Source of the DNA: Dictyophora rubrovolvata
Lineage: Eukaryota > Basidiomycota > Agaricomycetes > Phallales > Phallaceae
Length of the DNA: 64,000 bases
Assembly (NCBI GenBank): GCA_029959195.1
Contig: CP114127.1
Span: forward strand, 248,001 to 312,000
Direction: 5' to 3'
Made by a program: the position numbers and the translations under genes. Under the pieces are notes generated by a model that saw only the letters and a list, made by a program, of their open reading frames with translations, searched no databases and was not told the DNA's origin. How positions within the stretch are numbered: position 1 is the first letter of the stretch; each line of letters begins with the position of its first letter. Shown in pieces: positions 1 through 64,000 of this stretch.

Positions 1-252
1 CCCATTCTCATCAGAGCCATGGCCTAGGCCCTGGCTAAAAGTCCGGGACTGGTGCGTATCCGTGCCCAGTCCATGAACCGAAGGCCGCATGTGGCCTTCA
101 CCATTTCTCATAGTATATAGTTAGTAGCCCTAGAGGAGGGATCCCTAAGTTTGTTCTCTTAGGATCCCCTCCCTCTAGGTGAGTTAGTATTATTCCTAGA
201 ATATATTTTGCTTAGGATCCTCTCCCTCTAGTCTGAGTGAGTAGCCCTGACA
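1..252 (+). mobile_element. Partial LTR, family A (cut by window edge)
   Basis: This segment matches the 3' 250 bases of the LTRs at 29416-29821 and 31658-32065, including the repeated GGATCCCCTCCCTCTAG-like motif and the terminal CCCTGACA. The left part lies outside the window, so it cannot be told whether this is a solo LTR or the end of a longer element. No internal coding region follows it to the right. It is an LTR-retrotransposon fossil; superfamily not assigned. Confidence 0.85.
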
Positions 253-1044
253 TGTGTGGCTCTGACATGGACATCACAAACACTCATCCTTTGAAAAAAT
301 GACATCACTGCTGCAAAGATCCGGCTGCTTTATCACTACTCAAACACAATGTCTTCTCGCCTTGCATGTATAAAAAAGCAATCCCCATGCTGATGAATAT
401 TACTGGTCTTCATGGAGAGATTGTTTTCACTTGCAAGTCATTTTTTTACTGTGTCATAGTCTAACAGGGATCAACATCAGCAATGCGCTTCAAAGACAAC
501 TTCTTCAGAGTGCAAGTTAAAATTCCAACTTACATGGACAGTTCTACATATATGTACCTTGAACTGAGGCCAAATCCTGATGATAATAGTATTATTATTA
601 TTGCACTGTGTAATCTCATATAATCATTTACAGAATAAGAATGTACCCTATCAACTACAAACCAGTCAACGCTTACTGCCTTATGGTTAGGGTTAGCTCT
701 ACACACTGCCCAAAAAAAGTAGCCCAGCCACCCCAGAGGGGGTAGACCAGGACGGGAAAATATTGAGACAGTGCATGCAGCATTTACCACATACAAACCA
801 CAAGCTTCGACTGAGGACAATTTGTCGCCGTGCTATGGCCGACTCCCATGGCCCGCGAGCACAAAACATGAAGGCACCCGCGCCATCAAGGTAAGTATGA
901 GGGTAAGCCATGTTAGTGACGAGCTTTTATATGGTTCTGAGTGGTTGTGCACGGACCATGTTTGTAAGCGAAGGTACCTGTCTAAATTGGCCACGACGCT
1001 TTATGTAAGAGATAAGATATGTAAGATAAGATCATGTTTATTCT
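253..1044. other. Intergenic, no gene seen
   Basis: Only short overlapping reading frames occur here, none with a recognisable domain or a consistent set of introns. The lactonase gene on the minus strand ends at 1045. Nothing further is supportable. Confidence 0.5.
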
Positions 1045-2838
1045 TTATTTGAGCTCAATAAGCGAAGATGAAGCTGCCAATTTAACTAAAAAGATCTTCG
1101 TTTCAGATAAGACAATCATCCTTCCTGGTTCTGCGAATACGTGGTTGGCGCTGAACATGCCAGTGAATATTTTGCCCAAAAGCACTCCTTGTGGATTAAA
1201 GACCTTAAAAAACGATGATCATTGATACAAGTTCGAACTCAAAACAGTAATAAAAAAGCACCTGGACTCCATCACGGCTAGAAACATAAACGTTACCCTT
1301 TGAGTCCGTTGAGATACCATCTGGTACGCCGGTATCAATCCAAGTTAGCACACGTCTGTTCAGGAATGTTTGGCTGAGAGGGTCTACATCGAAAGCATAT
1401 CTAATATTTGATTAATTTGATTACTCAGTATATCATGAAGCTTGAACAGATGACGTACACCATTGCTGGTAAAGTTGTGTCGTAGCCGCCTCTAACATTG
1501 GCAGCACCACTATCCCCACTGTAAAACGCGACCATTGTCAACTTTGTCAACTTCAAAGCACGATCGATCTGCTCACATATACGCGGAGCGACCATCCGGT
1601 GAGAATGCGATACCGTTACATTTGTCAAATCCATCTGCTGCAACACGTACTTCGCCCGTTTGGGGGTCCAAGCGATAGACTTGACTGGGAAGCTGAAGAA
1701 GTAGTAATGGCTGTTAGAGAATCAAACGCTTGGTCGCAGAGAAAGAACAGACTTGTGGTTCGGGCCTGAAATGGTTTATAAAGCCATATCTATAAATTTA
1801 TATGTGCGATGAGACTTGAAGAAAAATAGCCTGACAAAGGTCACTAACACCGTGTCCGTGAAAAAAATAGCGCCGCTTTTGGGGTGTATTTTTACATCAT
1901 TTAGTGAATTAAATTGGCGTCCGTGGATATTATCCAAGATTGTTGTGGAATTGTACGGTGGGCGTGGATTGACTAAGGCTACATGAGGTGGTAAATGTGC
2001 TCGTCCGGAGCCTACTAGTAAGATGTTTTTCCCATATGGTGTCCCGCCATTGACCATTTGTACCGGCGGATCAACGGGTACCTAAAAATCATAAATACAT
2101 GACCGTATTTCTTTTGATAAAAATCAATCACCTCCTCGAATGGAATATTGAGGTCCTTTGATTGGTCAAAGTCGATGCCCTTGAGCTTGATGCGAAAGAC
2201 CCGATTATTGTGCGTCCAGTTGCTCATTCCAAGAGGACCCTAGACTCAGTTTTAGTGAAATGATCCAGACTAAAATCCCAATTTAAAGTTTTACTCCATT
2301 GTTACTCGAGAAAAAAAGCTGCTGCTCAATGGGATCGTACACTGGAGCCTTTAGTGTGGAATGTCAAGACATGATTCGGAGACCGCAGTGAACTCACTCG
2401 TACTTCATGTGCAAAAGCATAATCATCACGCCTGGAAATAAGGCGAACTGAAGGGTTTGGACCCAGAATGTCAAGGAAAGCAGGGTTCCATATTTGAAAA
2501 TGGGGTGTAGGTGCGTCGAAGGGATTGAACGCTGTTGTAACATTACGAAATGACCCATCTTCACCTAGCACATTATAGTGTCGAGGATCAATCAACTTCA
2601 ACGATCGTCAAACCATTTCTAATTTGAAAGAAAAGTTGTTTCAACGCACAATTGATTGCGGTGGAATTGGTCTACTCGGTTGGGTGAATGATACCCATTG
2701 TTTGACTGACTCAGAATCTCCCCATGCATAGACTAGGTAACCTGAAATACCGAAAGAAAACAGCAAAACTACAATATGATACAAAGAACTTGGCTGTCGT
2801 TGCGTTTCACGGGGATGAGGTGACTTGGGAGCGGCCAT
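1045..2838 (-). CDS. SMP-30/gluconolactonase (lactonohydrolase)-like membrane-anchored protein
   Basis: A multi-exon gene for a beta-propeller hydrolase of the SMP-30/gluconolactonase/lactonohydrolase family, which opens lactone rings using a bound divalent metal. The start at 2838 gives a basic N-terminus followed by one hydrophobic segment (VVLLFSFGISGYLVYAW), so the protein is probably membrane-anchored and faces the secretory lumen or outside. Propeller signatures follow in order: HYNVLGEDGSF, FNSLNDVKIHPKSGAIFFTD, CNGIAFSPDGRSAY, then DGISTDSKGNVYVSS and a C-terminal LSETKIFLVKLA. Introns are short GT-AG; one at about 1590 with donor GTGAGC joins RSAY to IGDSGAAN, the expected TDTGA position, so the apparent stop there is intronic. 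The frame ends at TAA 1045-1047. It looks intact. An upstream in-frame Met at 2931 is possible but less likely. The natural substrate cannot be told. Confidence 0.8.
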
Positions 2839-4007
2839 TACTGTTCCCGGTCTCACACACACAACTCGCGAACCGGAGATATCGATCGCGGTAGAGGCGT
2901 CTATTACATAAACCGCCTCGTAAGCGAGCACACTTCTTCCGTCTTTACCCCAAGTCTTTGCTACTGGTCGCCACTGGGCACGCTTATGATATTTTGGGGG
3001 AACTATTTGGATATTATGGAGTTCCTGTCATTAAACACCATTGTCACCGCAGCAATACCAAAGTCCTCCTGAAAGATCTAAATGTCGACCTCTTGGAACC
3101 CATGCGTGCAGTGTTATATCGCTTCTGTTCTTCTGGATCTCGAAGAACTTACATATGTAGGTCTGACCACTCGAAACACTACAAACTGATAATGCAAGTT
3201 TCATAAAAAAATCCCGGCCTCCGGACTAATGCAGTGGGCACATTGTGCATCTCGCCGAACCAGGTGTTCTTCCTTTTCGTATCACGTATCCAAGCCATCT
3301 GGCAAAAAGTCTAACTCTATTCCGAAATTCATACGAATCAAACGGGCTCCAATATTAAGAAAGCCTGGTTGGCTGTTGATCCCTAACGACGCTTTTCGTC
3401 GTCAAATCATAGGACTCCACCAGTGGAGAAATAGCACACAACTGTCATAACTGTGCAACATCAATTGGATAGATATCAACGCAGTGATCTTGATGTCGGC
3501 CGCTCCCTTAATTATCTTCCTTGTTTGTGTGATAGATGTCCTTCGTTTCCGCCTTGACATGGCTTGGCTTCTAGAAAGGATGATATGAAACTTTTGATGC
3601 TGCGAACAGGAGCTTACACGTGCATCCGGAGCAAAAGTTTTACGTCAAACGTTCAGCTTGTCGCGGTTGCAATTTCATATTCGCTCTAGTCTGTTCCAAC
3701 ATAATGTGCTGGTCTTATTGTTATTTATTATAGTCATCACGCATAATAATATGCATAACATACGCGTTAGCGCGTAATTGTTTTCCAACATTCCAACATC
3801 AATATCAACATCAGGACTAATGTCTTAACGACAGTTTATATTATGTTTCCTCAAACCTTATTCACTCTTTGTGTTTGTGGTCCTTAATATAGGTATATTC
3901 AGTTCAGTTCATATAAACGTACAACATACATCAAGTCATCTTTCTTGTAGCTCAGATCAGATCCTCCTATCTTTCTGAACTAACACCCAAACCCCGCTAC
4001 TCAAAGC
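2839..4007. other. Intergenic, no gene supported
   Basis: Short reading frames at 2958-3206 and 3229-3450 (+) and a hydrophobic stretch near 3492 show no domain and no coherent splice pattern. This stretch probably carries the promoter of the lactonase gene on its left side and the 3' flank of the glycosyltransferase gene on its right. Nothing else is seen. Confidence 0.45.
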
Positions 4008-6534
4008 CTATCGCTCATCGTAGTCACAGATAACGAACCTTCGTATGAATCGTTTCGCAGTTTCATGACTAACGCCCCCATCCATCCACGCCGCTCTGAG
4101 ACGTTCACTCATCTTCATCGCATTCTCTTTTTTACGCTGACCGTCCGGCCCACGTGCACGAGCCAACACGTCAATGAACTCAGCCCGGACCATCTCCTGC
4201 GATGCAGTAGCAATGGTAGGAGAGGGATTGCTATCCTTCATCATATGTTGCGTATGGTCGTAATCATGAGAAGACACATCCGTATGGTAGCGACGTTCAT
4301 TGTGTGGCGGTTCGTAGGGCGGCAATTCAAAAGAGAGAGGCGATATGGGCGAGAGTAATTCGGAAGGTGTGATGGGTGGAGGGATGGTTAGTCGCGGAGG
4401 ATAAGAGGCTGATGGTCTTGTCAGGGGGGATACAGAAGGTGATGACGATGTGGATAGCGATGATGAGTATGGATCCATTGTTTTCGAGGAAGAGAAGCAT
4501 GATAATGATGAATGGGTGTGCCTGTACATTCGTCTTCGCCCAAGACCGGTTCGGACTTGCACAAGTTCATAGCCGCAGTCTAGCACGGTAGATACGTATA
4601 AAGCGTTGGCAGGTTGATCTGCTTCCTGTGGCCAACATATTCTGATAACATCGTCAGAAGATTCAGTCATAAATAGTGTAATAAGCAACATACAAAGGCA
4701 CGCCTTGGTATAACGCTTCCAATACGCTGTTAGCCCCACAATGCGTGATGAACCAGCCGGTAGCCTATGGAAGCGTCTTAGACTTATGGTGCTGAATGTA
4801 GAATTGCGCAAGTGTTTTTACCTCATGTTCTAAGACGACACTTTGTTGAACCCATTCAAGCAAAAGTCCAATTTGCGAATCGACCAGTCTTGTAGTCAAA
4901 TCGTTAGGGATAGCAAACCCTCCAGATGAAGCGTATGAAAAGATCTTTACGAGAAAAGTCAATAGCTGATCACCGAGATGACAGGATGTAACGCGTACAA
5001 AGGGTATGTCTAGGTCCAGTAAAGTATGAATCAACTCCCAGACATGCGCGCTTTCTTTAGGCCAGAAAACGCTGCCAAAGGAAATCTAGAAACACATGAG
5101 AAAAAAACCTTTCGTCGAGTTTGACAAGATTCGACATACATATATCAACGAATGCCGCCCGTGTTGTTCTAACGCCAGATCAAGCAATCGACGTACTTTC
5201 ATGTCATTGGAAGACGTAGGATGGCTAATTGATGACGCCAAAGGATTGACAGATACGGACTTCAACATATCGCCGCCGGTGGATTTCATAACTTTAGAAA
5301 GGTATAGTCGTTCTTCTTCGTCTTCTATGAACCCTGTTCCTTTTCCTCCGATCTTCCAATCGCCCGTTGTTCCAACTCCAACTGCGAAATACTCTTTGCC
5401 CTCCTCGTAAAACCAATCATGTACGGCTCGCGTGCTTTCCGGCTCATAAGATTCACATGATAGGGATAGTGCACCAGATGCAAGACTGAGTGATGAATAA
5501 CCTGATTTGGCAATGTTAATTGGATATTCCTTCGTATTAAACACTTCAGGGAATACCTTTTTGGATGCACCAGGGTATGCGGGATGGAGCTCTCGGTTCC
5601 TGTGGATGCCATTCATGGTCGTAGTGAGGTGGTAGGCCGGGTATGTGCACGAGTTTGTTCGAGCATTTTCGATAAACCTGACATTATGGAATGCCGTAAG
5701 CGAAACCACCCAGCAGGGAAGAAAAACCACAGTTTCAGCCATACCTCTCCAGAACAGTCCTCTCCTCTTCGATTCCCACCGCAAGCTTGAACATAGTCCT
5801 CAATTTTCATGGCTAAATCTCCGACACCGCCTCTAGATTCATCCCCAAACAGGCGAATGAGAGATGAAGCTGGAGTTGCGACCCACACGAGGATTGGAAC
5901 ACTGCTTCCAGTTATGGAATACGTAACATTTGTAGCGAAGTGAGAGCAGATCTGAGCATAAATTTGAAATTGCTTCGAGAAACTGAGTTGATGACTCTTC
6001 TTACATCAGTGATAACAAGGGTTGGCTTAATGCTCCATGCAGGATGTATAGTTCCGGTCCAGGCGCATGTCACGGGCCGACAGTGTAACATGTCGATGTA
6101 CATTTGCTGATAGGTCTGGGCAATAGTTCCCATAGAAAAAACGTGCTCCTGCACGGAAGGCACGAGTGACCCTAGTCCGATGACCCTAAATGAAAAGGCA
6201 TAATAAGCTTCTTTTTGATTCCAATTATCGGGATTTCATTGAGTGCAGGAAATGCTTTCTCACCGAACAAATTTAGATTTCTCTTGGGCAGAGGACTCCA
6301 GAAAGTACTGTGCAAACTCTACTTGGACTCGAGATACGTTGTCGCCAGCAATAAGGAAAGTTATGTAAACAGGATGTAAATGTAGTATACGTGCTATGAA
6401 TGCACAAAGAGGACGGACATGACCCCTAAGGGAATCAAATAAAGTACGTGTTAGCGTACGTTAGAATGGTGAGGGGGGATGGAGACGCACCATGCGGGAA
6501 TGGGCATGACAACCAAATGAGCAATAGGATGCAT
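4008..6534 (-). CDS. UDP-glycosyltransferase family protein
   Basis: A multi-exon gene for a GT1-type UDP-glycosyltransferase, which moves a sugar from a UDP-sugar to a small lipophilic acceptor. The start at 6534 gives MHPIAHLVVMPIPAW then GHVRPLCAFIARIL; the GH after the first beta strand is where the catalytic His of GT1 enzymes sits. The C-terminal donor-binding part has ISFGSVFWP, then WFITHCGANSVLEAL, then WPQEADQPANALY, a fungal form of the PSPG box (about 4560-4790). The last 70 residues (ARGPDGQRKKENAMKMSERL, then a Trp-rich helix) match the usual tail of agaricomycete UGTs. A Ser/Pro-rich linker lies before it. Introns are 40-60 nt with GT-AG ends, for example 4627-4690 and 4765-4825. 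The gene looks intact. The acceptor is unknown. Confidence 0.85.
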
Positions 6535-9107
6535 TTTTGCAGAGACGAAAATGGTATTCGATAAGAGAAGAGCGGTCTTCTTAAATAATTAATCTGCGGA
6601 TGTGTATCGGGTTGGTTTTATTCGTTTCCGTATCCCGCCTTCCCATGTTACATGGGGACCGGGAATTGAAACAAAGACGAAAAGGGAATACTGAAGCCGG
6701 AGCGTCTTCTAGTCGAGAAACCGTATGACCCCATACAACAAAAAAGAGCGAGCGAAAATTCATGAAAACTTCCGGAAAAATGTCGAGCGTGGGCGTTGGA
6801 GGGAACTGCTTGCACCGTCATCTCGGCCGCGGCGGATTTAGGAGATATCATGTCCGACGTGAGAATGGGAACCGAGAAGTTTCCAGGAGCGAAACTGCCT
6901 AGAAGGAATTATGAGAAATGTCCGGATTTATCAAAGAAATGTTAAGGGTAGTAGGACCGGATGAGGAGAGACCGTAGAATTTAGACGCCTGATCCGCCTC
7001 CCGTAATGTGGGTGCTTATGAAGCGTAAGGCCGCATAAGGACTGAGTCTGGATCTTGCCGGGCTTTGCCAGTCCGGATGAATTGAGCTGGGACAAGCCAA
7101 TGCTGCACATCGATGCAGACATCAACAGAGAACGATAATTTAATATGATGTCTGAGCTGTCAGCGCTCCGCTTAGGAATATAGGCATTCATCAAACTAGA
7201 AGTTACGGAAATCGTAAATTAAACTGGCAACTTTGCCATAACGAATATTGATGTAAAGTTGTTTGCTGTCCTTTTTTTTGTGTTTATTGTCGCATTATAA
7301 ATTACAAACGGTGTCCCCGGCGATATATGTAAATGCATACGTAAATATAATTCAATTAATTTCATAACCCGATTGTTGCTTAATGCATGCTCAGGCAACA
7401 TGTCGGACCACTGCGGTGGCTATCATATCAGCCGCAGGGTGTATTCACGAGGTCTGGCGGTAAGTGGCGCCTTCTATGTCAGCATTCCTTTATAAATAAA
7501 GAGCTCAAATTTATCACAGGACAGAGACTCAGGCGAAAAGGTTGTTTTGGGATAAACCATTGCTCCTAAATCAGACTTTCTTCCAGAGTAGGTACCGTAG
7601 TTCGGAGATTTGTTGTGAACTATGTATAGATCTTGAAAGGAAAACAGCGCATTAGCGCTATGGATTTAGAGAAAGGGAGAAACTAACCATATATGTGTTC
7701 GGTATGATTTTGGACCTCGAGAAAATATGATTTAGCGGGGGTGAATAAATGACGGTTCGAGAGAACTATCAACGTGGCACAAGCTCTGAAACACCTTTGG
7801 CTGCACAGAATGAATCAAATCAAATCAACTTCACCCATGAAATTTTGAAGGCCTTGGCCGGCTTGTCTATGTCACGCATCACCCATTCACAGGTAGTAAA
7901 TTCATGCCATGCCCTAAAGTCGGTCAGTGCTTTCGAATATTTACTTACTTCGAGGAACATGTGCACACTCGCGGGTTGTGTAACTGACTTTCGGATGAGA
8001 TATTAAGTCTCTTAACGATGGTGAATGAGCATTGCCAATGGCAAATTTGGGAGCAATTTTCAGCACACGAAGTACACCTTCAAAAGGCCCAGTTGCATCT
8101 GAAGAAGTGGGCGCTCGAATTATTAGACATTGCTTGATAACAACGAGCTTACCTTGGGAAAGCAAACAGTTTACTCATTAATCATTAAAAGCTCTACTGT
8201 GACTTCATTGATATCCCGGCCAACACTTCCTAGCAAGACTAGGCGTTGTTGGGTTGTCTCAACAGCCGGTCGAGATAAAATTCTAACCCGAGGATAGACG
8301 CCACAATTCTGGTAATTCCGGTGGAAAATGCATGGAGCCTATAAATATTCTGACGGAAAGCAAGACCACAGACGATATATGAATGATGGATCATTGACTT
8401 CAGCCACCTATCACATCTTCCTCCGGCGTTTTTAAGTTTTTGATACATAATCAAACGTCGCAAATGCCTTCTTAAAGCTAACGTTATGATAATAACTGGA
8501 AGTCGATCGTTTGCAGTATGCTGAGACCTTCCGACTCGATAACTTGCGCAGACTTGAGTAGCAATGAATCTGACAATGCTGGGTGAAGAAAAAGCAATAT
8601 AAAGAGCGATGATTAATTACCGGTGTGGGGTGGACACGAGATGAGATACTCTCTCTACCTCCTGCCGAAAATGATTACTACTCCAGGAAGTTTCTTCCGA
8701 TTCCCGGAATAACCTCCGAAAGGAAATGGATAACTCGTAGACTAAAGTGCTTATTGCACAAGGATCTCCTAAAGAGTTTGATAAGGAACCGTTCCCCACG
8801 AGCGTTATGACAGAGATGGTTGAAGGAGTTCAGCCTTACCTTCAAACCAGCCCCAAAAATATTTGGTTAAGGCGCTAATACTTTACAGGCAAAAGAACTT
8901 ACCTATTTGAGTCTTGACTCGTGCGTGAAGCGTAACGCGTAAATGACGAGCCACGACGGTGCAGTTTCGTCTTTTTTGATGTTGCTCGTTGGTTCAAGGT
9001 TGGTCGTTGGCAAGTCGCTGGTCGAATGTCATTAACGTCCGTCGTTCATCGTTCGGCATCGCTGGGAAAGTCACGTGTAACGGCGCCGCTGTTTGCCGAG
9101 AGGTGGC
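6535..9107. other. Long intergenic stretch, no gene supported
   Basis: Reading frames here are short (under 90 codons) and overlap on both strands. Two minus-strand stretches near 7950-8160 and 8620-8800 read as mildly protein-like but show no motif, start or splice pattern I can defend. They could be remnants of an older gene. The right end (about 8930-9100) is rich in short GTCGTTGG-like repeats and ends at the target duplication of the transposon that starts at 9117. Confidence 0.4.
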
Positions 9108-9116
9108 GAAAACTTT

Positions 9117-9576
9117 GAGTGATCAGTCGATTGTTCAGATCGATATCTCAGATCCAGCCGCTTAGGTGCATGGACCCCAGTCACGTAGTGTAATTTATAC
9201 TTTTTGTAAATATATAGGCTAGTGTTATTTTTTTCGCCTAAAGTTCGCCTAAAGCTGGATGAAGTAAGCCAAAAAGTAAAAAGGTTTGAGCGTCTTTCCA
9301 GAAATATAGCGGCAACAGGATTCGAACCAAGGGGGTTAAAAAAATCACAATTGCACGGGGTATGACCACTAAGGCATGCGATCACACTTTAGTTCCCTAC
9401 ATTTCAAACGCTATGAAAGTTATCTACTGAAACAATGCTACTGAGTTTTTGACACTAAAACCACGTCGAACGCGACATCTGCATTAATGAGTGTATTTAA
9501 GTAAAGTCCGGAAATTTTAGACCTGTATTAATCAATTGTATGAATTAAAAGTTGGGATAAAATCCAAAGGGTATGG
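9117..9576 (+). repeat. MULE-1 left terminal inverted repeat
   Basis: This 460-bp repeat is an inverted copy of 14465-14884. Similarity runs the whole way with small indels. The strongest block is near the tip: 55 bases with one mismatch, reading GGCTGGATCTGAGATATCGA in its centre when read outward, at about 9126-9180. The inner end overlaps the last codons of the transposase gene. A tRNA-like segment with a B-box-like GGTTCGAATCC lies within it (about 9310-9390, minus strand). Confidence 0.9.
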
Positions 9577-12500
9577 ATTCATGTGCAGAAGGTGGAGGTG
9601 CCGCTGAGAATCCGTTGGAAGGACCTGGCATGAATAATTCGAATTCATCTGTAATATATGTCTAAAAAGTGTTGGAATATTTTAAGATTAGACAAAGAAA
9701 GAAAAAAACCTTTATTGAAGCTTGTTGCAGCCCGGTGGGCAGCACTGAACCTGAACCCTGAGGTATGAGTTGGCTCAATCGCTCGTTCACATCTTTGAGG
9801 TCTTCTGTAAACTTCTTCAGTCGTTTACATTCTCTTTCAGACTTGTTATTTTCACTAGAGCGTTTGAGAGAATTCGCCACTGAGTCTATGGAGGCCTGAA
9901 CCTGTTTGGTCTTCTCCAGCAGTTTCGAAATTTCTGCGTCCTTTCCTTGTACAATCTTCTGCTGGGACGAAGCTAAACATTTTCAGAATATAGAAAAATA
10001 AAGTAACAAATAAAATATTACATTTCACTCTTATCCCTCTTAATAGCCTTTGAAAATGGGTTGAGCTCCGGTCGCGCGGCTGAATAGAATCATTAATCAA
10101 GAACTTCAGATTTCCAAGGGCTCGCGAGTCGAATTGCAGGCCGCGCATAATCCCAGCGAGCAGAGTAAGCATAGTCCCATCTCTGTTGATATTTCTATGG
10201 GCTTGTTCATTACCGTTTGTAGTTGAAAATGCCGCTCTCCAGCTATTCAACGGTATTCTGCTTTCAGGCCAGTATATTGCCGCTAAAGGATAAAACCCTT
10301 CAACGGGTTGCTTATCCTTCAACCAATCTAATAAATATTGTTAGTAACTGATAAACAAACATCACAGAACCCTACTTACCAACGGCTTTTTTCCCACCAG
10401 AGCAAATATAAGCTAGCATTGCGCTAAAATCTGGTAAAGGCTCTGCACTGGCTAAACTCATCATTGCAGAGAGTATAGACTCATCGACATGTCCTCTGAG
10501 CTTTGAAACATTGCGTGAGTAGTGTGCAAGGCAATACCGATAAAAACGTGTCAGGTGCTCTCTTGGACTGAGCGCATATAAGGGTCGCGTCCATTCGATT
10601 GAACAGTACCCATGTATGTTCTTGGATATTTCTTGACAATACAGTCCCAATCCTTTCCAGAAAAAAGATGTCAGATACATAGTAACAAAATTTGTTCCAA
10701 ACTCACCCAGAGCTTGACCGCGGTGTCCGTCGGCTGTGACAGTATCAACTCCATACCCGTGAATATGTCGGAATCGGATGGCTTGGCCAGTGTCAGCCTC
10801 GACGATAGTGAATATAAGCTTGAATAGTTGATAATGAGCGATTGCACTCTCTGAAGTCGTAATAGCTCGCGCAACGACCACAGCTATAGTAAAAAAATAT
10901 GAGTAAACATAGAGCATAATTTGTTTACTATGATAGTTCTTACAGCGGTCATACTCTGAAAACCAAGCCTCCATCTCAAATTCTTGCCAATTTTGGAGAC
11001 GTTTGAAGGAAGTGTCGATGGTTAACCGTGACGCTCCAAGTAAAAGCTCACTCATTTGTTGAAACATGCAGATAATAATAGTGAAGCTTCCCTCCTTGGA
11101 ATCACTGTATGTTTCGATGTGTCGAAGGTACCGCTTATCGGTGGGTAATTTTAAGTGTTCTTCTAACAAATATTTGGCACCTAAGATTTAAGTAAATAAA
11201 AGCTCAGATGTGTATACGATGCGGGTGCCTACCTTGCAGCCCAGTACCCGCCGGGTACTTCTCGTCTCGTAAGTTGTCAATTAATCGCGCAGCGTGATCG
11301 TAATTAGCTAAGGAAGGATGGAGATCACCAAGGCCTGGGTCCTGATGATTCTTCCACTCTAATATATCCCGCAAATTTTGCATAAATGAGTGATCCAGCA
11401 AAATGCGGCGGGGTGTGGCATCAGCCAATCTCCAGTCAAGCGGTGTGAGTAAGGATTCGAAAATTGCACGTATTGTTGCAGGAGTTTTTGTAGGCTGTGG
11501 CAGGGTATGTGAGTGTGGGTTTGTCGAAACGATCACAACAAATGGACACTGGTGGAGGTCGTTTGGCGTGAACATGTCAAAACGAGTGGAACAGTCTTCT
11601 GTTGGGATCATTTCACCGCGTTGTAAGATACCCTGGGAATCCCGATGCCAATGGGCTATCATCGCCATTAGCATACAAAGGGTGGAAAATATTTTTATTT
11701 TCAACTCACGACAAAGTCCTTTCTGTGCCCGCGTGACAACTGTAATATTGCAAGGTAGCAACGGACCATAGCCTTCGTCCGCCGCCCTACATTCGAACTC
11801 CCATATCTTCCTGGTGTTGGCCGTGAAGAGTGCAACAAGGTAGTCGATGTTGTACTCGCCAAGATTTCGAAGCCGCAGATGGTTGCGCCTCCCTTTCGAA
11901 TAGTGTTCACAACTTAATGCAGTTTTTAGTGCTAAGTTACACGTATTATGTATCTTAAAATGCTCACCGAATAAATAAATGGCCATATATATCACTGCAG
12001 ATTATCAGTTCTCCTCTACACTTTTGATTTTTGTGTGGCGAACGACAATCTTTTTTCACAAGAACAAGATTGTCCGGCATTGGATTGACAATCTGGGATT
12101 CACTGTCGCTATCTGGGTCTTCGTCCAGACATTCGGGATGAAGGCTGGAAAATGAGCATCCGTGGTCCTGCAACGCACAATAAAAACCGAGTGTCTTCAT
12201 AAAAACTTCGCCCCAGGTATCATATACCATTGAGGTGAAGGGCCCTCCGTTACCCGTTGGATTGAAAGAGCATTTTTTTGTAGAGCCGCCTAATTCCCAG
12301 AATATTAGTGAGTGAGTTCAGTTATAAATTCAGAATCACTTACATGTATAATGCGTTTTCTCACATTTAACAGGCATTCCTGTATCTTTGTTGCGAAGTA
12401 AAAAGCACGTAACATCTTTTGTTCCATTGTGCCTACCACCGGTGAGCGAATATTGAAGGTTATCTTTTGGGTGAACAAAATTGTCAGGATCTACGTGAAA

Positions 12501-12758
12501 TATGTGTGCAATAGCTACGCCCATTTGAGCCCCAGAGACTGGTGTTTCGACTATCGCGCCGGGTAAATGCTTTACAACGGCATCGACATATGTTTTCCGT
12601 GTTACTCGCCCCGATCCAAGCAGACATTGGACTGGCGTGAAGAAAACAGGAGGTGGTGAGACATAGGAATTGCAGAGAAAAGACGAATTAACAGAAACAT
12701 TAAAAGTAGAAATTTCAACGAGTGAAGGACAAAGAAAATCAGAGGGATGAGGTGACAT
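9545..12758 (-). CDS. MULE-1 transposase (DDE type, C-terminal coiled coil)
   Basis: A gene of about ten exons encoding a DDE transposase of an agaricomycete Mutator-like family. The N-terminal part has a Cys/His set (TCFLLRNKDTGMPVKCEKTH, then KKCSFNPTG) that could bind zinc. The catalytic order fits Mutator-like enzymes: first Asp in LTIDTSFKRL (about 11010-11035), second Asp in VTADGHRGQALG (about 10715-10750), a C-x2-H in CLAHYSRNV, and Glu in TTNGNEQAHRN (about 10190-10220). A basic coiled-coil region (about 9780-9960) follows. Splicing out a GT-AG intron at about 9662-9710 extends the C-terminus to FGFYPNF and stop TAA 9545-9547, inside the left TIR. Introns are consistent and I see no clear break, so it may be functional. 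Start 12758 is the best Met but not certain. Confidence 0.8.
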
Positions 12759-13311
12759 AAGGAAAGGAATGTTGGACTTTGGTAAGACGTCGAAATTCAG
12801 GGAAAAACGTCAAGGACTTTAGGCAAAAAAGTCGAGGTTTTTAAGCAAAAAACGTGTCGTATTTTTCTTTGTTTGTTTGCAAAGGCATATAACGGCTAAC
12901 TAATTCATTTCTTCAAGTTTCTGTGCGCTGGGGTAACGCGGAGCACATGACTCTGTCTCCCTATTGCATATAAGACCGCCGCAATTGGTTGGCTCAAAAA
13001 TAAAGAGATGACGAAGCTCTAAAAATTGGAGGTAGATAATTAATAATTTCTTTTTTTGGTATTTTTCTTCTCCGTTGACTCAAATGATCCTCCGGGATGG
13101 GGCGTCCCCAGTGTTTTTTGAGTGTGAAAAAACATAAATTATCGTTTGATTTTCACTCAATTTATTTACCTCGTGTTTTATGAATAGGACCCTGTCTTTA
13201 TTTATTTCTTCCCGAGACAATTTGAGGGCATATATAAGGTGGGCATGGGCACCGCAGCTAACTCAGCACTTCATCCTCATTCCCATTCTCCACAATCCTT
13301 TCTCATTGACA
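12759..13311. promoter_or_regulatory. Divergent promoter region inside MULE-1
   Basis: This 553-bp stretch separates the two divergent genes of MULE-1 and must hold both promoters. A TATATAA box lies at 13231-13237 on the plus strand, about 75 bases before the accessory gene start at 13312, followed by a pyrimidine-rich leader. On the other side (12760-12880) there are repeats of the type AAGTCGAGG and AAAAACGTC, which could be binding sites for the transposase or a host factor; that is inference. Confidence 0.55.
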
Positions 13312-14426
13312 ATGCAATATGCAATCGCCCACTCTCACTCTGCGCATTCCTTTTTTTCTAATCGAAACACCACAAGACGTTGGAGAGCCTCCCAGCGTGC
13401 CTTGAGGCTGCCTCTTTCCTTTCTTGACCCCGCTCTTCGCACACTTTATGTTTCTGCCATGGAACTACAAGCTGAGTCGCCCAACATCGTCACTTGCAAT
13501 CCTTTCAAAAAGGAAGCTGAAGAAACACCGTAGTATGTCTTCCTTTTATCCTTAGTTCTTATTTAATTTTCGATTTTTTCAGTCCACTTCACACCGGACG
13601 GTACTCCCACGCAGTGGCTGTAACGGCACTTGCAACATATGCTAGAGCACGAAGACTGGGCTGGTGCTGCTGGTGTTCATTGTGTGCCGAACGACCAAAG
13701 TTTGCAACATTCACGCAGGACCAACTTGGACCGTTTCTCGAGTGCTATGATTGCGGTTTCTATGGTAAGCATTTTCTGGCATATGTTTTCAATCCCTCAC
13801 TGAACTTCAAAACAGTTCCTTTGAATAAAACATATGAAACGGCAACTGAACTCGCAGGATATCCTTACACAGCAAATGGCGGTAAGTTGATCTTTTCATC
13901 ATTCCTGTTCCCCCGCTAAATTTCACAACAGCGCTTCAGCCAATTATAAAGGCCCTAGCCATTCCCGCTCCAGAGAGAAACCAACTCAGCCGAATTCGTC
14001 GCAATAAACGAGAAGTTCGTCGAGAATATAGTACCCGTAAGCTTTAGTTTTTTTTATATAATCAATGGAAATTAATTGTTATTCTAATTCTATCTAGCAT
14101 ACACTTTAAGGCCACGCATCAAAGTAAAAGTCGAAAGAAGCCCAAGCCCAGATTTACCTGGCACACTTGAAGGAATTCTCGCCGGTGTTAAATTATCTGA
14201 AGGAAAGAAACGTCAATCTACTTCCCAGAGGCAACACCGTTCTGCCAATTCCAGCACCCGAACACACAAACCGATGGAGATCTATGAAGAAGCACCTGCA
14301 GGTCATGATGACGACTCCACAAAGATCGAATTTTGCCCTTACTGTGGATCTGGGGTTGTTGAAGACCTTATGGAGAATCATTTGAAAGAAGACTGCATTG
14401 AATACGCAAACTACGGCTCAGACTGA
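13312..14426 (+). CDS. MULE-1 accessory zinc-binding protein, unknown function
   Basis: A five-exon gene that I do not recognise. With four GT-AG introns removed (after positions near 13529, 13764, 13877 and 14038) one open frame of about 270 codons results, ending at TGA 14424-14426. Exon phases all fit, so it looks intact. The start at 13312 is chosen because it follows the TATA box by a normal leader length and gives MQYAIAHSHSAHSFF. Two metal-binding-like parts are visible: a Cys-rich stretch CCWCSLC with ECYDC about 25 residues later, and a C-terminal finger CPYCGSGVVEDLMENHLKEDC (C-x2-C and a later H-x5-C). Between them lies a very basic segment (RIRRNKREVRREY). This suggests a nuclear DNA- or RNA-binding partner of the transposase, by inference from its place in the element. 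Confidence 0.75.
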
Positions 14427-14464
14427 GTTTTCCCTATAGCGTACTTACACTATTTCATAGCTTA

Positions 14465-14884
14465 GGATACCCTTAAATTTTACTCAAGCTTTTAATTCAT
14501 ATGCTCGATTAATACAAGTAGTACAAGTAGTAAATACACTAATTGATGCATCGCATTCGCAGTGGTTTTATTGTAAAAGACTTTCTCTATTGTTTCAGTA
14601 ACTAACCATCATAGCGTTTCAACTGTAGCAAATCTATGTGTGCTCTGTGGCCTAGTGCATACTGCTGGCTGTATGTCTTTTTTAAAGCTTCTTCGTTCGA
14701 TTCCCGTTCCCGCCATAATTTTGAAGACGCAGCTTACTTCATTCAGTTTTATTTTTGAACTTAGCGAAAAGAAAATGATGCCGTATAATATATTTTATTG
14801 AAGTATATAATGTGATGTGACTGGGGTCCATTCACCTAAGCGGCTGGATCTGAGATATCGATCTGAACAATCGACCCATAACTC
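14465..14884 (-). repeat. MULE-1 right terminal inverted repeat
   Basis: The inverted partner of 9117-9576. It begins 39 bases after the accessory gene stop and runs to the 9-bp target duplication. The block at 14821-14875 matches the left copy with one mismatch. It also holds a tRNA-like stretch, with an A-box-like TGGCCTAGTGC and a B-box-like GTTCGATTCCC at about 14651-14705. Confidence 0.9.
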
Positions 14885-15051
14885 GAAAACTTTTAATTCT
14901 ATCCGAAAACTGTGGGACAATCGCTATCTAACCGCACACTCGTTAACCTTCAGCTTCAGGTCTTAAGTCCATATTCCACTATCGAATAAACTGTAACGGC
15001 GTGAAGCGAGCTATTAATTTTTAAATACATAGAATTGGAAAGGCTGCATTT

Positions 15052-18000
15052 TCTTGTTTTTCTTTTTTTTTTTTTTTTTTTTTTTTTTTTGTGGAGCTAT
15101 AGTCAATAAAGTATTCGGACCTGGTCCGGCATTTAGAGACAGCTTGAGGAATCACGCGCGGTGACCTTACATAAGTGAGCATAATCCATAATCCTATTCC
15201 TAAACCGTTGTCGCCCTCAGGGGAAAAATGCCTTTACGCACGCCTCGAGTTGGAGGCAGTGTGGGACTCAGGGCGGTCGCCCGCGTGAAATACCCACTAA
15301 AAAACCCCTGATGCTGTCCTGTGTCAGGTTCTTTATCTCGTCGTTATGGAGGACCGGCCCCCATATGGCCTGGATTTTCCTGAAGTTTTTTGATTTCCTG
15401 CCATATTTGGGTCGCGTTGCCCTGATGTCGAAGTGTATCCGTTCCGCAAAGGTGTTAATCCAGGTATTGGTGAGTTCGTTGTGCAATGGTATCTTGTCCA
15501 GGTTGGATTCATGTTCGATTTTCCATTTGCAGCGGATCTTCCAATGTAGGAATGCGGTTTCCGCCATGAGGATGGTGTATAGGCTCGATTTTCCTCCTAA
15601 GGTTCTGTTGTCTGGGTCTTTGAACTTGACGGTTGAACTCCCTAGGATGGTTCCGATGTTTTTTTCCGGCCATGCGTATCCTGCATTCTCCCAGAGTTTT
15701 CGGGATAGTGCCCATAGGAGTTCATATTTTATAGCATTGCATTCCACCAGAATGTGAAGTAGGGATTCCATCATGTTGCAGCTTTGGCATAGACTGTAGT
15801 TCTCAGCATTAGGTATGTGGGTCCAGAACTCTCCTACTTTATATGCATTGTGTATTGATTTCCACAGGAAATGCTGTACTTCCTTACTCAGGTTCTTATT
15901 CTGGATTGACTTCCAGAGTCGTTTGTCTGTTGGGGGTTCGTCTGTGGCAATTTCCAGGTTAGTCTTGATGACATCTATCATGATTTCTGTTTTTTGCCTT
16001 TCGTGATAGGTTCTCTTTTGTACGAGAGCTTTGTATATCAGGGCTTGGGTTGCCATGGCTAGTTTGATGCCTCTTGTTTTGTGTGATTCCGGGATGTCGA
16101 GATTTAGGAGGTCGGCGTGGTTTTTTTGGAGGCCTTGGGCCGCTAGTCTATCCGCACCTTCGTTTCCTTCTATACCTGCATGACCTTTTACTTTTCTGAA
16201 GGTTGTTATGGAATTGCGGGATTTCAGCCAGGCCAGTATTGTTTGCAGGATTTCACTATTGGCATTTCTAGTCCAGCCTTCGTCTTCGTTCTTTTCGGCA
16301 TGCTTCGTGATTTGGTCTATTGCGTATTGTGAGTCAGTTCTGATTTCCAAATCTTCATCTTTTGGGGTCATTTGTAGGAGTTTGAGGATGGCTATGAGTT
16401 CTCCTGCGTTGTTCGTGTTGAAGCGTGGAGGCAGCTTAATTGTTGTGTTTCTAGGGTGGTTTTGTCCAAACCAGACCCCGCCGGCTGCGATTGCATTATC
16501 GCAGCCATTCTTGAGGCAGGCGCCATCGGTGTAGGCTACTATTTTATCTCTTTCCTGGGGAACTGGGTCTCTAGTAAGGGGAATTCTTGATATCTCGTTT
16601 TTTTTTATGAGGATTCTGAATCCGTTGTAGATTGACTGTACTGTGGTGTTGGGAATGAACTGGATAGCCGGTTCTAGGTCTTTGTTATCTTCTGGTTCCT
16701 CCCCCGGTTCCTCTGTCAGGGGGATCTGGCTATTTGGTCTTATCTCTGGGTTCCATTTTGGGGGTAGGAGGTTAAGTATGTGCCTTGTCACCTTATGGCA
16801 TGTTATGGGATTCCTGCAGCCGGCGTTCCTAATTTCTTTGCAGCTCGTGCATTGGCATGTTGGAGATTGTCGGTGGTTGTCTGGGAGCTTGCGGTTTACA
16901 AATTGTAATGCATTGCCCACTGTTTTAAGGTGGTGGTTTTCTCTCAGGCATATTCTGGATCCCATGTTCTACCCAAAGTTTTCATTTTCCAGACCAGTGT
17001 GGTACCATAGGGGCATGGCCGCTTTAGTTTCTTCAGAGATTTCGGGTCCGTCGATGATTGTGCCATGTTTATATGCAGTTGTAATCATCCACTTGATGTT
17101 TGTTGGGAGGGTGGAGTGGTGGTTTGTCTTCGGTTTCCATGATTGGAGGAATATATTTTCTGTAGTTTCAGGTAGGTCGGACCTGACACCATTGCGTGCA
17201 TTGTGTCTGATGGGTCTGTCGGCGAAGAAGGCCCACGAAGGCCTGGATGTGTCGGTTTTGAGATAACTCTTGAGTTTCATAAATTCTATTGCGTCGTTTC
17301 TCAGTTTAACATCTAAACATTTTTTTCCCCCCTTAGCGAGGGGTTGGTTCATGGTGTCGCTCTTTATGTCGGAGCGTTTTCCGTCCCAGAGGAAGTTTCT
17401 CACAAGTTTTTCGAGTTGGGAGAGGATGTCTTGAGGCATGCCTTGGACTCTTGTGAGGTACTGTGTTCGACCGCCTACTTCAATGTTTATAATGAGGCGC
17501 TTACCCTCTAGAGTCAGGCGGCATTTGCTCCATTCCTGTAGGTTATGTTTTATAGTGTCTAGTATGGGGGTCCAGATGGCGGTTTGGTCTATGTCATTTC
17601 CTAAGAAGCATCCTAAAACTCGGATTTGTTGGCCATCTGGTATAATAGGTATGTTGTTTGGGATTGGTTGGTGGTCTGGGTTAAGTTTTCTAGTTAAGGT
17701 TACGGCCAGCCTATGTTCTCACGTTCCGATCAGGAGGATGTTTGTTTTTGATAGGTTGAACTTGGCCCCGGAGGCTTGGCACCATGTTTCGAGAATGGTA
17801 TTCAGGTCCTGGAAGTTATCTTGTGCGGATAGGTAAGTTGTTGTATCGTCAGCGAATAGGGAGGCAATTAACCGAGAGTTTTTTTCGGGGATGCCGTATC
17901 CCTGAAGGGGGGAGATTCTGAGCATTTGGGCCAGGGACTCTATTGCAGTGTTGAACAGCAGGCATGAGAGGGGGTCACCTTGGCGGACTCCTCTTCTTAT

Positions 18001-19541
18001 TTTTATTGGTTCACTTATCATGCCGTTGAGGATTGCTACAGTTTCTGCATTTCGGTATTGGTTCTGGATTAGTTTGATGAATTTCCTGGGGAAGCCGAGT
18101 GCTGTTAGGGATGCCCAGAAGAAGTCATGTCGGATCTTATCATAGGCTTTCTCTTGGTCTAAGCTCACCATTGCACCATTTAATCCTAAGGTTTCTGCGT
18201 AGTTTACCATTGTTTGTGCCAGGTCAGTCTGGTCGAAGATCTGCCTCCCTTTCATGAACCCAGCTTGGTCTGGGTGGATTATTTCGGAGGCCATGGTCCC
18301 TAGTCTTTTCGTCAGTATTTTGGTCATGATTCTGTAGTCCGTATTGAGCACTGTTATAGGGCGGTAATTTCCTATGTCGGTTTTCTCCCCTTTTTTATAA
18401 ATTGGGCATAGCCATCCTTCACTGAATTTAAGGCCGGGATGTAGTCCACTGGTTTCAATGTCATTGAAGACTTTTTGTAGGATGGTGGCTATTTCTAACT
18501 TTGGGATTGGGGGGTGGTTCGGTTCTTTTGTTGGGGTGAAGTATAGAAGTTCCCTCCATAGTTCATTTGTTATTCCGTCGAGGCCCGCGGATGAAGCATT
18601 CGGCGATGTTCTGATTGCCATAATGATTTCTTGGGTGTTGATTTCTTCTTCTAGGAGTGCTTGGCTGTGTTGGGAGAGGCGGGTTGAGAGGTGTCATATT
18701 ACCCCCTCTATTTCAGCGGTTCGATCTTCCTGGCTTTGGTCAGTTGGTATGTCTGCCTTCTGGAGGTGTTCATGATGCCGTCGGGCTATGTCTGCCATGT
18801 GTCTGGATGATCTTGTTGTTACTGGGTGTTGTTCCAGTACATCTTGGAGACTGGTTATAGGAGTTTTGGTTTGTTTCATCTTATTTTGTCTTAGCCAGTG
18901 CTTTCCGAGTGTCTCTTTCTCCAGTTTTGCTTTGGTTGCAATGTTGGTTCTCTTCCGGAAGTGTTTGATTCTTGTGAGTTCAAAAATTTCGGCCTCGAGT
19001 GCATTAATTTTTATACTTTTTTCTTCCTCGTTTTGTCCTTGTAGATTTTTGATGCTGTCTAGAGATGTCTGCAGGTCTTTAATCCCTTTGTCTAACATGT
19101 AGCCCTGTTTCCCTGCATATTTCTTGGCTATGGTGATGATAAGGTTCTTCATTTTTTGGTAGTTTTCTTGTATGCTGTGGTTGTTTTCTATTTCATGTGC
19201 TAGTGGGACTGTTTTCTCACATATTTCTCTTAGGAATTTGTTGTTGTCAGTTACAAATGCCGGAATATACCAGCGGCCCCTTCCAGTTCTGGGCTCATTT
19301 GGGATTCGGATCCGCATTGAAATCATTTTGTGGTCGGTTTGAATAGCGGGTATGTCAATACCCCAATCATGTGAGAATTTAGTGTATTTTCGCGCAACAT
19401 ATATACGGTCTATTCGTGAATGTCTGTGTGTGCCGGTGTGTGAGTAGGTATATTCAAGTTTTGTTGGGAAGGTTTCTCTCCATCCGTCAACCGAGTCGGT
19501 GAAGTTTTTGTATGATTGTAGAGCTTCTACTCTTGTTTTTC
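15052..19541 (-). mobile_element. 5'-truncated LINE (endonuclease-RT-RNase H type) with 11-bp target duplication
   Basis: A non-LTR retrotransposon on the minus strand, body 15063-19530. Its poly(A) tail appears as a run of about 28 T at 15064-15091. A perfect direct repeat TCTTGTTTTTC flanks it at 15052-15062 and 19531-19541, a target-site duplication. The 5' end is missing: reading starts inside the endonuclease domain (HSRIDRIYVARKY, then TDHKMISMRIRIP). The 5' truncation, poly(A) and variable-length duplication are the classic outcome of target-primed reverse transcription. The domain order with an RNase H after the RT suggests the Tad1 or I-like clades; the clade is inferred. It sits 170 bp from MULE-1 and 230 bp upstream of the dehydrogenase copy at 19772. 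Confidence 0.92.
15268..19530 (-). pseudogene. LINE ORF2 remnant: partial endonuclease, reverse transcriptase, RNase H, zinc knuckle
   Basis: One reading frame runs through the element, interrupted by three in-frame stops (at about 18694, 17719 and 16969). Parts in order: end of an endonuclease domain; a coiled linker; reverse transcriptase (about 17720-18620) with PDQAGFMKGRQIFDQ, GVRQGDPLSCLLFN and the catalytic FADDTTTYL; an RNase H domain (about 16100-16560) with YTDGACLKNG, NNAGELIAIL, IRTDSQYAI and KVKGHAGIEGNEGADRLAAQG, so all acidic active-site residues are present; and a C-terminal zf-RVT-like knuckle (LCQSCNMMESLLHILVEC). The stop codons are two TGA and one TAG, compatible with C-to-T change. 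Few breaks suggest a moderately recent insertion, but no protein can be made. Confidence 0.9.
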
Positions 19542-19714
19542 ATCTCCTCGGAATACGACAAGACACGGATTAGATTAGGTCTCGACTCCCCGTCTCGTAT
19601 CTGGCTTATGCATACGGCTAGATAAAATTATCCTTCCACAACTTCTTATTGCACATCCGCGGAATTTGGTGTTCTCCAAGGATGCTGCTCCCCGGTGGCA
19701 GTCCAAGACAAAGG

Positions 19715-19721
19715 TATATAT
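19715..19721 (+). promoter_or_regulatory. TATA-like box of the aldehyde dehydrogenase copy
   Basis: TATATAT lies 51 bases before the ATG at 19772. The LINE ends 174 bases further upstream, so the promoter proximal part survives while everything further upstream has been displaced by about 10 kb of transposons. Confidence 0.4.
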
Positions 19722-19771
19722 GTAAATTCGACGGCTATGTCCTGCCACTCCAAACAAGATCCCTTCTCAAC

Positions 19772-22140
19772 ATGAGCGCTGTCAGTCAGTATACTCCCTT
19801 GAATGAGATCGAGCAGGTATATACTATCAACTATAACTCTACTTGTTTCCTCACCGTTCTTTGCTGATGACTGATGATTATGGGAACAGATCTACAAGGA
19901 GCTTACACTTGGATTCGGATCTGGGAAGACCAAATCCATCGAATTTCGCAAAAAGCAGTTGTTGAAATTTGCCTACATGCTCCGTGATAATCTGGACCGC
20001 ATCGTCAATGCAATTTATGAGGACCTAGGTAAACCAAAGCAGGAAGCTATCGCGTACGTTATTGCTTGTGGAGATTGTAATTACACAGCTGAATACAGTT
20101 AACGTTTTTAGCGCTGATGTTGGACCCATGATTGCAGATACATTGCGGGCTTTAAACCGTATTGATACTTGGGTTCAACCCGACTCCGTCGAAGAACACC
20201 CTGTGGATGCAGTTTTTAATCCAGTTTTGATCAAAGAGCCGAAAGGTGTGGTGTTGGTAATAATGGCCTATAACTACCCTATGTACAACGCGCGAGGAAT
20301 TGTGAGCAGTAATTACCCGACGGCTTTGGGGTTACTTACAAGACATCTCAGCCTGGAGCTATCGCTGCTGGTTGTGCTATCATTTGGAAGCCTTCGGAAC
20401 ATATCCCAAAGACAAACGCAGTTCTCGCGGAACTCTTTGCCAAATACATGGATCCAGTACGCAAAAAACTTTCACAGTCAACGGTAATGTAGCTCGCTCT
20501 AACGTAGTAATTTTTCTCCAGAGTTTGTACCGCATTGTTCAAGGAGCAATTGAAGAAACAACAAAGGTCAATTTATTCTATAATCAATCTTACCCTCTGA
20601 CGATGTCATGAAGTTAATATCGTATCAATGGGGTCAAGGTGAGTCCGAGTTTCTTGGTTAAGAGCCAAAGCTTGACTTTATTTTGTCCCGTTAGTTCTTT
20701 ACGTAGGTAAGAATATTGCGTTTTAATTTTATCATCACGATTCTTGAGAATGTCAACTGCCCAAAAATGCAGGTGGTCCAAGGGGAGGGAAAGCAGTCGC
20801 AATTGGAGCAGCACATACTCTCAGTCCCGTCACCCTAGAATTAGGTGGTAAGAATCCTGTCCTCCTTGACTCAAGTGCAACTATGGAAATGGCCGCTCGA
20901 AGCCTCCTTTGGGGTAGATTTTATAATGCCGGACAGGTTCGTTCATGTCCCATCTTAGTATCGCGGGGGTTTAACCGAAGGCTTTTGTCGCAGGCATGTG
21001 TCGGCCCCGATTACATTGTGGCTTTGAAAAATGACAAGGAAGCTTTTGAGACAGCATTGTTGACCGCGTATAAAAACGCTTATGGGGACAACCCAAGGGC
21101 TTCAATCTCGCGTTTGAAAGTCGGTGGGCACTGGGAGCGTATCAATGGCCTGCTGAAAGGAACTAAAGGTAAATGAATTCAATAACATATAACCTAGAGG
21201 ACTACTTTTGATATTTGAGCCATTTACAGGCAAGATCATAGCAGGCGGTGAAACAAATGCGGAAGAGCATTACATTGCACCTACGATTGTAACGGACCTT
21301 GATTGGGATGATTGTCTCATGCAAGAGTATGTTGCCCTTACATGACATTATTCTGATGTGACTCATTCTCATCAATTCAGAGAAGTGTTTGGTCCGGTTG
21401 TTTGCATAATTTATGTTTCCAGTTTCGACGTTGCATTCGACAAAATGAAGAAATAGTAAGCCTCAGTTAAACATATGTCTGTGTTGTTGATGTGCATTAT
21501 AAATCCTTGTTTTATTAGTGGTGATCCTCTTACTGCCTTCTGTTTCCATAATAACGTGCAATTTGCTGATTATGGTGCGTTTATGACATCCGATAAAAAG
21601 TTCTTTCAGTTTGTTGATCCAGACCACCAGCACGGGATCATGTTTCATCCGGAACCTGGGTGGAAAATGAGACTTTGATGCCTCACGGAGGTAAACTCTC
21701 TCTCCACATCCGAGTTTAGTACCCCCTCAGGAATATATTTTCTATTCAGCTGTGACCATACCTTTATGTGGCAAAGGTAACTCTGGAAGTAAGTAGCTGC
21801 TTACACTCATCAAATCTGACCTTAGCTCAAAGCATTTTAGTGGGCAGAGGATACAAGGGAATGATGTCATTCTACGAATTCACTCACCTCCGTCCAAGTT
21901 GTCATGTCCCAGAAAGGTCAGTACTTTACAAATTCACGTTTTATTTAACTTGTCTCACATAAACTGCACAGCATTGAATTAAATCCGTTATTCCAGGCCC
22001 GCTACGCTCCTTATACGGTGAGCCTTGAGTTCTATTTGGTTTGTGTATCACTGACAACACCTTTTCAGGAGGACAAACTTGCAGGTGTCATCAATTTTTT
22101 GGTTCCTGAGATCACGTTACCCCGTCCAGAAGGAATTTGA
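19772..22140 (+). pseudogene. Aldehyde dehydrogenase, class-3-like (copy 1, probably decayed)
   Basis: NAD(P)-dependent oxidation of aldehydes to acids; class-3-like members act on fatty or aromatic aldehydes. The protein starts MSAVSQYTPLNEIEQ and continues IYKELTLGFGSGK, IKEPKGVVLVIMAYNYPMY, AIAAGCAIIWKPSE, then LSPVTLELGGKNPVLLD and the catalytic Cys in YNAGQACVGPDYIV, QEEVFGPVVCI, and the tail ARYAPYT with LPRPEGI and TGA 22138-22140. Introns of about 50-70 nt fit most joins. The section before VTLELGG (20620-20780) and the ENETLMPHG section (21640-21700) do not keep one frame: at the latter, the frame carrying TTSTGS and the one carrying ENETLMP differ. I therefore call it a probable pseudogene; an unusual splice is the alternative. 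Its nearest relative is the split gene at 23515-38385, tail to tail with it. Confidence 0.65.
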
Positions 22141-23514
22141 ATAACATGTGTTAAGTAAACCCAGGAAAACCCCGTTGTACTCTGGTAGAACCGAGATGTT
22201 CAATATTATGCTTATTTATTACTGACGACAAAGAGAAATACTATATTCTCGGGACGGAACGGCTTGTTTATGTTATAGTTTAGTTGTTATGCTTCTGGAA
22301 CACCCTTAAGCTCCAGTTTTTCGGACGTAATGGGTTACAAAGTGTACGCAACCGCACTACACCGCAGATGCGTCTGAATCAGATTTCATAGCCCACCTGG
22401 ATTCGACTATTTTTCACAACTAAACTTCTCGATCAATGTTTTAAAATCATAACTTTAAAGTCTATTGTAAAACTGACGGCAATGTTCATGATGTAAATTC
22501 TCGCACTGCGGTGGCTTCAGTCAAAAGACTCCAGCGGCGCCTCCGATGGATACCAGCAGCAGTAAACCGTGATCACGTACTACTAGATGCCGCAAAAGAA
22601 GTTTTCTGTTGAGCAATATCCTCGACCATGGGGAAATGTATTACTTGTATACCATCGCATTGTTTGTAACACCTGTTACTTGTTAAATATTGCAAAAGAA
22701 ATTGGACAGAAGGTTTGATTCAAGTACGCCGTCAGTTGACTCTTGTTATCACTAAATCGGAAATAGCACCCGTAATTTGAACATAATTCTATGATTATCC
22801 GTCAAAGAATATTCGTCTGTTGCTTCCTGATTTGTGGGAGGATTGGCCCGCACGCCAATTAAATGACCCGGCCTGCTTGCTGTTTGGGCAACTGCGTGGC
22901 GTTACTCTTTGTATGGTCCCCATATGGCGGCAAGAAGTCAATCGCAACATGTAAGAATGGGCTCTCGCATGAATTATGCTCAGGAACTTGAAGCTACTGC
23001 CTCATTGAATAAGCTTGGCAGATTGCTTCAAAGCAAGATTCAGAAGACTTCGCTGACTCCAGCTGCCTTTAAGCTGCCGTCAATATGATTTTTCCACCAA
23101 ATCTCATTTTCAGCGCTACCAACTCCACAAAGATACTGCGCTCCGGCTGAGCTTGTGATATGTCATGCATGTTGTGATTCGAAAGGATTTGTTTTTGAAA
23201 TGGGTGCCTGAGGCTTGGAAAGGATGGCTCTATTTTTGTACGGAAGCATGTTAAATGGTTTGAGGAACAATTGAGGAAGCTATATGGCCACCTTCAACGG
23301 ACACAATGACATACAGGTAGAGCAAGGAAAAATGGCAAGTTGTTGAGACCTTGAGAGCCTGCCTAGCGAACCATACAGAACTATACCAAATGGTGAACGC
23401 TATGTATTTAAATGTGGTTCCATTCATAAATATATCGGTACACATACAAAAAATGGGGTCATACTCAAATACAGCTTACACTATTCGAAAGTCAATACCA
23501 GCTCGTATGCCCCT
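22141..23514. other. Region between two convergent dehydrogenase genes
   Basis: This 1.37-kb stretch separates the stop codons of the two convergent aldehyde dehydrogenase copies. It is AT-rich with only short frames on either strand and no domain. No repeats with the rest of the window were noticed. It must hold the two 3' ends and terminators. Confidence 0.5.
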
Positions 23515-23957
23515 TCAAATTCCTTTGGGGTGTGGGGCCTTAATCTCCGGAATTAATGACGTGAGAATAGCAAATGTTTCATCCTGAACAAAAGTTATTG
23601 TTACATATTTACATATCAGAGCATGATCTTACCGTATAAGGAGCATATCGTCCTTGGATAAATGGAGTTGATTCAACACTGTGACATATGCTGCATAAGT
23701 CCATGAGAACATGGATTTGTAAGAAAAACACCGACCTTTCAGGCACACAGCAAAATGGACGGAAATAACTGAATTCCAGGAATGACATTTTCCCCTTGAA
23801 CCCTCTGCCCACTATAGCGTTTTTAAGTGAAAAATATTCGGATGAGCACAAACGGCAACTTACTTCCGGAGGAACCTCTGCCACATACTGGTAAAACTAA
23901 TCCTGCAAAATGTTAGTGTTGAGTGTGCGAATAGGCTAAGCGAGGATTCGTAAGCAA

Positions 23958-24248
23958 TCAGTATATGCGCCGTTCATAGGGCTATGTCGTTTCGAGGTAC
24001 CATTAGCCGTTTTCAAATTTATTATCCTTGTATTTTCTCTTCCAATAGTCTTTTCTTGATTTTAGCTTTTTTTGAAATTATAGCAGTTCCGTTTTCACTC
24101 GGAATTAGCTAAAACTGTATATAAAAACCCAGTAGCTAACACACAAATATCATCGATTTATGATGCCCTTCACTATTTCCCTCTGAGCACACGAACACTG
24201 GTTCCCTCATCCTTCTCTGCCTACCTCCTGACGGCGCATATCATCAGT
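23958..24248. mobile_element. Solo-LTR-like insertion, family B, in a dehydrogenase intron
   Basis: A 281-bp unit (23963-24243) begins ATATGCGCCGT and ends ACGGCGCATATCA, an 11-base terminal inverted repeat. A 5-bp direct repeat TCAGT flanks it. It contains a TATATAAAAACCC box and a pyrimidine-rich downstream part, as LTR promoters do. It lies wholly within an intron of the split dehydrogenase (donor near 24284, acceptor near 23890), so by itself it need not have harmed the gene. An LTR fossil is the best call; a short nonautonomous DNA element is the alternative. Confidence 0.6.
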
Positions 24249-25508
24249 ATTTTTTCGGGGGATTTTAGAGGATAAGGAAACTTACCAGAGAGGGGCAACT
24301 GGGTTTCGTTTTCCACCCAACATCCAGAGTTGATATTGTTTCATGCTTTTGTGCTGAATCAGATATTAGATGAGGTCTTTCTTGATACTATACACATACC
24401 ATATTCAGCAAAGGAGGGATCATTATGAAATAGAAAAGCAGTAAGCGGTTCACTGCTATGAAAATTAGAAGCTGTGTAAATAGGTTATAAAGAACACGGA
24501 CACAGCTAATACTTACTGTTCTCTTATTTTTTCGAATGTGATTTCGAAATCAGAGATGCAGAGTATCGGAAGGATTGGGCCAAATATTTCTCTGCATCAT
24601 GAAATGAGAATCAAATTTGGGACATCTTAGACTAGCATGAACATACCCTTCCAAGAGAGAATCATCCCAGTCAATGTCTATTACAATTGTGGGATTGATG
24701 TAGCTGTCCTCAACACTAGATTCTCCACCTGCTATGATTTTTCCTACAAACGAAGTGAAGCAACAATACCCTCAATCGTTTGGCGTTCCTGAGTCTCACC
24801 TTTGGTTCTCTTCAGCAAGTTGCCAAGATGCTCCCATTGTCTACCAGTTTTCAGCAGTGACATACAGGCCTTAGGATCAGTACCATAAATATGTTTGTAT
24901 GCAGTCATCAATGCCGTCATGAAGGTTTCTTTATCCTTCTCCAGAACTACAACAAAATTGGAGGTGACACATGTCTATAGAAGGGCAATTAAGCTTCTGG
25001 TAATTGATTGAAGAAGAAATGGAGTGCTAAAAACCTGTCCAGCGTTGAAAAATTTTCCGGAAATAAGACAACATGCTGCTACATCCATCGTTTTGGTACT
25101 ACCTTATTAAAACGTAGTCAAGTCAACATTCCGATAAACTAATCTAAAGGATTGACCAACCAACGAAGAGAGCTAAGAATACAGGTGAACTGAGCTTCTC
25201 GTCTGAAATGAACCTTGAATATTAAATGACTTACTGTGACCCCATTGGTAGGAAAGTAACTTTCACGAATTCATAAAAACAATCATTGCCATGCTAAGAT
25301 TGAATTTACCTTTGTTATTTCTTCAACTGCTCCTTGAATGATATGGTATAGACTCTAGAAGAAAAAGAGTGAACGTGAACGTAAGAACATACCAGGTAGA
25401 AATTAATCACTTACACGATCCAAATATTTGGAGAATAGTTCCTCTAGGAGCGCATTTGTCTTCGGTGTAAACTCTGAAGCAAAATATAATAGTGTCCCAC
25501 GACTGTCC

Positions 25509-26333
25509 GTAACGGTTGCGCTCTTCAGCCACGTCAGTCCCTGCAATCAACCTTTACAGTCTCCAATCCCCAACCCTTTCCCGTCTCCAACCCTGAACAC
25601 ATTCGGTCTCAGGTATGCAACCTTTCTTGTCCCCTAAGTTCCACACAATTAACCATTTTAGTTGTGATCTTCAACCATTTTTGTCACACCTGGGAAGCAT
25701 AGCCGTCCCATCTTTCGAACCATTTCCGTCCCAACTTTCAATATCTTGACATTCTCTCGATGGATTTGGATAGTTGTTAGTTCAATAGAGAGCTATTTAT
25801 TAAGGTAATTTGGGAAAATTATTTAGGAAGCATGAAACATGTGGTTTTTGGTGTATTTACCATAATTTAAATACACCGCGCAGTTGCACCTTCAGCTTCA
25901 TCCAATCCCATTTCCGTTTGAGATATGAGTGATCCATGATTCTAGAACACAATGTCCATGGAAAATCTGCAACCCCGTGGCCTTAGATCGTTCAAGCAAG
26001 CAATATTGTATACGCATTACCACCCAGCTTACACCCAGCCGGGATTGCTTGCGCTGAAGTATACATGACTGTTTATCTATAAAGCAGTTTCCCAGGCTAC
26101 TCATATTCAATTTCTCTAATCCTCTTGTATAGACCCATTCCCCTCTCACATGTTCTGTGCCTTGGTTGTGTCGTCAAACCATCTACTCACAGTGAGTCCA
26201 CTAACCATCACATTATTGTTCATGAATCAAAATGGCTTACTTCTATCAGTTCTTGGAGAATACGTGCAAGCATTGACATCCTATAATTCCACAGTTAGAA
26301 ATCACGGGTTAGAAAGGTGAGTACTATCCATAC
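25509..26333. other. MULE-2 left subterminal region
   Basis: No convincing gene. It contains a short run of imperfect repeats of the kind CAACC(T/C)TT..GTC..CC between 25540 and 25740, which may be transposase binding sites. One such piece recurs near the right end of the element. Confidence 0.35.
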
Positions 26334-26765
26334 TCACAATTGTTTTGCTTGCTCATGATGATTATCAGCTGGGTTTCCATGGAACGTCCACCCTGTCAAA
26401 TTCCCATTATTGTCAACTTTTATTTCAAGGAAAATTTGAGATTCAGGATCAATTGGGGTGAAGGTAACTTGACTTGGACCCACAAAAGGGCTGGAAGGCA
26501 TAATGCCGGCGATGTTGTTGTTACTGGTCATAGTGGGCTTATGCTGATGTGGACTGATTGGACTGGCAAACTGACTAGAGGAAACACTGTTGACCATCAG
26601 CATCTCACTGACCTCACTTGTTGAGAAGGAATCAGACTCAAGGTCAGAAAAGAGATTTGTTGACTCAGTCTCATCGGAAATTACAATGGTTGAGCCAGTC
26701 TCATCAGAAATCGCAATGGTTGAGTCCGACTCATTATCAGAAATTATAATTGTTGAGTCCGAATA
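26334..26765 (-). CDS. Small acidic repeat protein inside MULE-2, hypothetical
   Basis: A minus-strand frame of about 140 codons. It starts with three imperfect copies of an acidic Ser/Thr-rich unit (ESDSTIAISD, ETGSTIVISD, ETESTNLFSD), then EMLMVNSVSSSQFASPISP and a compact C-terminus with LEIKVDNNGNLTGWTFHG before the stop at 26334. The ISD units resemble SUMO-interacting motifs (hydrophobic core next to acidic and Ser residues), which is notable because the same element carries a SUMO-protease-like region. That link is inference. The first exon was not found; an internal Met lies at 26603. Confidence 0.35.
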   Translation of the reverse strand, partial: YSDSTIIISDNESDSTIAISDETGSTIVISDETESTNLFSDLESDSFSTSEVSEMLMVNSVSSSQFASPISPHQHKPTMTSNNNIAGIMPSSPFVGPSQVTFTPIDPESQIFLEIKVDNNGNLTGWTFHGNPADNHHEQAKQL

Positions 26766-29410
26766 TGCTCAGACACTGCTTCTAACCTTTAAACATAGTT
26801 TGAAAAATATCAACGTCGCGACACATTAATAACATCGGAGGAATGCTCACTGGAGTCATATTCTGGCTCATAATGTATTTGAATATTGTCAAGGGAAAGG
26901 TGAGTGCGAATTAGTTTGGCATGGGTAATTGTGAACATTGATTATTATAAGGTGGTTTTTCGGAATTCAGTACGGATGCAGATCCTGATCACTGAACGTC
27001 CTCAATGTTCTATTCAACATGCCACATTAATTTCCGCTCATCATAATTGCATACACAAGGCATTTCGGGCATAATATGTTTGTGTCCTTGTTAAGAGGGC
27101 TGTTCTCCAGTTGATGTATGCCTGTTTAAAAGGGTGGTCGGTGAATTTTACATAACCTTTATCATATATCATATATTACAGCACATGTTTTCAGGTTGAC
27201 TTTGCAGAACGTGTTCAAAATCCTAGTCATGTGGTATATTCCAGGGTTTAGAAATTTGTTGCACGGGCAGTGAGGTCACAATCTTCATATCGGTGTGATC
27301 CATTCCTTGTTTTTTTCCCAAGAGGCACTGTTTGTTTCTTTTTTTAGAAAATCAAGTTCACATAAATCTCCGTGATTCACGTACCCTGCTGAATGTCCGA
27401 CATGATACCTGACGCGTGTTCAGCATCGGAATCGTTTAACACTGCTTAAGACCATGAGGCATTTCCACCCTGGAGACCACATGAGTTGCGGTGAGTTTAG
27501 TTACTTTGTTCTTTTGCATGGACTTAGAATATTACAGATTTTTTTCATCTCTTCTTATGGTCCGCTATCCCATTACTATGCCACATCAACAATGACGCCC
27601 TTTTTCAAACCATTTGACCCTGATAATGGCCTACCAGTTTATATGCGTGATTTTTGGTACATGTATTTCGTACAACTTCCTCTGCTCTCTTTATTCATGA
27701 CAAGCAAAGAGTCTTCTGAACTCAATGAAACTGTTGCTAGAGGATGTCCTCCAGGCAGACCCCGCAAGCAATATCATACAAGTGGACGGAAGGCTGCAAA
27801 TCTCTCTCTAACGAGGCCGTCATTGGAGTCACTATCCATTCTGTCACCGAGTATACCGAGTATGGTTTTTTATCTTCTATCTCCCATTCCTCATTCATTT
27901 CACTAACAATCGGTATTCTCTACAGCTGGGCCTTTGTCATATCCCTCAGAATCATCAACCCCATCTGTCAATGTTTCTACTAAACCAACACTCTCTGATA
28001 TTGAAGTTCTTTCAATGCAGATTGAAATGCAATGACATGCATTGCATTCATGTTAGTCGCAGCCAGCAACCTTGTCCAACAATTCCCACTTCTTCTTGAA
28101 TGCACACAAGCGTTCCACTGAATGGCAAGAGGTGGCGGTAATCCGTACCTTGGACCTAGTGTACTGGTTTGATATGCAAGTAAATTAATTAATTGATTCA
28201 GTTTATGGGATTCTGAATATGGTCTGTTTGTATCAAGATGAATGACTATGGTCATGCACGGTGGTCAAGCAGTGACCTGATTACCTTTGAATGGTTCGGA
28301 CACCCTGGAGATAGTCCTCTAGCTGTGAACACTTGGCGATTCCTTGTTCATTGGGTTAAACCTTCTCCTCTTAGTGATGAAGGCCTGAAAAAAGCCGTCC
28401 TCGCCGAAAAGATTGTACACCGATGGAAATATCGTTGCATTGGGATGTGTTCTCTAGTCTCACCCACCCCAAACAACCCAACACTGTTTGTCCATCCACC
28501 TCCTTGGAGTGGTTTTGAAAAGTCTGAGAATGAGGATCCCATTAAGACTATCACCCCATCAAACCGAGAACCTGGAGAGGACATCCTGTCTGAAGAGGAG
28601 GCTCCTAATCAAATCTCTCGTGATCATCGTTGTGAGGGGAATGTTAAACTTGTAGTGAGTGATAAAATTTTCAGCATTTGGCATTTGATCTCTGATTTGA
28701 ATCATAGCTAGAAATCTGTGCTGATAATTTGGGCCTAGTACACATATATCAAAGTGGCATGCATGATGATGCATTGCCTCATAGGCTGGGTTGGTCTAAG
28801 GGAATGCAGAATGAAGTTTTGGCTGCTATGATGACCTTTGGGGCCCAACCTAGGCGAATTTATCAAGGTATTAATACTTATGTTGTTTTTGAGCTGTTCC
28901 CGCTGACTTTATTTTTCTTCAGATATTGTATTAACGTACAACTATCCTTAGCAGATCTCCCTTCCACCAGGAACCACAGTCATTTTTCCATTGACCTTTC
29001 CCATTTATTGCCATCCGACTAGGAAGCAAGTGCATAACTTGTTACCTGGACTGAGGCGGAGGGGACGTTTGGACGTGGATCCATTTCATGCAATGGACAT
29101 ATTAGTATTGTGTAATCCTAAACAAATCTACAAGTAAGCTTCCTTACCTTCTTGACGTTTGTGTAGTTTCTAACTGAAGAAATTCAGTTATATATCTCAT
29201 GATTACCAAAAACCAGACAAGGAATCCAACTTCACCTGTGTGCTCACTTCAGATTATGCATTGGAAAGTTTGATATTACATGGCACAAAGGATGGAGTGG
29301 GTATGGATACTAGTTGGCGAAACAAGAATGAGAATCGAGCAGGTGTAACAATTTTAGTTGCGGTGGATACCGATAGTCATTTAACTCCAGGTATTTTTAC
29401 CTTGCAGGCA

Positions 29411-29826
29411 GCCAGTGTCAGGGTACGCTAGCGTCGTCCCCTTATTTTTCTACATTTATCTTTGGTTCTGGTCTATTTTATTTATTTCCATATTTCTCGT
29501 ATTCTATCCCATCTCTTGCATTTCCCTCTCCTTCTGTATTCCCATTTTTCCTTCAACGGGCGCTGAGCGCCTGTTCTCATCAGGGCCATGGCCTAGGCCC
29601 CAGCTAAAAGTCTAGGACCAGCGTGTATCTGTGCCCAGTCCATGAACCAAAGGCCACGTGTGGCCTTCGCCGTTTCTCATAGTATATAGTTAGTAGCCCT
29701 AGAGGAGGGATCCCTAAGTTTGTTCTCTTAGGATCCCCTCCCTCTAGGTGAGTTAGTATTATTCCTAGAATATATTTTGCTTAGGATCCCCTCCCTCTAG
29801 TCTGAGAGAGTAGCCCTGACAGCCAG
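29411..29826 (+). mobile_element. Solo LTR, family A, inside MULE-2
   Basis: The LTR is 29416-29821 (406 bp). It begins TGTCAGGG and ends CCCTGACA, with a perfect 5-bp target duplication GCCAG on each side. No internal retrotransposon region is attached, so recombination between two LTRs has probably removed it. It has a pyrimidine-rich first half and GC-rich short palindromes in its centre. It interrupts the transposase between the first and second catalytic Asp. It is a fossil; superfamily not assigned. Confidence 0.93.
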
Positions 29827-30656
29827 CGTGGATCCTAACATCTTATCAGGAGCAGTCTTGCTCTCAGCCAACGTCAAAGCATCCACTCTTTTGAAGTACT
29901 TACAAGAAACAGAGCTCAGAGTCATTGAGTGGGCAAAGGTTATTGTAGCTGGTATGTGCGACAACATCTTTACATATATAACAATTATCTCAGTTGCCGC
30001 TCAGACCCCAGCTACATTAAACATCATCGCCAAATTGAGAAGGGGCAAATTATACATATATCTAAGCAAATTGTCATGCAGAAAAATTGGAGTGTTCATA
30101 AGTGGATGATTGATAAGTGTAAAACTTCGTTGCAGGCCATACTCCAATGTAGGTTTTTGTTTGCTTGAGCTCTTATTGCGTATACAAAACTAAAACTATT
30201 CTATTTAGTTAATGCTTCTGCACGAGTTTACATTTGCCAATTCCATATAGTCCAGGCCATCCAGCATTTGGAAGGTGATAGTGGACGTGTGGAAGGAGCC
30301 CCCCGAATGCCATATCGCTTGACCTATAAAATCATCAGGGCTTTTCATAGGCTTCAAAGGTGTCGCACTGACACTGAATGGCCTACCTTTCACGAAAGAT
30401 TCAGGAAAGAGCTATGGGCTGCATGTCGTGATGAGGAGGTTAATGAGAATGATATTGTCAATTCAGATGAGGAGAATTCAGTTGAAGAAGTGCCACCCCC
30501 CCCACAAGTTACAAAGAAGCAAAGCACTCAATGACTATCATCCAAAGGTCATGAAAAAATGGGAATGGAATGGTACAGCTTTTTAACCAATTATTTTGAT
30601 AAATACTGGTTCAACGATCGGTGGTTGAGTGAGCTTCTTGTTTTTAGTATAATTTT

Positions 30657-31223
30657 AGCTTGTTGCGCATGAAAACGCCGTACAAGGAGAAACAGTAGAA
30701 ATTGATGCTTTGGGCTTAGTACTACCCAAGCCGGAATAACCAATACTCACACAGCCCGTCCCTCTTATATGCACCGACATTGTGTTCCCTAAGACAATTA
30801 TAAAGGCCGTGTCATGTTTTTTTTCTTGGTTTCACATTCCATTTTCATATTTTCCCTTATTTTACATTTTAATCACTCAGCGAAACCCTTTTCTTTCTCT
30901 TAAATTCCAATCCCCAGACCATGAATTCATTTTTCCACATGGTTTTACCTTGTTTTGTTCACATTTAGATTACAAGTGTTCTGTTTTTCACTTGGACACT
31001 GAGTTACTCATGTATATAAAAATCCGCGGTTTTAAGACCAACAATATCATTGAATTCCTTGGTTTTGTATCGCAGCTTTTCCCTCAGTCTGAATTCGAGG
31101 AAATAAGCTTTATTTTTTTCCTCTACATTTACAATTCCTATCCTACACTATTTTCCTTGACTCACACTCATCCTTTGGTTCCCTTTCCTTCCTGTTCACT
31201 CCTGTTGCGCACGTATCAAGCTT
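30657..31223 (+). mobile_element. Solo-LTR-like insertion, family C, inside MULE-2
   Basis: A 557-bp unit (30662-31218) flanked by a perfect 5-bp repeat AGCTT. Its right end (GGTTCCCTTTCCTTCC, then TTGCGCACGTATCA) resembles the end of the family-B unit at 23963-24243 and a segment near 51830-51890. A TATAAA lies in its left part and a pyrimidine-rich stretch in its right part. The transposase frame stops on its left and resumes on its right. The terminal bases are not a clean TG...CA pair, so the exact edges and class are less certain than for family A. Confidence 0.55.
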
Positions 31224-31652
31224 GAGGTTCAAATTTTATATGACAGGACACATCACAGATATGTCATTACCTCTGGAGAAGACCAGGGATGGATCAAATA
31301 ATACAAATAATTGGGCAGAAAGTGCATTTCTGATATTTGATAAAGTATTTTTGGACATGCGAAAAAATAAATGGTACACCTCGCCTCATTTGCTCATTAT
31401 ATTCTTCTTGGTGTTAACCTCGACTGGTAGGATTGATCGACTAGGTGCTATTCTACTCAACAAGTGGTTCCTGTTTTATGAAGAAACCAAGCAAAATCTA
31501 GCTACAATTCTGGCCCAAATTCAGGACGAAATAGGACGTGCATATGAGATGTGGGATTCAAACTGGATTGATGAAGTGGAGAGTCGCATATTTTGTGTGT
31601 GTTTCCATAAGTAAGTGCTTTATATATATATCTTCTCTTCTTATTGAAAACG

Positions 31653-32070
31653 GTTGTTGTCAGGGCTACTCTTCTCAGACTAGAGGGAGGGGATCCTAAG
31701 TAAGATATATTCTAGGAATAATACTAACTCACCTAGAGGGAGGGGATCCTAAGAGAACAAACTTAGGGATCCCTCCTCTAGGGCTACTAACTATATACTA
31801 TGAAAAATGGCGAAGGCCACACGCGGCCTTTGGTTCATGGACTGGGTGCGGATATACGCCAGTCCCAGACTTTTAGCTGGGGCCTAGGCCATGGCCCTGA
31901 TGAGAACGGGTGCTCAGTGCCCGTTGAAGGAAAAATGGGAATACGGAAGGAGAGGGAAATACAAGAGATGGGATAGAATACAAGAAATATAGAAATAAAT
32001 AAAATAGACCAGAACCAAAGATAAATGTAGAAAAATAAGGGGGACGACGCTAGCATACCCTGACAGTTGT
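31653..32070 (-). mobile_element. Solo LTR, family A, inverted, inside MULE-2
   Basis: The LTR is 31658-32065 (408 bp), in opposite orientation to the copy at 29416-29821. A perfect 5-bp duplication GTTGT flanks it. Because the two copies point in opposite directions and have different target duplications, they are independent solo LTRs, not the two ends of one element. It interrupts the transposase between the catalytic Glu and the SWIM-like finger. Confidence 0.93.
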
Positions 32071-34899
32071 TACAGTCACCCGGGTGTTCGAGCTGTCCTT
32101 GTGAATCTGGCCATTCCACACTGTTCTCCATGTGAACAATTTGAGCAGAGCGGCCAACTCTGTGTGCACATGAGGGCAGCAATTTTATATGAGAAAAACG
32201 GACCCATGGGGAGATGGCAAGGTAAAATCTATTATCAATGCAATCTTATATTACTAACAATGGTTGCATATATACAGAACAGGAAATGGAGTCTCAAAGA
32301 ATTGCAGCAAATCCTAAAGGATCAGCTGCCAATCCTCGCTAGTCTGCAGATCATCTATTTGATGCACAAATGTCCAAACTGATTCATGAGTTGCTTCAAG
32401 ACCTGGGATATACCCATCTGGACACAGAAACAACCAGTGGGGTTATCTCACCTGCCCATGTTAGCTTCCCAGAACCTGAACCCACTGCTGTTCATGCTCA
32501 TTTTAATGCACTTGACATACAATCTTCAGATGATACCATATGCGGTGAATCTGGCTGTAAGTCCCAAATTATTAGCGTCTCTGTGATTTATAATGGAATA
32601 TTATTAGTTCGTAGTGGATACATTCGGGTAGGATGTCCCACACGAATTCAGCCTTTGACACCTTGACGTGTAAAATATAAGGTCACCTTTCAACTCAAGA
32701 GAGGTCCCAAATGCCAAAGACAAGGGAGGAATTCTTTGTTCCTCAAAACTCAACTAGACGCAATCAAAAAGCAAGACAAGCGGCTTCAGCTTCGCAAATG
32801 CCTTCGCAAATACAATGTTATACACTCTAACAAACCCACACACTCACACATTACCTCGACTCCTCCACCCTGCAAAATACGGATTGAACTTGGGTGGCCT
32901 AGTGTCAATGTCAGCCCGCTTACCACTATGCATGCTAAATGGTTAATGCAGGAGGAAAAGGAGGAAACTGAAATATATACTGAGAATTTAAGTCAGTGGG
33001 ATGACGAAAACTACATGCTCCGAATAGAAGAAATGGATATATTTGTCAAGCTACTAAACTCCATCTGTCAACTGCATGACGAGCATATATGGATTGGCAT
33101 TTCCAGGGAGAATGGATTTGAGAAAGAGGTAGCTAATGCATTAATATTAGCAGAAAGAACCAAAGTATGTTTAATCCTTACCATCTATTATTCCACTTTC
33201 TAAACCCAAGGCAGGAAGGATTGTTCACATCCAATATCTCTGATGTCTTCACCTGAACTTTCTTTTGTCATGTTGTTTTTGTAAATCTATCAAGGTTCCA
33301 TTGGACAATCTGGGACTACTATCAATTGAGAGATGATGTCCAATGTCTAGCAATAAATCCAACGGAACAGTTATCCCAGCTTCAGACAGATAGCGCAGAA
33401 TCACACTGGGTAATTCTTAATGCAATTCACTGCATTCACAAACAGTCTGATATCAGTGTAAGTTTCTCCTTTTGTCAATTCTTTTGTTGCAGTTCTTACA
33501 TATATTAGACTAAACCCAAATTACATATCAAACCAGTGCTAACTGGCTTGCAAACGGATTCATCAGCATGTAGATTTTGGACAGTGTTTTTGGTGCTTCT
33601 CTCGCTACTCAAAATTCCGTTCCATTCCCCTAAGCTCTCAAAAATCACCATTCATCAGGTCAAGGAATATCTGAAAGAGTTGTGGATCGCCTTTTTGCGG
33701 GATCCTGGAGCGGATTCGAAAATCCTGAAATGCATATGTCTAGACTTAGGACATATTGACGATCCTGCCTGTAAAATTTCACTGGCAACAGGACATATTG
33801 TGAGTAATCTCATTTTTCATGACTATCTATAAACATATATCTTTCAGGTTGCACGACACCCCCTTGACATGGCATCGTTTGCAGAACATAATGCTCCCTG
33901 ACCATCTCCTAATCCTGGGAGCCCACCAGTCGATATACTACCGAGACCAGTGCAGTCAAGTCCTACCATTCGTCCGTGCCACCAATTATTGGCTGATCTT
34001 CAATTAAAAATCTCGATCAGCCCACACAAATTCGGTGTAGAACAGATTAGAAGAGTGCTGGATATAGACTACGAACATTATGGAATTACTGGTCAAATTA
34101 CAGATTCAATAGTGAATGTGTATCTATCATTGATTGCGGAGGAATGTGAAGCTCTGAAAGGTATCAGATACGGGATACCTGATTTCCTAATCGCGGACAC
34201 ACTTATCACAGATGCCATATCATCTGAGCCAGTATCCAGCAATTTCAAGCCTTCCGAGAAGAAAATATATTGGTTCCCAAAGGTAAATTCAACCTTGGAA
34301 TTTTATATGCGTACTAATAATGTCTAACAGTGTAATATTTTTGAAAAGGACTTGATTCTCCTGCCATGGTTCCTTTCAGCATGCGGCCATCCATCACATT
34401 GGGTTTTGGTTACTATCCGCCTGGCCCAACATGAACTGCGAATGTACAACAGTGCTGCTACAACTATCACATGCAAGCATACTGAGATTTTGAAGGTATG
34501 TAACTAATACCACTTCATGCAATTTTTTATTAATTGGTATAAAGCATGTCAGGCGAGTGCTAGAATATGAGCACAGCCGACACTACTCCAGAACTCTGGT
34601 ATTCCCTAAAGAATGGAGTGCAAATCAAACCAATTACTTTAATACGGCAGTGAGAGTCTCAATTTGACATTCATGCAGGACTTATCCATGTGAGATCAGA
34701 CAATTAGAAATGATCAGCAAACAGATAGGGTGAGTTGTGGTATATATATGCTGTAATTCTGCAGTGATCTATGTCATGGTAAAGATGAAGAATTTGCTAG
34801 AATGCTAGCTAATGGGGTAGTGAAACTTCGTTGTGATATTGGGTGTAGATTTGCGAAATTCAAATGTCTGCTAACTCCAACGCAAGAATCATTTGAGGA

Positions 34900-36090
34900 G
34901 ACAATGCCTTTGTCTCAAACTGCCACCCCAACCCCAACCTGCCCTTCCCACTTAACATCCCACCCAACATCGCCAAACCTCAGACTGGCAGAATTCTCAA
35001 TGAATGTCACTTCCGCTGCTGAAACAAGACACATCGTGAGCCAATTGCCCAAACTTCCTGTCATCAAGCCAACCCCTTTAAACCGATCTTTATTACATGG
35101 CCTGAAAGTTGGCACATGGCATATGTGGAAGCTACCATCGGATGGTCTCTTCTATCCTGGACAGGTCAGAATGGTAGATGATGTTAAGCATACATTTAAA
35201 TATGTGATCCCGTCAGAACTCATTTACAAGGCTGATGGCATTGTCTCTGATCATGTCATGGTTGAAACATTTCACTTTTATTTCAATACTAAATCTCTTG
35301 GGAATGGGAGTCTCCATTCTTCTCAGGTTCATTTGTTTTTGTATACATTGATCACATGCTAACATTCAGGATTTTAAGATTGGGATCATATGTTGGCCTG
35401 CCATTCTCGATAACACAGCCTTGGATTCTCATATGCAAGCATTTACCCATGGTGTGAGTGAAAGCCAGCTTTTGAAGCTCCTTAGTCCCACAAAACAGGC
35501 AATATTTTCGATTCTGAGAGATAACTTAGCTGTTGCATGAAACATTTATTTACAGAAGACCATGATTCTCACCGCTCTACACAAGGATTGGTTGGAGTTT
35601 TGTTCATCATGGCCCAGTCAAAAACACAGCCAAATGGCATTTGAATTTGCGTTGGGATATCTCACACTTCTTGACTGGCATGACAAGTTTATTATTCAGC
35701 ACATAGCCATGTGGGATTTCTTACCACGTGATGAAACCTCTCAGAATATGGATGTGGTTTTAGGCTTTGGCCAAAGTATCTTGGGTTATCTCTGCCTGGC
35801 ACATTATCTCAGGATGACACCTGACACTGTTTATTCACTCCACAGGAATAAACAGATTATATGTCCTAGAATTGTACATGAGGAAGCTTGGAAGACAATT
35901 GAGGCCTCTGTAATATATGAAAATCAACAGGATTGGACATCGTTTCGGACCACTCACCATGCCCTTGATGCAACACTGGAACTTCCCAAACTACAAATTC
36001 TGAGTGAAAAACATCTCGTATATTTTCTATGTTCTGCATTCTATTTGAAGAACTTATTGAAATTGATTTCTGAATCTAGACGAATTCTAA
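34900..36090 (+). pseudogene. C-terminal or second reading frame of MULE-2, unknown
   Basis: After the protease-like region, well-kept plus-strand exons read LRLAEFSMNVTSAAETRHIV, VGTWHMWKLPSDGLFYPGQV, then IGIICWPAILDNTALDSHM and a long exon at 35562-36095 with SQMAFEFALGYLTLLDWHDK and AMWDFLPRDETSQNMDVVLG. GT-AG joins are visible near 35325-35369 and 35500-35555. I do not recognise the domain. It may be the tail of the transposase or a separate accessory gene. It is better preserved than the transposase pieces upstream. Confidence 0.4.
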
Positions 36091-36857
36091 TATAATCACA
36101 ACCATAGCATACTCATCTCCCAAACCTGCAACGGCGGAATCTTCACAGTCAAGTTCAATTAATCCAGCGATAGCTGAATCTTCTAGGTTGAGCTCCACTA
36201 ACCCAGTGAGTTTGTCATTCATTATATTAATTAAAATGTAACTCATAATCAGGAACCAATAATTCGCAAGGCACACAATATTGCCTCCAAGAGTCATACA
36301 AAATACTCAAGTTCCCCATCCATGGCCGATGATAATGACAACCAAGGTAGCCCACATGATGATCTAAATATTCCAGTAGCTCAGAGACGAGCAAAATGAA
36401 AAGCCATGCTCAATCATGCATTCATCAAGAGTGGCATTTAGTATTTCCTTTTTTTCTAAATAAACCTGTCCACAAAAAATCTATGTTGTATTGTTTCTTT
36501 ACGTATGGAATTATATGATACTTATAATTCCCAGTCTCTGATTATAAGTCTAAATTACTCATTGATAGGATTTATTCGCGAAGTTGGCCTTACAGAAGGA
36601 AATTGGGGTTCTAAAGGCAGTAATTAGCCATTTTAATTTATTACCATCTAAAAATAATTTATATGAATTCTACTGATAAATACAAAAATTTGCGTCTTTG
36701 AAACTCATAAATTGCAGTTGTGGATGAGTAGATAATGAAAGTTGGGATGCTGCAGGACAGTGTCCGGGACGATGTGGGACAACTGCCACAGAATTCAGAC
36801 AAATGGTGGATGCTTATGGACAGTCACGGGACACTATTATGGCATGCAACTCTGAAG

Positions 36858-37864
36858 GTTTCAGAACTACAGCACAGCCGGCAGCAATAGGGGCCATGAG
36901 AATTTGACACGCAAGCCTACCGTGCTGCCATGACATTGCCACGACCTGCAAAAAAACCTCCTATAGGGTACAAACTCAAGCTGTAAGGCTCAGTAGAGTG
37001 TTGAATATAATGGGTAGAAGGATCTGAATATTATATAACATACTTTGGAGAGATAAAATGAGAGTTTGGCATAGGTTGTGGCATATGATATGTTGTGGTG
37101 AAGTCGCGGTAAGAATTCCTTGTATGGGAATTATTGTGCTAAAGGCGCGGTACGATTGCTGTGTAAGGAATCTTTACCGCGCCATTAGATAAGCATTGTT
37201 CAAAGCACTTGCTTCGCTATTGGACAACTGCTCATTATCAATTTGATATATTTATTAATATTTTAATGGTTCGGGTTTTACTTTTCTGATATAAGCTATA
37301 TAAGTCTAATAATTAATTTGTAAATACAGGATTGGTTCACATATCTAGCTGCATTTCTAGCCGATCGTTTCTCTTCTACTGGAAAACCCAAAGAAAAGAG
37401 TTAGTTGAGTTTACACCAACTCAATATTCTGACTGACTTGTTGCTTTCTAGTTGCTGGAATATATCAGGCAGATTCATATCCTCCAAGAATGTTACCTGG
37501 ATATAATCAAAGAGGTCATCATCGTCTAAGTAAAATACTCAGTAGCTTATGATACCAGGCGAACCATTCGGCTATTTTATACATCCTGATTATCCTCGTA
37601 TATGTTTTCCTTTATATGATAACTTCAAGTAACTCAAATACTTTTGTAGATTCAATATTTCAAGATAAGCATATTCAGCCCGATTCTGTCACTTCGGGGC
37701 CAGCACATGTTCCTCCTATAATCAATGCAGCCACTAGGAGGGCACATTTTGCAGCGGGCGGCGGGTGGGGCTCGCGCGGTAGGCCGCACGCTAAATTCTT
37801 GTAGCCCCGGCAATAGCACCCGGCTAAGTTTCTCAGCGCTCGATTTTTTCAAAGTGAGTACTGG
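36858..37864. other. Unusually long dehydrogenase intron with foreign-looking sequence
   Basis: The dehydrogenase intron between PYNYPFF and APIAAGC spans about 940 bp where its paralogue has well under 100. It contains a GC-rich patch (37740-37815) and a stem-loop formed by 37106-37121 and 37165-37180 (GCGGTAAGAATTCCTT against its near-perfect complement). A plus-strand stretch reads DWFTYLAAFLADRFSSTGKP (about 37331). This looks like an older insertion, but I found no target duplication. Confidence 0.4.
37106..37180. repeat. Stem-loop with 16-bp arms
   Basis: GCGGTAAGAATTCCTT at 37106-37121 is complementary to 37165-37180 with two mismatches, leaving a 43-base loop that itself repeats GGCGCGGTA. 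It lies in the long intron of the split dehydrogenase. It may be a small transposon remnant. Confidence 0.45.
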
Positions 37865-38385
37865 CACTCACCATCCCTCGTGCATTGAAGAAAGGATAGT
37901 TATACGGCGTTATTATCAATACCACACCCTTTGGCTCTTTAAGCAACACTGGATTAAATGCTGCTTCCATCGGGTTTTCTTCAAGTGGGTCTGGATGAAC
38001 CCAGGCATCAAGATGCTCGTAAGCCCACATGATTTCTTGGATCATGGGTGTAATTTCAGAACTACAAACATTATTATCTTTTTTAGTATGAATCGATATA
38101 GGAACATACACCACTGATTCATGCTTCAATTTTCCTTGATCCTCGAAAAGTGCGTCGATAATGCGATCCTTATTATCACGCATCATGTAGGCGAACTTTG
38201 CCAGCTCGTTTTTGCGGAATTCGATAGATCTAGTCTTTCCAGATCTAAAACTGGAAGTAAGTTCTCTGTATATCTGCTCCGTGTGTCATCAGTAGATATC
38301 CGAAACGGCAGGCTGGTAAAAGCTGAAGTTGATATCACACTTGGTCGATTTCCTCAAACGAAGTATATTGATCAGTGGGACTCAT

Positions 38386-39267
38386 ATCGGAGAGACGGTG
38401 AGTTAGAAGTAGTTTGTTCATATGACATACCGTTGGATTTATAGATTCGTGAAGCCCGTTACGGTTGGCATTTACATACATAATATACCTCCCCGCGGAT
38501 CTAGTGTGGTGTGTAAATATACATAAAGGAGGCCATCGAATCCCGATGTTTGTCATTCATCCTCGGCGAGCTGTCTCGCTGAAAAATATTCAGGTGTGTC
38601 TCTTTGCTTAACTTGTTAGGTTTAGTATAAGAAGACTGCTGTTCGAACTTCACTTTCGCCATAGCCGGGATACGACCGATAATACAACAATTTGCTGTGA
38701 GGGAGCTCTTTCGAAGAATACTATTATCAAAGAATCATGATACAGGAACTGTTGGGCGGCCAGCTATTACCACAACCCTGTGTATGTAACGTACGATAAC
38801 GTACGATAACGTACGACAGTTGCCCATCCGCCGTTCACCGCAATCAGGTCGAGATTTCATCAAACTACCCGAGATAACATATATTCAAACCAGGTCACTA
38901 CCGCAACAAAAAGCGCACCTGGTGAAACGAATTCAATGAGGTACGTGACGGGCGCCTTAAACTGAATTGAGCAAATCGGTAATCGATTCATTGACCGGTC
39001 GTCTTACGGTGGTCATGGAGCGCCAGGATGAAGGACTGAGGTGAGACACGACACCTTGCCATCACAGCGGATATAGGAAAAAAAACCCCTTTCATTGACG
39101 TTTTTTTCGGGCAAAAAAGGAAGGGAGATAGTATAGAAGAACGCTGATCAACTTGGAGCCATTGCGCCTGTCTGGTAGCAGAGGAAAGTTCCATTCTTAA
39201 ATAAAGCAGTTTCTTAAATAATGAATATACATATATATATAATCGATCCGAACACCCAGGAGAAATT
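38386..39267. other. Intergenic, dehydrogenase promoter side
   Basis: Upstream of the split dehydrogenase and downstream of the first FAD oxidoreductase gene. It holds a short tandem repeat of three GTACGATAAC-like units at 38791-38817. Near 39225-39240 is a TA run. No gene seen. Confidence 0.45.
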
Positions 39268-41354
39268 CTACAGAATCTCGAAACCAAGCAGTTGTTTGAA
39301 CCATGCCCAGGCAACACGCCTGACAATCCAAGGTGCCAGCACTTGAGTTGGTGGGTCAATCCAAGACATTTGTCGGTAGAAAGCGTCACTCAAATCGGCG
39401 TCCTTCAAAAAGCTCAGATGATTAATTATCAAATTTTAAGTAATACTTACTTTGGTTGTCAGACTGTAAAAAATACGACTGTAAGATCGAATAAAGCGAG
39501 AAGTCTTTTCGAGATCTTCTGTTGGAAGAGGAACCGTAGTGCTGAAGTTGTAGTCCAAGTTTTTCAAACCCGACCTACAGGAAGCTTTCATTAAAACAAG
39601 ATACGAAGGAAGTAGAAAAATATAAGTCAACCAAGTATGCTCTGTCCGGGTTTTAGTATCGAGGAAGTAATTCCTGGCAAAATCCCGGGGCAAGGAACCA
39701 GAGAAGTCCGGGATGGCGCGGTGTAATTGGGAACTTAGGACAATGGCATGGGCACATGCCTTGGGACACCCTTGACTACAAAAAGAAAGTTAGATGCTAA
39801 ATAGTCGGTTAATGACTGACTGCGTACCCGAGAGCTGGGTTCGTTTGTGAGAACGCGTCGCCGACTACTACAAAGTTAGAGGGAAGGTAGTTCAAGGCTT
39901 CATGATATTTTATATATACAGATGAACCTTTCATTAAATTAATTGTTAGGGCTGTGTTTCATATGTATAACACTTGAACTCACCGAATTTTGAGTGTGTG
40001 AAGGATACTGGGACATCTTCCCGCTGCAGGCTTTGCAGCAACTCGCCAATCCAGTGAGGTGCGGGTCGCTTCCAATGTAGTTTTTTAACGAATTCCTCTA
40101 TATCGCCGACAGATCGGATTCGGTCAGACCAACCATAACCGCCGCAACCAACATGCACTACAAACAATTCAACGTCTGTCAAATTTAAATTTTAGAAAAA
40201 ATACCCGCTCACGAAAATTTTTGTCTCGTTTCTCAATGAACACCAATCTGTTTTCCGCGCCGCCTCTAGGGAAAAAGCCATATGAACTGGCATTCGCGTC
40301 TTGATCAGTAGGAAATCCATATTTTCGAAAATCTTCTTCTAATTTGGGTGGAAGGGCGAATTCGCATGTTGTGTAGCTGATGTTGGGATTGAATGCTATT
40401 TTCAAATCGTCTAGCGATGGGGATTGATTGGAGAGAGCGGGAATAGCTTTCAGCCAGCGAAATCCACCCATGAAAGATCCAGTGGCATCTAAACGACATT
40501 AATAGAAATTTATTATTATATGATACGACTTTACCAACGACCAAGTCTCCTTTTACTTCAGTGCTACTACCATCTGGCAGTTTTATGTTTACGCCCGTGA
40601 TCTTATTAGCGATCTCGTCATACACCAAGCCAGATACAGTCCCATGGAAGTACTGCACTCCCTTGCACGTTTGTAATACCAGGCGACGGAGCATCGTTTC
40701 AAAAACTGGTCTCGTTAAATTCATAACTGGAGGATAGATGCCACTAGCCAGCCCTGAGGGCGGCAATGCCGGAAAGCCAGCCATCCAAAAGACACTACGA
40801 CGGGTAGCAAGCCTATACAAAATTTATAAATCATTGAAAAGAAACCACAGCAATAATTGAACCCGGTTCAGACCTTGCTCCGACATTCTGAAGGGCTTGC
40901 TCAAAGTTCTGGGAACCAAACATCTGTCTCATAGCTGACGTTATAAGAAGCTGAAAGTGATGGTACGCCGTGTATTGTGCTACTCGAGACCTTTTCGGTG
41001 AATCGGTGTCTCTGTGGTGGTCTTCTAAGCCTTTTTCACCGACTGCAACCCATTCCTCTGGCTCGACGATTAAAACCTTTTCGAAATGGTTTGCACAGAC
41101 ACGAGCAGCGAATAATCCTGCAACACTGGGCAAGATAATCAGTCACTAAATAAGCGCGTCCGTGTAATGTCTCACCTGCCACCGCAAATAATTGCGACAC
41201 CCGGAAGCTTCTTCTGTCTCGCCTTCGAGAGAAGATGGATGTCTTTCAGGATGGAAGTCTTGTTCCATAGATATTTGCTGATTGAGAATGAAAAGACTTT
41301 GTAGACGACGACTATTGTCGAAAGAATGATAGGAAGCATAGTAAAGGAGGACAT
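39268..41354 (-). CDS. FAD-dependent oxidoreductase, membrane-anchored (paralogue 1)
   Basis: A multi-exon gene for a fungal FAD-binding oxidoreductase with the p-hydroxybenzoate-hydroxylase-like fold. The start at 41354 gives an N-terminal hydrophobic helix (MLPIILSTIVVVYKVFSF). Then comes the dinucleotide-binding turn IICGGSVAGLFAARVC joined across the first intron, VLIVEPEEWVAVGE, the middle motif GDLVVDATGSFMGG, and a second FAD motif region near 39860-39900 (VVVGDA). The C-terminus reads SWIDPPTQVLAPWIVRRVAW and ends at TAG 39268-39270. Introns of about 50-60 nt fit all joins I checked. It lies head to head with a paralogue at 42619-44742. The substrate is unknown; squalene-epoxidase-like or reductase-like chemistry is possible. 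Confidence 0.8.
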
Positions 41355-42618
41355 TCTGAAAGCTCTCCACCCCGATACGGGGCCTTAGACCGATTCATTG
41401 TGCTTTAAATATTTACTGAGCCCGGTGGTATCAGGTGTTGCATTGAGACCGGGCATCCGGGTAGGCAAGGCCATGGCAATTTGCCTTGTTCTGAGACCGT
41501 AGCAAATGTTTGATATGCTTCGAGATGTAAACTTCCACATACAGGCGTTTCTCAGTTGACGCATTGAGGAGCCATGTCATTGGTTAGAACGCAGCCGGTG
41601 ACTATCATGGGCCGAGCACAATTGGTACAGGGAGGGTGGGCAAGGGGTTCACAAGGCACTAATCTCCCGTGCATCGGACACAATACCGATCCTTTATGTA
41701 CTGACCCTATCCGTATCGCAAAGCGGCCGTATCAGGCCGTATCACCTTACAAATATGGCTCAGGCTGTAAGCGCACATACTCTCGGGCTTAACACAAGAA
41801 AAGTGATGTTAGCGCTAGTGGCGGGGTAATTGTAATTTTAGAACTTGGGTCCCGATCGCCAATAGCAGCCCGGAATGAGAGTCCAGCTGCAGTGTGGTCA
41901 CAGTCGCGTTTGTTGAAAGGAGCGAGAGGAATGGAAATTGGCCTTTTCATGTAGTCGCCAGAATCGTCGACAGATCAGTTTTTAACTGGAAATAAGTTAT
42001 ATTAGCTCAAAGTTCTGACATCTGCAAGGAAAGCATTCTAATCATCGAGTATGAGAAAGGTAAAGCTTTAAAGACTCATCAAAGAACTGAGGATAAACTA
42101 CGCACCGCCTTCCTACTAACCCTCAGATTATTATTCTTGATTTCCGAAAACATCTCCTTCGCATCCGTCGTCATACAAAGACGAAAGTGATGGTTCATAT
42201 AGTACATTGGCCGTAATTTTCACAAGAACACGGGATCATGGATGGTCCTAAGCTCAAATTTTCAAACCCTTGCCGAGATTGCGCCGGGCGGAGTACGCTA
42301 CAAACTCAGACCTCCTTCAAACCTCCTATGTATAATGAACTAGTGTTTAAACGCGTGCGGACACCTGGCACTCGTGCTAAGGCCGTGGCCGTGACTCGCA
42401 GAGATCCAGGAACCCTGTCCGAACCCGCCGAGGCCTAAACCGAGTCCCTCTCCAGTTCAAAAAAAGAAAATTGGCCTAATCAGCGAAACAAATTCGGGCC
42501 TGTTCAAGCCGGCTTTGCGATAATTTTTGTCAATAATTCCACGAATTACTTTCATGAATTTGTCAAACATTCGTTCAGACCCAGACAACGGCGACGTGTG
42601 CCCGCAAAGTCGACAGAG
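41355..42618. promoter_or_regulatory. Shared upstream region of two divergent FAD oxidoreductase genes
   Basis: This 1.26-kb stretch lies between the starts of two divergent paralogues and must hold both promoters. Short frames in it lack domains. It contains GC-rich short repeats such as GGCCGTATCA twice at 41724-41744. No other structure was seen. Confidence 0.5.
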
Positions 42619-44742
42619 ATGCATTTCCTTACTCCACCCATCATCACCCTTCTCACAACAGCTGCAGTTTACAAGATCGTCTCGAAATTAGTTTACAAAT
42701 TGTTATGGAATAAGCTCTCAGTTGTGAAGGATGTTCATCTCCTTTCGAGAGAGAGACCGAAGGACGGGAAATTTTCTGGTACAGCAATCATTTGTGGTGG
42801 AAGGTAACACAAACAGTTTCGTTGCTTAAGAGCGGTGTTTTCATTTAATTCTTAGTATTTCTGGATTATTCTCCGCGAGGGTTTGCGCAAATCATTTTGA
42901 AAAAGTGCTTATTATTGAGCCTGAAGAATGGGTCGCTGTCGGCGAACAAGGCTTGAAAGATCATCACAGAGAATCAAATGCTCCGAAGAGATCAAGGGTT
43001 GCGCAATATACCTCATACCATCACTTTCATCTTATCATCACGGTGGGCATGAAAGAGATGTTTTCGACGTTTGAAGAAGAAATTCGCAGTGTCGGCGGAA
43101 GGTGAGCTCTTTCTGCCTTACGAGGTGGCGATATAATCATGATTATCTACCGGTGTATTCAATATACAGACTCACGCAATGTTATGACAATTTGTGGATC
43201 TCTGGGATTCCAAAGCTTACTCCGTCCAGCTTTCCTTTCTACTCCGGTGGCGTTTACCCTCAACTTCTCAGCATATCTAGGCCAGCTTTCGAAACTACCC
43301 TACGCCGACTGGTATTACGAAACTGCGATCAAGTTCAATACTTTCATGGGACCGTTACTGGTTTGCTGTACGACGAGACGCTGAACAATGTTTCAGGCGT
43401 AAACGTGAAACTCCAGAATGGTGAAACCGTTGAACTGGAAGGTAGTTTGGTCGTCGGTATGCCCAAAGAAAGGTCACCGTTTTTCTGACGACTCAAAATT
43501 ATTCTGTTGTATGTAGATGCTACAGGGTCTTTTATGGGTGGCTACCGCTGGCTGAAAACCATTCCAAAGTTCGCAAATCAATTGGATGACGTTAAAATAT
43601 CATTCAACCCTAAAGTAAGCTACGCGCTTGCCGAGTTTGTACTTCCCCCGACATTGGAAGAAGACTTTCGACAATATGGGCTCCCAACTGACGATGACCA
43701 AAAATGCGTACTGCATGCTTCACTGCCTCTCAGCGTTTCTAACGACAAAATATTCTCCATCGACAAGCGCGAAAATAATTTCCGTAGGTAGCATCATTGA
43801 ATGCGTCGATTATCGTTTTTGCAAACTAAATACATCTGAACAAACCTTTCAGTTCATATAGACTGTGGAGGCTACGACTGGACTGGGAGTATTCAAAGCG
43901 TAGGTGATATTGGAGATTTTGTGAGGGACCTGAATCTAAAGCGACCATTGCCTCAATGGATACACGACGTGTTACATACCCTACAAAGCGAAGACGTCCC
44001 AGTATCATTTGAGAATTCCAAGTATTGTAAGTCCAAGAGGAAAGCTTGGTTTAAAGCAGAAACTTAAACCAATAAAGCTCAATCGGTATATATAAAATAC
44101 CATGAACTGAAGGATCCCCCGTCCAATTTTGTTGTGGTCGGCGACGCTCAATCCCAAACAGACCCAGTTTTCGGGTAAGATCCACTTTCTTTCAGCTTGG
44201 AAATAAGCTAATTACCGAGCAGTCAGGGATGTTCCAAAGCTATTGCAACTGCAATAATTTTGAATTCTCATCTACATCGATCTTCCCCTAACGCTGTTGG
44301 CTTGTTATCGCGCATATTTGCCAAACGTTACTTTCTCGATGTAAAAGCCCGCACGGAACATGTTTGGTTAGTTCGTTTTTTTCTTTCTTCGTCTACCTGA
44401 ATTTCACCTGGATATTTCACAGGGAAAATTCAAAATACGTAGATTATAACTTTCCGAGTACTATTCCTCTTCCGGATGAAGATCCTAAGACAACCGCTCG
44501 GTTTATCCGTACTTTTGCGGATATATTTCTCTCTTTGACGACTGAAGTAAGGATCATATACGGTTTATCTTATAAATTCTAGTTCACTCACCTGTTCAAA
44601 AATAAAGGATGCTGATTTAAGCGGCGCCTTTCTCCGCAATGTAGCCTGGCTCGAGCCGCCGACTGCTATGATGGCTCCGTGGATTGTGCGGCGGGTTGCT
44701 TGGGCATGGATTCAACAATTGTTTGGTTATGAGATTTTGTAA
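42619..44742 (+). CDS. FAD-dependent oxidoreductase, membrane-anchored (paralogue 2)
   Basis: The divergent paralogue of the gene at 39268-41354. The start at 42619 gives MHFLTPPIITLLTTAAVYKI, a membrane-type N-terminus. The first intron (after GGA AG at about 42805) joins to give IICGGSISGLFSARVC, the FAD dinucleotide-binding turn. Then follow LIIEPEEWVAVGEQG, SGGVYPQLLSISRPAFET, SLVVDATGSFMGGYRW (joined across an intron near 43460-43515) and FVVVGDAQSQTDPVFG, which is the second FAD motif. The C-terminus WLEPPTAMMAPWIVRRVAWA ends at TAA 44740-44742. All joins are GT-AG in phase, so it appears intact, about 560 residues. The same domain order and the same ends as its partner show a simple inverted duplication. 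Confidence 0.82.
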
Positions 44743-46091
44743 GAATTGTAGGAATTCTTTTTCTTTGCAACTTAGGATAATCCTGTCTCGGAAATTACTC
44801 TACAAAAACCGTACCATCTTCTCTAGAGTTATGAATAGCAAGGATGAAGAAAAAGGATCTTGGGTTTGGGGCATAAATGTGCTCCGAGCCTGTGCGAATG
44901 ACGTTTCAGGTTTTTAGCCGAAAAATTGGCATATACCGAGCAAAATGTTGTCTGAGACTGCCAGCTGCAGGGACCGATGCGGCGATGCCACATGATGCAT
45001 GATGCCCCGTTTGCTGAGTTCAACCATTGCAATATCAAATTAGCCATCGCCACTCCATGGTTCAACACAAACTAGAAGAACTCTTTGTTGGAAATATGAC
45101 AGTGACGATCACACTAGACGACAGATAGTAGATTAGGGTATATTACATACACATCACGCGTTACGCATAATAGCCTGAGGCGCCGGTCAAAAGACGTCAG
45201 TCTTTTGACCGTAGCACCTCAGTACTCAGTGCTCGTTCAACACTCTTATGGTCGTATATATAGTAACAAGTCACTATCTAAACATACAGGTACTTCCGAG
45301 ACCCACTATTACCGAAACCTAGAGAAACACACAGCAAGACAACAGACGGTATAGAAAGGAAGAGAGAAAAGAGAGCAAGACAACTATCTACCCAGATATA
45401 GAAGATCAAAATAGTCATAATATAGAGTAAACTCAACCCCATGAAATCGGATGGAAAAGAAAGGAAATAGCGATAAGAAATGAAGGGAAGGGCCCAGTAG
45501 TCCTTAGTAGTATAAAGAAAAGAACCCGAAAACAGAGGAATGTTCCAAGATAATGTGGAACGTACAAAATTGAGAGTTGCAAGAAGCACTAGAGTACTGG
45601 GCATAAAGTTCTTGAGGACGCGACAGAAGGCTAAAAAGGTCGTCGGAGCCGTCACGTCCATCTCTATCTTCTTCAGCATCAAAGGTGGCATTAAGTTACT
45701 TTTTCAACACGTCGTCCTTTCGAGCGAATAATCGTAATTCGTCATCAAACCGCCACCGCCGACCGACCAATCACAACTTTGAGCAAAAGAGAACCAAAAC
45801 AAATTCGAACTCCGACAGGCTATGTAGCTCCTCCGAGCGCGGTCACGGTGGAGCCTTCAGAGAACGTCATTTCTTTTCCCAGACAGATGGCCAACGAACA
45901 TTTTTGATCAAGAATAATCATCGTATCGACTTTGTTCACTTTCGTGCTTCTTTTTGATGACAGAGACTGTTATTAAAGAGGTTAGTTATATTCTATTCTG
46001 GACGGCATTCCACTGCAAACTCACTATCTCGTGAGATATTTCCAGAGGTCATCCATCCCTCAGGGAATGCGGAAATAATCTGGTATTGTTT
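44743..46091. other. Intergenic with LTR-like noncoding segment and perfect hairpin
   Basis: No gene is supported. 45186-45211 is a perfect hairpin: GGTCAAAAGAC, a 4-base loop, and its exact complement. To its right, 45250-45640 is purine-rich on the plus strand with a TATATATA at 45256-45263, a pattern like an LTR on the minus strand. A 137-codon hydrophobic minus-strand frame (45278-45691) arises from that pyrimidine-rich composition and I do not believe it. No target duplication was found, so an LTR is only a possibility. Confidence 0.4.
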
Positions 46092-48245
46092 TTAAACGTC
46101 AATATAATTACCGAAGATTGATTCAATGTTTCTCACCTTTTGATATAATCCCTTTCTCATACCCTGCTCGCTTACCAAATCAGGTATTCCTTCAAGTTGA
46201 CTAAGAACGACGACAACGTCAAAAAAGTACCTAAAAAATATAGTTGAAAAATAAAATAAAAACTGACTTCTTTTCATTCGTTAGCCTCGAGCATTCGTTG
46301 CTTAAGCAATACAATTGCCAGAAGATAAGCTTCATCTTATCGGTAAGGCGATACCTCTTCGAGGGCTCTTTGTCTTTCGCAGAGGCTGAAGTACCGGTAG
46401 CTCCTTCTTTAGTTTCTTTATCCGGATCGTCATGGTCATCCTTTGAACAAGAACAGTGAGTTGACATATAACATTGTCCGAGTTGTGCGTTGACGTACTC
46501 CCTCGTCAGGCTGACCGGCGCTGTCGGGCGCTCCTGCCGTACCCTTAGACTGACGTTCTTCTACGTTTCGTGTAAGACTTTGGAAGGAAGGAAGAAAAGA
46601 GAAACACATTGGAGTACGTACTCCAGTTCTGGACGTTTCGCTCCCACTCGGCTTTGGCTTGATCGAACCCGGCATCAGTTAGTGACTTGAGTTCAGTAAG
46701 AAGCTCGTCTTGTCGAGTAGTCAAAAGTCGGTGATGCTCATTATACACAAGACGTTTTATCAATTTCTTGTGGTGGAACTTTAATACCACACATGAGAGT
46801 ATGAGGAGAGAGAAACGTACAGTCATTGTGAACTTGTTATACGGGAAGAGAGTCGGCATTCTAGCGAAAAAATGTTCATTGTATTCACCCTGGACGATAG
46901 CTTCCAAAGCCAGTTGTTGCAGCTTAGGTTTGATAGATGGCGGGAATTTGCCTTTAACTTCCCAGTTTTCTTCTGCGATGGCGACTTTAAGTGCATCAAA
47001 ACTTGCTTCGAGCTCGTCGCTGAACCTATGGTTGGCGGCATGCTTGTGTGAACGACTTGGTGGAGCCGATGTTGACGTTGCTACTGCTGCACCGTCTGTG
47101 CCTACATTCGATGTTATCAACAAGATCAACAAGATCATGACGAGATAGAACGACGTTACTCACTCGGTGGCGGTCGTGCCTTCTTGATGCGTTTGCGAGT
47201 GGATTCAGGTTCTTGTACGACATCGCCAGGGGGTGGAGTTATCGAACGAGCACGCTTAAGAGATACCTTGGATTCCTCATCATCAAGAAGGTAAATGGGA
47301 GAGTCGCGTGTGCCTTCTAGAGGTTTGACGGAAGGAGGTGTGCGCGGACGTGAGATCGTCTGCGATAGGGGTTGGATGTTGGCGGTGGCAGCACTCGTGA
47401 GACTGAAGTTGAGAGGACGAGATGAACGCGGCTTTTTAGGTGACCTACGCAGCATGGCGTTTTTTGAGTAATGTCTGAATACACAGGAGAAAGTAAGAAC
47501 ATACTTGTCCGTTAATAAAGCTACTTCTCCGCTCGAGACATAAAACCCTTTTTGCTTAGTTTGCGCAAAGTGTGTGCGATCATCAATGCCCAGTTCTGAA
47601 TCGTCGATGAACGGGTCTCCAAGATCGTATTCAGTGTTACGTGTCTGTGGGAAGAAGATGAGAAAAGAGAAAATAAGAAAATAAACGCAGGATCAGTCAG
47701 CGGCAAAAACCGGGCAGAGCTGCCTGTTACATAAAAAAAAAAACACTTACTCTTTTCCGTTTCTTTGGTGCTGTTTCTGACGATTTAGCAGCTGGACGAT
47801 CGCTCTCCTCTTCGCTATCACTGGTATCGTGCTTGGCAAAGGGAGCAGGAGTGGGTGATATTTGGCCAGCGTCAAGAGCAAGGGTGGCAATATCAACCTC
47901 GTAACGACTCGGGCCGCCTAGTTTGATCTCTAATCGGATTGTTGCCAACGGAGGCGGGTTAATGACAGGCAACGGGGACGCTGACCTAGATTTGCGATGT
48001 TTGGTGGGTTTATTAGCCTTGGAGGGCTGTTGAGCGGTGGACGGAGGGGCCGCGCTGGCATTATTTGCTGTTGTTGGGGGGACAGACCCTTCAACGGGCG
48101 GAGGCGCCGACCCTTCCCGCTCCGTCGAGTGCGCTGCATGTTGCTCGTCGTCCTCGGGCGATGGCGAACGAGTTCTAGAGGGTGTAGACTCAGAATGGGA
48201 CGGCGAAGAGGGCGGGGGATGTTGGCGGGGGGACTCTTCCGACAT
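46092..48245 (-). CDS. HPC2: HPC2/ubinuclein-like subunit of the HIR histone chaperone complex
   Basis: The HIR complex deposits histone H3-H4 outside S phase; its HPC2/ubinuclein subunit carries the short Hpc2-related domain. Here, after a long Ser/Pro-rich acidic N-terminus starting MSEESPRQHPPPSS (48245) and an APKKRKRV basic motif, the frame reads TEYDLGDPFIDDSELG, then KGFYVSSGEVAL (about 47520-47650), the hallmark of that domain. A second conserved part follows (RFSDELEASFDALKVAIAEE, IKPKLQQLALEAIVQGEYN), matching the ubinuclein middle region, then KRYRLTDKMKLIFWQLYCLSNE and the C-terminus ending at 46092. Introns are short. It acts in the nucleus. The gene is host core machinery and looks intact. 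The symbol is given by domain, not by full alignment. Confidence 0.78.
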
Positions 48246-51200
48246 GGTTAAGTTTAGTTTTGCTTTCGGGGGACCCCCTGAAAAAAAAAGTTCCGACGCA
48301 TAAAGCGTTCCAAACTCTGGCGGAGCGTTAATTTATCAATCCGCAGTTCTGGCGAACATCCAAGACATATCAGTGCTTTTAGGTTTTGCGCTTCGACTTT
48401 TCGTGCAATATCTTTCCGCTTTTTATTATTTCTAAAGCGTTGTGAATATTACTTGTAGTACATCCAGAGTAATCGTAAGGTGCGTTTTTTGTGTATAGAC
48501 TGTGCAACCACAACTAGGGTAAATTATGGCCAATAATCATCAAATTAGAGTTTCTTGTCCCAGTTTACATATATATCTCGCACGGCGTAATCCGGAAAAG
48601 AATCCAGTGATACATCCTATCATTATCAATATATTTATACGCTCCGCAGAGGTAACCGTCATCGGGAACGGTCTGTGTATCTTTTCCAAATTGGGGCTAT
48701 CACTTCCGGTCTGGTTGACGCCAGTTGACTTGGTTTCAAACACGTCGCCACTTTTGAAAATGGAATCTTTAGATCCCTCTATTTTTCCTGTTTTTCCTGA
48801 AAAATTCACTGTTCGAATGACGTGAAGACACGGGACGATCGCTGATTGCTCCGATCCATGCTACTATGGCATGCAGCTTCCAAATGACCGCAGGTGAACG
48901 ACATATTTCACCCCGTCAATACCAATGGCTTCACTTGGTTAAAGATTTTGATAAAATACAGACTTGTTTCACCCATCAAAAATGGCTATGCAAAAGCTGT
49001 CCGATTCGGACATCGACAGCGATGCGTCCACGACTTCAATTGCCGGTGCTACAATTTGTTGAAATTTCAAAAATCTCTGGTATAAATTACAACTTGTTTC
49101 ATAGGGTAGTAAGTGTGATGAATATCTAAGTATACATTGACCGTCAAGGGTTCCCTACTGAACATCAGACAGATCCCCTCGGCAGACATTTGGAGAAAAA
49201 AAAGCTAACATATCCGATACACAGTTGCAAATAACGCATTGGTCTATCATTGACCATTAAAAATCCGGGCCATAAGTGTATATGCCTGAGAATTCTGGGA
49301 AGTGATTCTGCTGATTTGGTTTCAAAAAGTATAAACATAATACTTATTAGAGTCTGATTCCACGCACCCCTGATACTATGGACTCTTCATGGCCGATAAT
49401 ATGAATTATCAAACCAAGAGTGATCATAACTGCAGAGTACAGAACCACAAGAGTGGCCATTAGTGAGATGCTCATATTGGCTCGCGACGGAATGACTTGA
49501 AGTGAAGTAAAGTGTCAATGGATGGTTGCGAACAAGGCCGGCTGGGAACTTGAAGAACAGAGTTCATATATTTAAACCAAAAGGTGGGATCTAGTTTATC
49601 AATGGTAAGCCAGGTATGTATATGAATAAGCCGCCACAACTAAATGTCGAAGCCTTACGCAGCGAGCCTGCAATTTTCACAAAGGTTGAATTGATGTCTC
49701 AACTACATCAAGTACTCTCTCTCATCTTACGAAGAGGCTGCCGTAAGAAGCAGATGTGGAGGAAGACAATTAAATTGTTCAAGTTCACAAAATTACGATC
49801 CGATTTGCCGCTCCAGCTCCGAGTGGTGGGCTGAGAACTTCTTTTACAGCCTATTGAATACAACATCTGAATCAAGCTGTCAAAGTGGTGTCAGTGCATG
49901 CCGGTGTTCTCAAAGGCTGTCAGCTGGGGTTGAAATACAGATAAGGCCGCAAGCACCAGAGGTTTACATGACGTCGTTTACGCTTCATGTTTCTTCCCAT
50001 TGCTCAGCGAAGAAACAGATGAAGGTAAACATGGTGTTCCAACGCCAGACTTCCATCTCCTGGACAACATGCCGCGGGCACAAGTAGTGGTACTATGATA
50101 CTACCTGTCTGTGATTCATGATTGGCCGCAATTCTTTCGAGAACTTTGAAATAACATACAAATAAGATATAGAACTCCATCCGCAGAAATATTGCACGAA
50201 TCAACATGAAGATGTTCATAAATGCGTATCTGCGATCATCATGGCCACGACTCGGTTCATCATGATCTAAATATACAAAAAGCGGCAGTCCGATAACCTT
50301 CGTATTGATTCTGCACAAGACGCTGATTATGTCTTTCTGGGCTTTAAGGGAGAGAAAGCCATCAATAGTACGGCACTGCAGAATTGTTTTATTGACATGC
50401 CTGTTGCGTGTAGTCATTGATATCGTGGAATATTGCAGCTCGAAGACTGTCAGTGACAAATACTGATAGCACTGAAAGCACCGTCGCCGCCGCATAGCAA
50501 AGAATTGCCACAGTCACTGATATTAAAACACTCATAGAAATAAGAAGTGGCAGTAGTATGGTTAGTGGGTAGATGACAACTGGATAAAGTTTGAGTAGAT
50601 GAGCGTGAGCAGATGGTATTTAACTTCTGAATATCATGTTAATTTGAAATCCTTTTTCGTGAAAAGCCAGCTGTAACACTGGCTGTTGTGGGACGTGCCC
50701 TAGTAGGCTTCTGGCATGATATGGGAAATGATAATGATAAGCCGGTCAAAGTATTATCACGGAATTCACTCGGTGTGTCATAATCCCACCAGGAAGTTGA
50801 ATCCCTTTTGGTGCGCTCCAGAAGCCAGTGAATTCATTGACAGGCACGCATTGACTCTTCATTACTTCGGCCAGATATCATTTAAGCATAAATTCAAGGT
50901 AAAGAGCTCGGGAGCTTGGTGCTGAGGATTACACCCTATAATATTGAGAATTCCAGTATGCTTATTGTCAAAGTTGTCAAAAAGAGGAACAAAACTCACG
51001 AACGGTCCGGCAAAAGAACACAGAAACAAGAAGAGCCGCAATAGAACTGATCGGGTTACGTATATTGTACTTGAGCATTGAAATGCCTTCCATGAAAGAG
51101 ATGGAGCAATGCTTTCAGTTTGTGCTCTCTATACACCCAAAAAAAAATAGAAACCGTTAGCATCTTGTGATAACTTCATCGGCAATTGTTTGCGATAACA

Positions 51201-52118
51201 AAGTCCGGCCGAATCCTTACAAGAGGGGATAATTGCATGGACGACGGTAAGAGAGAAAAGAAATACAGGGCGACAAATTTCACGATTGGAGATTTGAAGA
51301 ACAAGATACTCTGTATACTACGAAACAACAAGTCACTGAAGAGAATCGATTCCATTATGGGCAAACCTTAGACTGACAGGTCAAGTTGTGTCATCATTGT
51401 CCAAACGAAAGATGAAAATATCGCGTTTAGTCACAGGTTTCAGGAAACCCACTACGTTCTTCAAAACCATTTAAGCAATTTTACGCCGCTGGTTTCAAAG
51501 CAATTACACTGGTAAGCTGTTGTTGAGGGCCGGAACGGGTTACATGGAGATGGCACGAATTCGACGGCTAATTACGATGACAGCGTTTGGACCAGCGCCT
51601 AGAAAACCAGCGATAACGGCACTACTCTTTGTGGTGACATAGGCCAAACCAGGAGAATAAACTTGGCATCACAAGATCATATCCCCTCTCAGTCCCCGTG
51701 TTCACGATTTTGTCAACCACTCATATTATATATGACTCAACGCCCCGAGTAAAAATAGTCGCCGATATAAAAACCGTCGTTTTCTGGCACTCGTGTTCGT
51801 GTTTTTTTTCTCTTGTTTAATTCAAATCCTTTCTCAGCGTTTCCGACATACGCTGATACCGGTTCCCTCTTTCTCTGCGTACTCCTGAGCGGCGCATATT
51901 ACTGTGACTGGCGAAAAAACGATAGTAGTTGCAAATCTCTCCCCTTTCGTGGCTGCTGTTAACGAACAGTCACCAAGCACTTATGACTGACTGTCCTTCG
52001 AAATAAAATATATCTGAGGAAGATAAAATCACGACCTGAAGGACTCTAACGTAAGATATAAGGGGCTACCTATTTTTCACCAGGCACCAAAGGCGTCATA
52101 AACATCATGCGCAAGTCT
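48246..52118. other. Large gene-poor stretch
   Basis: Nearly 3.9 kb without a supportable gene. Small minus-strand frames begin with membrane-type helices at about 50534 (MSVLISVTVAILCYAAATVL) and 49474 (MSISLMATLVVLYSAVMITL); they could be exons of decayed membrane proteins, but no domain or full splice pattern emerges. A segment at about 51760-51905 (ATATAAAAACC box, then GGTTCCCT, ending GCGGCGCATATTACTG) resembles the right half of the family-B and family-C LTR-like units, suggesting another old copy. Confidence 0.4.
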
Positions 52119-53047
52119 TCAGATAGGCACAAATACAACTTTTCCAAATTCACTATCGGGAACACCCCCCTTGTCTTTGTCAACCCAGAACCCAACTTCA
52201 CTAATCCCAGACTTCTCGGTGTTCTCACGTAACTCAAGTATGAGATGCGGATATAGACTTCCAAGAGAAGAAGGCGTTGCAAGGCCCCAAGAAACGACCT
52301 TAGAAGAGACTGTGGATACCATGATTTCGGGCAGCTTTTCATTTGATGGGGGGTGTCCAAGGACAGTAGTAATCTGCCGTGCCAAAGTTTCGAATTCAGA
52401 AGAGGACTGAGCAAAGAGTTTTATGAATGCAATCCCTTTCGCAGTAGATGGGTGTAAACCTGGTTTGGGGACCTGCAGAATCAACCATGAGTTCTTGTCA
52501 AAAGAGTGAGAGAAAAACATATATCGATCTCACCCTCCACTCCCTCGGTGTGATGTCTCCACAAAAAAATGGAACCCTCCCTACACTATGTTCCTTCTTC
52601 GGTTGAGTAAGCCTCCATTCCAACCTCTTCCCCTGCGGCGTTTCCCGTCCCCCATCCACCCCTTCATTATACCTAACACCACTTCCATCTTTCTCCGCTC
52701 TCCCGTTAATTATTTCAGAGACATCTCTACCAAATCCAAGATTCGCGTAGTCAATCCATCCATCTGGCTTCGAAGTGCCCCATCGATGTGCGGGATCAGC
52801 TGAGTTCACGAATGCGAAGAGCTCGAGGTAGACACCATCTGCGAGGGAAACCAGCGCATTGTAGGAGAGTCCACCAGCATGAGTCCCTCCTGGAATCACT
52901 CTGATATCTCAACTCGGTTATTCGTAAACAAACAGCAATGGAGGGAATGACACACTCAAAACCTAACTTGCGAAACGCCTCTGAAGCCTTGTCGACAGTT
53001 CCAGGGGGTGTCAAGTGAACTATGTGATCAAGGACGTAGGTCGACAT
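52119..53047 (-). CDS. Glyoxalase-like domain protein
   Basis: A three-exon gene. Start 53047 gives MSTYVLDHIVHLTPPGTVDK, the typical opening of the glyoxalase-like (VOC-type) family, whose fold uses paired beta-alpha-beta-beta-beta units, often with a metal. The first intron (about 52955-52900) joins GFE to VIPGGTHAGGLSYNAL; then YLELFAFV, HRWGTSKPDGWIDYANLGF and RVPFFCGDITPREWRV. The second intron (donor GTGAGA near 52533) joins to VPKPGLHPSTAKGIAFIKL, ending GKVVFVPI with the stop at 52119. Reading is clean. The role is unknown; members may act on reactive carbonyls, which would fit the nearby epoxide hydrolase. The two genes are co-directional and about 360 bp apart. Confidence 0.78.
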
Positions 53048-53403
53048 AATCAGCGACAAGGCAAGGAACACACAGTACGGGTGAAACCTGAGATTCAGAC
53101 AATGGCATGAAAATGGCGTGACGGACGGCTTCGTCAGCAGTAGTACCAGCGGCAATTCGGCACGAAGCTGCCGTCGTAATTCATATTTGTCACCTTTCGT
53201 GGCGGCAAGGACAAAGAAACTTGTTTCTCGATAGTAATATCAAAGTTTGACTGACAGTAATTGTTTCATGCCATATTTTCAGATACTCTCAACAATTGCA
53301 TACAAATGAATACAATTTATTTACACATACTTGAGATACATAGGCACGAGACTTCTTTGGTTGGGTAAACAGATATATTCCTTATATTCATTTCTCGCGC
53401 AAT

Positions 53404-55105
53404 TCAATTCTCCTTCTCCCAGTGTTTTCCGAAAAACTCCCTGACATCGTCCACCAAAGCGTTTGGATTATCCAATGCGGCGAAATGTCCACCAGACGAA
53501 CGTTCTACACAACAGTATGTCATTTACTTCTTGAATGAAAAGCTACTAAAGGTCTCACCCTTATAAAATATAAGCGGCCCGACTGCTTCGATGACAGCCC
53601 GCGGGGAGGCACTAGTACGGGAATATGTCAGACCTACCAACTCCGGATAAAGGCAGATAAAAGAGCCGATTACCCAATTTCATAGGGCTGTGAGAAAGAT
53701 GAGTGACAATAATTAACAGTTCTTAATACAAAAAATTCAACGTACGAATAATGTATAACCAATCTTACTCTTGATTTTCCACTTAACTTCCCCAGCATGG
53801 ATAGCCCTCATCTCATTGCGTATAATCATCGTTTGATGATAAATCATCACGGATGTGGCAAAACATCCCGAAAGGTAGTACAATGCTACATTATTGATGA
53901 CATCCGCGGGATCCAATACGCTAGGATCAGACCACGCATACATTTTCTCGCCAATGTAAGTGAGCAAAGATACTGGAGAGCTGGCGATTGAGATACCAAT
54001 CGTGAAAGGCTGATAGTAAGGTGAATAGCGTATCATGACCGAGAAACCTACGTATTTTTACCTTTGTGGATTGAATTTCAATATAACCTCTTCCAGTCTC
54101 TATAAAGTCTTTGGCACGCTTAACCGCATCCAATTCAGCTTTAGTGAATGAGGATGTGTCAAGGTTTGGATCTCCACCCGCACCTCCAAACATATTGAGA
54201 TGTATGAGAGGAGCCTCTTCCGAGTACAAAGCTCCTATAACCCGAACGATATAGCAGCCCTAGATATAAAGTGACGAGAGGTAATGCGAGAAACACATTG
54301 AACTGCTTACCCAGTCTCCTCCCTGCGCACAATACTTTGGGTAACCCAAGATTTTAGTCACCAACTTGTTGAACAACGCAGCCATGTGAACAATAGTGAA
54401 GTTATAACGCTGAGGGAGGGTGGAAAGGAAATACCCTGGGAGAGAAGGAATGATCAAATCGAAACTATAATAACGTAAGTCCACTATCGATAAGCTTATT
54501 CATTTGACCGGGTACAGACGCTGGTTGACCGATTGGTGGATTCGTTAATGGCTCGATTACTTTATGGAAGTCCCAAAAGGTGCCTTCAAAGCCAAATACC
54601 GTTAATACTTTTGGATTTTGTCGATACAGCACATACCAGGCCATCCATGAAGCATTAATAAGGGAGTAGCGTTGGGTTTGCTGCTTTTTATATGCATAAA
54701 ATGAAGATCAACAAACTCGGTTTCATCAGCCTCATCCGTCGCTTTCATTCTAACAATGTAGTTAGGCTGTGAGTTGATACTTTCGAGCAGCTTATCAGCC
54801 TGCCACTCGTCAGATTCAAAAGTGGCCTTCAGTTGCGTAAGCCATGGAAGATCGATTCCCAAACTCCAAGATGGAGTCGTATTGATTGGGGGTGCCTGAG
54901 GCAGTTTGGTGAGCTTCAGTAAAGTCTTCATCAAAGTGATGGTTTCGGCGGGAAACTGGACATTTATTGCTGTTGGCTCGTTTTCTTTGAGATTTCGAGA
55001 GGTCATCGTCGAAGGGAGGAATAAAAGGTGGTATGCAACGGTGGCAGTGGTGGTAAGAATCCAGACGCCGGACGTATTCTCGTCGGCTGAGTCATGTACA
55101 CCCAT
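53404..55105 (-). CDS. Microsomal-type epoxide hydrolase
   Basis: An alpha/beta-hydrolase of the epoxide hydrolase family with the N-terminal EHN domain; it opens epoxides to diols. The start at 55105 gives a membrane-anchor-like segment (GVWILTTTATVAYHLLFLP). EHN-type sequence follows: PWLTQLKATFESDEWQADKL and NYIVRMKATDEADETEFVDL. Next is the oxyanion motif LLMLHGWPG (about 54630), then GFEGTFWDFHKVIEPLTNPP, the nucleophile Asp in AQGGDWG (about 54310) and the catalytic His in GGHFAALDNPNAL (about 53490), ending HWEKEN, TGA 53404-53406. An acidic residue of the triad should lie in the 53580-53780 exons but was not pinned. Several short introns. The gene looks intact. A membrane location at the ER is usual for the family. 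Confidence 0.83.
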
Positions 55106-56107
55106 GTGGCCGATCGGCTATGGCCAATGACTGGCGATTATGTGCCAGCCACGATATATGCGTATAAACCGACGGTGAATAGATAAATTCTTACTGGAGA
55201 ATGGCCGGTGCATGTCATAATTTTTCTATGAATTGCACTTGCGTCTCGACAATGATCAGTTCCTAACGCTTACACGTCTTAACTTGATGCTTCGTGACTC
55301 ATCAAGTACTACTGATTTGGCAAAAAGCTTCATTAATATTCTGCCAAGGCGTCGGGGCTAAAACCTAAATGAAATATTTTTAAACTCACGTCAAACGTTC
55401 GGAGGTCAGCAAATCACCTCATCTGAGCATTCGAAACCTTTTCAAGTAAAACACTGAACCCAAAACCAGGAAGTTGAGGTGGTTTCAGCGAGGGACATAT
55501 GCGCCATGGGTAATCGAAAATCAGATTTATCACAACCAAAGTAGCAAGTGCACTGGCAGGCCTCGGATTAACCACCCGCTGGCCCGGATTATTAATGTTC
55601 CGGCTGCATATATCCAGGCATTTTGAGCCTCCCATCCCAAGAAACACGACTCGTACTCTTTGGGCTTTTCTTTTGCTCATTTCCGGGAGACCCAAATGGA
55701 AGGGGCTGCCTTATCGGGTCATATGAACCAAGGCTTCATTGGGCTTGCAAATCAAGCCTCAGCTTGCGAGTGAGCTCCGAAAAAGAGTAATAGACATACG
55801 AGTACGAGCATGACTCGGACACGCTTCAAGTTGATTTTGTCGAGTCCGATAATCTGCAGGCAGTCTCCCGCTTTGAGAGTTAGAAAACAAAACCATGGCC
55901 AAGTATCTCAACGTTGTATTAAAGACGAGGATATTCTCTGAATTTTAGAGCATTGGATTCATTCCAAGTTTCTAAACCACAATCGACTTAATTTCTTTCC
56001 CTGGAGAGGTATAATAACTCTATTGTGAGTATTTTTACAAATTAACTTGGACAAAATCTAATTTTGCGACTTACAGAACTTGCCAATTTGCTCGTCTCAG
56101 GCTCATA
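55106..56107. other. Intergenic plus 5'UTR of the Cys-rich gene
   Basis: No gene is supported between the epoxide hydrolase start and 56107. A minus-strand frame at 55414-55695 has no domain. Its right end carries the leader of the small Cys-rich gene, including a 52-bp intron at 56025-56076 with donor GTGAGT and acceptor TTACAG. Confidence 0.5.
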
Positions 56108-56347
56108 ATGTGCCGATACTTCCTCGACGGCGACATCCTTTTCTCTCGATGTGGGCACATGACTAACGAAGAAGTCATAATTACAGATGAATGCGACGAT
56201 GTAGATTGCGTTCGGCGACCATCACATCAACATGGTCCTGGTTGTAGATCCCAGAACTGTTACCATCCTAGACCTGAACGCAAATCATATCGTGATATAG
56301 TAGATGCATTCTGTGGCCCTCAATGCTCCGAGTTGAGCTCAACTTGA
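56108..56347 (+). CDS. Small Cys-rich protein of an agaricomycete family, unknown function
   Basis: A 79-residue protein starting MCRYFLDGDILFSRCGHMTN. The opening MCR, a CGH about 15 residues in, then DCVRRP and CRSQNC, and a C-terminal CGPQC form a regular Cys/His pattern that I know from short basidiomycete proteins of unknown role; zinc binding is likely. There is no signal peptide. The single coding exon is preceded by a 5'UTR intron (56025-56076). A polyadenylation-like AATAAA is nearby (about 56414). It may be dismissed as noise because of its size, but the leader intron and motif spacing support a real gene. Confidence 0.65.
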   Translation: MCRYFLDGDILFSRCGHMTNEEVIITDECDDVDCVRRPSHQHGPGCRSQNCYHPRPERKSYRDIVDAFCGPQCSELSST

Positions 56348-57287
56348 AGAGCAGATTGGTTATGAGCCATTGATTGTAATCCGTAGATCTTTGAAATATC
56401 AAAGACAGTTTACAATAAACTTTTTTAAAATAGCATATGTGTAATTTCGCGACACAGTTCAGTATGGTTCGTTGTCATGTATTTATGTTATATAATTCAA
56501 GTTTATAAGGGCGATATACAGACACTTTTGATGTAATTATTGTCGGGATTTCTAATATGATAGGCTAGACGGTTTGAATACATACGTATGTAGTTGCTTA
56601 CGCTTATACAAGCTTTTGTTGGAGGTGCTAATCAAATCAAATCAAGTTGTCACGACGATTCTTTTTGTCTCAAGGCTGCCTTGACGTAATGGGGGGAAAC
56701 ATGTTTCATATGGTAATATGGGCTTAAATTTCGTCTGGTTACAAAACAGCATAAAGTTTATCGTATTGCTCTTTTCTCCTAGGTCAAGCACAAAAATGGA
56801 GCAGGCTGGCAGCTGAAACGTTCCGATGATCAGGATTTAAGCTATCAAAATTATTAATTTAGAGGAAAACGCACATCATAGGTGGCCCAGACGATTGTTG
56901 ATTGAGACAACAAAGGTCACCAGAAGGGCCTATTACAAGATGAGCATATCGGCAACGCACAGAAAATGTTCATACTACTTACAGTCACTCTGAAAAGGAA
57001 GTGGTCTATAGATCAGTGCTCTACTATGTTAATTATTATTCTTACTATCTGAGCTGTAAAAAGACGTCAGAAAGCGAATTGAGAGAAGAAAATTTGAAAT
57101 CGTACTGCAAGCCATCTGGGTGCTTTGTGGACTGGGGGAAGCCATACTGGCAGTGAAAAGTGTGACGAAGAACAAAGCGATAGCGCGTTTGTACATATTG
57201 AGTACTCGAGATAGGTATTGTATGCAAGAGTTTTTGTTTAAGTTTATATAGTCTAAGTATGTGCTGTTTCCGAAATTGGGATTTTGA
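56348..57287. other. Intergenic, no gene supported
   Basis: AT-rich sequence with short frames only. A minus-strand 60-codon frame at 57045-57227 is not supported by any motif. Confidence 0.45.
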
Positions 57288-57792
57288 TCACGCGGACTGC
57301 GTAGAGACAGTCAGAAGCCTGTTCCTCCAGGAAGAAAAAAGAACGCTCCATACGGAATAACCGGCTGGATCGTTTAGACGATAGATATCAATGGCTTCAA
57401 TTAAGCTAAACGTCATGGGTTTCAAATAGTCCATTAGAATTTCATTCAGCCGGTAGCCGATGTCATGCTTAGAAAGTCTGAAAGCTAGCGTGGGTGAGAG
57501 GTATACTCGATTTCCAATGTAGGAATTCAACCGACTTTCCGAGATGTCCTGTGATGCGTAAAATTCGAAATGCTTTTTGAAATAGCCTCACTGCCGGCAC
57601 GCGAGCGCAAAAATACCTCACCCGTCGAAATGTTAATCCATCAATGACGACCTGTAAACTTGCCAAGGCTCCGTAAGAAACAAAGAAATTTGCTGAGATA
57701 AGTTCATCAAATGAACAGTGCTCACAAAGTGTCGGAAAACTGATGTATACGTATGCGCCGCAGATCAAAACACGATCAGTCACATTAATCAC
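57288..57792 (-). CDS. Hypothetical protein, possibly a gene fragment
   Basis: Two exons can be joined across a GT-AG intron at 57549-57621: MINVTDRVLICGAYVYISFP through VVIDGLTFRR, then DISESRLNSYIGNRVYLSPT and a tail ending LLTVSTQSA at 57288. The product is about 142 residues with no signal peptide. I do not recognise it. The clean join favours a real protein, while its short length and lack of neighbours of known function leave open that it is the remnant of a longer gene. Confidence 0.35.
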
Positions 57793-58081
57793 ACGGGCGC
57801 CTGTTTTTTTCGCTTAGTGTGATGCGGCTTGCTGAAAGTTTCTCCTCGACAACAAAGAGACGGAACTCCACAATTGCCATTAAAACTTTCCATTTCCCGA
57901 GCTTTTCAAAACGTAATCATCACATTCTGAATTCTGAATCTTTCGCAAGGCACGCGTAACACGAGGTGATACTGGCAACTTCGCCATCATACAGAATTCG
58001 AGAAAGTTGGCTGAGAGGAGGTTAACTTGTTATATCATACTATCAATCTTCCCAATGCATCCAGACACAAGATAAGTCAGG
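57793..58081. other. Short intergenic region
   Basis: No feature was seen apart from the 3' flank of the EF-Ts gene. Confidence 0.4.
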
Positions 58082-59200
58082 TCATATCGAAATATTCTCT
58101 CCAACCTCCCATCTGGTAAACTCCATGACCCTGACTCCACATGACGAACCATCCTCTGTACTTGGATTCCCAATCATGCCCCGCTGTCGGCTCCAATCGA
58201 CAAGGACGTCCTCCACCGGTTTACCTGAAGCCGTGAGCAGCATATCGAAAGACTGATTATACAATGAATTCGGCTCTTCAGATATAGACGAAGGAGACAT
58301 TCCAACAACTTGTCGGCAAAGACCTCGCTCCAATACTTCTAAGTCCTTTTCAAACGACTCCTTTTCTTCGATTAGTTGGCGCAGAACGGGCTTGTCGTTC
58401 GTTCTTAGTGCAACAGCGAGTAGCGCTCCGATTCTGCCCTGAGCCTCGTAGACACATGAAACCTGCGATGACGACGACGAAGAACCTGGACTTGATTCCG
58501 GCTTTCGAAGTGCGTTGTGAACATAGCTCGCCGCGCGCATTCCTAGTCCTGAATTGATATACGGCGGCGCTTGCACAAAAGTAGCAGCTCTGCGGATTGT
58601 AACATTTTCTCCAACGGCAGCAATCAAATCGCGAATTGCTTCAGACACTGTAATGTACTTGTCGCGGCAGGAGTTCCTTTGTATAAGGGGTGCATTTTGG
58701 ATATATGAAGTATCCATAGGCGCAATAAACGGCGTTGATGAGGTCTCTTCCCCCATGTACGCAACCGTAAACGCCAAATCCTCGGTTAACTGTCGAAAAA
58801 GCTCATTCCTTCCAACGAAATCCGTCTCGCAGTTCAATTCTACCATTGCTGCCCTAATTTTGTGAGGATATTCAGCCATGGACGCTCTCGCAGCGGAAGT
58901 CCCTCTCGTTAGCACTGCTACTCCCACCAACCCTTCTCCTGTGAACCGTCCTCCCACTTTCTCGGCTTTCCGCTGTCCGCTTACTTCTCGATCTTTGTCT
59001 AGCCATTCCAGTGCTCCCTCAATGTCTCCTTTGGACGCAACCAGCGCCTCCCTAGCTTTTTGTATCGATGCAGTTGTGCGTTTTCTGATTTCAGAAACCA
59101 GTTTAATTGTCGGCTGGAAATTTGAAGGTGTTGACATGTGTCGAAAGGATGATATTGAGCGAGAGACATGGCAGCGTTGTATTGACCTTCGGAGTAGCAT
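58082..59200 (-). CDS. TSF1: Mitochondrial translation elongation factor Ts
   Basis: EF-Ts exchanges GDP for GTP on mitochondrial EF-Tu. A single 372-codon frame. The N-terminus MLLRRSIQRCHVSRSISSFR is rich in Arg and Ser with no acidic residues, a mitochondrial targeting sequence. Then come the UBA-like N domain (KLVSEIRKRTTASIQKAREA, ALEWLDKDR), which carries the EF-Tu contact, and the core with MVELNCETDFVGRNELFRQL, the family signature. The C-terminal part is less conserved but keeps ALLAVALRTND. The length is usual for fungal EF-Ts. No intron is needed, unlike its neighbours. It is a core host gene and looks intact. Confidence 0.92.
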   Translation of the reverse strand: MLLRRSIQRCHVSRSISSFRHMSTPSNFQPTIKLVSEIRKRTTASIQKAREALVASKGDIEGALEWLDKDREVSGQRKAEKVGGRFTGEGLVGVAVLTRGTSAARASMAEYPHKIRAAMVELNCETDFVGRNELFRQLTEDLAFTVAYMGEETSSTPFIAPMDTSYIQNAPLIQRNSCRDKYITVSEAIRDLIAAVGENVTIRRAATFVQAPPYINSGLGMRAASYVHNALRKPESSPGSSSSSSQVSCVYEAQGRIGALLAVALRTNDKPVLRQLIEEKESFEKDLEVLERGLCRQVVGMSPSSISEEPNSLYNQSFDMLLTASGKPVEDVLVDWSRQRGMIGNPSTEDGSSCGVRVMEFTRWEVGENISI

Positions 59201-59453
59201 TTTTCAGCTACTTCCTGGAAGAAAAAAATAACGACGGAATCTAAATTGGCTGAGGTAAGCATTTGACTGTAACACGTCACCATATCAACCTGACTCCAGC
59301 TGCAGCCCCACTTCAAGTCTCAAGACCAGAAAAAAGCGATGCCTAACTGGTAAGAAAAATTTATTAATAGTCGCTAAATAGTCACATAACAATTAAATTA
59401 TTCTTCAGGAATCTTATGAAAATTGTGTTCGTCGCTTCCGCGGCCATAAATCT
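59201..59453. other. Intergenic between EF-Ts and the long-tailed paralogue
   Basis: Short spacer; holds the EF-Ts promoter. No other feature was seen. Confidence 0.4.
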
Positions 59454-62087
59454 CTAGTAGTTTCTCCTGGGTACATGTAAAGTATTTCCTTGCTGGGCCC
59501 AATACATACCATTCTCCGGAGCAGGACTATCCCCAGGCGTAGAAAATGTTCCCCAGTCCCTTGGAACAGGCTTTCGGGTGACCGGTTTTCGTCCTTGCAA
59601 ACGACGTTTCACCGAATTGCTAAACACCTTAGAAATGGAGGAAAAAATACCAGATTGGTGGGCTCTGCCTGAGCTTGTAGCAGCTTGCGTTTGCATCTGC
59701 TGATTCGTTGGAAGCCGGTCGTTGAATCGAACAGCCTTCCCTCCCACCATTTCTGCTAAACTTGTATCCTGCCTGAGTATGTTGCCTAGGGTCTTGTTTG
59801 ACGTGTCTGGCGTTTTCGGGAAATCTTCTTCTATAGATGACTCAGTGTATGTGCCAGGACTATGACCATGGCGTATCTGCGGTCCTTGAATGTCGGTAAA
59901 AGTAGCTGTCGTCGAAGCTCCCGTCATCCATGCAGGCGCCGATTCCTCTGTTGTCGCGGTCATAGACACCTCTCTGCCTGCTGAAGTCACTGCTAGCCGT
60001 CTAAGCTCATAATTGTGAGCGATTTGACCGTTCACTCCTTTTCCATTCTTATTTCCATCCGATATGACACCAGAGTGACTTTCGGTCAAAGATTGAACTC
60101 CCCGAAGTTCTGGCCGACTCCGCTCCATCCCATTCGTCTTCTCCGCCGCTTGGACCTTTCTTGCAGACGAAGAGATGACTCGATCACTATGCGCGGCTGC
60201 GCCATCGCTTGCGTCTCTCCTAGTCGATGAAGCAAACGATCCATCTCTAAGCGGAGAAGGTGGAAGCGGCTTTTGAGTCATCAATACACCCTCCGGTTCC
60301 GGCGTCAAGAGCTGCAGCATCAAAGGTGCCGGAGGTGAATTGTGCAAGGCAGGTTCGTTGATTGCGGCTGTGTTGACTGCATTGTTGTTTGTAGTTAAGA
60401 CAGACGTACTAGCTTGATGCACGTGGCTCGCTGTATCGTGAAGAATGCCGTCACTGGGGATCATTCGAGACGACGCTGGTGTTTCGGGGGTGTTATGGCA
60501 CTTGGATCCCGCAACTGCTTTCTGATCTGGCAGGATCGTTTGGGAGGAAGCAGGCGGCGTGTCTGTCACGACATGCGGAACACTGGGCACACCATGGTCG
60601 ACTGAGCACCGGGTGTGGCAACATTCTACAGGATCGATGTTTGGAGTTAGGACAGACGTACTAGCCTGATGCACGTGGCTTGCCGTATCGTGAAGACTGC
60701 CGTCACTGGGGATCGTTCGAGACGCTGGTGTTTCGGGGTGGTTACAGCACTTGCCTCCTGCAGCTGCTTTCTGATCTGACAGGATCCTTTGAGAGGAGGC
60801 AGGCGGCGCGTCTACTACGACGCACGGAACACTGGGCACACCATGGTCGACCGAGCACCGGGCCCCATTGTGGCAACACTCTACAGGACCGCTGCCCGTA
60901 GTTAGGACGGACGTACTAGCCTGATGCACGTGGCTTGCTGTATCGTGAGGAATGCCGTCACCGGGGATCGTTCGAGACGCTGGTGTTGCGAGGGTGTTAC
61001 AGCACTTGTATCCCGCAGCTGCTTTCTGATCTTGCAAGATCGTTTGGGAGGGAGCAGGCGGCGCGTCTGCAACGACATGCGGAACACTGGGCACACCATG
61101 GTCGACCGAGCACCGGGCCCCACTCTGGCAACATTCTACAGGAAAATGTTGAGGGCAACGGAGAACAATATGAACGCATCCTGAATGGCAACATGATGCT
61201 GCCACTGAACCTCTATCGGCACTGCTGGCAGGCTCTGGCGTACCATGGTTAAGGTGCTTATCGCCGGCCGCAGGTTGTAGTGGTGCAGATGGGGACAGTG
61301 TTTGCGTATCTGTATTTATTGTTGGCGTTTTGATCGAAGTTGTGTCTGGGGCGAAAGTTGGTGAAGGAAGTTGACTCTCGGTGTCGTTTGGCTCGGTGAC
61401 TATAGGAGTGTGATGCTCTGTTTCCAAACGTACTTGAAGGGTGCAAGCCTAACAAGGGTTGGCACGACTTACTCAATGGTTCTGCAGACCCGAAAAGCCT
61501 CCGATCTCTCTCCCAGCGTTCTAGTTGTCTTAGAGTAAAGTCTGGCGGTGCAACAAGCGACTGCTTTGTGAATGTCCCGTATCCGGGGTACGGGCGGAAA
61601 TTTGACAGCTTGCAGCATCGTTTTATAAGTCGATCCTTCATTTGGCTTATTGATCGATGGTTAATATGCGAAAAATAGCAGTTGACATACTTTGGCTTGG
61701 CGATAGGTGGCAACACGCCTCAAGTTACAATCGGCGGATCCGCTCTTCTGAAGCTCCTGAATCAATTCAATGTACACGTAAATACCCCTCAGTTCAATGT
61801 TGAATCTCTTTCTGATTACCTGTTCTTCAACATCCAATAGTCGTGCGTAGCACCGTGCAATGACAGGCGGCAGGAGCACGCGATATTCGTCCCGAATGTC
61901 TGTGCACTGTTACGTACTGTCAGTACTATCATCACAATAAACCTGCAAAACGTCGCTTTCTTACTTGTAACCACCTCCATCCTGAATAACCGATAGGCGT
62001 CCTTGCCTCCGGCTCCAAACATCCTCGATTGTCGGTGTTTATAGCACCACGCTGCGCTGAAGAAAAAGTACCAAAAGACGCGGACAT
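59454..62087 (-). CDS. Paralogue A of a tandem pair, unknown family, long repeat-bearing tail
   Basis: The start at 62087 (MSASFGTFSSAQRGAINTDN) leads to a conserved domain of about 130 residues in four short exons: YSGWRWLQ, CTDIRDEYRVLLPPVIARCY, ARLLDVEEQ, then KRCCKLSNFRPYPGYGTFTK and APPDFTLRQLERWERDRR. After a short intron (about 61440-61480) comes one exon of more than 650 codons, Ser/Thr/Pro-rich and low in order, ending WAQQGNTLHVPRRNY at 59454. The tail has three tandem units of about 84 residues (60391-61142), each with a Cys/His set (PVECCH, CSVDHGVPSVP, KCCN) and HDTASHVHQASTSVL. I do not recognise the family. The neighbour at 62728-63646 shares the domain but not the tail. Confidence 0.65.
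60391..61142. repeat. Three tandem coding repeats of about 250 bp
   Basis: Units start near 60391, 60643 and 60897, each marked by GACAGACGTACTAGC-like sequence, with lengths of about 252, 254 and 246 bases. Being multiples of three (or nearly so) they keep the reading frame of paralogue A. Copies are very similar in DNA as well as protein, which points to recent unequal crossing over and likely copy-number variation between strains. Confidence 0.85.
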
Positions 62088-62727
62088 TTGAACTTGACGT
62101 CCAACCTACGTAGTCGTAATGGCGCAAATGTAGAAATTCTACCGTTGTCAAGAAACAAGTCGCTTTAAAACCAAATGCAAAAGCTTACGTTTAGAAGATA
62201 CCCCGAGTGTGTCAACAAAGGAAGAAAAAGCGCATGCACGCCTACGATCGATCACCCTGAAATCCCCGGTAAGGAAAAAATAAAACAAAAATAAAAACAA
62301 GAGCTTCAGGTAACATATGTGGTTATATGTATGTACCTACCACCTAATTATGAGGATCAGATGAAACGCCGAAAATGTCTAAACAAGGGGTCTTTTGCCT
62401 TACTTGGACTTGATGGGATGTCTACCCAAGCCCGGGGCTTGACGGCCCTGATGTTTCAAATACCTTTTTGGTCGTTACAGACGCAATTGTAATCGACCTT
62501 TTATAACGACAAAGGGAGCATAACGGAAGAAACCCCGCGGCATACATAAATATGATTTCCCGACTGTTCTTTTGTTGAGACCCGGACTCCAACTCGTGTT
62601 TTCTTGGATCGTCAACTAAGATCTGAAAGTTGATCTTCCTTTGTTCTCGCATATTCCCAATCAGTATATACATAAAATTAATTCATTCGATTTATAATTT
62701 GTTAATACTAATGTGTGGAGGAATTGC

Positions 62728-63646
62728 CTAAAACGAAGTATGACAGCTCCTAAGTTGTTCAAATAATATGATTACTCCGCCTTCAGTAAGATTATCCCCA
62801 GAGCTCGAATTATCGTTACACTCAGATTCGCTCGACTCTTGCCTTTTCGGTGGATCATTACTACTCCTGCTGGTGGGATGAGATCTAGACCTTGATCCTC
62901 CCCGATCATTACCTGTAACAGTGTCAAAATTATTGTCCCACTCTGTCGAGTCGAGCAGCACGTAACATAATACATTTGACATACATGTACGTTGCCCTGT
63001 CGATAAATTACATACCTGTAGTGAAGATAGGGACAGTCTTTGCCCATTTTTCTAGACTGGTGATTGTGAATGTCGGAGGCGCATGTAGTTGCATAGGCTC
63101 GAACGAGATTTCCGGATCGTATGGACGAAAATCTACCATCCTCATGCATCGTCGCAACATTTTATTCTGAATAAATTCAACCAAAAATCACACAAAAACG
63201 AAAAAGAAACAAACGTACCTTCAAAGCTCGAATTTTGGCGACACGCTCCCAAATAACATCAGGTCGACCATCCTCTCGTAACAAATAAGTTCCTAGTTCC
63301 TGTTACAAATCACATAATCCCGCCTCCGTAAAGCATAGAACCATGCAGCCACCACATACCCATTTTTCAGCATCCAGAAGGCGAGCGTAAATGGATGCTA
63401 TCTTGGGTGGAATCAAGACCCGGAATTGACCCGGATAGTCGGTACACTATACATAGGAATTTCGAGTCAAGCGATAACGAAAAGAAAAAACTTGGTATGT
63501 CATACCTGGAGCCATCTCCAACCCGGATATTCCTCGGGCGTATTTCTAGGATCCTCAAGCGTCCCACGAACAGGCTCAGTTTGGCTTTCGTTGAGGGGAA
63601 CGAGATAATTCTGTTCACCAAAGTGAAGTTGTAGTGGTGGTGTCAT
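62728..63646 (-). CDS. Paralogue B of a tandem pair, unknown family, short tail
   Basis: The start at 63646 gives MTPPLQLHFGEQNYLVPLNE. The conserved domain runs through EEYPGWRWLQ, CTDYPGQFRVLIPPKIASIY, ARLLDAEKW, LLREDGRPDVIWERVAKIRA, LRRCMRMVDFRPYDPEISF and HAPPTFTITSLEKWAKTVPI, over four or five exons with introns of 50-70 nt. A short tail of Arg/Ser-rich and acidic Ser-rich sequence (SRSRSHPTSRSSNDPPKRQ, SSESECNDNSSS) ends at 62728. The shared order of motifs and intron places shows it arose with its neighbour by tandem duplication. The family is unrecognised; the basic WRWLQ and RRC helices could bind nucleic acid or another protein, which is a guess. Confidence 0.62.
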
Positions 63647-64000
63647 GCTACGTATGAGTTGAGCTGAGTTGAAACGGAATGAAAACGATGAGATGAGATG
63701 AGGAAAGGTTGAGTCGTAATGGACCACTTTCGTGTCGTGGTTCTAAAATTGACCCCTAAGTAGCAAGGCACTTTATATATCTATTTAATGCCATGTTAAA
63801 GATATGAATGAGAAGCAAGTGGTTTTCCTTACTCTTTTGTTCAACAGCGGCTTTTCCCTGAGACGCGTCTCACCATCCCACCTCAGGTTATAAATCGCTA
63901 TAACCCTTCTAATATAGTTATGACTTAATATTTCGGGCCGAAAAAAAAAAGAGAAGATGGATTACTCACTAGACTAGTTGAATCTTGAAGATAAACTACA
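63647..64000. other. Upstream region of paralogue B, window edge
   Basis: Likely promoter of paralogue B. A TTTATATATC stretch lies at about 63771-63780. No other gene was seen before the window ends. Confidence 0.4.

Follow-up and report, generated by a model that had tools for sequence, protein, structure and literature searches.

The 64,000-nucleotide window from Dictyophora rubrovolvata analyzed here (C11:248001-312000, in a genome of 28.2 Mb in 11 contigs) contains two divergent genes between inverted repeats, which raises the question of whether they form a mobile element and to which group of transposons such an element belongs. An initial annotation had described the locus as a complete Mutator-like transposon. 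Our analysis identifies it, with a probability of roughly 0.85, as a cut-and-paste DNA transposon that is present in few copies, was recently mobile, and is probably autonomous; its features are compiled in Table 1.

Table 1 Features of the element in the window (numbered from the first nucleotide of the window) and its copies elsewhere in the genome.
Feature	Position	Strand	Remarks
Left 9-bp target duplication GAAAACTTT	9108..9116	.	
Transposon, 5768 bp	9117..14884	.	between perfect GAAAACTTT copies
Left TIR tip, 68 bp	9117..9184	+	64/68 identical to right tip
Inner left inverted-repeat arm	9185..9574	+	diverged
Transposase gene model, 9 exons, 882 aa	9662..12758	-	open frame, GT..AG at 8/8 introns
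Transposase exons 1-5	12758-12344, 12289-11968, 11912-11710, 11655-11233, 11180-10944	-	
Transposase exons 6-9	10883-10707, 10652-10380, 10327-10029, 9961-9662	-	
Gene B model, 5 exons, 300 or 251 aa	13312..14426	+	open frame
Gene B exons	13312 or 13459-13532, 13583-13764, 13816-13881, 13932-14036, 14098-14426	+	
Inner right inverted-repeat arm	14469..14816	-	
Right TIR tip, 68 bp	14817..14884	-	
Right 9-bp target duplication GAAAACTTT	14885..14893	.	
Full-length copy	C9:827693-833462		
Full-length copy	C10:1062143-1067910		
Partial copy, 1660-bp right-hand piece	C11:1758837		
Broken copy, scattered	C5:716801-731174		
Tip remnant, 80 bp	C5:866539		90% identical

The perfect 9-bp duplication proposed for the ends of the element was confirmed: on the plus strand of the window, GAAAACTTT occurs at 9108 and 14885 only, and the minus strand holds one further occurrence at 16975. 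The left terminus, GAGTGATCAGTCGATTG, and the reverse complement of the right terminus, GAGTTATGGGTCGATTG, both start with GAGT. The inverted repeats of 460 and 420 bp described from these termini are real and of the stated length, but tight conservation is limited to the 68-bp tip (64/68 identical positions). Between the inner arms, 266 of 329 aligned columns match, with a further 80 columns holding gaps. The alignment score of 122.5 lies well above those of 100 shuffles (mean 18.8, maximum 32.5), and this inner part of the repeat is old and has diverged. With such tips and arms, the element has the terminal inverted repeats of a cut-and-paste TIR DNA transposon.

Both arms additionally contain a B-box-like stretch (approximately 9319-9327 on the minus strand and 14695-14703 on the plus strand), a pattern with 28 matches over the whole window, and an A-box-like match lies upstream of it in the right arm only. 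Neither Rfam nor ARAGORN identified a tRNA; an assignment of these stretches to tRNA genes or Pol III promoters was rejected for now, and they stand as a lead.

A DNA search of the genome with the element returned at least 24 match rows, among them two further full-length copies on C9 and C10. Alignment of the copy ends revealed the same GAGT termini, and each copy is flanked by a perfect 9-mer that differs from the other two (GAAAACTTT in the window, TGGCACCGG on C9, and TGTACAGTG on C10). Differing perfect duplications around common ends, as expected of cut-and-paste transposition, were thus present in 3/3 full-length copies. A search for the same two-gene layout with different duplications had been proposed in the initial annotation, which had named a lack of other copies with these termini as evidence against its reading. 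The alternative of a segmental duplication, or of two host genes that happen to lie between repeats, has a negligible probability, as it conflicts with three copies on three contigs that share their ends and carry three different perfect 9-bp duplications, and with the position of one copy within another gene. The latter is the C10 copy, whose translated flanks, searched separately, both matched MFS_1, at profile positions 2-127 for the left flank and 126-186 for the right. Since these are adjacent parts of the profile, both sides were once one gene, and the C10 copy splits an MFS-type transporter gene. A second, empty version of the window site or the C9 site was not found within this one genome.

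The copies differ in their state of decay. Between the window and the C9 copy, we counted 9 and 10 private substitutions, respectively, and two one-base indels in 5768 bp. Private substitutions in the C10 copy number 62, with 52 C:G>T:A changes among them; 45 of these 52 are located in CpG and 7 in CpA, with CpG making up 458 of 2414 cytosine contexts. A similar bias was observed in the partial copy on C11, in which 17/18 C-to-T-type changes fall in CpG, and, in less pure form, in the largest piece of the broken C5 copy (90/129 changes in CpG and 30/129 in CpA). RIP was rejected as the cause of decay because the C10 changes are mostly in CpG and not in CpA; the C-to-T bias at CpG in the older copies rather suggests CpG methylation. 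Decay of this type, along with the short GT-AG introns, would be in keeping with a basidiomycete host. For the tip remnant on C5, no partner arm was found in the 9 kb read. The 30-bp tip occurs nine times in the genome with zero mismatches, in all cases in known copies, compared to no occurrence in the control, and allowing up to three mismatches did not reveal non-autonomous derivatives beyond the known copies anywhere in the genome. Four further weak match rows of the DNA search correspond to pieces of sister families (C7:2136937, C11:229417, and C11:229088) and to a relative of gene B (C5:435310).

The two genes were described as divergent, multi-exon, and cleanly reading, which holds for our models: both, drawn by hand from the sequence and therefore predicted, have GT..AG introns and are open in the window copy. 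The presence of three full-length copies with their own 9-bp duplications, together with these open models, supports the view that the window copy is complete. The C9 copy has an open gene B and a one-base insertion that alters the transposase from residue 871 on; the C10 copy contains two internal stops in the transposase and one stop in gene B. Since the window copy, too, carries amino-acid changes of its own, its activity is not certain.

The transposase contains the conserved stretches I-[DEN]-T-x-FK, TADG, Y-C-x-x-H, and N-x-NEQ-x-HRNIN. The TADG, CxxH, and TTN/TSN..NEQ motifs are kept in the relatives that cover them. From this conservation, D510, D585, and E724 as well as C633/H636 emerge as candidate catalytic residues. 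The aspartate of TADG is kept in 6/6 rows, and C633, H636, and E724 are kept in 7/7 rows; position 510 holds D in 4/6 covering rows, whereas one family has E and another has N there, and the latter two copies look degenerate. An AlphaFold2 model, which was computed on an intron-containing frame with a 10-row alignment, reached a pLDDT of 37, so that the DDE fold stands unproved. Similar unnamed proteins are present in mushroom-forming fungi. Patterns derived from one protein, which detect close relatives only, did not reveal relatives outside the genome in viral_contigs or genome_contigs.

Within the genome, searching at the protein level with the core of the transposase yielded 35 rows at E<=0.001, including the family's own copies. 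Sister-family loci are located at C11:216k, C3:500k, C11:228k, C3:526k, C7:2136k, and C11:429k, with 28-67% protein identity depending on the piece. Family 2 comprises C11:227417-233086 and has a TIR of 161 bp at 96%. Family 3 comprises C3:494870-501885 and C11:212123-218271, and its loci at C11:216k and C3:500k share 96-97% DNA identity; an inverted repeat beyond about 4 bp was not found in family 3. Neither the one family-2 copy nor the two family-3 copies showed a target duplication, and these results count against generality. In other contexts, the outermost 30-32 bp of family 2 were also observed at C7:78532, C2:313919, and C3:494637, and less well at C5:2408379.

Gene B encodes a predicted zinc-finger-like protein with a Cys-rich motif near its middle and a C-terminal CxxC..H..C motif. 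Relatives of gene B adjoin the transposase in divergent orientation at C11:228k (E 7.7e-6) and at C11:216k (E 4.3e-4), compared to a best E of 0.025 among 300 shuffles of gene B. At C11:228k, the C-terminal CxxC..H..C motif follows in order, itself as a weak match, and a further relative was found in the sister copy at C3:500k (E 4.1e-5, single-sequence search). Beside C3:526k, C7:2136k, and C11:429k, no gene-B match was obtained at E<=1; the pieces read there hold little or none of the expected stretch. Judged from these protein matches, the divergent layout of transposase and gene B recurs in two further families. This recurrence, next to transposases that are 28-67% identical by piece, argues against gene B being a host-captured passenger without a part in transposition, and we consider such a passenger unlikely. 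In its favor, additional ORFs of MULEs are often assumed to be host-derived, according to excerpts of PMC6446971, and the gene-B relative at C5:435k (E 3e-24) stands without a transposase match in the 8 kb read.

With its 9-bp duplications and long TIRs, the element works like a Mutator element. According to the excerpts of PMC6446971, MULEs make duplications of 8-11 bp and often have long TIRs, and extra ORFs occur in MuDR (mudrB), Mutyl (mutB), and Hiun. The element has duplications of 9 bp in 3/3 full-length copies, TIRs as long as those of many MULEs, and a second ORF as MuDR and Mutyl do. By eye, the order of IDTSFKR/TADGH/CLAH/TTNGNE in the transposase also follows that of IDGTF/ITDTD/CKFH/TTNHLE in MULE proteins of the same genome. 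To this extent the designation as Mutator-like is supported; the link to known MULE proteins, on the other hand, was not recovered by domain or profile comparison. The transposase did not match PF10551 at E<=10, in a search in which a MULE control scored 1.8e-10, and 5/5 aligned members lacked a match at E<=1. Across the genome, PF10551 was found at three places, two of them over the cut-off and none in the transposase's family. The whole transposase had no Pfam match over the cut-off, and PF10551 is absent from its 10 weak matches; the best of the matches below the cut-off are coiled-coil-like (Swi5, E 0.0014 with the last exon alone and 0.059 with the whole protein). Comparison with two MULEs of the same genome by hhalign gave E values of 0.47-0.68, with alignments outside the motifs and an Neff below 2.

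Weighing these results, we lean towards the view that the element truly belongs to the Mutator (MULE) superfamily but has diverged strongly within it. The shallow profiles (Neff below 2) imply that the missing MULE match is a lack of proof and not a proof of difference. The same negative Pfam and profile-profile results, together with searches against the PDB that returned noise only, would also fit a separate, unnamed transposase lineage outside the MULEs that likewise makes 9-bp duplications. Such a lineage would be in line with the finding that the transposase matched neither the KDZ domain PF18758 nor the hAT dimerisation domain PF05699, which were detected at E<=1 at seven and eight places in the genome, respectively, none of them in the transposase's family. 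We nevertheless regard it as rather unlikely, given the MULE-like motif order and the limited weight of an absent match with shallow profiles. It is also doubtful that the element represents an unnamed eukaryotic DDE lineage outside the MULEs that makes its own 9-bp duplications and needs a divergent zinc-finger partner co-evolved through several families.

Two-gene organization has counterparts in described elements. The two genes of MuDR are convergent, whereas those of the element are divergent. The transposase of the element also differs from that of MuDR in lacking a PF10551 match. In other respects, maize MuDR (mudrA and mudrB) resembles the element in its two genes, long TIRs, and 9-bp duplications (PMC6446971, in excerpts); PMC2774946 gives 9-bp duplications and TIRs of about 215 bp. 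A whole copy with a second conserved gene had been considered unusual among fungal DNA transposons, but a second gene has a precedent in fungi, namely Mutyl of Yarrowia lipolytica: it is fungal and has two ORFs, 9-10 bp duplications, and zinc-finger motifs (PMC6446971 and PMC9865632, both in excerpts), and a complete version with mutA and mutB exists in some Yarrowia strains (PMC9865632). Its TIR is 22 bp long compared to about 460/420 bp in the element, a comparison that is based on descriptions and not on sequence. For mutB, the excerpts of PMC6446971 print two orientations, 'same orientation' in one place and 'antisense' in another, compared to the divergent gene B. Since two-gene MULEs have already been described (PMC6446971, in excerpts), the design is known in kind.

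A non-autonomous TIR element from Agaricus bisporus resembles the element in having 9-mer duplications (CTAAAGTCC and GTCTGGGTG) and TIRs, which measure 93-96 bp, but has no intact transposase gene (PMC10051438, in excerpts). The KDZ elements (Kyakuja-Dileera-Zisupton) are likewise fungal multi-gene DNA transposons, with 8-bp duplications in Zisupton in contrast to 9 bp here, and the element's transposase lacks their PF18758 domain, which is present elsewhere in the genome as stated above. The term '9-bp' is absent from the text of the corresponding paper, which deals with fungal transposons with extra genes (PMC12730594). Among the papers listed in literature searches, judged by titles and abstract openings, we found no published description that could be identified with the element.

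These observations are best explained by a mechanism in which the 882-aa protein would act as a transposase of the DDE type that carries zinc-finger-like Cys/His motifs at its N-terminus. It would bind the tips, excise the element, and join it to a target site cleaved with a stagger of 9 bp, the repair of which would produce the 9-bp duplication. By analogy to mutB, mudrB, and the Vandal/Hiun proteins, gene B would provide a small zinc-binding accessory protein that may assist in binding or insertion or in evading silencing. Host CpG methylation may silence and erode old copies, as suggested by the C-to-T changes at CpG.

As neither gene exceeds any Pfam cut-off, both would probably be annotated as unrelated hypothetical genes, and the expectation that such an element would be easy to miss in annotation is probably correct. 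With a profile of the transposase, elements of this type would be easier to detect and mask in other fungi. The near-identical pair of window and C9 copies, together with an old conserved gene pair, allows testing the role of an accessory gene in fungal transposition and the way in which CpG-biased decay disables transposons.

Sister elements of the main two-gene transposon were found elsewhere in the genome. One of these, at C11:227417-233086 on the same contig, has TIRs of 161 bp (96%) and carries two divergent genes in the layout of the main element. Its terminal 30-32 bp also occur in other contexts at C7:78532, C2:313919 and C3:494637. Another two-gene relative is present in two copies, C3:494870-501885 and C11:212123-218271, which are 96-97% identical and share precise ends; at these two loci, we found neither a target duplication nor an inverted repeat longer than about 4 bp. 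A relative of gene B, the second gene of the main element, lies at C5:435205-435586 (identity 42-59% by piece), with no transposase match within the 8 kb examined.

The B-box-like stretches, which sit at corresponding positions in both TIR arms of the main element, are perhaps remnants of tRNAs or Pol III promoters; Rfam reported no tRNA at either of them. Separately, tRNA matches cluster densely close to the end of contig C3 (C3:3106929-3113731), perhaps representing mitochondrial DNA.

Features in and beside the main element
Feature	Window position	Strand	Location
B-box-like stretch GTTCGAATC	9319-9327	-	left TIR arm
B-box-like stretch GTTCGATTC	14695-14703	+	right TIR arm
T-run	15049-15090
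Long frames	15271-19539	-

About 160 bp from the main element, the T-run and the long minus-strand frames after it (window 15049-19539) look by eye like a non-LTR retrotransposon with its poly(A) tail. Further along, a 255-bp unit occurs as three copies in tandem at 60391-61143 (86% matches).

A further inverted-repeat pair at window 29416-32065, with 370-nt arms (95%), outer 34-nt arms (88%) and the ends TGTCAGGGTA and TACCCTGACA, looks like another TIR element; no flanking duplication of at least 7 bp was found around it. Similar ends flank breaks in the C5 copy of the main element, as if an element of this type had inserted into that copy.
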